IMG/VR virus record: IMGVR_UViG_3300008267_000094
Location: 1 to 45,314 of that record
DNA: 45,314 nt
Source: a virus
Reading direction: 5' to 3' (one strand)
Shown: positions 1 through 45,314 of the stretch, in pieces
Numbering within the stretch: the first letter of the stretch is position 1
Layout: every line of letters begins with the position of its first letter
The notes under the pieces: model-generated
What the model was told of the DNA's origin: nothing
Seen by the model: only the letters and a program-made list of their open reading frames with translations
The model's database searches: none
Translations under genes and position numbers: made by a program

Positions 1-246
1 GGGTGGTTTTGTTAGATGTTTAGATTCCATTAACTTGTCTGCAAATCCATCAACAATACTGATATATTTTTTTGCAACCCGAGGAACTACCTCATGGTAT
101 TTTAAAACATACTCTGCTTGGGGTCTTGTTAACTGAAAACCTTTAACTTCAGATAACTTTCTTTTCCACTCAATTAGTTGATTATTAAAACCTTCATAAG
201 TGGATAAAATTTCCCTTGCTTCTATCTCAGGAATCTTACTCTGCAT
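1..246 (-). CDS. N-terminal part of an unidentified leftward gene
   Basis: This leftward reading frame opens with an ATG at 246 and runs off the left edge, giving 82 residues without a stop. The product begins MQSKIPEIEAREILS and is rich in Lys, Glu and aromatic residues, with predicted helical character. I do not recognise the family. A phage helicase or other DNA-metabolism enzyme is possible, but no catalytic motif falls in the visible part. It diverges from the neck gene at 300 across a 53-bp gap, so the two transcription units point away from each other. The frame was found by reading the complement by hand. The long open frame starting exactly at the divergent gap supports it being real. 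Confidence 0.55.
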   Translation of the reverse strand, partial: MQSKIPEIEAREILSTYEGFNNQLIEWKRKLSEVKGFQLTRPQAEYVLKYHEVVPRVAKKYISIVDGFADKLMESKHLTKPP

Positions 247-287
247 ACAATAACTTAAATATACTAAAATAGAATCAATAAATGAAC

Positions 288-295
288 TATTTATA
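288..295 (+). promoter_or_regulatory. Late promoter-like octamer TATTTATA
   Basis: TATTTATA followed by AG lies 4 nt before the ATG at 300. It is one of the recurrent octamers found before virion genes in this window. If it acts like a T4 late promoter, transcription would start at about the ATG, giving an almost leaderless mRNA. Confidence 0.5.
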
Positions 296-299
296 AGAA

Positions 300-812
300 A
301 TGAAAAATAAACTACCGATAACCAGACTTAGTAAATTCTTTTCCCAAACTGATTTTGATTTGAACGTTCAGTTAGGTGAAGAATATTTGCATGGTGATTT
401 GGGTATGAAATTAGTTTTATTTAGGGTAGATAGACAAAAAACCGACACAGATGATGTTTATGGTGAGGTGGGTAAAGACCAAATTAAATTTTTACCACCT
501 ACCGAATTTTTTGGGTTGGTTAAAATTGAAGAACCTAAAAATAATTCATACACTAAAGGTGTAAATAGATATTTGGAACCAGGTAATATGACCGTTTCAG
601 TTTACATAAAACATTTAGAAGAAATGGGTATTGATATTAGGTATGGTGATTTCATTGGTTACCCCGAATCGGAGGAAAGAATTAGATACTATACGGTAGT
701 AAACGATGGAAAGGTTACTTCCGATAATAAACATAATATGTTTGGTTTCAGACCTCATTATAGAACCATTACTTGTGCAATAGCCCAAGAATCTGAATTT
801 AGAGGAATTTAA
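300..812 (+). CDS. Putative neck / head-completion protein (gp14-like)
   Basis: This 170-residue protein is probably a neck protein that closes the filled head and takes part in joining it to the tail. The assignment rests mainly on position: it lies directly upstream of a gp15-like gene and the sheath and tube genes, as gene 14 does in T4-like phages. Some sequence pattern also fits, with an acidic VYGEVG segment near residue 55 and a GIDIRYGDFIGYP stretch near residues 110-122. It is shorter than T4 gp14, which has about 256 residues. No signal peptide or membrane segment is present. It starts right after a late promoter-like octamer and ends 2 nt before the next gene, so the two are cotranscribed. 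Another neck or head-tail connector role is possible. Confidence 0.4.
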   Translation: MKNKLPITRLSKFFSQTDFDLNVQLGEEYLHGDLGMKLVLFRVDRQKTDTDDVYGEVGKDQIKFLPPTEFFGLVKIEEPKNNSYTKGVNRYLEPGNMTVSVYIKHLEEMGIDIRYGDFIGYPESEERIRYYTVVNDGKVTSDNKHNMFGFRPHYRTITCAIAQESEFRGI

Positions 813-814
813 TT

Positions 815-1921
815 ATGGGATTACCGAAAAGAAAAAAAGATATTAAAGTATATGGTGTAAATCAAAACGCCGATGGTCCTGCAATAACGGGTAGAAGAAA
901 AGAGTTATTAGAGGAAATCATAAAATCTGACGCATTCCTTCCTGATTCTATATTACATGATGACCTTGATTTAGGTATGTTGGAGTTTGTAAAAGAAAAT
1001 TTCAAAGTAATTTCTGACGGTGACCAAATACCCATGATTCCAAAAATTCTTACAATTCAAAGATGGGGTGAATACACTAATAATTGGTCTTTTAGTGATG
1101 AAGATGGAAATATCAAATTACCATTTATCGCTGTTGTAAGAAAACCTGAAGTTCAATTGGGTACTAATCCATCTATTCAAAGAACAATTCCCGATAGAAG
1201 AGATTTCTTTTACGCTTCAGTTCCAACTTGGGACGGTAATCAAATGGGTGCCGACATTTATAAAATCCCTCAACCAATTGCGGTTGATATTAGTTTTGAT
1301 GTAACAATTGTTTGTACAAAATTTAGAGATATAAATAAGTTCAATCAAAAGGTTTTACAAAAGTTTTCATCTCGTCAATCATACACTCGAGTAAAAGGTC
1401 ATTATATCCCAATTGTATTAGATAGAATTGAAGATAATACCCCAATGGACACCTTGGATAGTAGAAGATTTTACATTCAAAATTATGGATTTACAATGTT
1501 AGGGTTTCTAATCGATGATGAGGAGTTCGAAGTCTCACCAGCAGTAAATAGAAGTATAACGATGGTTGAACCTGATTTAAGAAGTATACCATCTATAAAG
1601 AAAAAAACTAACAATATATTAATTCAGGGTGAGTATTCAAATGGTTCAATAATTGCAAATTATGCAGCAACTTCTCAATATAAGGTAGATAAAACAGTTA
1701 AGATAACTTTTACAGATTCTTTAATTACTTCAGGTTCCCCGATTAATCAATCGGTAACGTTGTTTATTGATAACAATCAATTATCGGGAACTACCCAATA
1801 TACATTATCTGAAAACTATTCTCAATTATCGGGTATAACATCTTTTAAAAGTGTAACGATAGATACTGTGGGTAGGTCAAAGTATGAATACACCCACACA
1901 ACAGGTTCAACGTTTAATTAA
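815..1921 (+). CDS. 15: Tail sheath stabiliser / tail completion protein (gp15-like)
   Basis: This 368-residue protein is probably the tail terminator, which caps the sheath and tube and joins the tail to the neck. Residues around 155-240 follow the gp15 pattern: a beta-strand with PIAVDISFDVTIVC, a helix of the type FRDINKFNQKVLQKF, then a TLDSRRFYIQNYGFTMLGF strand, which matches the SRRRIEWSLTFEVNGW region I recall from T4 gp15. The T4 protein has about 272 residues. The extra 100 or so residues here form a Ser/Thr-rich C-terminal extension from about residue 265, possibly an Ig-like domain. The gene follows the neck gene by 2 nt. Its TAA overlaps the stop codon of a convergent leftward gene. 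Gene order (neck, this gene, sheath, tube) supports the call. Confidence 0.65.
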   Translation: MGLPKRKKDIKVYGVNQNADGPAITGRRKELLEEIIKSDAFLPDSILHDDLDLGMLEFVKENFKVISDGDQIPMIPKILTIQRWGEYTNNWSFSDEDGNIKLPFIAVVRKPEVQLGTNPSIQRTIPDRRDFFYASVPTWDGNQMGADIYKIPQPIAVDISFDVTIVCTKFRDINKFNQKVLQKFSSRQSYTRVKGHYIPIVLDRIEDNTPMDTLDSRRFYIQNYGFTMLGFLIDDEEFEVSPAVNRSITMVEPDLRSIPSIKKKTNNILIQGEYSNGSIIANYAATSQYKVDKTVKITFTDSLITSGSPINQSVTLFIDNNQLSGTTQYTLSENYSQLSGITSFKSVTIDTVGRSKYEYTHTTGSTFN

Positions 1922-2094
1922 TCTCCGTAAATGTCTTTCCTTTTAGGTGTATCGACAACCTTATTTGTTTTACAAAGTTCATCAATCCATTTCTGAACAA
2001 CCTTGTAAATTTTTAATCCGTTTTTATCGCAATATTCTTTTAACATTTGGTGATGATTTTCACTCACCTTTATATTTTTCGAGGGATTTTTCAT
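1918..2094 (-). CDS. Small ribbon-helix-helix-like protein
   Basis: This leftward frame of 58 residues was found by translating the complement. It begins MKNPSKNIKVSENHHQML and continues with KEYCDKNGLKIYKVVQKWIDEL. A short strand (KNIKVS) followed by two helices (residues 11-24 and 26-42) is the layout of MetJ/Arc/CopG ribbon-helix-helix DNA-binding proteins, so a small DNA-binding regulator is a reasonable guess. The fold is inferred, not shown. The gene lies head to head with the sheath gene and tail to tail with gp15, and the stop codons overlap in the tetranucleotide TTAA. It has its own promoter-like octamer (TATTTATC on the leftward strand). It is a leftward gene inside a rightward late block. 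Confidence 0.6.
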   Translation of the reverse strand: MKNPSKNIKVSENHHQMLKEYCDKNGLKIYKVVQKWIDELCKTNKVVDTPKRKDIYGD

Positions 2095-2100
2095 GATAAA

Positions 2101-2108
2101 GATAAATA
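2101..2108 (-). promoter_or_regulatory. Late promoter-like octamer variant TATTTATC (leftward)
   Basis: Read on the complement, TATTTATC ends 6 nt before the ATG of the small leftward gene. This is the same geometry as the rightward TATTTATA sites, with one changed base. Confidence 0.35.
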
Positions 2109-2149
2109 TAGATATTAAAGGATAAATTAGTATCTATAAGTATCATTTT

Positions 2150-2174
2150 AAAAAAAATCAAGGGAATCTTTCCC
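2150..2174 (-). terminator. Possible leftward terminator shielding the small leftward gene
   Basis: On the complement, a 5-bp stem (GGGAA/TTCCC, 2162-2174, loop of 3) is followed by TTGATTTTTTTT. It could stop antisense transcription coming from the sheath region. The stem is short, so confidence is low. Confidence 0.25.
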
Positions 2175-2185
2175 AAAAACAAAGA

Positions 2186-2193
2186 TATTTATT
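2186..2193 (+). promoter_or_regulatory. Late promoter-like octamer TATTTATT before the sheath gene
   Basis: TATTTATT, a one-base variant of the recurrent octamer, sits 38 nt before the sheath ATG. The A-rich leader that follows has no Shine-Dalgarno sequence, as expected for a Bacteroidota-type translation start. Confidence 0.45.
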
Positions 2194-2231
2194 GATAAAG
2201 AAATAAAATTAATTAACCAAACAATTTAAAA

Positions 2232-5084
2232 ATGGCAAATTCAAATAGAGTTTTTGTATCTCCGGGTGTGTACACATCTGAAAAAGACTTAACATTCGTA
2301 GCACAAAGTGTTGGGGTGAGCACGTTAGGTTTGGTGGGTGAAACCTTAAAAGGTCCCGCTTTCGAACCAGTATTAATAACAAGTTTTGACGAATTTAGGT
2401 CATATTTTGGTGGAACTAGTCCATTGAAAGATGGGAATAACAACCCAAGATATGAATTACCTTACTTCGCAAAATCTTATTTAGAAGAATCTAATCAATT
2501 ATTTGTTACAAGAATTTTGGGTTTAACAGGATACAAACCTGTTAAAACATTTGGTGTACAAACAATAGGTGGGGTAACACTTGGTACTTTAAGTGGAACA
2601 ACAACTGGTTTAACCATGTCAGCAACCACTACCACAATTACCGCAAGTACAATTTATAGTGAATTGTCAGATAAAATATCGGTAGATGGTAACTATATTA
2701 CTGATTATATAGTTTCTAATTTTAGTGGTAACACTTCATCAAATCATGGACAATGGTTTGTGTTAGGTAATGTACCATCTTCTGGTACCACATCTCTAAC
2801 ATCAACAATTGAAGAGGTATCTCCATTAACCGGTTTGGATAACGCAAGTAATAATAATACTAAAGAATGGTACAATGTATTGTGTAACACAGCGGGTACA
2901 CAAGTATATTCTTATTTGTTTGTATACAATAGTGGAACAACAACTTTTGATGTTACTAAATACACATATAACGGAACACTAAACACCCAATATGATGGAC
3001 AAGTTGTGTTGGCTTTTAGGTCAAGAGGTTCTTATGTTGGACAAACATTAAATTTAGAAACCACAACTAACAGTAATTTCCAAATTACAGGTACAGGAAT
3101 AACAACAAATCCTTTAGCAGAATTTACTGTTAATGTTACAGGTGCAACAAGTGGGGCTAAATCATACACTTGTAGTATGGATACTTCTTCATCAAAATAT
3201 GTAACTAAAGTATTCGGTACTGATGTATATGATAAATTGAAAAGTGAGGTTCCAATTTATGTGTACGAAACATATCCTAACTATCTATTAAGAGCATACG
3301 AACAAGGTTACATTAGAGGTTTAAGTTTAACTGAGGTATATGAAACCGAAAACAATAACTTCTTAACTTCTTGGGACACACCTATGACACCTACAGTTGT
3401 ATCTGAGGTTAGAGGTGGTGAGGTTTCTGATTTGTTTGATGTAATTACAGTTTCAGATGGTGAAACGGCGAACTACGAAGTTAAAGTTTCAATTATCAAC
3501 ATTAATATTGATACCGCTGAATTTGATTTAATTGTACGTGATTTTAACGATACTGACGATAATTTAGTAGTACTTGAAAAATTCTCAAGATGTTCAATGA
3601 ACCCTGACCTACCTGGATATGTGGCCAAAAAAGTTGGTACATCAGATGGTGAGTATGAATTACGTTCAAGATACATCATGTTGTCTATGACGGATAATCA
3701 CCCAACCGACGCATATCCCGCAGGTTTTAAGGGTTACACAAATAATACATCTTTTGGTTCCAACACGATTGGTTCTGTAATGTATAAAACACAATATTAT
3801 ACAGCTGGAAACACAACAGGATATCAAGCGGACGGTACTCCTATATTATCATCAGGTGATAAAGTTAGAAGAACCTACTTTGGATTATCATCGTTGTCTA
3901 ATCAAGTAACATACGACAGAGATTTATTTAAGTTTAAAGGAACATCTGCGGCTGGAACGACTAAAGGTTTCCACTTATCAACAAACGCATCCACATTAAC
4001 AGGTACAACCTTCTTGACAACATCTTATGATTTAGAAGGACAAACAGGTACCGATAACGTGTTAACCAACATTAACTACCGTAAATTCACATTCGCGGCT
4101 TGTGGTGGTTTTGATGGTTGGGACATTTATAGAAACGTAAGAACGTATGGTGATGGTTATATCTTTGGTAAAACAACCTATACAAGTGGTAACACAAATA
4201 ATGGTGGTGTCTTTAGCACTGTATCAGGTAATTCTGATTACTACGCATACACAAGAGGTATCGACACCTTCGCAAACCCTGAGGCTGTTGACGTAAACAT
4301 TTTCGCAACACCTGGTATAAACTTCTATGACCACAGTTCACTTACATCATACGCAATTGATATGATTGAGGAAGATAGAGCAGACTCTTTGTATGTAATA
4401 TCTTCACCAAACTACAGTTCATCAGATGAAATAATAGACGCATTGGACGGTGTTGCAATCGATAGTAACTATTCGGCAACATACTGGCCTTGGATACAAG
4501 TTAGAGACGCAGATAATTCAACTCAATTGTACTTACCACCTACCGGTGAAGTTTTAAGAAATATCGCGTTAACCGATAATGTATCTTTCCCATGGTTCGC
4601 TGTAGCGGGTTATTCAAGAGGTTTGGTTAACTCAATTAAGGCTTATAAGAAATTAACCCTTGATGAAAGAGACGACCTGTACAAGGCTAGAATTAACCCA
4701 ATTGCAACATTTGCTGACACCGGTACAATCATTTGGGGTAATAAAACCCTACAGGTTCGTGAATCGGCTTTGGATAGAATTAACGTAAGAAGATTACTAT
4801 TGAGAGCAAGAAAATTGATTTCAGCAGTGGCGGTAAGATTACTATTTGAACAAAACGACGACCAAGTTCGTAACGAGTTCTTGAGATTGGTAAACCCAAT
4901 ATTAGACGCAATCAAGAGAGAAAGAGGTTTGTATGAATTCCGTGTAACGGTTTCAAACGACCCTGAGGACATTGACGCAAATACTTTAAGAGGTAAAATC
5001 TATATTAAACCAACAAGAGCTCTTGAATTCATCGATGTTGAGTTCATAATCACACCAACAGGAGCATCATTTGATAATATCTAA
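2232..5084 (+). CDS. 18: Contractile tail sheath protein (gp18-like)
   Basis: This 950-residue protein forms the contractile sheath around the tail tube. The N-terminus (VFVSPGVYTSEKDLT, then a GLVGETLKGPAFEP segment) and the C-terminal 200 residues (FPWFAVAGYSRG, an INPIATFADTGTIIWGNKTL stretch, the long RRLLLRARKLISAVAVRLLF helix region and an IKPTRALEFIDVEFIITPTG end) are typical of T4-type sheath proteins. It is about 290 residues longer than T4 gp18. Much of the extra length lies at about residues 115-330, a Thr/Ser/Gly-rich stretch that is probably an outward-facing insertion. It has its own late promoter-like octamer and a strong terminator directly after it, so it is probably expressed as a single-gene unit at a high level, as suits the most abundant tail protein. 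Confidence 0.93.
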   Translation: MANSNRVFVSPGVYTSEKDLTFVAQSVGVSTLGLVGETLKGPAFEPVLITSFDEFRSYFGGTSPLKDGNNNPRYELPYFAKSYLEESNQLFVTRILGLTGYKPVKTFGVQTIGGVTLGTLSGTTTGLTMSATTTTITASTIYSELSDKISVDGNYITDYIVSNFSGNTSSNHGQWFVLGNVPSSGTTSLTSTIEEVSPLTGLDNASNNNTKEWYNVLCNTAGTQVYSYLFVYNSGTTTFDVTKYTYNGTLNTQYDGQVVLAFRSRGSYVGQTLNLETTTNSNFQITGTGITTNPLAEFTVNVTGATSGAKSYTCSMDTSSSKYVTKVFGTDVYDKLKSEVPIYVYETYPNYLLRAYEQGYIRGLSLTEVYETENNNFLTSWDTPMTPTVVSEVRGGEVSDLFDVITVSDGETANYEVKVSIININIDTAEFDLIVRDFNDTDDNLVVLEKFSRCSMNPDLPGYVAKKVGTSDGEYELRSRYIMLSMTDNHPTDAYPAGFKGYTNNTSFGSNTIGSVMYKTQYYTAGNTTGYQADGTPILSSGDKVRRTYFGLSSLSNQVTYDRDLFKFKGTSAAGTTKGFHLSTNASTLTGTTFLTTSYDLEGQTGTDNVLTNINYRKFTFAACGGFDGWDIYRNVRTYGDGYIFGKTTYTSGNTNNGGVFSTVSGNSDYYAYTRGIDTFANPEAVDVNIFATPGINFYDHSSLTSYAIDMIEEDRADSLYVISSPNYSSSDEIIDALDGVAIDSNYSATYWPWIQVRDADNSTQLYLPPTGEVLRNIALTDNVSFPWFAVAGYSRGLVNSIKAYKKLTLDERDDLYKARINPIATFADTGTIIWGNKTLQVRESALDRINVRRLLLRARKLISAVAVRLLFEQNDDQVRNEFLRLVNPILDAIKRERGLYEFRVTVSNDPEDIDANTLRGKIYIKPTRALEFIDVEFIITPTGASFDNI

Positions 5085-5085
5085 T

Positions 5086-5116
5086 AAAAAGGGGGAGGGG
5101 AAACCCTCCCTATTTT
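5086..5116 (+). terminator. Strong rho-independent terminator after the sheath gene
   Basis: A 7-bp perfect GC stem (GGGAGGG 5093-5099, CCCTCCC 5104-5110) with a GAAA loop begins a few bases after the sheath stop codon and is followed by TATTTT. Confidence 0.85.
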
Positions 5117-5134
5117 ATGTTCCACGTGGAACAT
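5117..5134. promoter_or_regulatory. Perfect parS-like centromere palindrome
   Basis: The sequence ATGTTCCACGTGGAACAT is a perfect 18-bp palindrome. Its 16-bp core TGTTCCACGTGGAACA (5118-5133) matches the widely conserved bacterial chromosomal parS site, which binds ParB (consensus TGTTNCACGTGAAACA and its fully symmetric forms). It lies just after the sheath terminator, in a gap without a clear gene. A zero-loop palindrome is a poor RNA hairpin, so a DNA-binding site is the better reading. No parA or parB gene is present in the window, so host ParB, or a phage ParB encoded elsewhere, would be the ligand. Confidence 0.7.
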
Positions 5135-5192
5135 GATGAATAAAAGTATAAAAAATATAAAATTATAAATTACCCAGTATATGCACCAGTAT

Positions 5193-5260
5193 TCTAGTTC
5201 TAGTTATCTTAATTCTAGTTTATCTAATCTAGTTTTATATTTACTAGCATCTAGTACTAG
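5193..5260. repeat. Cluster of seven CTAG sites with TCTAGTT repeats
   Basis: CTAG occurs at 5194, 5200, 5215, 5229, 5244, 5251 and 5257, seven times in 67 bp. The first four copies sit in the repeated heptamer TCTAGTT, and the last two lie in a near-palindromic stretch. The 300-bp gap between the sheath and tube genes otherwise holds the terminator, the parS-like site and the tube promoter. The array looks like a set of protein-binding repeats, but its function is unknown. Confidence 0.6.
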
Positions 5261-5334
5261 TATGGAAAAAATACGAAAAAAATTTGATATAATCAAGTGA
5301 TTGAGAATAATTTTTTGTTTTTTCATATACAACA

Positions 5335-5342
5335 TATTTATA
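5335..5342 (+). promoter_or_regulatory. Late promoter-like octamer TATTTATA before the tube gene
   Basis: TATTTATA followed by GG lies 41 nt before the ATG of the tube gene, with an A-rich leader in between. It has the longest leader of the set, followed closely by the sheath gene. Confidence 0.55.
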
Positions 5343-5383
5343 GGAAAGATTAAAAATAAAAAAACTAAAAAACAAATATTGAC

Positions 5384-5872
5384 ATGGCAGATTTATTAAT
5401 GAAAATGCCGGTTCCATACGAACCGAAAAGAGTTAACCGATTCATACTTAGATTCCCTTCATCTTTGGGTATTAATGAATGGTATGTAACCTCAAGTGCT
5501 AGACCAAGTGCAAAAATTAATTCAGTTGCGATTCCCTTTATCAATACATCAACATATGTTGCTGGTAGATTTGAATGGAACGAAATAAGAGTAACATTCA
5601 AAGACCCGATTGGTCCATCTGCAGCACAGGCTTTGATGGAGTGGTTCCGTTTACACGCGGAATCTGTTACAGGTCGTATGGGTTACGCAGCTGGATATAA
5701 AAAAGACATTGAATTAGAAATGTTAGACCCAACGGGGGTTGTGGTTGAAAAATGGATTCTTCAAGGTACTTTTATTACCGACTTAAACTTTAACGAACTT
5801 GATTACTCAAGAGATGATATAGCATCAATTACTTGTTCGTTAAGAATGGATAGATGTATTTTAGTTTACTAA
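5384..5872 (+). CDS. 19: Tail tube protein (gp19-like)
   Basis: This 162-residue protein polymerises into the inner tube through which DNA passes. Its length is almost identical to T4 gp19 (163 residues). It shows the expected features: an N-terminal RVNRFILRFPSSLGI strand, a central WNEIRVTFKDPIGPSA segment, and an AQALMEWFRLHAESVTGRMG helix, followed by an EKWILQGTFITDLNF beta region. It follows the sheath as in T4 and is bounded by its own late promoter-like site and a downstream hairpin terminator, so it is a single-gene transcription unit. Confidence 0.92.
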   Translation: MADLLMKMPVPYEPKRVNRFILRFPSSLGINEWYVTSSARPSAKINSVAIPFINTSTYVAGRFEWNEIRVTFKDPIGPSAAQALMEWFRLHAESVTGRMGYAAGYKKDIELEMLDPTGVVVEKWILQGTFITDLNFNELDYSRDDIASITCSLRMDRCILVY

Positions 5873-5898
5873 TCAAATAATAAAAAATCTGTCAATAA

Positions 5899-5930
5899 AA
5901 AGGTCTCTCAAAAGGAGACCTTTACTTTTT
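5899..5930 (+). terminator. Rho-independent terminator after the tube gene
   Basis: A 9-bp perfect stem (AAAGGTCTC 5899-5907, GAGACCTTT 5915-5923) with a 7-nt loop is followed by ACTTTTT. Confidence 0.85.
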
Positions 5931-5953
5931 ATATGACTTTTTGTAAATTATAG

Positions 5954-5961
5954 TAGTTATA
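5954..5961 (+). promoter_or_regulatory. Possible late promoter-like octamer TAGTTATA
   Basis: TAGTTATA differs from the recurrent octamer by one base. It lies 12 nt before the ATG at 5974, immediately after the tube terminator, where a new promoter is needed. Confidence 0.3.
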
Positions 5962-5973
5962 AAATAAAAAAAT

Positions 5974-6723
5974 ATGGAAGAATTTAGAGTTGACCCAACA
6001 ATCTCGTATGATGTTGTTGAATTACCTTCGAGAGGTATACATTATCAAAATAAAAAGAAGTCACTTAAAGTTGCATATCTAACGGCTGCGGATGAAAATA
6101 TATTATCGGCACAAAATTTAATTGCAACAAACGGTGTAATTGACGAATTGTTAAGAAGAAAAATTTTAGATAGAGATATCCAAATTGAAGATATTGTTGA
6201 AGAAGATAGACAAGCTATTTTAATATTTCTAAGAAATACCGCATTTGGTTCCGAATATAATTTACATTTAAAAGACCCAAAAACAAATATTGATTTTACT
6301 GTAACTATTGATATGAGTGAATTAAAATTTAAAGATTTTAATTTAGAATCAGATTCCAATGGAGAATATCCTTACTTTATGGAGAAATCAAAATCTAGTA
6401 TAACTTTTAAATTTTTAACACCAAAACAAGAAAAAGATTTAGAGGAATTGAAAAAAAGTTGGAATGGACAAGGGGTTGCACCTGTTGTTACTAAACAATT
6501 GGAGATGATGATTAAGTCTGTTGCTGGAAACAGAGATATGATGAATATCCACAACTTTGTTGAAAGGTTACCAATTAAAGATTCCCAAGATTTCAAAAAA
6601 TTTGTAAAGGAAAATAAACCAGGATTAGATTTATTAAAAACAGTAAAAACCCCGTCAGGAGAAGATGTCGATGTTGAAATCGGCTTCGGGGTGGAGTTTT
6701 TTCGCCCTTTCTATGGATTATAA
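5974..6723 (+). CDS. 26: Tail assembly chaperone / baseplate hub protein (gp26-like), 0 frame
   Basis: This 249-residue protein resembles the T4 gp26 family (Pfam T4_baseplate). Near the N-terminus is the family's typical ELPSRGIHY motif (residues 17-24), followed by an LTAADENILSAQNLI segment and a helical region. It lies between the tube and tape-measure genes, the position at which many tailed phages encode a tape-measure chaperone made in a short and a frameshifted long form. The last codons run through the run TTTTTTC at 6697-6703, 18 nt before the stop codon, and a second frame continues from there. The protein probably binds the tape measure during tail assembly. Whether it also enters the baseplate hub cannot be told from sequence. 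Confidence 0.65.
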   Translation: MEEFRVDPTISYDVVELPSRGIHYQNKKKSLKVAYLTAADENILSAQNLIATNGVIDELLRRKILDRDIQIEDIVEEDRQAILIFLRNTAFGSEYNLHLKDPKTNIDFTVTIDMSELKFKDFNLESDSNGEYPYFMEKSKSSITFKFLTPKQEKDLEELKKSWNGQGVAPVVTKQLEMMIKSVAGNRDMMNIHNFVERLPIKDSQDFKKFVKENKPGLDLLKTVKTPSGEDVDVEIGFGVEFFRPFYGL

Positions 6724-6856
6724 GAAAGGTCAGTTAGATGAAATTTTATTTTTAATTAAAAAGGGTTTTACTTATGGTGATATATTAACAATGCCAGTTT
6801 TTATACGTAGGTATTATGTGGGGTATATTCTTGAAATGGAAAACACTCCTAAATAA
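6665..6856 (+). CDS. Tail chaperone downstream frame (probable frameshift extension)
   Basis: This frame of up to 63 residues overlaps the end of the gp26-like gene in the +1 (equivalently -2) frame. A shift on TTTTTTC at 6697-6703 would append about 54 residues to the gp26-like protein, beginning ALSMDYKKGQLDE. Independent translation could begin at the ATG at 6713, giving 47 residues. The sequence ILTMPVFIRRYYVGYILEME resembles the MPxxxRRxY segment of small phage tail chaperone tails and T4 gp51-type proteins. It ends 11 nt before the tape-measure gene. The overlap, the homopolymeric run and the position match the G/GT arrangement of tail chaperones in other phages. The ATG at 6665 is probably not used, because residues upstream of the slip site simply shadow the main frame. 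Confidence 0.6.
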   Translation: MSMLKSASGWSFFALSMDYKKGQLDEILFLIKKGFTYGDILTMPVFIRRYYVGYILEMENTPK

Positions 6857-6864
6857 TATTTATA
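6857..6864 (+). promoter_or_regulatory. Late promoter-like octamer TATTTATA before the tape measure
   Basis: TATTTATA followed by AGT starts directly after the TAA of the chaperone frame and ends 3 nt before the ATG at 6868. Confidence 0.55.
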
Positions 6865-6867
6865 AGT

Positions 6868-8823
6868 ATGGCATCAATAACTATCGACCAAATTATAAAT
6901 ACCTCTAGAAATCGTGAAGAAGCTATTGCGAATTTTAATTCTGCGTATCCTTCAGCAACAACAAGTGAAGGTTCTGATTTTTTAAACAAACTCAATAGAA
7001 AATTTCCAGTACAATCATCAAGTACTACAAATACAGGTAGTGGTTTGACAGGTGCACCTAGTGCTGCAACACAAGGATTTATTACCAGTGCTTTAAGTAG
7101 TCAAAACATCTCACAGAGTGGGAAAATGTATGATTTTTCAACATTAGAAAAAACAGAAGACACTATATTTCAAATAAGTGATGTTGCTGCTGGTATGTTT
7201 ACAGCGATTAATGACGCTAAAGGAAACCTTGGAAAAGTGGTTACAAACCTTTTAGGAAATTCACTTGTGAAAATTGGAGAAGGTGTAAATCAAATTTTAG
7301 CACAAGAAGTTAATTTAAGAAACGAAGTAAATGCAAAACTTGGTCTTACAGGGGACTTATCAAGAGGTTTAAGAGATAATATATTAGATACTTTACCAGC
7401 GGCAACCTCAATGGCTTTTGGTTTTGAAAGTGTTAGAGATTATGCGGTTGAAATGGTTGAGAATACCGGTAAAATGACCACATTTGGTAAAGATGTGTTG
7501 ATTGAATCCCAAAAAACTGCGAGAGCTTTTTATGGTGATTTAAGTAAATTATCTCAAGCGATTGATGCATTTGATAAAGTTGGTATTGGAGCAAAAGATG
7601 CAATTAAAGAAATTGATAGAGCGGGTAAAAGTTCATTAACTTTAGGTTTAAACGCTAGAAAAGTAGTTGCTGAAGTTAGTTCTAATATGGATAAATTGAA
7701 CACCATTGGATTTAAAAATGGTGTCGAGGGACTAACAAGAATGGTTCAAAAATCCATTGAATTTAACTTGAATATTGAAAAAGTTAAAGGTTTAGCGGAA
7801 AGTCTTTTTGACCCCGATAAAGCAATTGCGTTGTCCGCGGAATTACAAGCGATAGGTGGAGCAATAGGAGACTTCAATGACCCACTTAAACTCATGTACA
7901 TGGCAACAAATGATGCTGGTGGATTACAAGATGCAATGATTGGTGTTGCGGGTTCTTTAGCAACATATAATACCGAATTAGGTAGATTTGAAATCACAGG
8001 TGCAAACCTTAGAAAGGCTAAAGCGTTGGGTGGTGAATTGAATATGACTATGGAAGAAATGTCTAAAACCGCAATTAAAGCTGCGGAAAGGTCTTCTGCA
8101 GCAACCGCGTTATTATCCTCAGGTTTACAAATTGACGAAAAAGAAAAAGAATTCCTTACCAATATCTCCAAAATGGAAGGTGGTAGAATGGTAATCGATG
8201 TTCCAGAATCTATTGCTAAAAAAATGGGTCTTGAAGACACAAAAGTAGCGTTAGATGAACTAAGTCCAACAATTGCAAAAGGATTATTAGATAACCAAAA
8301 GGCCTTTGAAGATATGAGTGTTGAGGACATCGCTAGAGACCAATACACTGTTACACAAAATATTGAAAAAGATGTCAGTTCTTTATTGACCTTGGCTAAA
8401 GTTGAAGCCGCAAAGGGATTTAGGGGTGGACTTCAAGATGTTGACAATTTCTTGAAAGAAAAATTAGGTGAACCGTTAAAAAAAATGACACAAACAGGTA
8501 CTGCCGAAAACAAAGACCTCGAAGGATTTTGGAAAGAAGTTAACAAAAATACAAACGAAACCGTAAAAAGTACTTTTGAAGAACTTAAAAGTAAAGGTGT
8601 TAATATATCAGATGAAAATTTAGCGGCAACTAAAAATATTGGAAAACAAGAACAAGTAACCACAAAAAATATTAATCTTAGTATTAAATCAAACGACGCT
8701 GTTGTTGATGCAACAACACGAGCAATAATTAATAGTCCATCAATCGCTCAAGACATAAAAGACCAAGTTATACCAAGTGAACTCGAATATACGTCAACAA
8801 CATTACCATCAAAATATCAATAA
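6868..8823 (+). CDS. Tail tape measure protein (gp29-like position)
   Basis: This 651-residue protein probably sets tail length and occupies the tube lumen. It is almost entirely helical by composition, rich in Ala, Lys, Glu, Leu and Ser, with no Trp/Cys-rich domain. Weakly hydrophobic Gly/Ala stretches include GGAIGDFNDPLKLMYMATNDAGG in residues 320-350. The N-terminal 75 residues are Ser/Thr/Gly-rich and low in complexity. The length is close to the 590 residues of T4 gp29. It directly follows the tail chaperone frames and precedes the hub genes, the standard tape-measure position. It starts just after a late promoter-like octamer. The identification rests on position, length and composition rather than a diagnostic motif. 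Confidence 0.65.
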   Translation: MASITIDQIINTSRNREEAIANFNSAYPSATTSEGSDFLNKLNRKFPVQSSSTTNTGSGLTGAPSAATQGFITSALSSQNISQSGKMYDFSTLEKTEDTIFQISDVAAGMFTAINDAKGNLGKVVTNLLGNSLVKIGEGVNQILAQEVNLRNEVNAKLGLTGDLSRGLRDNILDTLPAATSMAFGFESVRDYAVEMVENTGKMTTFGKDVLIESQKTARAFYGDLSKLSQAIDAFDKVGIGAKDAIKEIDRAGKSSLTLGLNARKVVAEVSSNMDKLNTIGFKNGVEGLTRMVQKSIEFNLNIEKVKGLAESLFDPDKAIALSAELQAIGGAIGDFNDPLKLMYMATNDAGGLQDAMIGVAGSLATYNTELGRFEITGANLRKAKALGGELNMTMEEMSKTAIKAAERSSAATALLSSGLQIDEKEKEFLTNISKMEGGRMVIDVPESIAKKMGLEDTKVALDELSPTIAKGLLDNQKAFEDMSVEDIARDQYTVTQNIEKDVSSLLTLAKVEAAKGFRGGLQDVDNFLKEKLGEPLKKMTQTGTAENKDLEGFWKEVNKNTNETVKSTFEELKSKGVNISDENLAATKNIGKQEQVTTKNINLSIKSNDAVVDATTRAIINSPSIAQDIKDQVIPSELEYTSTTLPSKYQ

Positions 8824-8836
8824 AATAAAATCATTC

Positions 8837-8844
8837 TATTTATA
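8837..8844 (+). promoter_or_regulatory. Late promoter-like octamer TATTTATA before the hub genes
   Basis: TATTTATA followed by GG lies 6 nt before the ATG at 8851. Confidence 0.55.
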
Positions 8845-8850
8845 GGATAA

Positions 8851-11800
8851 ATGCCAACATATTTAGATTTTAATACCACAAAATCGTTTAGAGATTTTTT
8901 AATATCAAAAACCCTAAACGCCCCCAATGGACCACAAACGTTCACTGCGGGAAATTATGTTGTGCAAAATTTAAATAACTACGCAAACATTGACCCGGGT
9001 GATGTTAAAACAAATTGGGCGGTTTATTTCGGTCAAAATTTTATTAATTTATATATACCACCCAACAACACAATTGAGGAATACACAAACACATCTTTAC
9101 CAAATTTAGCTCTATTAAATGGTGGTATTTTATCGGCGGGATATGTAGATTCTTTTCTTAAAATTGATGGGAGTCTTGTTAGTATAATGGCGGGTCAAAA
9201 TTTTGATGAGGATTCAAGATTAATGAAATTCGCGGTACAAAATATTAGAGAAAATAAACAAGGTCCTGTATTTGCTAGATTACAACAAAATTTGGAATCC
9301 GCCACTTCAGGTAGGATTAGGGTCTTAGATGCTCTACAAGGTAACACCGCAACTGCGATAAACATTGTTACAGGTAGAGAACCTTTAATTGAAAAAAATT
9401 ATAAAATTACTGTTGCAAAATCTTTATTAGGTAAGGGTATTGATTTTCTACAAACCGTATCTGGTGTAGAATTTCCATTTAGTGAAATACCGGGTGATTA
9501 TTTAACAAATCCTAAAAACCCTATTGAAAACAGACCGGCACCAAAAACAGAAGCGGGTGCGATTTTACAAGATGTAACAGGTGTTTTAGGTAGTTTAGTT
9601 GGTATACAAAGAAGACCAAAATTAGGTAGGAAACCTTCGGACCTAATGATTGAATACATGGGAGAAGGTCAAAAACAAATTTTATTTGACCAATTAACAT
9701 ATTCAACATACGCACCAAACTACACAACAACCGCTAGGTCACAACAATCATCAAAATTATTCAACTTTGTAAACAATGTTGCTCAAGGTGTTAAAAATGT
9801 TTTAGGACTTGAAGCACCTAAAGGCGTTGCGTATATCGGAGACGATAGAAGTGAAGATGTAAAATACACCATGTCTGATTTTAATGACAACATGGTAAAA
9901 AGTAGTTATTTCCTTAGTTTGATGTTCGACCCTGTACAAGCTTCATTGTTTGAAAGACAAAGAAACATTTCACAAGGTGGACCAATTAGTACTAAGTTAA
10001 CGTGGATAAGTAAAAACTCACAAAATAAAATCGGATTACACAACCCTGAGTTCCAATCAAGAGAAAGTGATGCTTATAATAATTCTATATCAACCAAATA
10101 TGGATTTAGAGAAGATTCAATACTAGGAAAAACCCAAGAGATATTGGATTCAATGCCAAAAGATGGTCAAGCAACAAGGACACATGTTGGTAACGTTATT
10201 GACCAAACAAGTAGAATTTTTAAAGAGGGTGAATCAATGTTGTCAAGAGGTTCGGCAATAAAATTTGTTGACCAATACAAACAAGAAACAGGTGCGGAAT
10301 ATTGTCGTGTATGGACAAAGGATAGGTCGTATATGAACTATTCTGATACTATGAAAAGAACCGCTAACATCAGAAAGTTTGATGATAGTATTATGGGTGG
10401 TGAAAGTAGACCTTGGAATATAAACATCGCCCCAACATCCAGCGGTAATTATGACGCAAAAAACAGCTTCAGAAATTCTTTTGGTGCAAAGAATTCTACT
10501 AATATTTTAAGTGGACCTGACCCTGTTACTGGTTATGGCGCTGATGGGTTTTACGCTAAGAAATATATGTTTTCAATTGAAAACTTAGCGTGGAGAACAT
10601 CAAATACACCAGGTTTTACATATAATGATTTACCTTTCTGTGAAAGAGGACCTAATGGTGGTAGAGTAATGTGGTTTCCACCATATGATTTAAAAATTAG
10701 TGAGAACAACCAAGCGAGATGGCAAGATAACACTTTTTTAGGTAGACCTGAACCAATTTATACGTATCAAGACACCCAAAGAAGTGGACAACTTTCATTT
10801 AAAGTAGTTGTTGACCACCCAAGTATTTTAAACCTCTTAGTTAGAGAATTCTTTAAAGGAATGTCCGATGAAGAATCAGAAAATTATATAAACGCGTTTT
10901 TTGCCGGATGTCAAGAATTAGATTTTTACGAGTTAATTAGAAGATATGCTCAATTAGATACAAATGATATTAAATTAATTCAATCTTTTTTAAACAAAGG
11001 AAAAGACCCTGAGGTAATTAAACAATATAAAATTACCACAGAATATCCTGTAGAGTCTGCACCAACAAATACAACACCTCAGGGTAATGATGCAGATTCA
11101 AAACCCGTTGATGAGGTTATTGCAAAATTAAAATATGAAAATGATATACCTAAATCATCAAGAGAACTCGCAACAACCGACAATTATACTTTATTATACA
11201 ATACATATAAATTAAGAAAACAAAATTATATAACAAATTTAGGGGATGCGTTAAACACATTAACAGGTTTATCGCAAACTGATGCGGTTGTTAAAAAAGA
11301 AAAAGGTCAGATTTTTGGTGACGAAAACAAAACAATAACACAATCTGATATTGATTTTCAAACCACAAAAATAGGTACCTATTTTGATGAGGCACAGGTG
11401 GCTTTTGATAAATATGAAGGGGCAATCAATAATTTAATTAGCGATATTACAGGAAAAACCGCTAGTGGAATTAGAATGACAATTTTATCCTCATGTTCTT
11501 CAGTGGCTACCACCGACTATAACGAAAGGTTATCATTAAGAAGAAGTCACTCCGTTATTCAAGATGTCTTTGATAGATTATCCGCTATAACTAATAAAAA
11601 GGCGGCAATAAAATGGGTTGATAATTTAAATTTAGTTAACGACAATACAGGTGAAAATGATAAAGTGATAATACAACAGGGACAACCAATTGTAATTGTC
11701 AAAGAATATAGTCTTAAAAATGATTTTGGATTTGATTACGATGCTAAATTTGTTGTTGAATCACAAAACTACGGTGAAGTGTTAACCGGTGTTGGTGATA

Positions 11801-13707
11801 GAGATTGTTTAGATAAAGATTTTGTTGAGGTCCCAAAATTAAAAGTATATTCACCAATTGCTTTTTATTGTAGACAGACAGTTTTTGGTTTAAAATACAA
11901 TAAGAAATCAGATAAACCAACACCAGAGACACCACCACCGCCGCCACCGATTACTAAAATTGAAGAAAATGGGGAGGTTGTAATAAATCCACCAACAAGA
12001 AAACCGGCCATCGACCCTCTAAAAAGAATTATTGCAAAAACTTTATCGGAATGTTTTTATTTTAAAAAATTAGAACAAGACGACCCAATTGTATTTAATT
12101 CATTAAAGGAAAAATTAAAATATTTTCATCCCGCTTTCCACTCAACAACTCCAGAGGGATTGAATAGTAGATTAACATTTTTACACCAATGTATTAGACC
12201 GGGTGATACAATTCCAATAAAAGGAATTGCAGAAGAATCTGACCTCAGAGCAAGAAACACATCCTTCGGTCCACCACCCGTTTGTATTTTAAGGATTGGT
12301 GATTTTTACCACTCTAAAATTGTCATAAGGGATGTTAATATATCATTTGATGATGGTGGTCAAATCTTATGGGATTTAAACCCTGAAGGTATTGGGGTAC
12401 AACCAATGATTGCGTCTGTTACTTTAAGTATAAATTTTATTGGTGGTCAAGGGTTGTCAAAACCGGTAGAAAGATTACAAAACGCACTTTCATCTAACTT
12501 CTTTGCAAATACTGAAATGTACGATGAAAGGTCAATTGCTACTAACGATACAATTGGAGGTAAAAAGGCGGAAGAATTTACAAAAGTGTTTTTAGAAGAT
12601 TTAAATAGAACTTATAATAATTCAATTAATAAAAATGCTCAATCACAGAATACCAAAAATGTGAAAGACGGTTTATATATGGGTGAACTGAAAAACGGAA
12701 CCAAAATGAATTACACTCAATTAATTGGGTCCGTTTTTGAATCCACTAAAAATTATTTTGAAAAATTTGAAAGTACGTACAATAACATTTACACAAAATA
12801 TGGTAAGGACATAACAACAATGTTACTAAAAGGTGATTATAGACCGATAAATCAGTATGATGTTTATACGTCAACCTCACCAACACCAGGAAAGACATTA
12901 ACACTTCACGGATTACATAAGAAAACACAAGAATTAGAAGTTTACACAAGTGGTTTAAAAACTGCGTTGGCTAGTTTTGTTAATAATTCTTCATCAACTT
13001 ATTTGGTTAATATGTTAGGTTTCGATAAGGAAATGACAGGTTCATTATTGACCGACACTAACGTTAAAATAAAAAAATATATTACCGAAAAAATAATAGA
13101 AGAAAAAATAAATGAATTAACAAATTCTAAAATACTTTCAGAATTAGATACATCAAGAAATAAATTGATTATTGATTTAGACAAGTTAAATTTTGTAATT
13201 AAAAACGCTAAAGATTCTACAGTTTCAGACGGTAAAGTTAAATCTGTTTCAATAAGTGGATTTACTTCCGATATGTTATATAATGAATATGATACATGTA
13301 TTGATTATATTGATAAAAACACCTCTAAACTAGTTGAAGACTTATCAACTAACATTACATTCTTAAACCCAACCATACAGTCTGCTGATTTTGATTTTCT
13401 AATGAAACAATTATTGTCGGATAGTAAAACAGTTGATGCAATAATAGCGGAATTAAATGACCCAACATTGTATTCAAATGGTTTAAAAAATAAATTAAAA
13501 AGACGAATTGAAAAATTTGTTGAAGTACCAAAAGCGAAAAATTTTAAATTAACAAAATTCAAAAATAGAAAAAGTGGTAAAGAAATTGAATTTGGTGTTT
13601 CATCAATTACAGATGAATCTAACCAAACAATAATTAATGAATCGAATCAAATATTTTCAACCTCAAATGATGTTGATAATAAATTAAACTTTTATAGAGC
13701 ACAATAA
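8851..13707 (+). CDS. Giant baseplate hub / tube-initiator-type structural protein
   Basis: This 1618-residue virion protein is far larger than any T4 hub protein. Residues around 570-690 hold a recognisable structural segment: KKYMFSIENLAWR, RVMWFPPYDLKI, then RSGQLSFKVVVDHPSILNLL, of a kind seen in large baseplate proteins of marine and Bacteroidota T4-like phages. A poly-proline linker at about residues 1027-1032 (11932-11949) separates this from a second globular part. That part contains PPPVCILRIGDFYHSKIVIR and GVQPMIASVTLSINFIGGQG (about residues 1145-1205), which look like the tube-fold strands of hub or tube-initiator proteins such as gp48, gp54 and gp27. The C-terminal 350 residues are helical. 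It lies between the tape measure and a LysM-like baseplate gene and shares one base with the latter (TAATG), so translation is probably coupled. Confidence 0.55.
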   Translation: MPTYLDFNTTKSFRDFLISKTLNAPNGPQTFTAGNYVVQNLNNYANIDPGDVKTNWAVYFGQNFINLYIPPNNTIEEYTNTSLPNLALLNGGILSAGYVDSFLKIDGSLVSIMAGQNFDEDSRLMKFAVQNIRENKQGPVFARLQQNLESATSGRIRVLDALQGNTATAINIVTGREPLIEKNYKITVAKSLLGKGIDFLQTVSGVEFPFSEIPGDYLTNPKNPIENRPAPKTEAGAILQDVTGVLGSLVGIQRRPKLGRKPSDLMIEYMGEGQKQILFDQLTYSTYAPNYTTTARSQQSSKLFNFVNNVAQGVKNVLGLEAPKGVAYIGDDRSEDVKYTMSDFNDNMVKSSYFLSLMFDPVQASLFERQRNISQGGPISTKLTWISKNSQNKIGLHNPEFQSRESDAYNNSISTKYGFREDSILGKTQEILDSMPKDGQATRTHVGNVIDQTSRIFKEGESMLSRGSAIKFVDQYKQETGAEYCRVWTKDRSYMNYSDTMKRTANIRKFDDSIMGGESRPWNINIAPTSSGNYDAKNSFRNSFGAKNSTNILSGPDPVTGYGADGFYAKKYMFSIENLAWRTSNTPGFTYNDLPFCERGPNGGRVMWFPPYDLKISENNQARWQDNTFLGRPEPIYTYQDTQRSGQLSFKVVVDHPSILNLLVREFFKGMSDEESENYINAFFAGCQELDFYELIRRYAQLDTNDIKLIQSFLNKGKDPEVIKQYKITTEYPVESAPTNTTPQGNDADSKPVDEVIAKLKYENDIPKSSRELATTDNYTLLYNTYKLRKQNYITNLGDALNTLTGLSQTDAVVKKEKGQIFGDENKTITQSDIDFQTTKIGTYFDEAQVAFDKYEGAINNLISDITGKTASGIRMTILSSCSSVATTDYNERLSLRRSHSVIQDVFDRLSAITNKKAAIKWVDNLNLVNDNTGENDKVIIQQGQPIVIVKEYSLKNDFGFDYDAKFVVESQNYGEVLTGVGDRDCLDKDFVEVPKLKVYSPIAFYCRQTVFGLKYNKKSDKPTPETPPPPPPITKIEENGEVVINPPTRKPAIDPLKRIIAKTLSECFYFKKLEQDDPIVFNSLKEKLKYFHPAFHSTTPEGLNSRLTFLHQCIRPGDTIPIKGIAEESDLRARNTSFGPPPVCILRIGDFYHSKIVIRDVNISFDDGGQILWDLNPEGIGVQPMIASVTLSINFIGGQGLSKPVERLQNALSSNFFANTEMYDERSIATNDTIGGKKAEEFTKVFLEDLNRTYNNSINKNAQSQNTKNVKDGLYMGELKNGTKMNYTQLIGSVFESTKNYFEKFESTYNNIYTKYGKDITTMLLKGDYRPINQYDVYTSTSPTPGKTLTLHGLHKKTQELEVYTSGLKTALASFVNNSSSTYLVNMLGFDKEMTGSLLTDTNVKIKKYITEKIIEEKINELTNSKILSELDTSRNKLIIDLDKLNFVIKNAKDSTVSDGKVKSVSISGFTSDMLYNEYDTCIDYIDKNTSKLVEDLSTNITFLNPTIQSADFDFLMKQLLSDSKTVDAIIAELNDPTLYSNGLKNKLKRRIEKFVEVPKAKNFKLTKFKNRKSGKEIEFGVSSITDESNQTIINESNQIFSTSNDVDNKLNFYRAQ

Positions 13708-14033
13708 TGAGTAGACAATATTTTGACAGATATCAATTTTTTGTTGAGGATGGTAAATTTAGAATAGTACCTGGCATCGAAATACCAATAAAGGGCACTG
13801 ATAGATATATGTTTTTTAAAAAAGGTAGGGATAGACTAGATAAAATATCACAAGATTATTATGGGTCACCTGTTTTTGGATGGTTAATATTACAGGCAAA
13901 CCCAACCGCGGGTAGTGTTGAGTTTGAAATACCGGATAATTTTGTTGTTAGAATACCATTTCCACTAACAACGTCTTTACAAGATTACAAAAGAAATGTA
14001 GAATTGTATAACCTATATTATGGAGAACAATAA
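13707..14033 (+). CDS. 53: Small LysM-like baseplate protein (gp53 / gpX-like)
   Basis: This 108-residue protein carries a LysM-like core. The segment GRDRLDKISQDYYGSPVFGWLILQAN (about residues 40-65) is the usual form in phage tail proteins of the gpX and gp53 type, followed by the strand FVVRIPFP. In T4-like phages such a domain occurs in the baseplate wedge protein gp53. T4 gp53 is about 196 residues, so this is a short version. Its start overlaps the stop of the giant hub gene in TAATG, and its last 14 nt overlap the next gene. It therefore sits between two giant baseplate genes as a coupled unit and probably contacts both. Confidence 0.65.
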   Translation: MSRQYFDRYQFFVEDGKFRIVPGIEIPIKGTDRYMFFKKGRDRLDKISQDYYGSPVFGWLILQANPTAGSVEFEIPDNFVVRIPFPLTTSLQDYKRNVELYNLYYGEQ

Positions 14034-17000
14034 GGATTACCCAAATAGTGAAAACATACTCGTAAAAGTTGACCAAAACAATCTTATTTATGTTGACCCA
14101 AATAGTGTTGTTGATTCAAATGGAGAAATACAGCCAAGAGGACATAAACAGGAAAACTTAGTGATGTATGTTAACTTGGAAGCTGATTTAATTCCAAGAA
14201 CAACCCTTATTGCCGATGATAATGTAGGTAACACACTAACACAAATAGCCAAGGGTAATATAAATTTCTTAAAAAACGCAAGTGGTGATGGTAACTTTGA
14301 TTCAACTTGGACAGATGCTTACTTACCAAAACCTATACAAGGACAAGAATCGACCTATAAAGATGGATATGATGTAACCTTTGGAGAAGACCAATTTAAG
14401 GACCCATCAGGACAATCATTCGGTATTGATTCAATAACAATTGACGTTAAAGGTGCTAATTTTGTACCCCAAGTTACAATAAATTTTGTAGACGTTAGAG
14501 GTAAAACACTTTTTGAATCTTCAGAAAATTCACCATATAGAGCATTTTTTCATTTACCATGGCCAATTTTTTATTTAACCGTCAAGGGATATTACGGTAA
14601 GGCAATAAGATATAGGTTACATATGACCGATTTTAAATCAAGATTTAACGAATCTAATGGTAACTTTGAAATTGCAACTAAATTTGTTGGTTCAACTTTT
14701 GCTTGGTTAAATGATATTCCACTTTCTGCAATTATAAATTGTCCGTACATGTTTTTAGTTGAAGAAACTAAAGATACTAAATTCAACGAAAAGACGGGAT
14801 TATACGAAAAAAAGGTTTCACATTCTTCAAGAGGATATACAATACTTAAATCTATCTATAGACAATATGAACAAAAAGGATTGATTCCTAAAGGTTTTCC
14901 AGTTAGAACACTTAAAGAAGTTGGATATATTGCCGAAACATTAGATAAAATTTTAGAACAACAAATTTTTAGTAAAGTAAGTATGGAGGTTTTCCAAGGA
15001 ATTAAAGAAATGGAGACCATTATTAATGATTTTGAAAACGCAATTAAAGCGTGGGGAAAACAATACCTATCACAAGAATACACAACATTTACAAAAACAT
15101 CCACAACAAATGAAACATTAAGTGATTTGTGGTTTTATTTAAGCGCTAAAGACAAAACCGAAACAAAACATATATTAGGAACAGGACCCGGTGCTCTTGA
15201 ACTTTTTCTAATAGGTTTTAATAGTGCAATGAATAAATCAAAACTTCTTACGCAAAATTTACTTAATGAAACAACTGGAGACTTTAAAAGAATATCAATA
15301 AGAAATGTAAGAAGCGTTCAATCATATTATAAGACATTAAACGATAAGAAAATAGTTGTTTATATTGATGGAATATTTGATGATATATTTCAAATCAGAA
15401 AATCATTTGAAGAACAAAGGAAAAAAGTTGAAGATGACGTTGAAACAAAAATGAATGAAGTCATCAAGAGTAAAGAATATGGTTTTGGTTTTGAGCCAAC
15501 TCTTAGAAATATGTTTGCAGTTTTATTAGCGAACGCGGAAGTTTACATTAGATTAATGAAAGATGTTCACAACAAGGCGTTTGAATCCTCAAATAACAGA
15601 AAAAAACAACTTACTAATTTATCAAAAGAATCAAAGGGAGAAAACATTTATCCTTGGCCCGAAGTTAAAAAACCACAAACAGGTGGGAAACAAAATGTTA
15701 TTGCATACCCAGGTGATGAAGAACTTGTTCACAAGTTAAAATCATATAATAAAAAATTGTGGCCTGAAGTTGATTTTATTGAAGAATATATTAAAATAAC
15801 AACAAATAGAATTGAAACAAACGTTAAAGACGAACCAACAAGGAATGATGTTAACTATGTTTTTGATTCAAATACCGAAAACCAAAAAATAGAAGACATA
15901 TCGGGTATTGATGTAATAAACGAAACGATACCATTTGTAGATAAAAGTTATGCGGGGTTTGTGTATGAATTATTTGAAAGAGCAAAATACATGACATTAT
16001 TTGATTCTTTTGATAATGACATGATTATACAGTTGGCGAATGAAGAGTTTAAAAATATTAGAGAGTCAATTACACAAGATATAGACTTGATTGAATTAGC
16101 AAAAAAGATAACAACCAGAGAAAGTCTAATTGCAACACAATCAATAACAGAATTGAAAGAAAATGGTGTAATTCAAAAAAATGAAGACGGTACGCCCAAA
16201 AAGGCGATTTCATATAGTGGTTACTTACCGGGTTTATCACCATATGAAAGATTTAATTATTTCAGAGATAATTTAGCAACAACAGATTATATCTCTAACA
16301 TTATTGAAGAACCTTTTAAATTTAAAAAATACGATGAAACAGAAACAAATCCAAAAGGGGATTTAGATGAAAAAAAATTAAATGAAAATTTATTAAATTA
16401 TAAAATCGAATCATATAGGACTAACATATACCCTTTCAACTCAACAACATACCTAAATTATTTAGGTAAACAAACTTTTAGTAAAGACAATTTTAAATTT
16501 GAAGGGATATTAAAAGTTAATAGTTCACAAGGTTTTGTTTGTTCACCAATAAACCCAAAATCTTGGGTAAAAGCAAATTCGAACACAAATGACTTCTTTT
16601 CTAATACAATTAATGTATCTGGAAACACAACATCAATATTAAACACACCTTATTTCCATAACCAATTATTTTCAGATTTTAACCAATCAAAAATACATGG
16701 TAAATTTAAAGGTTCTGCTTATTTGTTATTAAACTCTTTACCACTTATTGATTTAGATGACCAAATAACATTTGATGGTAAATCTATATTAACGTCATCT
16801 TTATTTAGAGAGATATCTTCAACTCATTTTATTCCATATCATTTGTTATTAAAATGGGGTTCAATATATCATAGGTATAAAACACATTTGATTGATGGTT
16901 ATGACATTTTAGATGGATGTATTAACTCAAGTTATATAACTAAACCATTAACGGGAAAAACATTATTTGATAATAATGGTGCGTTGATAACATACACCTC

Positions 17001-20000
17001 AACCAACGCTTCGAGTTCAGGTACAACAATTACAGTACCGAGTACAACAGGTTTACAATCTGGAATGACAGTAACTGTTATTGCGGGAACAGGACAAACA
17101 GCACCAAACACCTATATAACAAATGTCACAAGTACCACAGGATTCACAATTTCTCAATCACCATTAACAGGATTAACAGGTGCAACTATATTCGCGGTGT
17201 ATGATGAATATGTAACATTTGATGTGATACCAAGAATATCTACAACGTCAGGTACAACTACCGGTGTTACATATACGGGATATACACATGTCGGTATTAA
17301 ACCATTCTATCAAGCAATATATAGTCAAATAGTAAATGATTACACAACTTACGATACTAGTTTAGGAAATATATCATATTTCCCAACAAGTCAAACAGGT
17401 AAAATTCTTCATAGAGTTAGAACAAAAAGTGAGATGAATTATTGGGATGTCATAATGGATAACTCAAAGTACATAAGTTCTGACAAAAATTATACATTGA
17501 TGCCATCAACGGGTGGACACCTAAGTAGTAAAATTGCCAATGACAACACTTTTACTTTAGCAGAAGAACTAACATTCAAAACACTTTGGTATTTAGATGA
17601 CACACTTTCTACAAGTTTTAGTGGGCAAACCTTTCCAAGTCCTTATAATTATTTTAGAACAACAGGTAACACATACTCAATATCATCAAACTATAAAAAG
17701 GCGATAGATTTAATTGGTACCTTTAGTCCACAAATATTGGAATATTTTGAAAGTTTCTTTTTAGATTTTGCTAGTGAAAAAATAAATGAGGAGATTCCGT
17801 ACAATATTTTTAGGAATGTAAGTTATCCAAAATTTCAAGACTTATTAAAAAAACTTTCTGTTGTTGAAAAGAAAGATGATGATAGTAATAATATTGATAG
17901 TTTAATTGGTGTATTAAAACTTAGACAGAAAAGAAATGCGGAAAATGTTACTTTAGACATTTTAAGTAATAATAATTTAATTAAGTTTACTTTAGCGAAT
18001 CCAAAAGAAATAGATGCGTTTTCTTTTTATGGTTTTTCAAAATACAATAATCTATCGACATATTCTCCAGCACCTTTTAGTGCATCTGATTTAACTCCGG
18101 CAAATTTAAATTTTATAAAATTATATATTGGTGAGGATATTGACAATTACTATGTGAACTTCTTTAGTGGAATGGATATAAAACTAACTGAAGACAACAT
18201 AAAAATACATAGACCATTAGTACAAATATATGCCGGTTATAGAAAGGCGGGAGGTACAAATACAAAAGCGGCGTTCGCATCTTATGTACAAAGTATAGTG
18301 TTAAATTCAGATTTAAGATTAACAACATTTTTAAATATACTTCTTCCACAGTTTGCAAAACTTAAGAGTGGTTCGGCATCTAACCCAGCGTCAAGTATTG
18401 ATATGTTTAGAGGATATAACTCAACGCAAACAAAATTAGAACTGTACAATACATTTAAATCGTTTAACGACAAATGGACATCGGGTAACTCAATTGGTCA
18501 AAGATTATTACTTGAAGAATTTTTATTCTTAGACAAGGCAAATAGAGACATTGGAGACAAATTTTATCTTAACATAGATAAGTTCACACCACTACTTGAC
18601 CCCAACAACTCTAAGGTACCACTTTATACCGCAATATCTATGTTAATTCAAGGTACTGGACTAGATATGAGGGCTCTACCAGCTTACATTAATTTCTATG
18701 GAAATAATTTAACCAACAGAAACAAGATTACACCATCTAAAAAAGTTGCGTCTACTTTATTTGGAACCTTTTTAGAAGTTGATTATCAAGAGGCCACTCC
18801 AAAAGTGATAATTCAATTAGTTGGTCAATCATCAAAAAGGATTGATATGTCAAATAGCAAACCTTATAAATTTGTTGATGACAGTTTTTATATTGGGGGA
18901 CAAAACCCTAATCCATTATTAATAACATCATTAGAAAGTTTTTCACAAAACGATTTATCAAAGTCCAATAGGGTTGTTGCTTTTGAGGTTAGCTTTGGTG
19001 ACCAAAACCAAGGAATATTCAAAAGTATAACAAACCTAGACCAAAGCACTCTAAAAAATACTTCAGAGTCTTTCCAAGTTTTAGAAAATTTATCAAGGTC
19101 TGCATCTGGTGCGGGTGTTTATAATGTCGACACAAGTCTGTTTGATTATTATAAACAAGCATCTTATAAATGTGGAGTTAGTGCCATGGGTAATGTTATG
19201 ATACAACCAACAATGTTCTTTTATTTAAAAAACATACCTATGTTTAGAGGTTCATATTGGATTACAGACGTTACACATAATATAAAAGGAAACAATATTT
19301 CAACATCGTTTAATGGAACAAGAATACCGTATACATCATTACCCGACCCAAAAGATTCATTTGTTGCGAGTTATAGAATTTTATTTGATAAGATACAATC
19401 AAAAGCAATTGCAAAAATCAAACAAAGAGCGGCGAATCAAACAGATACACAAGAAACCGTAATATATCAAGGTATTCCTTATATTACAGATAGACAAGAT
19501 AAAAAATTAACCGACGAGACTATAGTTCAAGATGTGGGTATTAATAGATTTGGTGTACCATATAATGGTTACAATGAAACAAGATTAATTCAAAAGATTA
19601 AATCCGGTAATGAAGAATGGTTAAGAACTGTTGTTTATAAAATGGGTGGTGAAAAATACACAATTGACGATTCTCAAGGATTTAATATCGCCAATGGTAT
19701 AACTTGGTCAGACGTTAAATCAACAGATTATAAGTTTTATAATGTAGATTTTCAAATATCAAAAAGTATTACTATTGATATAATTAAAACAGCTAAAACA
19801 ACCTTTAAGAATCCTAAAAACAGTAAAACCTTTACTTTAAACCCAAGTTATCAATTAGATAAAAATGTTGGACAGATAGTGGTTGAAGGACCAATAAGTC
19901 GAGGACCATCTTCAAAAACGATTGGTATGGGTATGTCACCAAAGTTAATGTCTGAGTTAGGTTTATATGATGGGGATGTAGTTTATTTTAAAATGGATTA

Positions 20001-20001
20001 A
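14020..20001 (+). CDS. Giant baseplate hub protein (gp27/gp5-like region, domain insertions)
   Basis: This 1993-residue protein is the largest in the window. The first 250 residues contain SPYRAFFHLPWPIFYLTVKGYYG and ATKFVGSTFAWLNDIPLSA, an assembly domain seen in large phage hub proteins. Around residues 985-1060 there is a Thr/Ser/Gly-rich insertion (TTITVPSTTGLQSGMTVTV) that looks like a small beta domain added into a loop. Near residues 1720-1770, VMIQPTMFFYLKNIPMFRG and the following YWITDVTHNIKG pattern resemble the end of gp27/late-control-D-type hub rings. The last 40 residues (ISRGP, then SPKLMSELGLYDGDVVYFK) resemble a double-psi beta-barrel. No lysozyme active site was recognised. 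It overlaps the LysM-like gene by 14 nt. It probably forms the central hub and spike region. Confidence 0.5.
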   Translation: MENNKDYPNSENILVKVDQNNLIYVDPNSVVDSNGEIQPRGHKQENLVMYVNLEADLIPRTTLIADDNVGNTLTQIAKGNINFLKNASGDGNFDSTWTDAYLPKPIQGQESTYKDGYDVTFGEDQFKDPSGQSFGIDSITIDVKGANFVPQVTINFVDVRGKTLFESSENSPYRAFFHLPWPIFYLTVKGYYGKAIRYRLHMTDFKSRFNESNGNFEIATKFVGSTFAWLNDIPLSAIINCPYMFLVEETKDTKFNEKTGLYEKKVSHSSRGYTILKSIYRQYEQKGLIPKGFPVRTLKEVGYIAETLDKILEQQIFSKVSMEVFQGIKEMETIINDFENAIKAWGKQYLSQEYTTFTKTSTTNETLSDLWFYLSAKDKTETKHILGTGPGALELFLIGFNSAMNKSKLLTQNLLNETTGDFKRISIRNVRSVQSYYKTLNDKKIVVYIDGIFDDIFQIRKSFEEQRKKVEDDVETKMNEVIKSKEYGFGFEPTLRNMFAVLLANAEVYIRLMKDVHNKAFESSNNRKKQLTNLSKESKGENIYPWPEVKKPQTGGKQNVIAYPGDEELVHKLKSYNKKLWPEVDFIEEYIKITTNRIETNVKDEPTRNDVNYVFDSNTENQKIEDISGIDVINETIPFVDKSYAGFVYELFERAKYMTLFDSFDNDMIIQLANEEFKNIRESITQDIDLIELAKKITTRESLIATQSITELKENGVIQKNEDGTPKKAISYSGYLPGLSPYERFNYFRDNLATTDYISNIIEEPFKFKKYDETETNPKGDLDEKKLNENLLNYKIESYRTNIYPFNSTTYLNYLGKQTFSKDNFKFEGILKVNSSQGFVCSPINPKSWVKANSNTNDFFSNTINVSGNTTSILNTPYFHNQLFSDFNQSKIHGKFKGSAYLLLNSLPLIDLDDQITFDGKSILTSSLFREISSTHFIPYHLLLKWGSIYHRYKTHLIDGYDILDGCINSSYITKPLTGKTLFDNNGALITYTSTNASSSGTTITVPSTTGLQSGMTVTVIAGTGQTAPNTYITNVTSTTGFTISQSPLTGLTGATIFAVYDEYVTFDVIPRISTTSGTTTGVTYTGYTHVGIKPFYQAIYSQIVNDYTTYDTSLGNISYFPTSQTGKILHRVRTKSEMNYWDVIMDNSKYISSDKNYTLMPSTGGHLSSKIANDNTFTLAEELTFKTLWYLDDTLSTSFSGQTFPSPYNYFRTTGNTYSISSNYKKAIDLIGTFSPQILEYFESFFLDFASEKINEEIPYNIFRNVSYPKFQDLLKKLSVVEKKDDDSNNIDSLIGVLKLRQKRNAENVTLDILSNNNLIKFTLANPKEIDAFSFYGFSKYNNLSTYSPAPFSASDLTPANLNFIKLYIGEDIDNYYVNFFSGMDIKLTEDNIKIHRPLVQIYAGYRKAGGTNTKAAFASYVQSIVLNSDLRLTTFLNILLPQFAKLKSGSASNPASSIDMFRGYNSTQTKLELYNTFKSFNDKWTSGNSIGQRLLLEEFLFLDKANRDIGDKFYLNIDKFTPLLDPNNSKVPLYTAISMLIQGTGLDMRALPAYINFYGNNLTNRNKITPSKKVASTLFGTFLEVDYQEATPKVIIQLVGQSSKRIDMSNSKPYKFVDDSFYIGGQNPNPLLITSLESFSQNDLSKSNRVVAFEVSFGDQNQGIFKSITNLDQSTLKNTSESFQVLENLSRSASGAGVYNVDTSLFDYYKQASYKCGVSAMGNVMIQPTMFFYLKNIPMFRGSYWITDVTHNIKGNNISTSFNGTRIPYTSLPDPKDSFVASYRILFDKIQSKAIAKIKQRAANQTDTQETVIYQGIPYITDRQDKKLTDETIVQDVGINRFGVPYNGYNETRLIQKIKSGNEEWLRTVVYKMGGEKYTIDDSQGFNIANGITWSDVKSTDYKFYNVDFQISKSITIDIIKTAKTTFKNPKNSKTFTLNPSYQLDKNVGQIVVEGPISRGPSSKTIGMGMSPKLMSELGLYDGDVVYFKMD

Positions 20002-20026
20002 AATATAAGTTTTTAAGTTTTTTAGA

Positions 20027-20034
20027 TATTTATT
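20027..20034 (+). promoter_or_regulatory. Late promoter-like octamer TATTTATT
   Basis: TATTTATT followed by AAAG ends 12 nt before the ATG at 20047, after the end of the giant hub gene. It is the same variant as at the sheath gene, with the same preceding GA. Confidence 0.4.
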
Positions 20035-20046
20035 AAAGAAAGTACC

Positions 20047-20253
20047 ATGAACAACGAAAAATTAAATAAAACATTGGACAACTATATGGAAAATCCAAAA
20101 CACGTTAAATCCGTTTCAAATGATGGAATGGAAAGAGAAGAGTGTGACCTTCAAACTGGTGAATGTTATGTAATCAGGTCTAAGGATGGTATAGTAGAAA
20201 GAATAAATAAAAAATTCATAACCGAAGACGGTAGACAACTTTTACAAGACTAA
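20047..20253 (+). CDS. Small unknown protein
   Basis: This 68-residue protein of unknown function is hydrophilic and charged. It has a pair of cysteines in a CDLQTGEC motif (residues 37-44), followed by YVIRSKDGIVERINKKFI, which suggests a small beta hairpin. The two Cys could form a metal site or disulfide, but two ligands alone are not diagnostic. It is the first gene of a three-gene unit driven by a late promoter-like octamer and lies 7 nt before the Pro-rich gene. The tight spacing and the A-rich start support it being a real gene. I do not recognise the family. Confidence 0.6.
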   Translation: MNNEKLNKTLDNYMENPKHVKSVSNDGMEREECDLQTGECYVIRSKDGIVERINKKFITEDGRQLLQD

Positions 20254-20260
20254 GTAAACC

Positions 20261-20908
20261 ATGAAAAAATTAGAAAAATCATTATTAGAAGAAGTCGCAA
20301 GATACAGAGCGATTAATAATTACGCTAAAAATCTGATGGAACAAGGTGATGTACCACCAACAGACCCGGCGTTAGCAGTACCACCTCCGGGTGATGTTCC
20401 TCCACCTGATGCTGGTTTACCACCTGCGGGAGCACCACCGATGGATGCAGGTGCACCACCTGCGGGAGCACCACCAGTTGATGACACCGAAGAAATCGAT
20501 ATTACAGATTTGGTCAATATGACTAAATCAATTAAAAAAGATTTAGATGATAACAAATCTGAGAATACCGATGTTGTTAGTAAAATGGACACAGTGTTTT
20601 CTAAGTTGAACGATTTAGAACAAAAATTATCTCAAATGGATAATGTTTTAAATAAAATTGATGAACTTGGAAACAAGGTAGAGGGAATGAAAGAAAAAAC
20701 ACCACAAGAAAAATTAGAGTTACGTTCATTAGATTCTTATCCTTTTAATTTGAATCCACAACAGTTCTTCGCTCAAAAACAAGGAGAGATGCAACAAAGT
20801 GGTAAAAATGAATACGTGTTATCAAAACAAGACATCGACGATTACTCTAACGAAACAATAAGAAATAGTTTTAACCCAGAAGAAGAACAAGATGAATTTA
20901 CATTCTAA
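20261..20908 (+). CDS. Unknown protein with proline-rich repeat and coiled coil
   Basis: This 215-residue protein of unknown function has three parts. A helical N-terminus (residues 1-28) precedes a Pro/Ala/Gly-rich segment (about residues 29-75) with PPAGAPP repeated 12 residues apart. An amphipathic heptad-like coiled coil (about residues 80-148, with SKLNDLEQKLSQMDNVLNKI) follows. The C-terminus is acidic and ends EEEQDEFTF. Such a layout suits an elongated virion or assembly protein, or a scaffold, but no family is recognised. The gene is more GC-rich than its surroundings only across the Pro-rich repeat. It overlaps the following Dps-like gene by 17 nt, so the two are probably translationally coupled. 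Confidence 0.6.
   Translation: MKKLEKSLLEEVARYRAINNYAKNLMEQGDVPPTDPALAVPPPGDVPPPDAGLPPAGAPPMDAGAPPAGAPPVDDTEEIDITDLVNMTKSIKKDLDDNKSENTDVVSKMDTVFSKLNDLEQKLSQMDNVLNKIDELGNKVEGMKEKTPQEKLELRSLDSYPFNLNPQQFFAQKQGEMQQSGKNEYVLSKQDIDDYSNETIRNSFNPEEEQDEFTF
20419..20475 (+). repeat. Imperfect 36-bp tandem repeat coding for the Pro-rich linker
   Basis: A 21-bp identical segment beginning ACCACCTGCGGGAGC occurs at 20419-20439 and 20455-20475, a 36-bp (12-codon) period, encoding the repeated PPAGAPP unit. Confidence 0.8.
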
Positions 20909-21263
20909 AGTCAACCTATTATTAGGTATTCATGCCCAATTAAAAATATTCCATTGGCAAACAAAAGGTTATGCTAGACATAACGCATTTGCCCAAACAA
21001 GAGACACGCTAGAAGATTTAATGGATGGATTTATTGAAGAGGCTATGGGTAAATATGGTAGATTCACTTTAGACGAAGAAACCAAAACCATAGAATTATT
21101 TAACATGAGTGATGTTAAACCAACAGAAATGGTGGAAACAATTTGTCAAGCACTTGTAGAATTTACCAAGGAATTGGACCCCGTAGATACAAATTTATTG
21201 AATATTCGTGACGAAATGTTAGGTTTATTCCAAAAATTAAAGTATCTTTTAACTTTAGAGTAA
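20892..21263 (+). CDS. Dps / ferritin-like four-helix protein
   Basis: This 123-residue protein carries what looks like a Dps-type ferroxidase site: His21-Trp22, His30, Asp45 and Glu49 in HWQTKGYARHNAF...DLMDGFIEE. The His30-Asp45-Glu49 spacing (15 and 4) matches that of E. coli Dps as I recall it (His63, Asp78, Glu82). The HWxxxG motif is also shared, but the loop between the two His residues is three residues shorter. Similar short proteins occur in T4-like phages as a conserved family of unknown function. The protein is shorter than bacterial Dps (about 165 residues), so it may lack the last helix. A role in binding iron, protecting DNA or acting within the virion is open. It overlaps the Pro-rich gene by 17 nt and is followed by a terminator. 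Confidence 0.6.
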   Translation: MNLHSKVNLLLGIHAQLKIFHWQTKGYARHNAFAQTRDTLEDLMDGFIEEAMGKYGRFTLDEETKTIELFNMSDVKPTEMVETICQALVEFTKELDPVDTNLLNIRDEMLGLFQKLKYLLTLE

Positions 21264-21293
21264 CCCACAAATAAAATTTTTCAAAAAAAAGAG

Positions 21294-21321
21294 AGTCAGA
21301 TTTTGTAATCTGACTTTTTTT
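21294..21321 (+). terminator. Rho-independent terminator ending the late unit
   Basis: A 9-bp perfect stem (AGTCAGATT 21294-21302, AATCTGACT 21307-21315) with a TTGT loop is followed by a run of T residues. It separates the late genes from the replication block. Confidence 0.9.
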
Positions 21322-21349
21322 GTCTATAATTTACATAGAAATACATTTC
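21319..21349 (+). promoter_or_regulatory. Bacteroidota-type host promoter for the replication block
   Basis: TTTG (21319-21322) and TACATTTC (21342-21349) are separated by 19 nt. This fits the Bacteroidota primary sigma consensus TTTG-N19-21-TAnnTTTG except for the last base. The ssDNA-binding protein ATG is at 21371. No TATTTATA octamer is present here, in keeping with early rather than late expression. Confidence 0.45.
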
Positions 21350-21370
21350 TAACATTTAAAAACAAATAAT

Positions 21371-22228
21371 ATGTCAACAATTGAATCAGTACTGGCACAG
21401 TACGAAAAAAACAAACAAGCCGCAAGCGGCAGCAGTAACAAAGTCTCTCAAGAAGAGAGAATGAAGAAGTATTTCACCACCGTTCTACCCAAAGGTGCTC
21501 GAAGTGGTGAAAAAAGAATTCGAATCCTACCATCCAAAGATGGTGGAAGTCCATTTGTGGAAGTTTACTTTCACGAGGTTCAGGTAGATGGTAATTGGGT
21601 TAAATTACATGACCCTAAGCAAGACGGAAAACGTTCTCCTTTAAATGAGGTTTACGAAGGTCTTATGATGACAGGTGACGAACAAGATAAAGTTTTGGCT
21701 CGTCAGTACCGCTCACGTAAATTTTACATTGTAAAAGTTATCGACAGAGAAAATGAACAAGATGGTGTAAAATTTTGGAGATTTAAACACAATACAAAAA
21801 GTGAAGGTGTTTTAGATAAAATTTATCCTTTATTTAAAAACAAAGGTGACATTACCGACCCTTCAAAAGGTAGAGATTTGATTATTAACCTTAATCTAAG
21901 TAAAGCAGGTAACGGTAGAGAGTATACAACAATTACTTCTATTATCCCCGAAGACCAATCTCAACTACACACCGACAACGACATCGCTAACTCTTGGTTA
22001 GTAGATGAATTGGTATGGTCTGATGTATATTCTAGAAAACCAGAAGAATATCTGGAAATGGTTGCTAAAGGTGAAGTTCCAAGATGGGACACAACAACAG
22101 GTAAATACGTTTCAAATTCAACAGAAGAGTTTGAAATGTCTAAACCAAGTACACCTGTTAAGACATCATCAGTTCCTGAGTTTGACCCACAAGAAGAAGC
22201 CGAAGGAGACGACGATTTACCATTCTAA
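21371..22228 (+). CDS. 32: Single-stranded DNA-binding protein (gp32-like)
   Basis: This 285-residue protein coats single-stranded DNA during replication and recombination. It has the gp32 layout. A Lys/Ser-rich N-terminus with KNKQAASGSSNK may correspond to the cooperativity region. An OB-fold core follows, with RIRILPSKDGGSPFVEVYFHE and KVIDRENEQDGVKFWRFKHN. A flexible acidic tail ends EGDDDLPF. The length is close to T4 gp32 (301 residues). The Cys/His zinc ligands of T4 gp32 are not visible in the core. The last six residues, DDDLPF, resemble the tip of bacterial SSB (DDDIPF), which recruits repair and replication partners. The gene heads the replication block, with its own promoter and a terminator on each side, so it is probably made at a high level as a single unit. 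Confidence 0.85.
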   Translation: MSTIESVLAQYEKNKQAASGSSNKVSQEERMKKYFTTVLPKGARSGEKRIRILPSKDGGSPFVEVYFHEVQVDGNWVKLHDPKQDGKRSPLNEVYEGLMMTGDEQDKVLARQYRSRKFYIVKVIDRENEQDGVKFWRFKHNTKSEGVLDKIYPLFKNKGDITDPSKGRDLIINLNLSKAGNGREYTTITSIIPEDQSQLHTDNDIANSWLVDELVWSDVYSRKPEEYLEMVAKGEVPRWDTTTGKYVSNSTEEFEMSKPSTPVKTSSVPEFDPQEEAEGDDDLPF

Positions 22229-22235
22229 TCAATAC

Positions 22236-22279
22236 GAGCATGGGCATGTGTATTAACATAATGTCCATGCTCTTTTTTT
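22236..22279 (+). terminator. Rho-independent terminator after the ssDNA-binding protein gene
   Basis: A 12-bp stem including one G-U pair (GAGCATGGGCAT 22236-22247, ATGTCCATGCTC 22261-22272) with a 13-nt loop is followed by seven T residues. Downstream genes probably depend on read-through or a promoter I could not identify. Confidence 0.88.
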
Positions 22280-22299
22280 AAAAAAATTATTAAAATACA

Positions 22300-23298
22300 A
22301 TGGCAATCAAGAAAAAAGAATTCGATTATATATCTAAATTTTCAACCAAGACAAAATACAAGGACGAAAATTTTTATTACTGTGGAGAAGCGTTTAACAA
22401 CGCGTGTGGTTTACCGGGTCCTGTCATGGGAAATATTAATATGTTTTTGGGACACACAAACTCCTCAAAAACAACCGCAATGATTTTAGCGGCAGTTGAT
22501 GCTCAAAGAAAAGGACATTTACCTGTTTTAATTATTACCGAAAGAAAATGGAAATGGGAACATGCTTTGGAGTTAGGTTTCCAAGCCGAAAAAGATGCAA
22601 ATGGGGAATGGGTTGGAGATTTTATTTTCAATGATTCTTTTGAATACATAGAACAAGCGACTGATTTCATAAATGAAATTATCGACGCACACGAAAAAGG
22701 TGATATTCCGAGAAACATTTTATTTTGTTGGGATTCAATTGGTTCTATTCCTTGTAAAATGACATTTGATGGTAAAGGTGGTAAACAACACAACGCAAGT
22801 GTCCTGTCTGATAAAATCGGTATGGGTATCCACGCAAGAATAACCAAATCTAAAAAAGAGGATTATCCAACAAAAGAAAACCCATATTATATAACTATGG
22901 TTGTTGTAAATCAACCATGGGTGGAATTACCCGACAATCCTTTTGGTCAACCCGAAATTAAAGCTAAGGGTGGTGAAGCTCTTTGGTTGGCATCCGCGTT
23001 AGTATTCTTGTTTGGTAATCAAAAGAAATCAGGTATTAACCACATAGACGCCGTCAAAGATGGGAGAAAAATCGCATATGCGGTCAGAACTAAAATATCA
23101 ATCCTAAAAAATCACGTAAATGGATTGGGATACAAAGATGGTAAGGTTATAGTTGTTCACAATGGTTACATTGCCGACACCAAAGAATCGTTGGAAACTT
23201 ACAAAAAAGATTACTCAAGTTTTTGGAGAGATAAGTTAGGTGTTAGCGAATTTGATTTATCAGAATCAACAACATACGATTACGAAGAAGAAGATTAA
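22300..23298 (+). CDS. uvsX: UvsX-like RecA-family recombinase
   Basis: This 332-residue ATPase would form filaments on single-stranded DNA and drive strand exchange for recombination-dependent replication. Walker A is GHTNSSKT (residues 51-58), Glu81 in TERKWKWE is a candidate catalytic acid, Walker B is NILFCWDS (139-146), and a VVNQPW segment at 202-207 lies near the L2/NTP-sensing region. KAKGGEAL (221-228) matches the Gly-Gly segment after L2 in UvsX. The Walker A differs from the T4 form, having SSK before the Thr. The C-terminus is acidic (EEED). The gene lies between the ssDNA-binding protein and a FEN-type nuclease in a replication block. T4 UvsX works with gp32, which is encoded directly upstream here. 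Confidence 0.85.
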   Translation: MAIKKKEFDYISKFSTKTKYKDENFYYCGEAFNNACGLPGPVMGNINMFLGHTNSSKTTAMILAAVDAQRKGHLPVLIITERKWKWEHALELGFQAEKDANGEWVGDFIFNDSFEYIEQATDFINEIIDAHEKGDIPRNILFCWDSIGSIPCKMTFDGKGGKQHNASVLSDKIGMGIHARITKSKKEDYPTKENPYYITMVVVNQPWVELPDNPFGQPEIKAKGGEALWLASALVFLFGNQKKSGINHIDAVKDGRKIAYAVRTKISILKNHVNGLGYKDGKVIVVHNGYIADTKESLETYKKDYSSFWRDKLGVSEFDLSESTTYDYEEED

Positions 23299-23329
23299 TA
23301 TTTGTTTAACCCTATAAGAGTGATGATTA

Positions 23330-24352
23330 ATGTCTAATGTATTATTAGTTGATGGTGACAATTTACTTACAATTGGTTTTTTTGGCTTAAAAAATCACTT
23401 TTATAAGGGAGAACATATTGGTGGAATTTACCATTTTATCAATACCCTAAGGAGAACAATTGAAATTCATCATTTGGATAAGATTGTTGTTTTTTGGGAT
23501 GGTCAAGACGGTTCTATTACAAGAAAAAAGTTTTACCACCAATATAAAGAAAATAGAAAATCTAGAATTAGGTCAGAAGAGGAATTACACTCTTATGGCA
23601 AACAAAGGAACCGAATTAAACAGTACTTAGAAGAATTGTTTGTTAGACAGGGTGAGTATGAATTTTGTGAATCCGATGACTCCATTGCATACTACGTTCA
23701 AAATTCACATAAAGAAAACAAAATAATTTTTTCTTCGGATGGTGACCTAACTCAGTTAGTTTCAGAAAACACCAAATTATACAATCCTTCCCACAGTAAG
23801 ATTTATCAACCAAATGACATGTTTGTTTACGACCATGAACAAATTCTTATTGAGAATATAAAATTGGTAAAGATGATTTGTGGTGACCCATCAGATAACA
23901 TTGCGGGCATTAAAAACTTAGGAGTTAGACGACTCATATCAATGGTACCCGAGATTAAAACACAACAAATAACGATTGATTTTATACTTGAAAGGTTTAA
24001 TAATCTTTTTGAAGAAGACAATGATAACCGATTGGTAAAAAATCTTTTAACTGGTGTGACAAAATATGGAATACTTGGTGAAGAGTTTTTTGATGTTAAT
24101 AGTCGTATTGTTAGTTTGGACAATCCATTTCTAACTGACGATGCTAAAGAATCTATTAATTCATTAATAAATGATTTGATTGACCCTGAAGGTCGTTCAT
24201 ATAAAAACACGATGAAGATGATGATGGAAGATGGTATATTTTTACTTCTACCAAAATCAGATGACGCGTGGATAAATTTCCTCAACCCATTTTTAAGATT
24301 AACAAGAAAAGAAAAAAATAAAAAATTAATTAAAATTAGAAACAATGAGTAA
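23330..24352 (+). CDS. rnh: FEN-family 5'-3' nuclease / RNase H (T4 Rnh-like)
   Basis: This 340-residue nuclease probably removes RNA primers and 5' flaps during lagging-strand synthesis. Metal-binding acids are visible at Asp8 and Asp10 (LVDGD), Asp57 (FWDGQD), Glu114, Asp116 and Asp117 (ESDD), and Asp137 and Asp139 (SSDGDL). The helix-three-turn-helix signature CGDPSDNIAGIKNLG follows at 184-198. This is the order found in T4 RNase H (305 residues) and FEN/PIN nucleases generally. The C-terminal 100 residues are less conserved and end in a very basic tail (RKEKNKKLIKIRNN). It overlaps the next gene by 8 nt. Context with UvsX and a DnaB-like helicase fits a replisome role. Confidence 0.88.
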   Translation: MSNVLLVDGDNLLTIGFFGLKNHFYKGEHIGGIYHFINTLRRTIEIHHLDKIVVFWDGQDGSITRKKFYHQYKENRKSRIRSEEELHSYGKQRNRIKQYLEELFVRQGEYEFCESDDSIAYYVQNSHKENKIIFSSDGDLTQLVSENTKLYNPSHSKIYQPNDMFVYDHEQILIENIKLVKMICGDPSDNIAGIKNLGVRRLISMVPEIKTQQITIDFILERFNNLFEEDNDNRLVKNLLTGVTKYGILGEEFFDVNSRIVSLDNPFLTDDAKESINSLINDLIDPEGRSYKNTMKMMMEDGIFLLLPKSDDAWINFLNPFLRLTRKEKNKKLIKIRNNE

Positions 24353-24788
24353 TCAAGAAGTAACAAAGTTTGAGTTCCTTTTGACTTTAGAAGGTAACAT
24401 TATCTGCCAACGTTTCTTTAACGTAAGGGAACATAACCCAAAGTCGCGACGTTCAATGGATTTACACTACTATGTAAAAAATATTTGTGACGATATTTGT
24501 AGTGATTTGAAAACAAAAACATTGGATTATCTACACGAAAATCGTGATTATTTTTACGGTTTAGACGCTGCAGAAACCGAAGAACAAAACGATAAAGAGT
24601 ATTTTTTACTTGAAATTAAGATGGGTGACGATGTATTTATTCAAAGGATGTTTCCCGCTAAAATCTTCCACCCAAAGGTAAGATATACGGTAGATATTCG
24701 CCCTTATTTGAAGAGATACTTGTCAGACCTTACTGACATTTTATCATCTACGAATTTGGAAACGACTTATTTAAATTATCAATTATAA
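24345..24788 (+). CDS. Unknown protein with internal duplication
   Basis: This 147-residue protein of unknown function appears to be an internal duplication. The first half (FEFLLTLEGNIICQRFFNVRE, then a DLHYYVKNICDDI helix) aligns by eye with the second half (YFLLEIKMGDDVFIQRMFPAK, then DIRPYLKRYLSDL). Each half would form two or three strands followed by a helix. A conserved QRxF occurs in both copies. The gene overlaps the nuclease gene by 8 nt and lies 15 nt before the helicase gene. That places it where T4-like phages often keep small replisome accessory genes such as the helicase loader (59) or gene 33-type factors. It has no clear similarity to those that I can see. Confidence 0.6.
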   Translation: MSNQEVTKFEFLLTLEGNIICQRFFNVREHNPKSRRSMDLHYYVKNICDDICSDLKTKTLDYLHENRDYFYGLDAAETEEQNDKEYFLLEIKMGDDVFIQRMFPAKIFHPKVRYTVDIRPYLKRYLSDLTDILSSTNLETTYLNYQL

Positions 24789-24803
24789 AAACTAAAAAAA
24801 ACT

Positions 24804-26180
24804 ATGTCAGAAAAAAATTTTGGATTTCTCGGAGCGTCATTTCAACAAACGTTAATTAAATCAATTATTGAAGATAAGAAATACGGTGAGCAAATTATTG
24901 ATGTAATCGAGAGCAAATATTTTGATAATAGTTCTTTTAGATTCATTACCGCTCACATCAAAGAATATCACCAAAAATATGGTAATATTCCCGATTATCA
25001 GACTCTGTGTCAAACAATCATTCTTGAATTAGGTTCTCAGGAATCCGCTAGAATTCATTTAGACACAATACACGATATCAAAGAAAACACCGATGATAAC
25101 CCAATGGTGAGAGAAGAAGCTCTTAATTTTTGTAAACAACAAAATTTAAAAAAAGAGTTGAAGATTGTTACCACCATTATCGACAACGGTAAGTTTCAGG
25201 AATATCATAAAATCGAGGGTATAATTCAAAAGGCACTACAAGTGGGATTACCACCTGAAGAGTGTATGGATGTTTTTCATAACATCGACGAAGCGTTGGA
25301 AAAGGATAACAGACAACCAATTCCAACAGGAATCGAAGGTCTTGATTCGGCATTGAAAGGCGGTTTAGGAATGGGAGAACTAGGTGTCGTATTAGCTCCA
25401 ACCGGTACTGGTAAAACAACGATTCTTTCATTGTTTGCAAACACTGCTTATCTTCATGGATACAATGTCCTTCAAATATTCTTTGAAGATAATCCTGATA
25501 ACATCAAGAAGAAACACTATACAATTTGGTCAGGTATTGCACCAGATGAACAACCCGAAAATAAAGATTTTGTTAAAGACAAAGTCACTCAAATACAATC
25601 TCAGAGTAAGGGTAGTTTAGATATTTTAAAATTACCTAGTGATTCGGTAACAATATCAGAGATAAAATCAAGATTAAGAAAAAGAATTTCAGAAGGTAAA
25701 AAGATTGATTTACTTGTAATTGATTACGTTGATTGTATCAGCCCTGATAAATCACAGTTTGGTGAAGAATGGAAAGGTGAGGGTTCTGTTATGAGAAGTT
25801 TAGAAGCGATGACAAGTGAATTTGGAATTGTTATATGGACAGCAACACAGGGTAACAGAGAATCGATATCATCTGAAGTTGTTAATAGTGACCAAATGGG
25901 TGGTTCAATTAAAAAGGCACAAATTGCTCACGTAATCCTATCAATAGGTAAAACAATAGAACAAAAAGAACACAATTTAGCCACAATGACTTTACTTAAA
26001 TCAAGAATAGGTCGAGACGGTATTATATGGCAAAACTGTAAGTTTGATAACAGACTCTTGGTTATTGATACCGAGTCTCAAACTACTCTCCTTGGACATA
26101 AGGAGGAGAAACAAAAGAACAATTCCGACAGAATCAAGGATGCGTTTATGAAAAGACAGGAAGTATTAAACAGAAATTAA
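24804..26180 (+). CDS. 41: Replicative DNA helicase (gp41 / DnaB-like)
   Basis: This 458-residue helicase would unwind DNA 5'-3' at the phage fork as a hexamer and interact with a primase. The N-terminal 160 residues are helical, as in DnaB and gp41. The RecA-like motor carries Walker [10 protein letters not shown] (198-206, Lys204), a catalytic Glu228 in FFEDN, Walker B LLVIDYVD (303-310) and a sensor segment TATQGNRES (346-354). The length is very close to T4 gp41 (475 residues). The C-terminus is Lys/Asn-rich and probably disordered. It sits 15 nt after the duplicated unknown gene and 14 nt before nrdB, so the replication and nucleotide genes form one operon. No primase lies in the window. 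Confidence 0.9.
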
Positions 26181-26194
26181 TAATTATTAACACC

Positions 26195-27172
26195 ATGACA
26201 GAAAAGATTTTGAAAGAAAATCCGGGACGTTTTGTCCTTTTTCCAATCGAACACCACGACATTTGGAAACTTTACAAACAACAAGAAGCGTGTTTTTGGA
26301 CCGCTGAAGAAATTGATTTGGCTCAAGACATTTATGATTGGGAAAACAAACTAAACGAGGATGAACAACATTTTGTTAAACACGTTTTAGCGTTTTTTGC
26401 TGCATCAGATGGTATTGTAAATGAAAACTTAGCAATGAATTTTGTTAATGAAGTTCAATACACCGAGGCAAAAATGTTTTATGGTTTTCAAATGATGATG
26501 GAAAATATACACAGTGAAACATATTCATTGTTGATTGATACCTACATTAAAGAAAGACAAGAACAAGATAAGTTATTTAATGCCATTGAAACCATACCGG
26601 CGATTAAAAAGAAGGCGGAATGGGCTATTAAATGGATTGGTTCGAAATCATTTGTTGAAAGATTAATCGCGTTTGCTGCTGTTGAGGGTATTTTCTTTTC
26701 TGGCTCATTTTGTTCCATTTTCTGGCTCAAAAAACGTGGTTTAATGCCAGGATTAACCTTCTCAAATGAGCTCATTTCAAGAGACGAAGGAATGCACTGT
26801 GATTTTGCCTGTCACTTATTTAATAATCACATTGAAAATAAAATAAGTGACAAAAAAATAAAAGAAATTATTTGTGGTGCATTAGAAATCGAAAAGGAAT
26901 TTATTTTAGAGGCGTTACCTGTAAAATTAATTGGTATGAATTCTGAATTAATGTCGCAGTACCTTGAATTTGTTGCCGATAGGTTATTAGTTTCATTGGG
27001 TTGTGGGAAAGTTTATAATTCAGAGAATCCATTTGATTTTATGCAGAATATTGCTCTCCAAGGTAAAACAAATTTTTTCGAAAAGAGAGTTGCTGAATAT
27101 CAAAAAGCGGGGGTAAATAATAACGTGTCTATTGAAGATATGGACACATCATTTGATGATATAGAATTTTGA
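26195..27172 (+). CDS. nrdB: Class I ribonucleotide reductase small subunit (NrdB), eukaryote-like
   Basis: This 325-residue subunit carries the diiron-tyrosyl radical that starts nucleotide reduction in NrdA. The metal ligands are all present: Asp41 (WTAEEID), Glu103 and His106 (MENIHSETY), Glu164 ([10 protein letters not shown]), Glu198 and His201 (RDEGMHCDF). The radical Tyr is Tyr110. Long stretches such as [17 protein letters not shown] and [18 protein letters not shown] are nearly those of animal R2, not of T4 or E. coli NrdB, so this is the eukaryote-like subtype that is also common in Bacteroidota. The C-terminus (DTSFDDIEF) fits the tail that docks on NrdA. It is followed 7 nt later by nrdA, the reverse of the usual A-B order. 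The enzyme would supply dNTPs for phage DNA. Confidence 0.95.
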
Positions 27173-27179
27173 TTAAACC

Positions 27180-29609
27180 ATGAAAGTAAAAAAGAGAGAT
27201 GGCTCATTGGAAGAAATGAGATACGACAAAATCACAAGAAGAATACAATTTTTTTGTGATGATTTAAATTTAGAGTACGTTGACCCAACATTAGTTACAT
27301 TAAAAGTAACTCAAGGAATATATGACGGTATCTCAACAACTGAGTTAGATGTATTAGCGGCTGAAACCGCCGCATCAATGGTTACCACCCATTCTGATTA
27401 TGCGAAATTAGCCGGTAGATTAGCAGTATCCAATTTACACAAAACAACACCAAAAAAGTTTTCACAATGTATTAAAGAATTACATTCTTTTACAGAACCA
27501 AAAACAGGTAAAGAATCATCTTTAATTGATGATGATGTTGCTAAGTTTGTCCATCAAAACAGAGAGGTTCTTGATGGGGCGATTAGACAAGAACGTGATT
27601 TGGATTTTGATTATTTTGGTTTTAAAACATTAGAACGTTCATATCTTTTAAAGATTGGTAAACGTATTGTTGAAAGACCTCAGTACATGTACATGAGAGT
27701 TGCTGTTGGTATTTGTAATGGTGATTTAGACATGGCATTAAGAATCTACGATGATTTATCACAACATTTCTATACACACGCAACCCCAACACTATTCAAT
27801 GCGGGAACTCGTAGACCACAGATGTCATCTTGTTTCTTAATTGGTAATAAGGGTGACGATATCGATGGTTTATTTGACACGATTAAAGATGTTGCGAAAA
27901 TTTCTAAATGGGCGGGAGGTATTGGTCTTCACGTTCACGATGTTAGAGCTAAAGGTTCGTACATAAAAGGAACTGGTGGTGAATCTGATGGTCTTCTACC
28001 TATGATGAAAACATATAATGAAGTTGCCAGATGGATTAATCAAGGAGGTAAAAGAAAAGGTTCTTTCGCAATATATCTCGAACCATGGCATTCCGATGTT
28101 TTTGAATTTATTGATTTAAGAAAAAATCATGGAAAAGAAGAACTGAGGGCTAGAGATTTATTCCTTGCCATGTGGACCCCAAGTTTATTCATGAAAAGAG
28201 TTGAGGAAGATGGTGATTGGTCACTATTTTCACCAGATGAAGCTCCCGGATTGTCCGATGTCTATGATGACCCGTTTGAATTTACTCAACAGTTTACGGA
28301 ATTGTACGAGAGATATGAAAAAGAGGGTAGAGCAAGAAGAGTTGTTAAAGCAAGAAAATTAATGGATGCAATTTTAACGGCTCAGATTGAAACCGGAACA
28401 CCTTATATGTTATACAAGGATGCCGCTAACTATAAGTCGAATCAAAAAAATTTAGGTACAATTAAATCATCGAATTTGTGTACCGAGATTATCGAGTATT
28501 CAAGTCCCGAAGAACAAGCGGTTTGTAATTTAGCATCTATTGCATTACCAAAGTATGTGTTAAATAAAGAGTTTAATCACGAACTACTCTATGAATACAC
28601 ATATCAAGTTGTTAAAAACCTAAACAACGTTATTGATTTGAATTTTTATCCCACAGAAGAGACAAAAAATTCAAACATGAAACACAGACCAGTTGGATTA
28701 GGTATTCAAGGTTTAGCTGACGTATTTTGTATGTTAAAATTACCTTTTGAAAGTGACGAGGCGGATAAACTTCAAACAGATATATTTGAAACAATTTACT
28801 TCGCAGCGTTAACGTCATCTAAAGATTTAGCTAAAGAAAATGGTGCGTATTCAACATTTGAAGGTTCACCTTTATCAAAAGGTATTTTTCAATATGAATT
28901 ATGGGGAAAATCTGACAAAGACACAAGTGGAAGATGGGATTGGAAATCTCTCAGAAAAGAGGTTGTTAAATTTGGTGTAAGAAATTCATTATTAGTTGCA
29001 CCTATGCCAACAGCATCTACCGCTCAAATACTCGGTAACAACGAAGCATTCGAACCTTTCACATCTAACTTATATTCGAGAAGAACGTTGGGTGGTGAGT
29101 TTATTGTTATTAACAAACATTTGGTAAATGAATTGTTGGAAAGAGGATTGTGGTCTGACGAATTAAAGAAAAAATTAATCATGGAAAACGGTTCAGTACA
29201 GAATATCCCCGAAATACCTGTTGAAGTAAAAGAAGTTTATAAAACAGTTTGGGAGATGTCTCAAAAAAGAATCTTATCAATGTCAGCAAACAGGTCGGTC
29301 TATATTGACCAATCACAGTCTTTAAATTTATTTATTGACAACGCGAGCAAACCAAAAGTTTTAGCAGCACACCTTTATGGGTGGAAACTTGGTTTAAAAA
29401 CAGGTATGTATTATCTGAGAACCAGAGCTGCTGTTGACCCATTAAAGGGTTTAGGTATTGACACCACAACAGTCAAACCTACGGTCGAAACAAAAGAAGT
29501 ACAAAGCACTTCACACAATCAACATATCAAAGAAGAAGAGGAAGTAGAAATGGTAATTTCATCAAGACCATCTGATTCTCCATTTGAATGTGAGGGTTGT
29601 GGTTCATGA
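27180..29609 (+). CDS. nrdA: Class I ribonucleotide reductase large subunit (NrdA), eukaryote-like
   Basis: This 809-residue subunit reduces ribonucleoside diphosphates to deoxy forms. An ATP-cone occupies about residues 1-90 (KKRDGSLEEMRYDKI), so allosteric control by ATP/dATP may be kept. The active-site cysteines are Cys218 (SSCFLIG), Cys434 in NLCTEI (the thiyl radical site) with Glu436, and Cys449 (AVCNLAS). The radical-transfer pair lies in GMYYLRTRAAVDP near residue 755. The C-terminal redox pair is Cys804/Cys807 (CEGCGS at the extreme end). The sequence is of the eukaryote-like type and matches its NrdB partner. It is the last gene of the replication block. Its stop codon is 2 nt before a structured RNA and about 90 nt before a terminator. 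Confidence 0.95.
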   Translation: MKVKKRDGSLEEMRYDKITRRIQFFCDDLNLEYVDPTLVTLKVTQGIYDGISTTELDVLAAETAASMVTTHSDYAKLAGRLAVSNLHKTTPKKFSQCIKELHSFTEPKTGKESSLIDDDVAKFVHQNREVLDGAIRQERDLDFDYFGFKTLERSYLLKIGKRIVERPQYMYMRVAVGICNGDLDMALRIYDDLSQHFYTHATPTLFNAGTRRPQMSSCFLIGNKGDDIDGLFDTIKDVAKISKWAGGIGLHVHDVRAKGSYIKGTGGESDGLLPMMKTYNEVARWINQGGKRKGSFAIYLEPWHSDVFEFIDLRKNHGKEELRARDLFLAMWTPSLFMKRVEEDGDWSLFSPDEAPGLSDVYDDPFEFTQQFTELYERYEKEGRARRVVKARKLMDAILTAQIETGTPYMLYKDAANYKSNQKNLGTIKSSNLCTEIIEYSSPEEQAVCNLASIALPKYVLNKEFNHELLYEYTYQVVKNLNNVIDLNFYPTEETKNSNMKHRPVGLGIQGLADVFCMLKLPFESDEADKLQTDIFETIYFAALTSSKDLAKENGAYSTFEGSPLSKGIFQYELWGKSDKDTSGRWDWKSLRKEVVKFGVRNSLLVAPMPTASTAQILGNNEAFEPFTSNLYSRRTLGGEFIVINKHLVNELLERGLWSDELKKKLIMENGSVQNIPEIPVEVKEVYKTVWEMSQKRILSMSANRSVYIDQSQSLNLFIDNASKPKVLAAHLYGWKLGLKTGMYYLRTRAAVDPLKGLGIDTTTVKPTVETKEVQSTSHNQHIKEEEEVEMVISSRPSDSPFECEGCGS

Positions 29610-29611
29610 CC

Positions 29612-29690
29612 GTAGGTGGCTCCCTTAATAGTTCGCGGCTGACCGCAAGCATCTACTTCGTTTGATTATACAGGGGGCGAAAAATCAAAC
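29612..29690 (+). ncRNA. Candidate structured RNA with a possible kissing pseudoknot
   Basis: A 79-nt GC-richer segment follows the nrdA stop codon. Stem 1 is GTAGGTG (29612-29618) with CATCTAC (29650-29656), one G-U pair, enclosing the small hairpin GCGG-CTGA-CCGC (29635-29646). Stem 2 is a perfect 8-bp pair GTTTGATT (29660-29667) with AATCAAAC (29683-29690) and a 15-nt loop. GCTCCC at 29619-29624, inside stem 1, can pair with GGGGGC at 29673-29678 in the loop of stem 2 (five Watson-Crick pairs and one G-U), giving a tertiary link. I could not match it to a named riboswitch or ribozyme. It could be a 3' UTR stability element, a small RNA or a regulatory pseudoknot. Confidence 0.55.
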
Positions 29691-29699
29691 AATATATAT

Positions 29700-29727
29700 A
29701 ATCCCAACTTCGGTTGGGATTTTTTAT
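29700..29727 (+). terminator. Rho-independent terminator ending the replication block
   Basis: A 9-bp perfect stem (AATCCCAAC 29700-29708, GTTGGGATT 29713-29721) closed by a stable TTCG tetraloop is followed by TTTTATTT. Confidence 0.93.
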
Positions 29728-29751
29728 TTATTAGTATTTCTTGTTTGATTA

Positions 29752-29759
29752 TATTTATA
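29752..29759 (+). promoter_or_regulatory. Late promoter-like octamer TATTTATA before gp25
   Basis: TATTTATA followed by AGT ends 3 nt before the ATG at 29763. It restarts late transcription after the replication block terminator. Confidence 0.58.
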
Positions 29760-29762
29760 AGT

Positions 29763-30215
29763 ATGGCGATTACGTATGGTATAGATTTTCCTTTTAGAAT
29801 TAGTCCCAAAGGTGATTTTTTAGTTATGACAGAAACACCCGAAAGAGAAATTCGTGCAAACCTGATTCACTTGTTACTAACAAGGAAAGGTTCAAGATAT
29901 TATTTACCGGATTTTGGAACTAGATTATATGAATTCATTTTTGAACCACATGATTCAGTTACATGGGGTCAAATTGAGGACGAAATAAGAACATCCGTAA
30001 GAGCGTATATTCCTAATTTAGAAATTAAATCAATTAGAGTAACACCCGCTGACCAAGACCCAGAAGAACCGGTTAGTCCACAAGAAGATGAGGATTCAAG
30101 ATTATTTAGAGTTTCCGATTATTCAACCAAACCGTATACTGCAAAAGTTAGAATTGATTACGACATAAATAACGAACCATTTGTTTCGTCAGATTTTATA
30201 ATTATTAACATATAA
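29763..30215 (+). CDS. 25: Baseplate wedge protein (gp25-like)
   Basis: This 150-residue protein belongs to the gp25/gpW family, which nucleates sheath assembly on the baseplate. The family pattern is clear: GIDFPFRI near the N-terminus, REIRANLIHLLLTRKGSRYYLPDFGTRLYEFIFEP (residues 31-65), and a later strand KVRIDYDINNEPF. An acidic insertion (DQDPEEPVSPQEDEDS) lies before the last strands and makes it longer than T4 gp25 (132 residues). The start at 29763 (MAITYG) is chosen because an upstream in-frame ATG at 29745 would place the late promoter octamer inside the coding sequence. The gene ends 1 nt before gp6, as in the gp25-gp6 order of T4 and other contractile tails. Confidence 0.9.
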   Translation: MAITYGIDFPFRISPKGDFLVMTETPEREIRANLIHLLLTRKGSRYYLPDFGTRLYEFIFEPHDSVTWGQIEDEIRTSVRAYIPNLEIKSIRVTPADQDPEEPVSPQEDEDSRLFRVSDYSTKPYTAKVRIDYDINNEPFVSSDFIIINI

Positions 30216-30216
30216 C

Positions 30217-32049
30217 ATGGCTAAAAAAATATCATACGCTGTCAGAGATTTCGCGAGTTTAAGACAGGAGTTAGTAAATCTAACAAGAGAATATTATCCC
30301 GACTTAATTAAAAATACAAACGATGCGTCAATCTATTCTGTTTTATTAGATTTAAATGCTGCGGTAACAGATAATTTACACTTTCACATTGATAGAGTTT
30401 GGCAAGAAACAATGTTGGATTTTGCACAACAAAGACAATCTTTATACCATATTGCTAAGACATATGGTATGAAAATACCCGGTAACCGACCATCTGTTGC
30501 TTTGTGTGATTTTACAATACAAGTACCTGTAAGAGGAGATAAAGAGGATGAAAGATACTTGGGAACAATACAATCGGGAGCTCAAGTTTCAGGTGGAGGA
30601 CAAGTTTTTGAAACAATCGAAGATATTGATTTCTCAAATCCCTTTAATAAAAGGGGTGAACCAAATAGATTGAAAATACCAAATTTTGACGGTAATAATA
30701 GATTAATTTCATACTCAATAGTTAAAAGAGAAGCTGTAGTAAATGGGACAACAAGAATTTTTAGAAAAGTTATAAGTGAAGTTGACCAAAAACCATTTTT
30801 GAAGATATATCTACCTGAACAAAACATATTAGGGGTTAGTGGAGTAATTCACAAAGAAGGAACAAACTTTGTGAACAACCCAACAAATTCAGAATTTCTT
30901 AGTTCCCCAAATAAATGGTACGAAGTAAAATCTTTGATACAAGATAAGGTTTTTGTACCCGACCCAACAAACGCTTCCGATAGTGAAAATTTTATAGCGG
31001 GAACATACATTCCTGTTACAAATAAATTTATAACAGAATATACACCTGAAAATTATTTTTCTTTAACGTTTGGTTCAGGTAATGTAAACCCATTAGACAA
31101 TTTAGACAATTATAATCAAGGAAGTTTGAGGGTGAGTTTAGGAACGTACCTTAATAATTTATCTTTAGGTGCGTTACCAAAATCTAATACAACATTGTTT
31201 GTAAAATACAGAATTGGTGGTGGAAAAGATAGTAATTTAGGTATCGATGTTATAACTAGTGTTGATAATGTTGATTTTATAATCACAGGACCAAACTCGA
31301 GTACAAATACACAAGTACAAAATTCACTAACCGTTACTAACGTAACACCAGCCGTTGGTGGTTCTGACCAACCGACAATTGAGGAGGTTAGAAATATGAT
31401 TGCTTACAATTTTTCGGCACAAAATAGAGCGGTAACATTAAATGATTATAAATCACTTATTGAGACGATGCCATCAACATATGGGGCACCGGCTAAAGTA
31501 AATGTGATGGAAGAAGATAATAAGATAAAAATTAAATTACTTTCATATGATGAAAATGGTAATTTAATTGATACGGTGTCAAATACTTTAAAAAACAATA
31601 TTTTAGAATATTTGGCGGAATACAGAATGGTCAATGACTTCTTAGACGTTGAGAGTGGTGAAGTTGTTGATTTTACTTTGGAGATAGACGTTGTTATTGA
31701 TAAAAACGGAAATCAAACAGAAATCGTTAGAACAATAATACAAGATGTTGTAAGTTATTTTTCAATAGAAAAAAGAAAAATGGGTGACCCATTATTTGTT
31801 GGTGATTTATATAGAACAATCGGTGAAGTTACCGGTGTTGTAAACGCTGTTGATATAAGAGTTTTTAACAATGTAGGTGGAGAATATTCATCATCTGAAG
31901 TTGCTCAATCGTATGTAAATGCAAATACAAAAGAAATTTCACAATCAGATATGACCATATACATGAAATCTAACCAAATATATCAAATAAGATTTCCACA
32001 GAAAGATATAAAAGTTAGAGTAAAAACCTTGGGAACGACTACATTCTAA
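30217..32049 (+). CDS. 6: Baseplate wedge protein (gp6 / gpJ-like)
   Basis: This 610-residue protein is the Baseplate_J-type wedge subunit that forms the inner ring of the baseplate. Its N-terminus (YAVRDFASLRQELVNLTREYYPD) and the segment DLNAAVTDNLHFHIDRVWQE match the gp6 helical start. The C-terminal half carries AQNRAVTLNDYKSLIETMP, the family's usual arrangement of a helix followed by LLSYDENGNL and a VNDFLDVESGEVVDFTLEID strand region. The length is near T4 gp6 (660 residues). It starts 1 nt after gp25, so both share the late promoter at 29752. It is followed by a new promoter-like octamer before the next gene. Confidence 0.88.
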   Translation: MAKKISYAVRDFASLRQELVNLTREYYPDLIKNTNDASIYSVLLDLNAAVTDNLHFHIDRVWQETMLDFAQQRQSLYHIAKTYGMKIPGNRPSVALCDFTIQVPVRGDKEDERYLGTIQSGAQVSGGGQVFETIEDIDFSNPFNKRGEPNRLKIPNFDGNNRLISYSIVKREAVVNGTTRIFRKVISEVDQKPFLKIYLPEQNILGVSGVIHKEGTNFVNNPTNSEFLSSPNKWYEVKSLIQDKVFVPDPTNASDSENFIAGTYIPVTNKFITEYTPENYFSLTFGSGNVNPLDNLDNYNQGSLRVSLGTYLNNLSLGALPKSNTTLFVKYRIGGGKDSNLGIDVITSVDNVDFIITGPNSSTNTQVQNSLTVTNVTPAVGGSDQPTIEEVRNMIAYNFSAQNRAVTLNDYKSLIETMPSTYGAPAKVNVMEEDNKIKIKLLSYDENGNLIDTVSNTLKNNILEYLAEYRMVNDFLDVESGEVVDFTLEIDVVIDKNGNQTEIVRTIIQDVVSYFSIEKRKMGDPLFVGDLYRTIGEVTGVVNAVDIRVFNNVGGEYSSSEVAQSYVNANTKEISQSDMTIYMKSNQIYQIRFPQKDIKVRVKTLGTTTF

Positions 32050-32088
32050 TTTAATTTTTATTTATTTTTCTGGAAATCCATAATTTTC

Positions 32089-32096
32089 TATTTATA
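32089..32096 (+). promoter_or_regulatory. Late promoter-like octamer TATTTATA
   Basis: TATTTATA followed by TAG ends 7 nt before the ATG at 32104. Confidence 0.5.
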
Positions 32097-32103
32097 TAGA
32101 AGA

Positions 32104-35100
32104 ATGCAGAAACATAGAATTTCCACAAATATAGGTAATGACCAAAAAGTCGTAGTCGAAATTAAAAATGACTTTGACTTATTGGAGATTTTATCATTAA
32201 AGTTCACACAAACGGAGGTTTATTCCTCTATGTGTGCTGACTATGGTGTGGTCTGCGGTAGAATTTTTGTAAATAACGGTTTTGGTGTACCAAACGCTAG
32301 AGTTTCAATTTTCATACCTATCTCAGAAGAGGACACAAACGACCCAGTAATATCTGCCCTATACCCATTTACTACAGTTGACGATAAAAATGAAGATGGG
32401 TATCGTTACAATTTATTACCAAGTAGAAAACAACACGGTGGTCATGAACCCACTGGTACATTTCCTGACCAAAAAGATATATTAACAAGAGAAGAAGTAC
32501 TTGAGGTTTATGAAAAATATTACAAGTATACCGTAAAAACAAATGATGCTGGAGATTTTATGATTTGGGGTGTTCCTGTTGGGACACAAACAATTCATGT
32601 GGATGTTGATTTGTCAGATATTGGGTGTTTTTCATTAAGACCCGATGATTTTATTAGACAGGGCATGGGTGTTGATAAATTTAAAAATACCTATTCATAT
32701 AAATCATCCAATGATTTAGATACCCTACCTCAAATTATTTCATTTAATCAAACAATAGAAGTATATCCGTTTTGGGGTAATGAAGATTTGTGTGAGATTG
32801 GAATCACAAGAACTGATTTTGATTTATCGAGTAAGGGTGTTAAAGTAGAACCCAAAGCATATCTACTTGGTTCAATATATTCAGACAAAGGAAAAAATAG
32901 CGTAAACAAAACTTGCGTACCTAGAAACGAAATGGGACGTAAATGTGATTTAACAACATTTGACGCTGTCATAGAAATAATAAGATTTACCTCAAATAAA
33001 GACAGTAACGGTAGACCAATTCTTGAAAGGTATGAAATTCAAGAAGACATTGAAGATGACGGTTCATTTGTAGTTCCACTACCAATGAATATGGATTATG
33101 TCTACACAAATGAATTTGGTGAAAACGAAATTACAAATGACCCCAACAAAGGTATCCCAACATCATCTTGTTACAGATTTAGAATATCCGGCAAAAATGA
33201 AACATTAGGTAGAGTTAGAAATGTTGCTAGTTACTTGGTTCCCAATATACGGGAATATACAACAGATGTTGATGGGTCATATGCATTTTCATTGAATTGG
33301 GACGATTACCCAACCGCAGCAACCAGCTCATCTGTTATATTCAATCAAGTATATGGGAGTTATTTTCCTGAAGATTATTTTTATAGGTTCACATATAATA
33401 AAGTTTACACCCTAACGTCTTATATAGGGGGTCATAGAAAAATTTCACTATCTCAACAGGCTGGTGGATTTATGGGTATTAAAGACATTGCACCTAAAGA
33501 GGAAGACGATTGTGAATCAAGTGTTAATACACCACCCATAAGTTATGCATTTAGAAGATTTAGTTTTCCTATATTATTAGCAATCATAATAAACGTATTT
33601 GAAAGAGTAATTTATACCGCATTTATAGGTGCTCTTCAAATATTAATATCACCGTTTCAATGGTTATATGATAACTTAAAATTTAAAATTAGAGCTTTCG
33701 GGACCACAATCTTTAGTTGGGGACCATTTCAAATTTTTGATGACATTATTGAAAGTTTACAACGACTAGGGACCGTACACTTAAGTTTAGTAGTTTATCC
33801 CGAATGTCAATCTTGCGATGAAGTTTCTTTTCCCGAAAATAATCTTGATGTCTCAACAGAAAGTGACCCATCATTAATCTTCGAAAAGGTTGGTTCAGGT
33901 AAAGCTGTCAGAGACGAATTGACATTTTTAGTTAATTGTACTTCCTATACGTTAAATGTACCGACTACAGGGACAACAACATATACATATATTGATTGTA
34001 CAACAAATTTACCACAAACAATATCAATATCAACCGGAGATACGGCATCAAACGTTTGTGCGAGAGATGGTTCATTGTCGTATTATGGTGGTGATGGAAC
34101 ACCGTCTGTTGTTGGTACCTGTGATAGTACGGTCACAGATGTATACATTGCAAGTCCTGGAACAACCGATGAATATATATTAAGTGAAACACCTTCTTCG
34201 GGGTTCACATTTTATAATTCAGGTTACACATATGGACAATCACTAGCAACAATATATACTAACTCTATTTTAGGTGCGTCTACAGGTAGAACTTATTATG
34301 TTAAAGTTATACAATATTTCGCGGATTCACTCGCTCAAACAGGTGACATAGCAACGGTAAGTACCTTACCAACCGGCACCACATTTCAACTAAACATGGG
34401 TGTATATACAAGTGGTTCCACTACGGGATATTTAGGTAAAGATGCTAGTGGTAATTTAAGTTGGAGGGACCAAACAATACCAAAAGATTATGTTTGGTCT
34501 GGATTTACTTATGAAATTTATGATAGTAATTATCCTATACAAGGTTCATCAGCTGGTTCATTTAGTGGTATAACCTCTTTACCTGAAGGATGTTTATCCC
34601 AGAACAGTATTTATGACGACTCGGGTATAGTACCGCAGACATATTGTGCAACAGGTATTACCGCCGTTTATTCTAAAGACAATGCAATAAACCAAGTCCA
34701 ATCAAATGTTGGGTATACAAATTGTCTTAATTTAAATCTTATTGTAGTTGGACAAGTCGGAGCAAATGATTTATCGAAGAATCCGTGTGGTACTTGTGAG
34801 ACTAGAAGCGGTTTTTCTGAATTAAGGGTTGGAATATTTACCGTCATACCGGCCGCACATTCAGACAATAGGCCCGTTCAATTTAAATTAATAAATGAAT
34901 ATGCTAGAAGAAAATTAGTAAATAAAGTATTTTGTGAAGGAATTGCAAATTATTCTTTCTTTGACAATTGGTTAGCGGGTTCATTATATATGTTTCCATT
35001 TAAGGCAAAGGTTAGGTGGGATAATGAAGATAATTTAGACTTAAATTTTAGAGGTACAAACTACTGTAAAAATTTACTTTATTATAAAGTAAGTGAAAAA

Positions 35101-36249
35101 AACACAAATTTTCCAGTAAAAAGATTTTATTATAGGTCCACAAAGTGGAATGGTTCAGTTTTTCAAAAAGTGTCCTCATCAGGTTCTCAGTATACAACAC
35201 TCAGGTACCCAACTACAATTATGGATTTGGGGCCAAGAGATGAATTTATAAAAGAGATTTGTGTTGACCCATCATTAGACCCAAATTGTTCTATTGTTAG
35301 AAGTATTGGTGCAACATCGTATCAAAATTTTAAAGAAATGTTGGGATTGTATATTAATTACCGACTTGATACTAATAACGATTATGGGTATAAAGATTTT
35401 TTCCAAAATACGGGTTTTCCTTGGGCTTCAAACACAAAAACAGTACTTAATGGTGATGTGTTACAACTTATTTCAATAAACAACGAAGCCGGAATTGAAG
35501 AATTCGATTTACAAAACAGAAATTACGGTCAATATAGTCCGGTAATTTTAGACCCAGATGATTATGTTCAGTTATTTAAATCACAAGCGGGTACAACAAA
35601 TGGACCGATGCCAATAAATTTTGTATTTGATAACGACGGATATAGAGTTAGAGTTTGTTTGAATGAACCGGGTAGATTAACCGAATCTTCACAAATTGTT
35701 CCATTCTTTTATTGGGACAAAAAAGGACAGGGGTTTGGAGAAGGTTATGACCAATCATGGGATTACAACACTGTTGTTTCACAAAGATTACAAGGAATGA
35801 CATATAACTACGCGTTTACTGGTGATACCACGTACAATTATTTGTTGTTTCCAATGACAAAAGATTATTCGGGTAACACTTTTACAATTGCAGGTGCGGA
35901 TGTTGCTGACGATGATTTTGATGTAGAAACGACAGGTTCAACAATTTATTTGAATTATAGTAATCAAGAAGAAGGTTTCAGAGTTTTACATATCACATCA
36001 GGAACAACTTCAAACCCATTAGCCGGTACTTTATGGACTAGAGTTGGTAATATTGGAGGATGGGAGTCCCAATCTTGGAATTTTGATGTTGATTTTATAT
36101 TAAAACCTACGGATTTAAATTACACGGGAGATAAACAAATATTATCAACACCGTTTTTATTTTATTTTGGGTTAAGACCCGGAGCAACCGCGGTCGATAA
36201 ATTCATAAAATTATTTGGACCTAAAGGTGCTTTCCCATCACAAGAATAA
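32104..36249 (+). CDS. Large baseplate / wedge-associated structural protein
   Basis: This 1381-residue virion protein has no certain T4 counterpart. The N-terminal part holds a carboxypeptidase-regulatory or Ig-like beta domain (YGVVCGRIFVNNGFGVPNARV, residues about 48-70, with DAGDFMIWGVPVGTQTIHV near 142-160). A strongly hydrophobic segment of about 35 residues lies near 486-520 (PILLAIIINVFERVIYTAFI, then GALQILISPFQW), unusual for a baseplate protein. Beyond it come cysteine pairs such as CQSC and CGTC and Thr/Gly-rich beta segments. It comes after gp6, where T4 has gp7 (1032 residues), but a better gp7-like match lies at 40950. It shares one base with the next gene (TAATG). A role in the distal baseplate, possibly touching the host membrane, is inference. 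Confidence 0.5.
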   Translation: MQKHRISTNIGNDQKVVVEIKNDFDLLEILSLKFTQTEVYSSMCADYGVVCGRIFVNNGFGVPNARVSIFIPISEEDTNDPVISALYPFTTVDDKNEDGYRYNLLPSRKQHGGHEPTGTFPDQKDILTREEVLEVYEKYYKYTVKTNDAGDFMIWGVPVGTQTIHVDVDLSDIGCFSLRPDDFIRQGMGVDKFKNTYSYKSSNDLDTLPQIISFNQTIEVYPFWGNEDLCEIGITRTDFDLSSKGVKVEPKAYLLGSIYSDKGKNSVNKTCVPRNEMGRKCDLTTFDAVIEIIRFTSNKDSNGRPILERYEIQEDIEDDGSFVVPLPMNMDYVYTNEFGENEITNDPNKGIPTSSCYRFRISGKNETLGRVRNVASYLVPNIREYTTDVDGSYAFSLNWDDYPTAATSSSVIFNQVYGSYFPEDYFYRFTYNKVYTLTSYIGGHRKISLSQQAGGFMGIKDIAPKEEDDCESSVNTPPISYAFRRFSFPILLAIIINVFERVIYTAFIGALQILISPFQWLYDNLKFKIRAFGTTIFSWGPFQIFDDIIESLQRLGTVHLSLVVYPECQSCDEVSFPENNLDVSTESDPSLIFEKVGSGKAVRDELTFLVNCTSYTLNVPTTGTTTYTYIDCTTNLPQTISISTGDTASNVCARDGSLSYYGGDGTPSVVGTCDSTVTDVYIASPGTTDEYILSETPSSGFTFYNSGYTYGQSLATIYTNSILGASTGRTYYVKVIQYFADSLAQTGDIATVSTLPTGTTFQLNMGVYTSGSTTGYLGKDASGNLSWRDQTIPKDYVWSGFTYEIYDSNYPIQGSSAGSFSGITSLPEGCLSQNSIYDDSGIVPQTYCATGITAVYSKDNAINQVQSNVGYTNCLNLNLIVVGQVGANDLSKNPCGTCETRSGFSELRVGIFTVIPAAHSDNRPVQFKLINEYARRKLVNKVFCEGIANYSFFDNWLAGSLYMFPFKAKVRWDNEDNLDLNFRGTNYCKNLLYYKVSEKNTNFPVKRFYYRSTKWNGSVFQKVSSSGSQYTTLRYPTTIMDLGPRDEFIKEICVDPSLDPNCSIVRSIGATSYQNFKEMLGLYINYRLDTNNDYGYKDFFQNTGFPWASNTKTVLNGDVLQLISINNEAGIEEFDLQNRNYGQYSPVILDPDDYVQLFKSQAGTTNGPMPINFVFDNDGYRVRVCLNEPGRLTESSQIVPFFYWDKKGQGFGEGYDQSWDYNTVVSQRLQGMTYNYAFTGDTTYNYLLFPMTKDYSGNTFTIAGADVADDDFDVETTGSTIYLNYSNQEEGFRVLHITSGTTSNPLAGTLWTRVGNIGGWESQSWNFDVDFILKPTDLNYTGDKQILSTPFLFYFGLRPGATAVDKFIKLFGPKGAFPSQE

Positions 36250-38009
36250 TGGATAAGAAAAGAATCATATTACCATCTAAAAAATTTTTTGGCTCAATTA
36301 ATGAAGACCAAACAATTCGTGTTGGTTTGGATGAAACGGAAAATTTACTTAGGGAAGGGGATAGAACCATTATTTTAAGTAATGCTGAGTTATTCAATAA
36401 AGAAAGAAACGAAAGTAACAATTACAAGATACATGGAAAACTTAAAATGGTTTTTAGAAATCTTTATAGTGGTTCATCTGAATATAATCCACTATTAAAG
36501 AAATTATATTTAGTTGGTGATGGTGGGGATAATAATTTTGATGGATTTATACCATATCAAGAGTTTGCTTTTTTAAGAAAAGATGTTCTTAGACAGGTTA
36601 ATACCACACAAACCATATCATCTTTAACAATATACACACCAAGTTTAACATTTTCTGGTTTAACTGAACATGTAGATATCCCAACGATTGAAGCACCATA
36701 TCACAATTGGAACATTTATTTATCGTATGTGTATGGTCAAGATACAACATATCCCATGACATACACTTTAAGTGGTGGAACATCATTTAATTTTTTATCA
36801 GGAGATGGAATACCCTTTAGAGTGGAAAACACAGGAAACACTTACAAACTAACAAGTCCGGTTGAACACGGTATGTCATCAGGAGAATTTATTACAATAA
36901 GTGGTGGTTCTTTTAACAATGCGGTTGACGTGTCAGGAAAAACTTTTTCAATAATAAGTGTTGGAGATTCTATCTATGATTCTGAAAAATATGTTCTTGA
37001 AATATCAAAATCCGAAATGCCATCAGGTTCAACATTATCTACTGTTGTTTTTGGAAAGAGATGTCTTGATAGAAATGACATTACAGGTTCAACATCAACC
37101 TATTATGTTCATAAACATAAAACATTAACAGAAAGAGAAGATTATATCTTAGATAAAATTGGGTTTGAATCATCAATTTGGGAAAATGAACGAAAGTTAT
37201 TGTTAGAAAACAGTGCCGGTCAATCGGATGTTTTAGTGGAAAGAAACATGATGGAGTCTTTAATATATGATTTTAAGGAACCATTTGTTTTAACAGGACT
37301 AACTAATAATTTAGGTTACCTACCAACTGACGTATATGTAACGGTTATATTGGCAAATAGAAATGGTTATTTTGAATACCCACCAAAGGTTGGTTGGAAA
37401 TTTAATTTTCACGACACTTGGGTTGACGAACATTTTGATGGTACAGGTTCAACTGAAACATCTATAACAACCAGTGGATTTAGTAGAACAATAAGTGCAA
37501 CAACATACAATTTTGTTACAGGTACTGATTTACCATTAAACACTGTTTTAAATGGTGCATTTGTTGAATATAGTCGTTCAGAATTAAAAGAAAGAATAAT
37601 AAGTGAAGCGTTTCATAGATTCTCGAATCCACTTTTTGTTTTTGATTATGGACAAACAGGCTCAACAGTTACTTTTTCGGGTGGTTCAATGACAAACATG
37701 TATGGTTTGTTTTACCAACCACACCACAGGATAAAACTAAGACAACTTTCTCCATATATTGAAACATCTAAAACAAATCAAGTCTATGGATTACCACAGA
37801 ATGCAAAATATTTTGAAGATGATGCTCTTTGGAAGTGGAGAGATTTATATGACCACGGATTTATTGACCCCGATGGTTTTGGAACAAATTATCCGTTCAT
37901 AAATAATATTCATTACGTTAAGGGAGATATTAATTTTTATTTACGAAATGAAAACGTTTATATAAATAAAAAAGATTTGGTTAAAAATGTAGATAAGTTT
38001 AAATGTTAA
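36249..38009 (+). CDS. Unidentified tail/baseplate structural protein
   Basis: This 586-residue protein of unknown function lies in the wedge block. The N-terminal part begins with a DKKRIILPSKKFFGSI stretch. Around residues 190-260 lies the beta-type sequence VEHGMSSGEFITISGG followed by NNAVDVSGKTFSI, a small domain common in tail and fibre proteins (HGLSTGDxVTxSG pattern). The rest is beta-rich with Thr/Ser/Gly-rich stretches (GTGSTETSITTSGFSRTIS) and a C-terminal YGLFYQPHHRIKLRQLSPYIE. It starts on the last base of the preceding stop codon (TAATG) and ends 1 nt before the next gene, so it is part of a coupled unit. Position is consistent with a T4 gp8- or gp10-like role, but no motif proves it. 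Confidence 0.5.
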   Translation: MDKKRIILPSKKFFGSINEDQTIRVGLDETENLLREGDRTIILSNAELFNKERNESNNYKIHGKLKMVFRNLYSGSSEYNPLLKKLYLVGDGGDNNFDGFIPYQEFAFLRKDVLRQVNTTQTISSLTIYTPSLTFSGLTEHVDIPTIEAPYHNWNIYLSYVYGQDTTYPMTYTLSGGTSFNFLSGDGIPFRVENTGNTYKLTSPVEHGMSSGEFITISGGSFNNAVDVSGKTFSIISVGDSIYDSEKYVLEISKSEMPSGSTLSTVVFGKRCLDRNDITGSTSTYYVHKHKTLTEREDYILDKIGFESSIWENERKLLLENSAGQSDVLVERNMMESLIYDFKEPFVLTGLTNNLGYLPTDVYVTVILANRNGYFEYPPKVGWKFNFHDTWVDEHFDGTGSTETSITTSGFSRTISATTYNFVTGTDLPLNTVLNGAFVEYSRSELKERIISEAFHRFSNPLFVFDYGQTGSTVTFSGGSMTNMYGLFYQPHHRIKLRQLSPYIETSKTNQVYGLPQNAKYFEDDALWKWRDLYDHGFIDPDGFGTNYPFINNIHYVKGDINFYLRNENVYINKKDLVKNVDKFKC

Positions 38010-38010
38010 T

Positions 38011-38841
38011 ATGAAAATTCTTGCTAAAAATAACGACCAATCTATTTTGATTCCAACAAATCAAATGTTTAAAACTGATTTAGGATGGACAGATAATGCT
38101 CAAGAAATGGAGCAAGAAATTCTTTATCAAATAATCAACCCAACAGAAAATTACGAAACCGTTAGATATATACATTCATCATACGAACAACTTTCACCCT
38201 ATGATAATCCATTTCAACAAAATGATATATGGTATAATTTTTATTTTTTAAATAGTCTTGGTAACTATTCTCAAAATTATGAAGATGTGGGAATTACAAT
38301 GGAAGAAAATTCAAAAATGTTAAAACAATCAACAGAAAGTTTTTTCAGATTAGAATTTTATAAAACAAATAATGACCAATCACCAAATCAAACAAATAGA
38401 AGATTAGTTTTTGCAAAAAATTTATCATTACCATTAGGTGAACGAGTCTTTTATACAGGAACACCATCAGGTGCAACATTTGCGTTAAATGATTATATCT
38501 ACGTCCCAACCTTTACGGGAACAAACTACAGAAATTCTGAAAACATGTATCTCTTTTGGTTTGCGGATGATTCACCATTCAGTGAAACCAATATAACTGG
38601 TAATACTTTCTACATGACAGCGAAATATTACAACGCCAAAGATGGTAGTGTAATTGATTTTGTTAATAAATCAAAATTAGTTAATGCAACCACACCATAT
38701 GTGGAAGAAGAGGATGTTTATTATAAAGTAATTATAGATAGAAGTGACTATTCTTATATAGTTTATGCGTACAACGGTTCATTAGGTACCAGAAAGGGAG
38801 TAGTAACCGCGCCAATAAATTTTTATGAAAGAAAACAATAA
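38011..38841 (+). CDS. Unidentified tail/baseplate structural protein
   Basis: This 276-residue protein of unknown function is rich in Asn, Tyr, Phe and Thr, with a mostly beta composition and no catalytic motif or membrane segment. The N-terminal segment MKILAKNNDQSILIPTNQMF and a final YNGSLGTRKGVVTAPINFYE are the most distinctive parts. It starts 1 nt after the stop of the upstream structural gene and shares one base with the next start (TAATG), so its product is probably made in step with both neighbours. Late promoter position and neighbours make it a virion protein. A small wedge or pin protein such as gp8 or gp9 is possible but unproven. Confidence 0.5.
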   Translation: MKILAKNNDQSILIPTNQMFKTDLGWTDNAQEMEQEILYQIINPTENYETVRYIHSSYEQLSPYDNPFQQNDIWYNFYFLNSLGNYSQNYEDVGITMEENSKMLKQSTESFFRLEFYKTNNDQSPNQTNRRLVFAKNLSLPLGERVFYTGTPSGATFALNDYIYVPTFTGTNYRNSENMYLFWFADDSPFSETNITGNTFYMTAKYYNAKDGSVIDFVNKSKLVNATTPYVEEEDVYYKVIIDRSDYSYIVYAYNGSLGTRKGVVTAPINFYERKQ

Positions 38842-40007
38842 TGGACATTAAATCACCCACAAAATACGAAATACTTAGGAAAAATATTCCTAATGTAAAA
38901 TTGTATTCAAATGATGGACCATATTGGTACAACAGTTTGGGTAGTTTAATCGCTTGGTCGGAATCACAATATCTTGACCCCTTAGATGGATTCGTTGTTT
39001 ATAATATAACAGGTGGTACGGTTTCATCAGGATACTATATTTGGACCGGCTCAACAATTCCAGCAATATCTTATGGTGATACGGGTTGTGATTTAACACT
39101 TGAATTATATGGATGGGAAAACATAACAAAGGGTGAGGCGTATGGGGAACATATGTTACCAATATTCTTGGAAACACATATCGACGAAATGGGTGTCATG
39201 GTTGGATTTGATGGTGAACTTGAACAAGTTGAACAAATATGTAATTTTTCGTACACACAAACAGGAAATACCATACAAGTATACAATACCGTTGATACAA
39301 CCAAAGTTTCAGAAATTCATTTTATTGATTTTACTGTTGATTGGGGAGATGGAACAACAAGTATTCTGTCAACAACTGGTTTGACAGCATCTAAAACATA
39401 TGTAACAACCGGAGAAACAACTATTTCAATATCAATTGACACACCTTGGAGTCAATTTGAAACTAAAAAAATTATTCAAGTACCATCTAATACAACTGTA
39501 AGTAATCCACTCGGAACATTCTCGGGATTCACCATACCATACACAACAATAACAGGTCAATCTCAAAATTATTTGAACGATTTAGAGTACAACGGTACAT
39601 ATACGGGATACACAACATTCACATATGCATCAATAGGTAAAAGTAGAATTAGTGAATTGAAACTTTATGGTAGTAACACTTATTCAGGTGTAACAACCGG
39701 AACAACAGCAGGTGTTGCGTACAGTGCTTATACTATAGATAATTTATATTATCAAGATTTTGCGGATGGTGTGACCACAATCACGGGAACGACCTCAGGA
39801 TTTACAAAAGAAGAAGTAATAAATAAAGTAATCACAAGAAATGAACATTTCTTAGGATTCATTGACGAACCGGTAATCTATTCAGATATTTTTGTTGAAA
39901 GAGGTAAACAGGGTGTTATGGAAAAAACACTTAGATTATCAGAAATTGACAACACAGGAGAATTATCGATTTATGGTAACGGATATTTTAATATAAGAAA
40001 ACAATAA
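38841..40007 (+). CDS. Structural protein with PKD-like domain
   Basis: This 388-residue virion protein carries a PKD-like Ig fold at about residues 130-215. IDFTVDWGDGTTS followed by KTYVTTGETTISISI matches the WGDG...Y...G.Y.V.V pattern of PKD domains, which often mediate protein or carbohydrate binding on cell surfaces. Around it are Thr/Gly-rich beta stretches. The C-terminus (VEKGKQGVMEKTLRLSEI-type region ending YGNGYFNIRKQ) looks like an assembly end. It shares one base with the upstream gene (TAATG) and is the last gene before a new promoter-like octamer. The PKD domain suggests an exposed part, possibly in host attachment, but a baseplate assembly role is equally possible. Confidence 0.6.
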   Translation: MDIKSPTKYEILRKNIPNVKLYSNDGPYWYNSLGSLIAWSESQYLDPLDGFVVYNITGGTVSSGYYIWTGSTIPAISYGDTGCDLTLELYGWENITKGEAYGEHMLPIFLETHIDEMGVMVGFDGELEQVEQICNFSYTQTGNTIQVYNTVDTTKVSEIHFIDFTVDWGDGTTSILSTTGLTASKTYVTTGETTISISIDTPWSQFETKKIIQVPSNTTVSNPLGTFSGFTIPYTTITGQSQNYLNDLEYNGTYTGYTTFTYASIGKSRISELKLYGSNTYSGVTTGTTAGVAYSAYTIDNLYYQDFADGVTTITGTTSGFTKEEVINKVITRNEHFLGFIDEPVIYSDIFVERGKQGVMEKTLRLSEIDNTGELSIYGNGYFNIRKQ

Positions 40008-40013
40008 ATTTTA

Positions 40014-40021
40014 TATTTATT
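40014..40021 (+). promoter_or_regulatory. Late promoter-like octamer TATTTATT
   Basis: TATTTATT followed by ATTAAA ends 11 nt before the ATG at 40033. It is the same variant as at 2186 and 20027. Confidence 0.4.
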
Positions 40022-40032
40022 ATTAAAAAAAC

Positions 40033-40950
40033 ATGGCAGTAGGAAGTTACGGTATAATTAGACCATCAGATGTATCACCAGAAGACGTTGAAATTTATTT
40101 TCATTACGTTGCGGACAGAAACAGTACCTCAACGGTTACACTTAAAAGGTTAAGTTCTGCGGAAGTTTTAACACCTGTGTATCATAATATTGATACAACA
40201 GACGATATATCAGCACCAAATGTCGAAATTTTGGGTGGTTTATATAATTTAAAATTAACTGCAGATGATTTTGCTGATTTAGGTGTTTACACACTTCACA
40301 TTAGACCTAAACAAATCAGAACATCTATAACGGATTGTGGAATTTTAGCATCATTACCTTCAGTTAGAGGATTGGTTATTGACCTATCAAACGTTCCCGC
40401 TGCGGATAGAAACAAATTTACACCACAAGGACTTGTTGGATATCGAATAGAGTATATTAATTCATCTGACAATAAAAAAATACCAAATTTTTATAGAATT
40501 GTTACTTCATCATTTTACTGCACCCCTATTGTTTCAAATTTAACAAGTACGTCACAAAAGGCGATTAGATATCAATATAGTGAACAAGCAACGAATTTGA
40601 TGTTTTTAACAGTAACACCATCTTCGGCACCTACTAACAAACCAAATACGGTACCATTCATTGGTGTACCTTCCCAAAAAATCATATTAACAAACACATA
40701 TCTTAACCCAACCACCATAGAAATTGAGATGGTTGAACACGATGCATCAACATTGGCACACGCACTGTACGGTAATCAAAGTAAAGCGGTTTCTCAAGGT
40801 ATCTATACCATTTATGACAATAATAACAACATCTATAGACAATACAATCTTTACGAAGTTAAAGACGAGTTTAATGAAACATTATTTGAAATTCGTGAAG
40901 AAAGAAATGATATAGACGAAACCTTAAACTTTGATACTATTACAGAATAA
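40033..40950 (+). CDS. Unidentified virion structural protein
   Basis: This 305-residue protein of unknown function opens with MAVGSYGIIRPSDVSPEDVEIYFHYVADR. It has repeated beta-rich segments, including GVYTLHIRPKQIRTSITDCGIL and VPFIGVPSQKIILTNTYLNP, then a charged helical C-terminus (DEFNETLFEIREERNDIDE). There is no enzyme motif or membrane segment. It follows a late promoter-like octamer and overlaps the next gene by one base (TAATG), which points to a baseplate or tail function next to the gp7-like protein. The same kind of protein seems to recur in large Bacteroidota T4-like phages, but I cannot name a family from sequence alone. Confidence 0.5.
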   Translation: MAVGSYGIIRPSDVSPEDVEIYFHYVADRNSTSTVTLKRLSSAEVLTPVYHNIDTTDDISAPNVEILGGLYNLKLTADDFADLGVYTLHIRPKQIRTSITDCGILASLPSVRGLVIDLSNVPAADRNKFTPQGLVGYRIEYINSSDNKKIPNFYRIVTSSFYCTPIVSNLTSTSQKAIRYQYSEQATNLMFLTVTPSSAPTNKPNTVPFIGVPSQKIILTNTYLNPTTIEIEMVEHDASTLAHALYGNQSKAVSQGIYTIYDNNNNIYRQYNLYEVKDEFNETLFEIREERNDIDETLNFDTITE

Positions 40951-43900
40951 TGGCAAGAAGGAAAGTACCAAGTCAAGCATCTAGCGGGGCGGAAACATTT
41001 AACGATTTCTTAGTTGGTAGACAGATAACCGATGGGTCCTCTGCTCTAACAAATACCGTATTTGCGCTTGATAAATCTATTCCTGACAAAGATTCTAAAA
41101 ACTTTACAAGTAATCCTTTTTCTCAATTTCTAACATTAGATACACTAAAGGAAGTTGATGGTATTCAAACCACCTCCACAACACCAAGAAAAAAAAGAAC
41201 GGATGAGGTTAGATTTAAAGGTAATAAAAAATATGCCGACAAATCTTTATTTGGCTCACTAAGAAGTAGAATTTTAGTTTCAATAACTAGAATTATCAGC
41301 AAGTTTCCCGCGGCTGTTTCAATATTAGGAGACACTCCAATTGGTGCATCTAACTTTAGTGCTAGTGGAATAACATATAATGATAGTACAAATACAACCA
41401 CATTTTATGTTGAAAGAAGTAAAATATTTAATCCTTTTGATTTAGTTTTTATTGAGCCGGTATCGGCCATAAAACCTGAAACTGAAAATGAGTTAAGGAA
41501 TTTTTATTCATCATATACCAAATATGTTCTTGTAACCAACGATACACCATATCCGATTTTAGATTACGTAGAACCAAATACAGAAAACAAAATTTTTTTA
41601 AAAGTATATGGTAAACCGTTCACTGGTTCAACTTATTCACAAGATATTTTAATCAGACCAAATGATGGATTAGTTGAAGAGTTTTTTGAAGGTTTGGATG
41701 ATTTAGAAGAATCACTTTTAAATAGAGATACAAATCCGATTTATACATCTTCATTTAAAGTACCAAGAGACACTCAAGACAAAACAAAAACAGCACTAAT
41801 CGATGTGGTATTAACATGGCCAATATCAAGTGATGGTTATAACATATTAATAAGCGGTCTTGATTATGAATCTTATGTAAATAAATTAAAAGATATTTCA
41901 GATGAAATTGATGATTACAAATCTAACTTAATGGTTAGGTTTTTATCAGCACCACAATTATTTGAATTTGATACTGAAGATAAAAGAGCTGAAAGTGTAT
42001 TCCAATTATATGGTCAAAGTTTTGACAAAGTAAAAAAATACATAGACAACATAGCTTATATGAGAAATGTAAGTTATGATGGTGTTAATAACTTACCCGA
42101 TGTATTATTAAAAAATTTAGCAGAAAATTTAGGACTATCAACATTAAGTTTATTTGATGAAAAAAAATTAGATGATATCTTATATTCAAGAATACAGTCT
42201 AATTACGACGGAGTTTCAACCGGAACCAATTTAATTGAGGCGGAATACGAATTTTATAGAAGATTATTAATAAATCTTGCACACATTTATAAATCAAAAG
42301 GAACAAGAGCTTCTATCGATTTCTTTTTAAAGTTTTTAGGTGCTCCTGAACCTTTGATTAGAATTGATGAGTACATTTATAAAGTAACTTCAATTCCCGC
42401 TAGTTTTAATTTACAGCAAGATATCTATGATGCTATACAGGGTAATAAAACTTATTCATACGCTGTTTTTGATTCAAGTGGATTTACCTATACAAATATA
42501 ACCTACACCGCATCAACAACATTTAATAGAGAGGGTTATCCTGTTGATGAAATCACTGGTTTACCAAGAAGAGCATACAACGAAAACGAAGGTATATTTT
42601 TTGAAAAAGGTTCTGGTTGGTATGATATAACATTAAGTCATCGTTCTCCACTTGTTTTAGATTCTGATAATTCAGTTTTAACGGGAACAACTAAAACAAT
42701 TAAAACGAAAAACAAAGGATATACATACGGTGAAGATTATTTTGATTTATATAGAACACTACCGGGTTTAGATACGGGTTATGAATTAGTATCAGACGTT
42801 GACAATAAAGGTCAAATGGTTGAAGATGATTACCTATTGATTCTTAATAGAAAAAATATAGGGATTTATATATCTTCTGCTAGAGCTATTGACTACGATA
42901 TCTACAGACAAAGTAGGGATTTATTGATTAGTTTTGGTTCAAACACACTCTACCCTCAAACGGGAAAAACTTTTGCGGAATTTTTAGACACCTTCATACA
43001 TAGTCTTGTAACAAATTCAAACAAAATTCGTTACAAAAAAAATTACATTCAATTAGAAGATGTTTATAGGGATTATATATCACAAACAACGGGATTTACA
43101 CCATATTATCAGATAAATGTTGTTGAATTTGTAAACAAACTATCACCTTATTGGACACAATTAGTTGAACAATTAGTCCCTTCAACCACACTTTGGACAG
43201 GAGGTAATTTAATTGAAAATAATGTTTTTGGTAGACCAAAATATCAATACAAATACGACTGCCAACCACTTGAATTTATTGAAGAATTATATCCTGACTT
43301 TGAAAATGTAATCGAAGAGGATTTGGAAAATATTTTAGGTGAGGAAAACAATTTTAGAGGATTAATTAATTTAACTGGCGTCACATATTACCCAATTATT
43401 GAGATTGATAATGTAATTTATGGTGGTGCTGACTATAGTGGATTGACTTCATCAATGTATGTTGTAGTAAGTGGTACTAGTAACACATCAAACAGTGCTA
43501 AATTGTTTGACCCACAACCATTTACAGGATGTACAAGTGGTGTTACAAGTGGTGACACCACGAATCTTTCTTTAATATGTGATTACAAGGATTATCTTGA
43601 ACCAGATGTTGTAAAAATTAAAGAATTATGGTTAAATGCTCTATACGTATTAATATCAGACATTACAACCACAAGGAATAGTGCGGGGTATGAACCATAT
43701 GCACCGTTTACAGGTGCAACAGGACAGACATATTTTTCAGAAACAATACCATTAATAAAATATGAAACATTTATTGATGAAAATGGTGTAGAAAAAGTTA
43801 AATTTTCGTCTGTAAAACTAGGTCCAAACGAATGTTCGGTTACCGATTATTTTGACTATCGATTTGAAGCGGATTATAACGTCACAAAAAATACAAATGG

Positions 43901-45191
43901 TATAAGTGTTAGAGTATACACAGACGGAGAAAAATTCTGTGAACCACCTAGTGGTTGTACATTAGTAAGCGATGTATTTTTTGAGGTTATCGGGTATAAA
44001 ACGGGTGTTCAAAAAGGTTCTTCTTGGCCATTTCACATATATGCAAATTGTGTAAGTGGTACAAACCAAAATGCGGATGTTTACATTGAAAAAGTAAATG
44101 ACTGTACCTATAAATTGACTGGTGTCACTGAAAATGATGTTATAGATTTTAATATTGTTGATGCAGCAAACAAAGAAGTTAAGTTTAAAATAGAAGGACT
44201 ACAACCAAAAGTAGAACACGACCCGTGCCCAACACCATCAGGTAAAAGTCACGTTGAATTATTCAGTATTGTTGGTTATCAAGGAACAATCGCTAACCCA
44301 ATTTCAGTTGTATCAGGTGCCACTTTTTGTGATAACTACACCGGTTACACAATACAACCAAAAGTTGAATATAAATCAAACTTTAATTATGGTTTAAAAT
44401 GTGATTCTATTGTTTTAGTAGTTAATTCAGGTTTAACAATCAATAATCAAACAACGGAAAATGATATTGAAACATACATTAGTGGTGGAACAATAACCGA
44501 AAAAAGTGTATGTGATTTAAATGTCGGTGAATACGTTTTATCAGCATCTTATAAACAATGTACCGAATATAGTCATCAACAAATTTTAGATGGTCCAAAT
44601 TCTGGATATTCATTTACATTTAATTATCAAAAATTAGAAATCACTGATATTGAGTGTTTAGCGTCAATAAAAAAGAGCATAATAACCGGTTTAACTTCAA
44701 ACAACAACTATGAAGTATTTGAAGTTTTGCCAACAACACAACTAAGAGTTTATACAAATAGAATAGTTGAAAATTTTGGTACACCAATAAACAGTATTTA
44801 CTTTTTTGATGATAGATTCCCTGAAGAATTACAGAAAAAACCAACGGATTTCATTGAACCTTGTTGTGACCACCCAAAAGAACTTTATAATCATGGAGAT
44901 TACTTAATAAACCAATATGGACAACTTATAGAAGTTATTGATGTTGACTTAAATTATTGTGATACCGGATTATATTTCAATATAAATTTTGAGTTAGATG
45001 ATAACCCAATTACAGATGAATTTGTTGTGATTTTTGATGGTAACACCAATCAACAGATTTTAATGAAACACAGATACAACAAACATCCAAATATAGATTT
45101 TGATTTAGGTCAATATTATATTGATGCCAACCACTGTCCAACAGAACCAACTAACCAAGAGTTAAGTAACTCTATTTTTGATTGTCCATGA
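40950..45191 (+). CDS. Large baseplate wedge protein with tail-protein-I (gp7-like) region
   Basis: This 1413-residue protein contains, at about residues 350-480, a segment resembling tail protein I, the core of gp7 in T4 wedges. AESVFQLYGQSFDKVKKYI is followed by a VLLKNLAENLGL helix, YRRLLINLAHIYKSKGTRAS and IDFFLKFLGAPEPLI; the KGTRASIDFFLKFLG part is the usual signature. gp25 (gpW), gp6 (gpJ) and gp7 (gpI) form the wedge, so this would complete the trio, though the gene lies about 9 kb from gp6. The C-terminal half is beta-rich, Thr/Gly-rich and contains many Cys (for example CEPPSGC and PCCDH), far beyond T4 gp7 (1032 residues). It shares one base with the upstream gene and its TGA overlaps a short ATG frame downstream. 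Confidence 0.58.
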   Translation: MARRKVPSQASSGAETFNDFLVGRQITDGSSALTNTVFALDKSIPDKDSKNFTSNPFSQFLTLDTLKEVDGIQTTSTTPRKKRTDEVRFKGNKKYADKSLFGSLRSRILVSITRIISKFPAAVSILGDTPIGASNFSASGITYNDSTNTTTFYVERSKIFNPFDLVFIEPVSAIKPETENELRNFYSSYTKYVLVTNDTPYPILDYVEPNTENKIFLKVYGKPFTGSTYSQDILIRPNDGLVEEFFEGLDDLEESLLNRDTNPIYTSSFKVPRDTQDKTKTALIDVVLTWPISSDGYNILISGLDYESYVNKLKDISDEIDDYKSNLMVRFLSAPQLFEFDTEDKRAESVFQLYGQSFDKVKKYIDNIAYMRNVSYDGVNNLPDVLLKNLAENLGLSTLSLFDEKKLDDILYSRIQSNYDGVSTGTNLIEAEYEFYRRLLINLAHIYKSKGTRASIDFFLKFLGAPEPLIRIDEYIYKVTSIPASFNLQQDIYDAIQGNKTYSYAVFDSSGFTYTNITYTASTTFNREGYPVDEITGLPRRAYNENEGIFFEKGSGWYDITLSHRSPLVLDSDNSVLTGTTKTIKTKNKGYTYGEDYFDLYRTLPGLDTGYELVSDVDNKGQMVEDDYLLILNRKNIGIYISSARAIDYDIYRQSRDLLISFGSNTLYPQTGKTFAEFLDTFIHSLVTNSNKIRYKKNYIQLEDVYRDYISQTTGFTPYYQINVVEFVNKLSPYWTQLVEQLVPSTTLWTGGNLIENNVFGRPKYQYKYDCQPLEFIEELYPDFENVIEEDLENILGEENNFRGLINLTGVTYYPIIEIDNVIYGGADYSGLTSSMYVVVSGTSNTSNSAKLFDPQPFTGCTSGVTSGDTTNLSLICDYKDYLEPDVVKIKELWLNALYVLISDITTTRNSAGYEPYAPFTGATGQTYFSETIPLIKYETFIDENGVEKVKFSSVKLGPNECSVTDYFDYRFEADYNVTKNTNGISVRVYTDGEKFCEPPSGCTLVSDVFFEVIGYKTGVQKGSSWPFHIYANCVSGTNQNADVYIEKVNDCTYKLTGVTENDVIDFNIVDAANKEVKFKIEGLQPKVEHDPCPTPSGKSHVELFSIVGYQGTIANPISVVSGATFCDNYTGYTIQPKVEYKSNFNYGLKCDSIVLVVNSGLTINNQTTENDIETYISGGTITEKSVCDLNVGEYVLSASYKQCTEYSHQQILDGPNSGYSFTFNYQKLEITDIECLASIKKSIITGLTSNNNYEVFEVLPTTQLRVYTNRIVENFGTPINSIYFFDDRFPEELQKKPTDFIEPCCDHPKELYNHGDYLINQYGQLIEVIDVDLNYCDTGLYFNINFELDDNPITDEFVVIFDGNTNQQILMKHRYNKHPNIDFDLGQYYIDANHCPTEPTNQELSNSIFDCP

Positions 45192-45213
45192 TAAAAACAT
45201 TAAAAATAGACGT

Positions 45214-45242
45214 TGACAAACCCCTAAAAATTGAGTATATTT
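45214..45242 (+). promoter_or_regulatory. Sigma70-like promoter motif TTGACA-N17-TATATT
   Basis: TTGACA (45214-45219) and TATATT (45237-45242) are separated by exactly 17 nt, upstream of the gene beginning at 45282. The match to the E. coli type is striking but may be chance in AT-rich DNA. An octamer-like ATTTTTATAA overlaps it. Confidence 0.3.
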
Positions 45243-45281
45243 TTATAATAAAAATAGATATAGATAAGACTGTAGATTTAA

Positions 45282-45314
45282 ATGGCATTAATAAAGATAA
45301 ACACAGGTAATTTT
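45282..45314 (+). CDS. Start of a further virion gene (truncated by window end)
   Basis: Only the first 11 codons (MALIKINTGNF) are visible, with no stop before the window edge. The ATG follows an A/T-rich leader, as at other starts here. It follows the gp7-like gene after a 90-bp gap. The function cannot be judged from so few residues; position suggests another baseplate or fibre gene. Confidence 0.45.
   Translation, partial: MALIKINTGNF

Follow-up and report, generated by a model that had tools for sequence, protein, structure and literature searches.

Our results show that the 45-kb viral record analysed here over its whole length, hereafter the window, carries an 18-bp palindrome, ATGTTCCACGTGGAACAT, at positions 5117-5134 between the stop of the tail sheath gene (5084) and the start of the tail tube gene (5384), and that it is best read as a parS-type site with a family consensus that is exactly parS. 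Its core at 5118-5133 equals TGTTNCACGTGNAACA with no mismatches, the central CACGTG is intact, and this is the only mismatch-free match within the window. Base composition (GC 0.324) predicts 1.3e-4 exact matches to TGTTNCACGTGNAACA in the window, and with up to three mismatches allowed five places match against 2.97 expected. A preliminary description of this DNA had given the letters and coordinates of the palindrome, its match to the parS core, its improbability by chance and its intergenic place behind a terminator, and all of these were confirmed. That the dyad is kept by selection is the best reading of its history, because it is conserved against less conserved flanks. The features of the gap are collected in Table 1.

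Table 1. Position of the palindrome and of neighbouring features in the window
Feature	Position	Strand	Remarks
Tail sheath gene	2232..5084	+	PHROG 23, E 7.3e-59
Intrinsic-terminator-like stem-loop 3' of sheath gene	5092..5111	+	T-rich tail reaches palindrome
parS-type 18-bp palindrome	5117..5134	.	Core TGTTCCACGTGGAACA at 5118-5133; similar dyad in 78/99 distinct gaps
CTAG-repeat element beginning CCCAGTAT	5173..5266	.	Imperfect long inverted repeat
Conserved AAAATACGAAA ... TTGATATAATCAAG stretch	5268..5297	.	Adjoins CTAG repeats
ATATTTATA, late-promoter-like motif	5334..5342	+	50 bp before tail tube start
Tail tube gene	5384..5872	+	PHROG 4542, E 9.7e-25

Relatives were collected by four tail tube searches of viral contigs, taking the best 80 per search, and 236 loci were obtained among the matches listed. 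Together with the window these 237 sources gave 194 sheath-tube gaps, of which 99 were distinct; 28 sources were left out because no sheath end was recognised, 13 because the gap exceeded 450 bp and two because no tube start was recognised, and at least one of the long gaps (L165) has such a dyad. A dyad was called within four mismatches of TGTTYCACGTGRAACA (C/T and A/G at the variable positions), a level reached by 19 of 990 shuffled gaps. Among the matches listed, and with the window included, 78 of the 99 distinct gaps hold a dyad, and the best match in the other 21 has six or seven mismatches. Eight dyads are mismatch-free to TGTTYCACGTGRAACA and 70 differ from it at one to four positions, while the majority base in each column of the 34 distinct 16-mers gives exactly TGTTCCACGTGGAACA. 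Columns 2-15 of the core carry 1.0-3.3 bits, with the exception of column 10 (0.32 bit), and the columns flanking the dyad carry 0.01-0.99 bits, mostly below 0.5. The dyad starts 32-87 nt (median 55.5) 3' of the sheath stop and a median of 267 nt before the tube start, and a 310-kb relative (L041/L129) has the same 18-mer despite a different terminator and different flanks. The preliminary description had proposed a search for the site at the same place in related phages, and this is where it was found, with parS as the exact consensus.

On a tail tube tree of 96 rows (75 with the dyad and 21 without; three of the 99 gaps are absent because their tube sequence is short or duplicate), presence and absence of the dyad are explained by five changes and mismatch-free sites by three. 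Most simply, the dyad would be old and would have been lost a few times, a direction read from a tree without an outgroup. The strict, mismatch-free site occurs in five of the ten records searched, once in each, and three partial records from dyad-less clades (176, 92 and 75 kb) contain no match with fewer than two mismatches elsewhere. The sheath-tube region had no DNA match in 50,697 phage records; the nearest proteins in those records are distant and include proteins of Microcystis phage Mel-JY01, Flavobacterium phage immuto and an uncultured phage.

The term "perfect chromosomal parS", used in the preliminary description, holds for the window, whose site is exact, and for the consensus, but only eight of the 78 dyads have no mismatch, and relatives often have a changed centre, such as CACATG, CACGAG, CACAAG, CACGCG or CACGGG. 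An intact CACGTG core is considered important for parS (PMC4368675). The ParB of Pseudomonas aeruginosa binds all ten of its parS sites, with parS7-9, which have one intact arm, bound better than parS5 and parS6, and the natural parS5 and parS7-10 include TGTTCTACATGGAACA, TGTTCCACGAGGAACG and TGTTCCACAGGGAACA (PMC4368675), which the altered centres of the phages resemble. Like the weak and half-parS sites of P. aeruginosa, the phage dyads combine one intact GTTCCAC or GTTTCAC arm with an altered centre in the other arm, with the difference that the P. aeruginosa sites are chromosomal and belong to tested ParBs (PMC4368675, PMC7022226). Half-parS is bound by some ParBs, and nine of the ParBs analysed in the same work showed no half-site binding (PMC7022226). 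Given these natural weak and half-sites, the variable centre was dropped as an argument against parS altogether.

At least one intact GTTYCAC arm, which makes up a half-parS, is kept in 30 of the 34 distinct 16-mers, and loss of both arms is weakly avoided (Fisher p 0.06, with phylogeny ignored). In eight of the 78 dyad gaps and in none of the 21 others, further intact half-sites of the GTTCCAC and GTTTCAC types lie at -8 or at +26/+28 nt from the dyad start, compared with 2.4 (sd 1.6) expected over all 99 gaps, and the largest count in 300 shuffles was also eight. They lend modest support to parS, the eight gaps being related to each other. Clustering near partition genes or an origin was not seen, as there is one strict site and it lies in a tail gene gap.

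The host is probably a member of the Bacteroidota, a view based on the NrdA matches of the window, the absence of a Shine-Dalgarno excess and the enrichment of TAnnTTTG. NrdA matched 42 of 50 genomes in a set chosen for holding the 18-mer; its best five matches are Bacteroidota at 59-61% identity (Flavobacterium, Flavobacteriaceae twice, Chitinophaga and Flavobacteriales) and the next best are two Bacteriovoracaceae at 56-57%, with weak or absent matches in nine of the 14 Bacteroidota of the set. In two large relatives, the sequences preceding 301 ORFs of 200 aa or more show no excess of Shine-Dalgarno motifs and an enrichment of TAnnTTTG (0.07 and 0.15 versus 0.03 and 0.04). Phage contigs binned in genomes were also considered as a clue to the host; relatives of the tube protein are encoded in none of the 23 stretches that matched a pattern.

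On the host side, TGTTNCACGTGNAACA is present in 72 of 99 sampled Bacteroidota genomes, with one to five copies each that, among the matches listed, mostly lie within a few kb of each other; in two examined loci their neighbour is what we take to be an mnmG-like gene. A Flavobacterium locus (L273, 7017-7957) has a cluster of near-parS palindromes beside an mnmG-like gene, six of them spaced 116-118 bp, in which TGTTCCATGTGGAACA occurs four times and TGTTCCATGTAGAACA once, the latter in common with the phage relative L134. In a sample of 61 Bacteroidota genomes, sites with other centres, of the form TGTTCCACNNGGAAC, are scattered singles or pairs except for one Flavobacterium cluster, which counts against a plain parS reading of the altered dyads. 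Centre variants as a common habit of Bacteroidota chromosomes were rejected, since clusters of such sites, sought with C at the variable position, were seen in one of these 61 genomes. The window shares the identical 16-bp sequence with chromosomal Bacteroidota parS. However, the phage has one strict site in a late-gene gap, its relatives often have an altered centre, and in contrast to the chromosomal ParABS system the phage records searched gave no match to a ParA or ParB domain.

The ParB_N domain (PF02195) was matched in none of ten records, which included that of the window and relatives of 288, 310 and 233 kb, and was matched in 10 of 14 control genomes. Likewise, HTH_ParB (PF17762) was matched in 0/13 records and 12/14 control genomes, and the ParA-type AAA_31 domain (PF13614) in 0/9 records and 14/14 control genomes. 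The window is one 45-kb record, for the remainder of which the 288-, 310- and 233-kb relatives stand in, and the records may be fragments. The observation that neither parA nor parB is in view extends, for ParB_N, from the window's record to the three large relatives; a search for parB in the rest of the phage genome had been recommended. A phage-encoded ParB as the partner of the dyad was rejected on the counts for PF02195 (0/10) and PF17762 (0/13), and the phages, having no ParB domain in the records searched, may borrow that of the host. An integrase domain was found in one of nine records.

The first account of the gap rightly included the palindrome and made no mention of a larger conserved element, the CTAG repeats; in the relatives of 288 and 310 kb no other place has five CTAG in less than 110 bp. 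In the window, 5173-5297 comprises this element from CCCAGTAT plus TTGAYANNRTCAAG and is conserved in the clade. In most relatives the ends of the element are CCCAGTAT-like and ACTGGG-like and it folds better than shuffled sequence, whereas the number of CTAG units varies, with a long array in L180. Covariation is weak, one of 15 pairs having a kept change on both sides among 15 sequences, and for this reason no claim is made for the element as an RNA; an origin, an enhancer or a structured RNA are possible. In an origin test, the GC skew of two large relatives largely tracks gene strand, and in the 310-kb relative a long plus-strand block begins close to the site. The CTAG element is also present in relatives without the dyad, and the dyad is therefore an accessory next to an element that is kept more widely.

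The motif TATTTATA is found in the window at 288, 5335, 6857, 8837 and 32089, which is 11-49 bp before gene starts, and 17-18% of the long ORFs of two relatives have TATTTAT(A/T) in the 60 nt before them, versus 3-7% when shuffled. This motif, which precedes the tube gene and several others, is probably the late promoter of the clade. Elsewhere in the window (21371-29609), genes for a single-strand binding protein, a UvsX-like recombinase, an exonuclease, a DnaB-like helicase and both ribonucleotide reductase subunits lie amid tail and baseplate genes. The 288-kb relative has a region (L214-L215, about 105-125 kb of G001) with very long open reading, where 16.4 kb of ORF starts in one 5-kb bin, and with extreme C-over-G and A-over-T skew.

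The 18-mer occurs in at least 120 stretches of viral contigs, compared with 0, 3 and 0 for three control palindromes, and the 120 stretches listed form 76 groups when sorted by their flanks. In 47 of the 76 group representatives no long ORF covers the site; 27 of the 120 stretches listed have two or more parS matches, and ParB_N was matched in two of 50 searched records drawn from them. This over-representation suggests that host-type parS occurs in viral contigs beyond one clade, and part of the excess may be host DNA contamination of viral collections. Three viral contigs (L029, L087 and L045) have five TGTTNCACGTGNAACA sites in the stretch examined, which look like a repeated regulatory site; those of L029 and L087 lie in gaps before genes, and ParB_N was not matched in the records of L029 and L045. 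In a viral group of 16 loci (L012, L019, L027, L030, L080 and others), 14 have two neighbouring sites, TGTTCCACGTGGAACA and TGTTTCACGTGAAACA, and L080 shows partial similarity to terminase genes of Pelagibacter phages. Two other viral groups that have the 18-mer were compared with named phages, which gave only partial similarity for one group and none for the other.

Our tentative proposal, which we consider possible but somewhat short of probable, is that the parS-type site recruits the ParB of a Bacteroidota host, with a mainly local effect at the sheath-tube junction. Chromosomal ParB slides from parS onto neighbouring DNA. In the phage, host ParB would load at the palindrome and slide onto adjacent phage DNA, and the ParB patch formed at the sheath-tube junction would silence, insulate or organise the late region and would be diluted as phage copy number outgrows the host ParB pool. 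A local main effect is favoured because the distance of the dyad from the sheath stop is always 32-87 nt and three records of dyad-less clades gave no sign of a dyad moved elsewhere. In P. aeruginosa, ParB at the intergenic parS3/4 represses neighbouring genes (PMC7022226). A bolder version seems distinctly unlikely: that in a widespread clade of Bacteroidota jumbo phages host ParB would be a copy-number-sensitive late-gene switch at a single stolen parS beside the unique CTAG element, keeping the region silent or insulated until replicated genomes dilute ParB, and that host-type parS in ParB-less phages would be general and undescribed.

A serious and live rival, compatible with the parS reading since the two are not exclusive, is that some protein other than ParB binds the dyad as an operator or activator site of a phage promoter, and that the likeness of the dyad to parS is convergence. 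The dyad would then overlie the -35 region of a TATAA-type promoter that transcribes towards the CTAG element and the tube gene, a reading that as a whole we find rather doubtful. In 61 of the 78 dyad gaps the distance from GGAAC to the start of TATAA is 2-8 nt, and in 33 it is exactly 7 nt, a spacing that would place the dyad at about -34 to -19; shuffled sequence has TATAA within 14 nt in 10%. Moreover, the centre is the least conserved core part of the dyad, and one strict site per record would suit a dedicated operator. However, the family consensus is parS at every position, the window and L129 have no TATAA at that distance, TATAA occurs often in AT-rich DNA, the gaps are mutually related and no candidate regulator is known. 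The interpretation in the preliminary description is supported in part, as the dyad lies at the same place in relatives, but it did not consider the TATAA found within 14 nt after the dyad in 61/78 gaps.

Binding of host ParB could also serve a global role, such as partition or positioning of the phage genome, SMC loading or titration of host ParB, which we regard as unlikely. A single parS is enough for segregation in P. aeruginosa (PMC4368675), and the parS-like sites of SGI1 use and disturb a plasmid partition system (PMC10954446). The presence of the 18-mer in many viral contigs of differing flanks, in 76 flank groups among at least 120 stretches, and the lack of a ParB_N match in 48 of 50 searched records with the 18-mer also speak for such a role. 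But a global role would not need the sheath-tube junction, and yet the place of the dyad is fixed; the three partial records of dyad-less clades (176, 92 and 75 kb) have no match at fewer than two mismatches elsewhere, and an integrase in one of nine records gives little sign of a maintained low-copy state.

That the palindrome acts as RNA, as a second hairpin after the terminator (a back-up terminator or mRNA end), is very improbable. The palindrome of the window folds into a 9-bp hairpin immediately 3' of the terminator, 73 of the 78 dyad gaps have TTTT in the 40 nt preceding the dyad, and in many relatives the dyad is followed by a T-rich run. On the other hand, the consensus is parS, the conserved CAC is unnecessary for a stem, and the 21 changed arm pairs in the 34 distinct 16-mers comprise 11 broken, eight G-U and two double changes, so that pairing is not preferentially kept and the RNA hairpin was rejected. 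Rfam gave no match at the gathering threshold in the window, and the six matches obtained in the gap up to E 5 (best E 0.06) were all under the gathering scores of their families. A chance match or neutral remnant is scarcely credible: many windows were scanned, so that rare matches are expected, and 21/99 gaps have no dyad, but 78/99 gaps conserve it while their flanks vary, and five changes explain its presence and absence.

The proposed recruitment of host ParB at a parS-type site has likenesses in known systems. The parS-like sites of SGI1 are likewise parS mimics on a mobile element that use the ParB of another replicon, but they mimic the parS of an IncC plasmid, in two copies, on an integrative element (PMC10954446), whereas here the site is of the host-chromosome type, in a clade of tailed phages with an integrase in 1/9 records. 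Phage-plasmids with ParABS (P1, N15 and Mic1) are likewise phages with a parS-like palindrome; these encode ParA/ParB (PMC7156551 for Mic1), while a ParB domain was found here in 0/10 and 0/13 records. A paper on jumbo phages was rejected as a parS precedent, the term in it being the name of a toxin domain and not parS (PMC11849849). Among the open-access papers listed, no description of a host-type parS in a lytic phage was found, in agreement with what had been stated at the outset.

Among the systems by which bacteria segregate their chromosomes, ParB-parS is a main one. If our proposal is true, infection by a clade of ParB-less phages with a conserved host-type parS would be tied to the segregation machinery of the host, and such a clade would offer a natural experiment on the effects of one parS away from the chromosome, be it silencing, SMC loading, positioning or titration.
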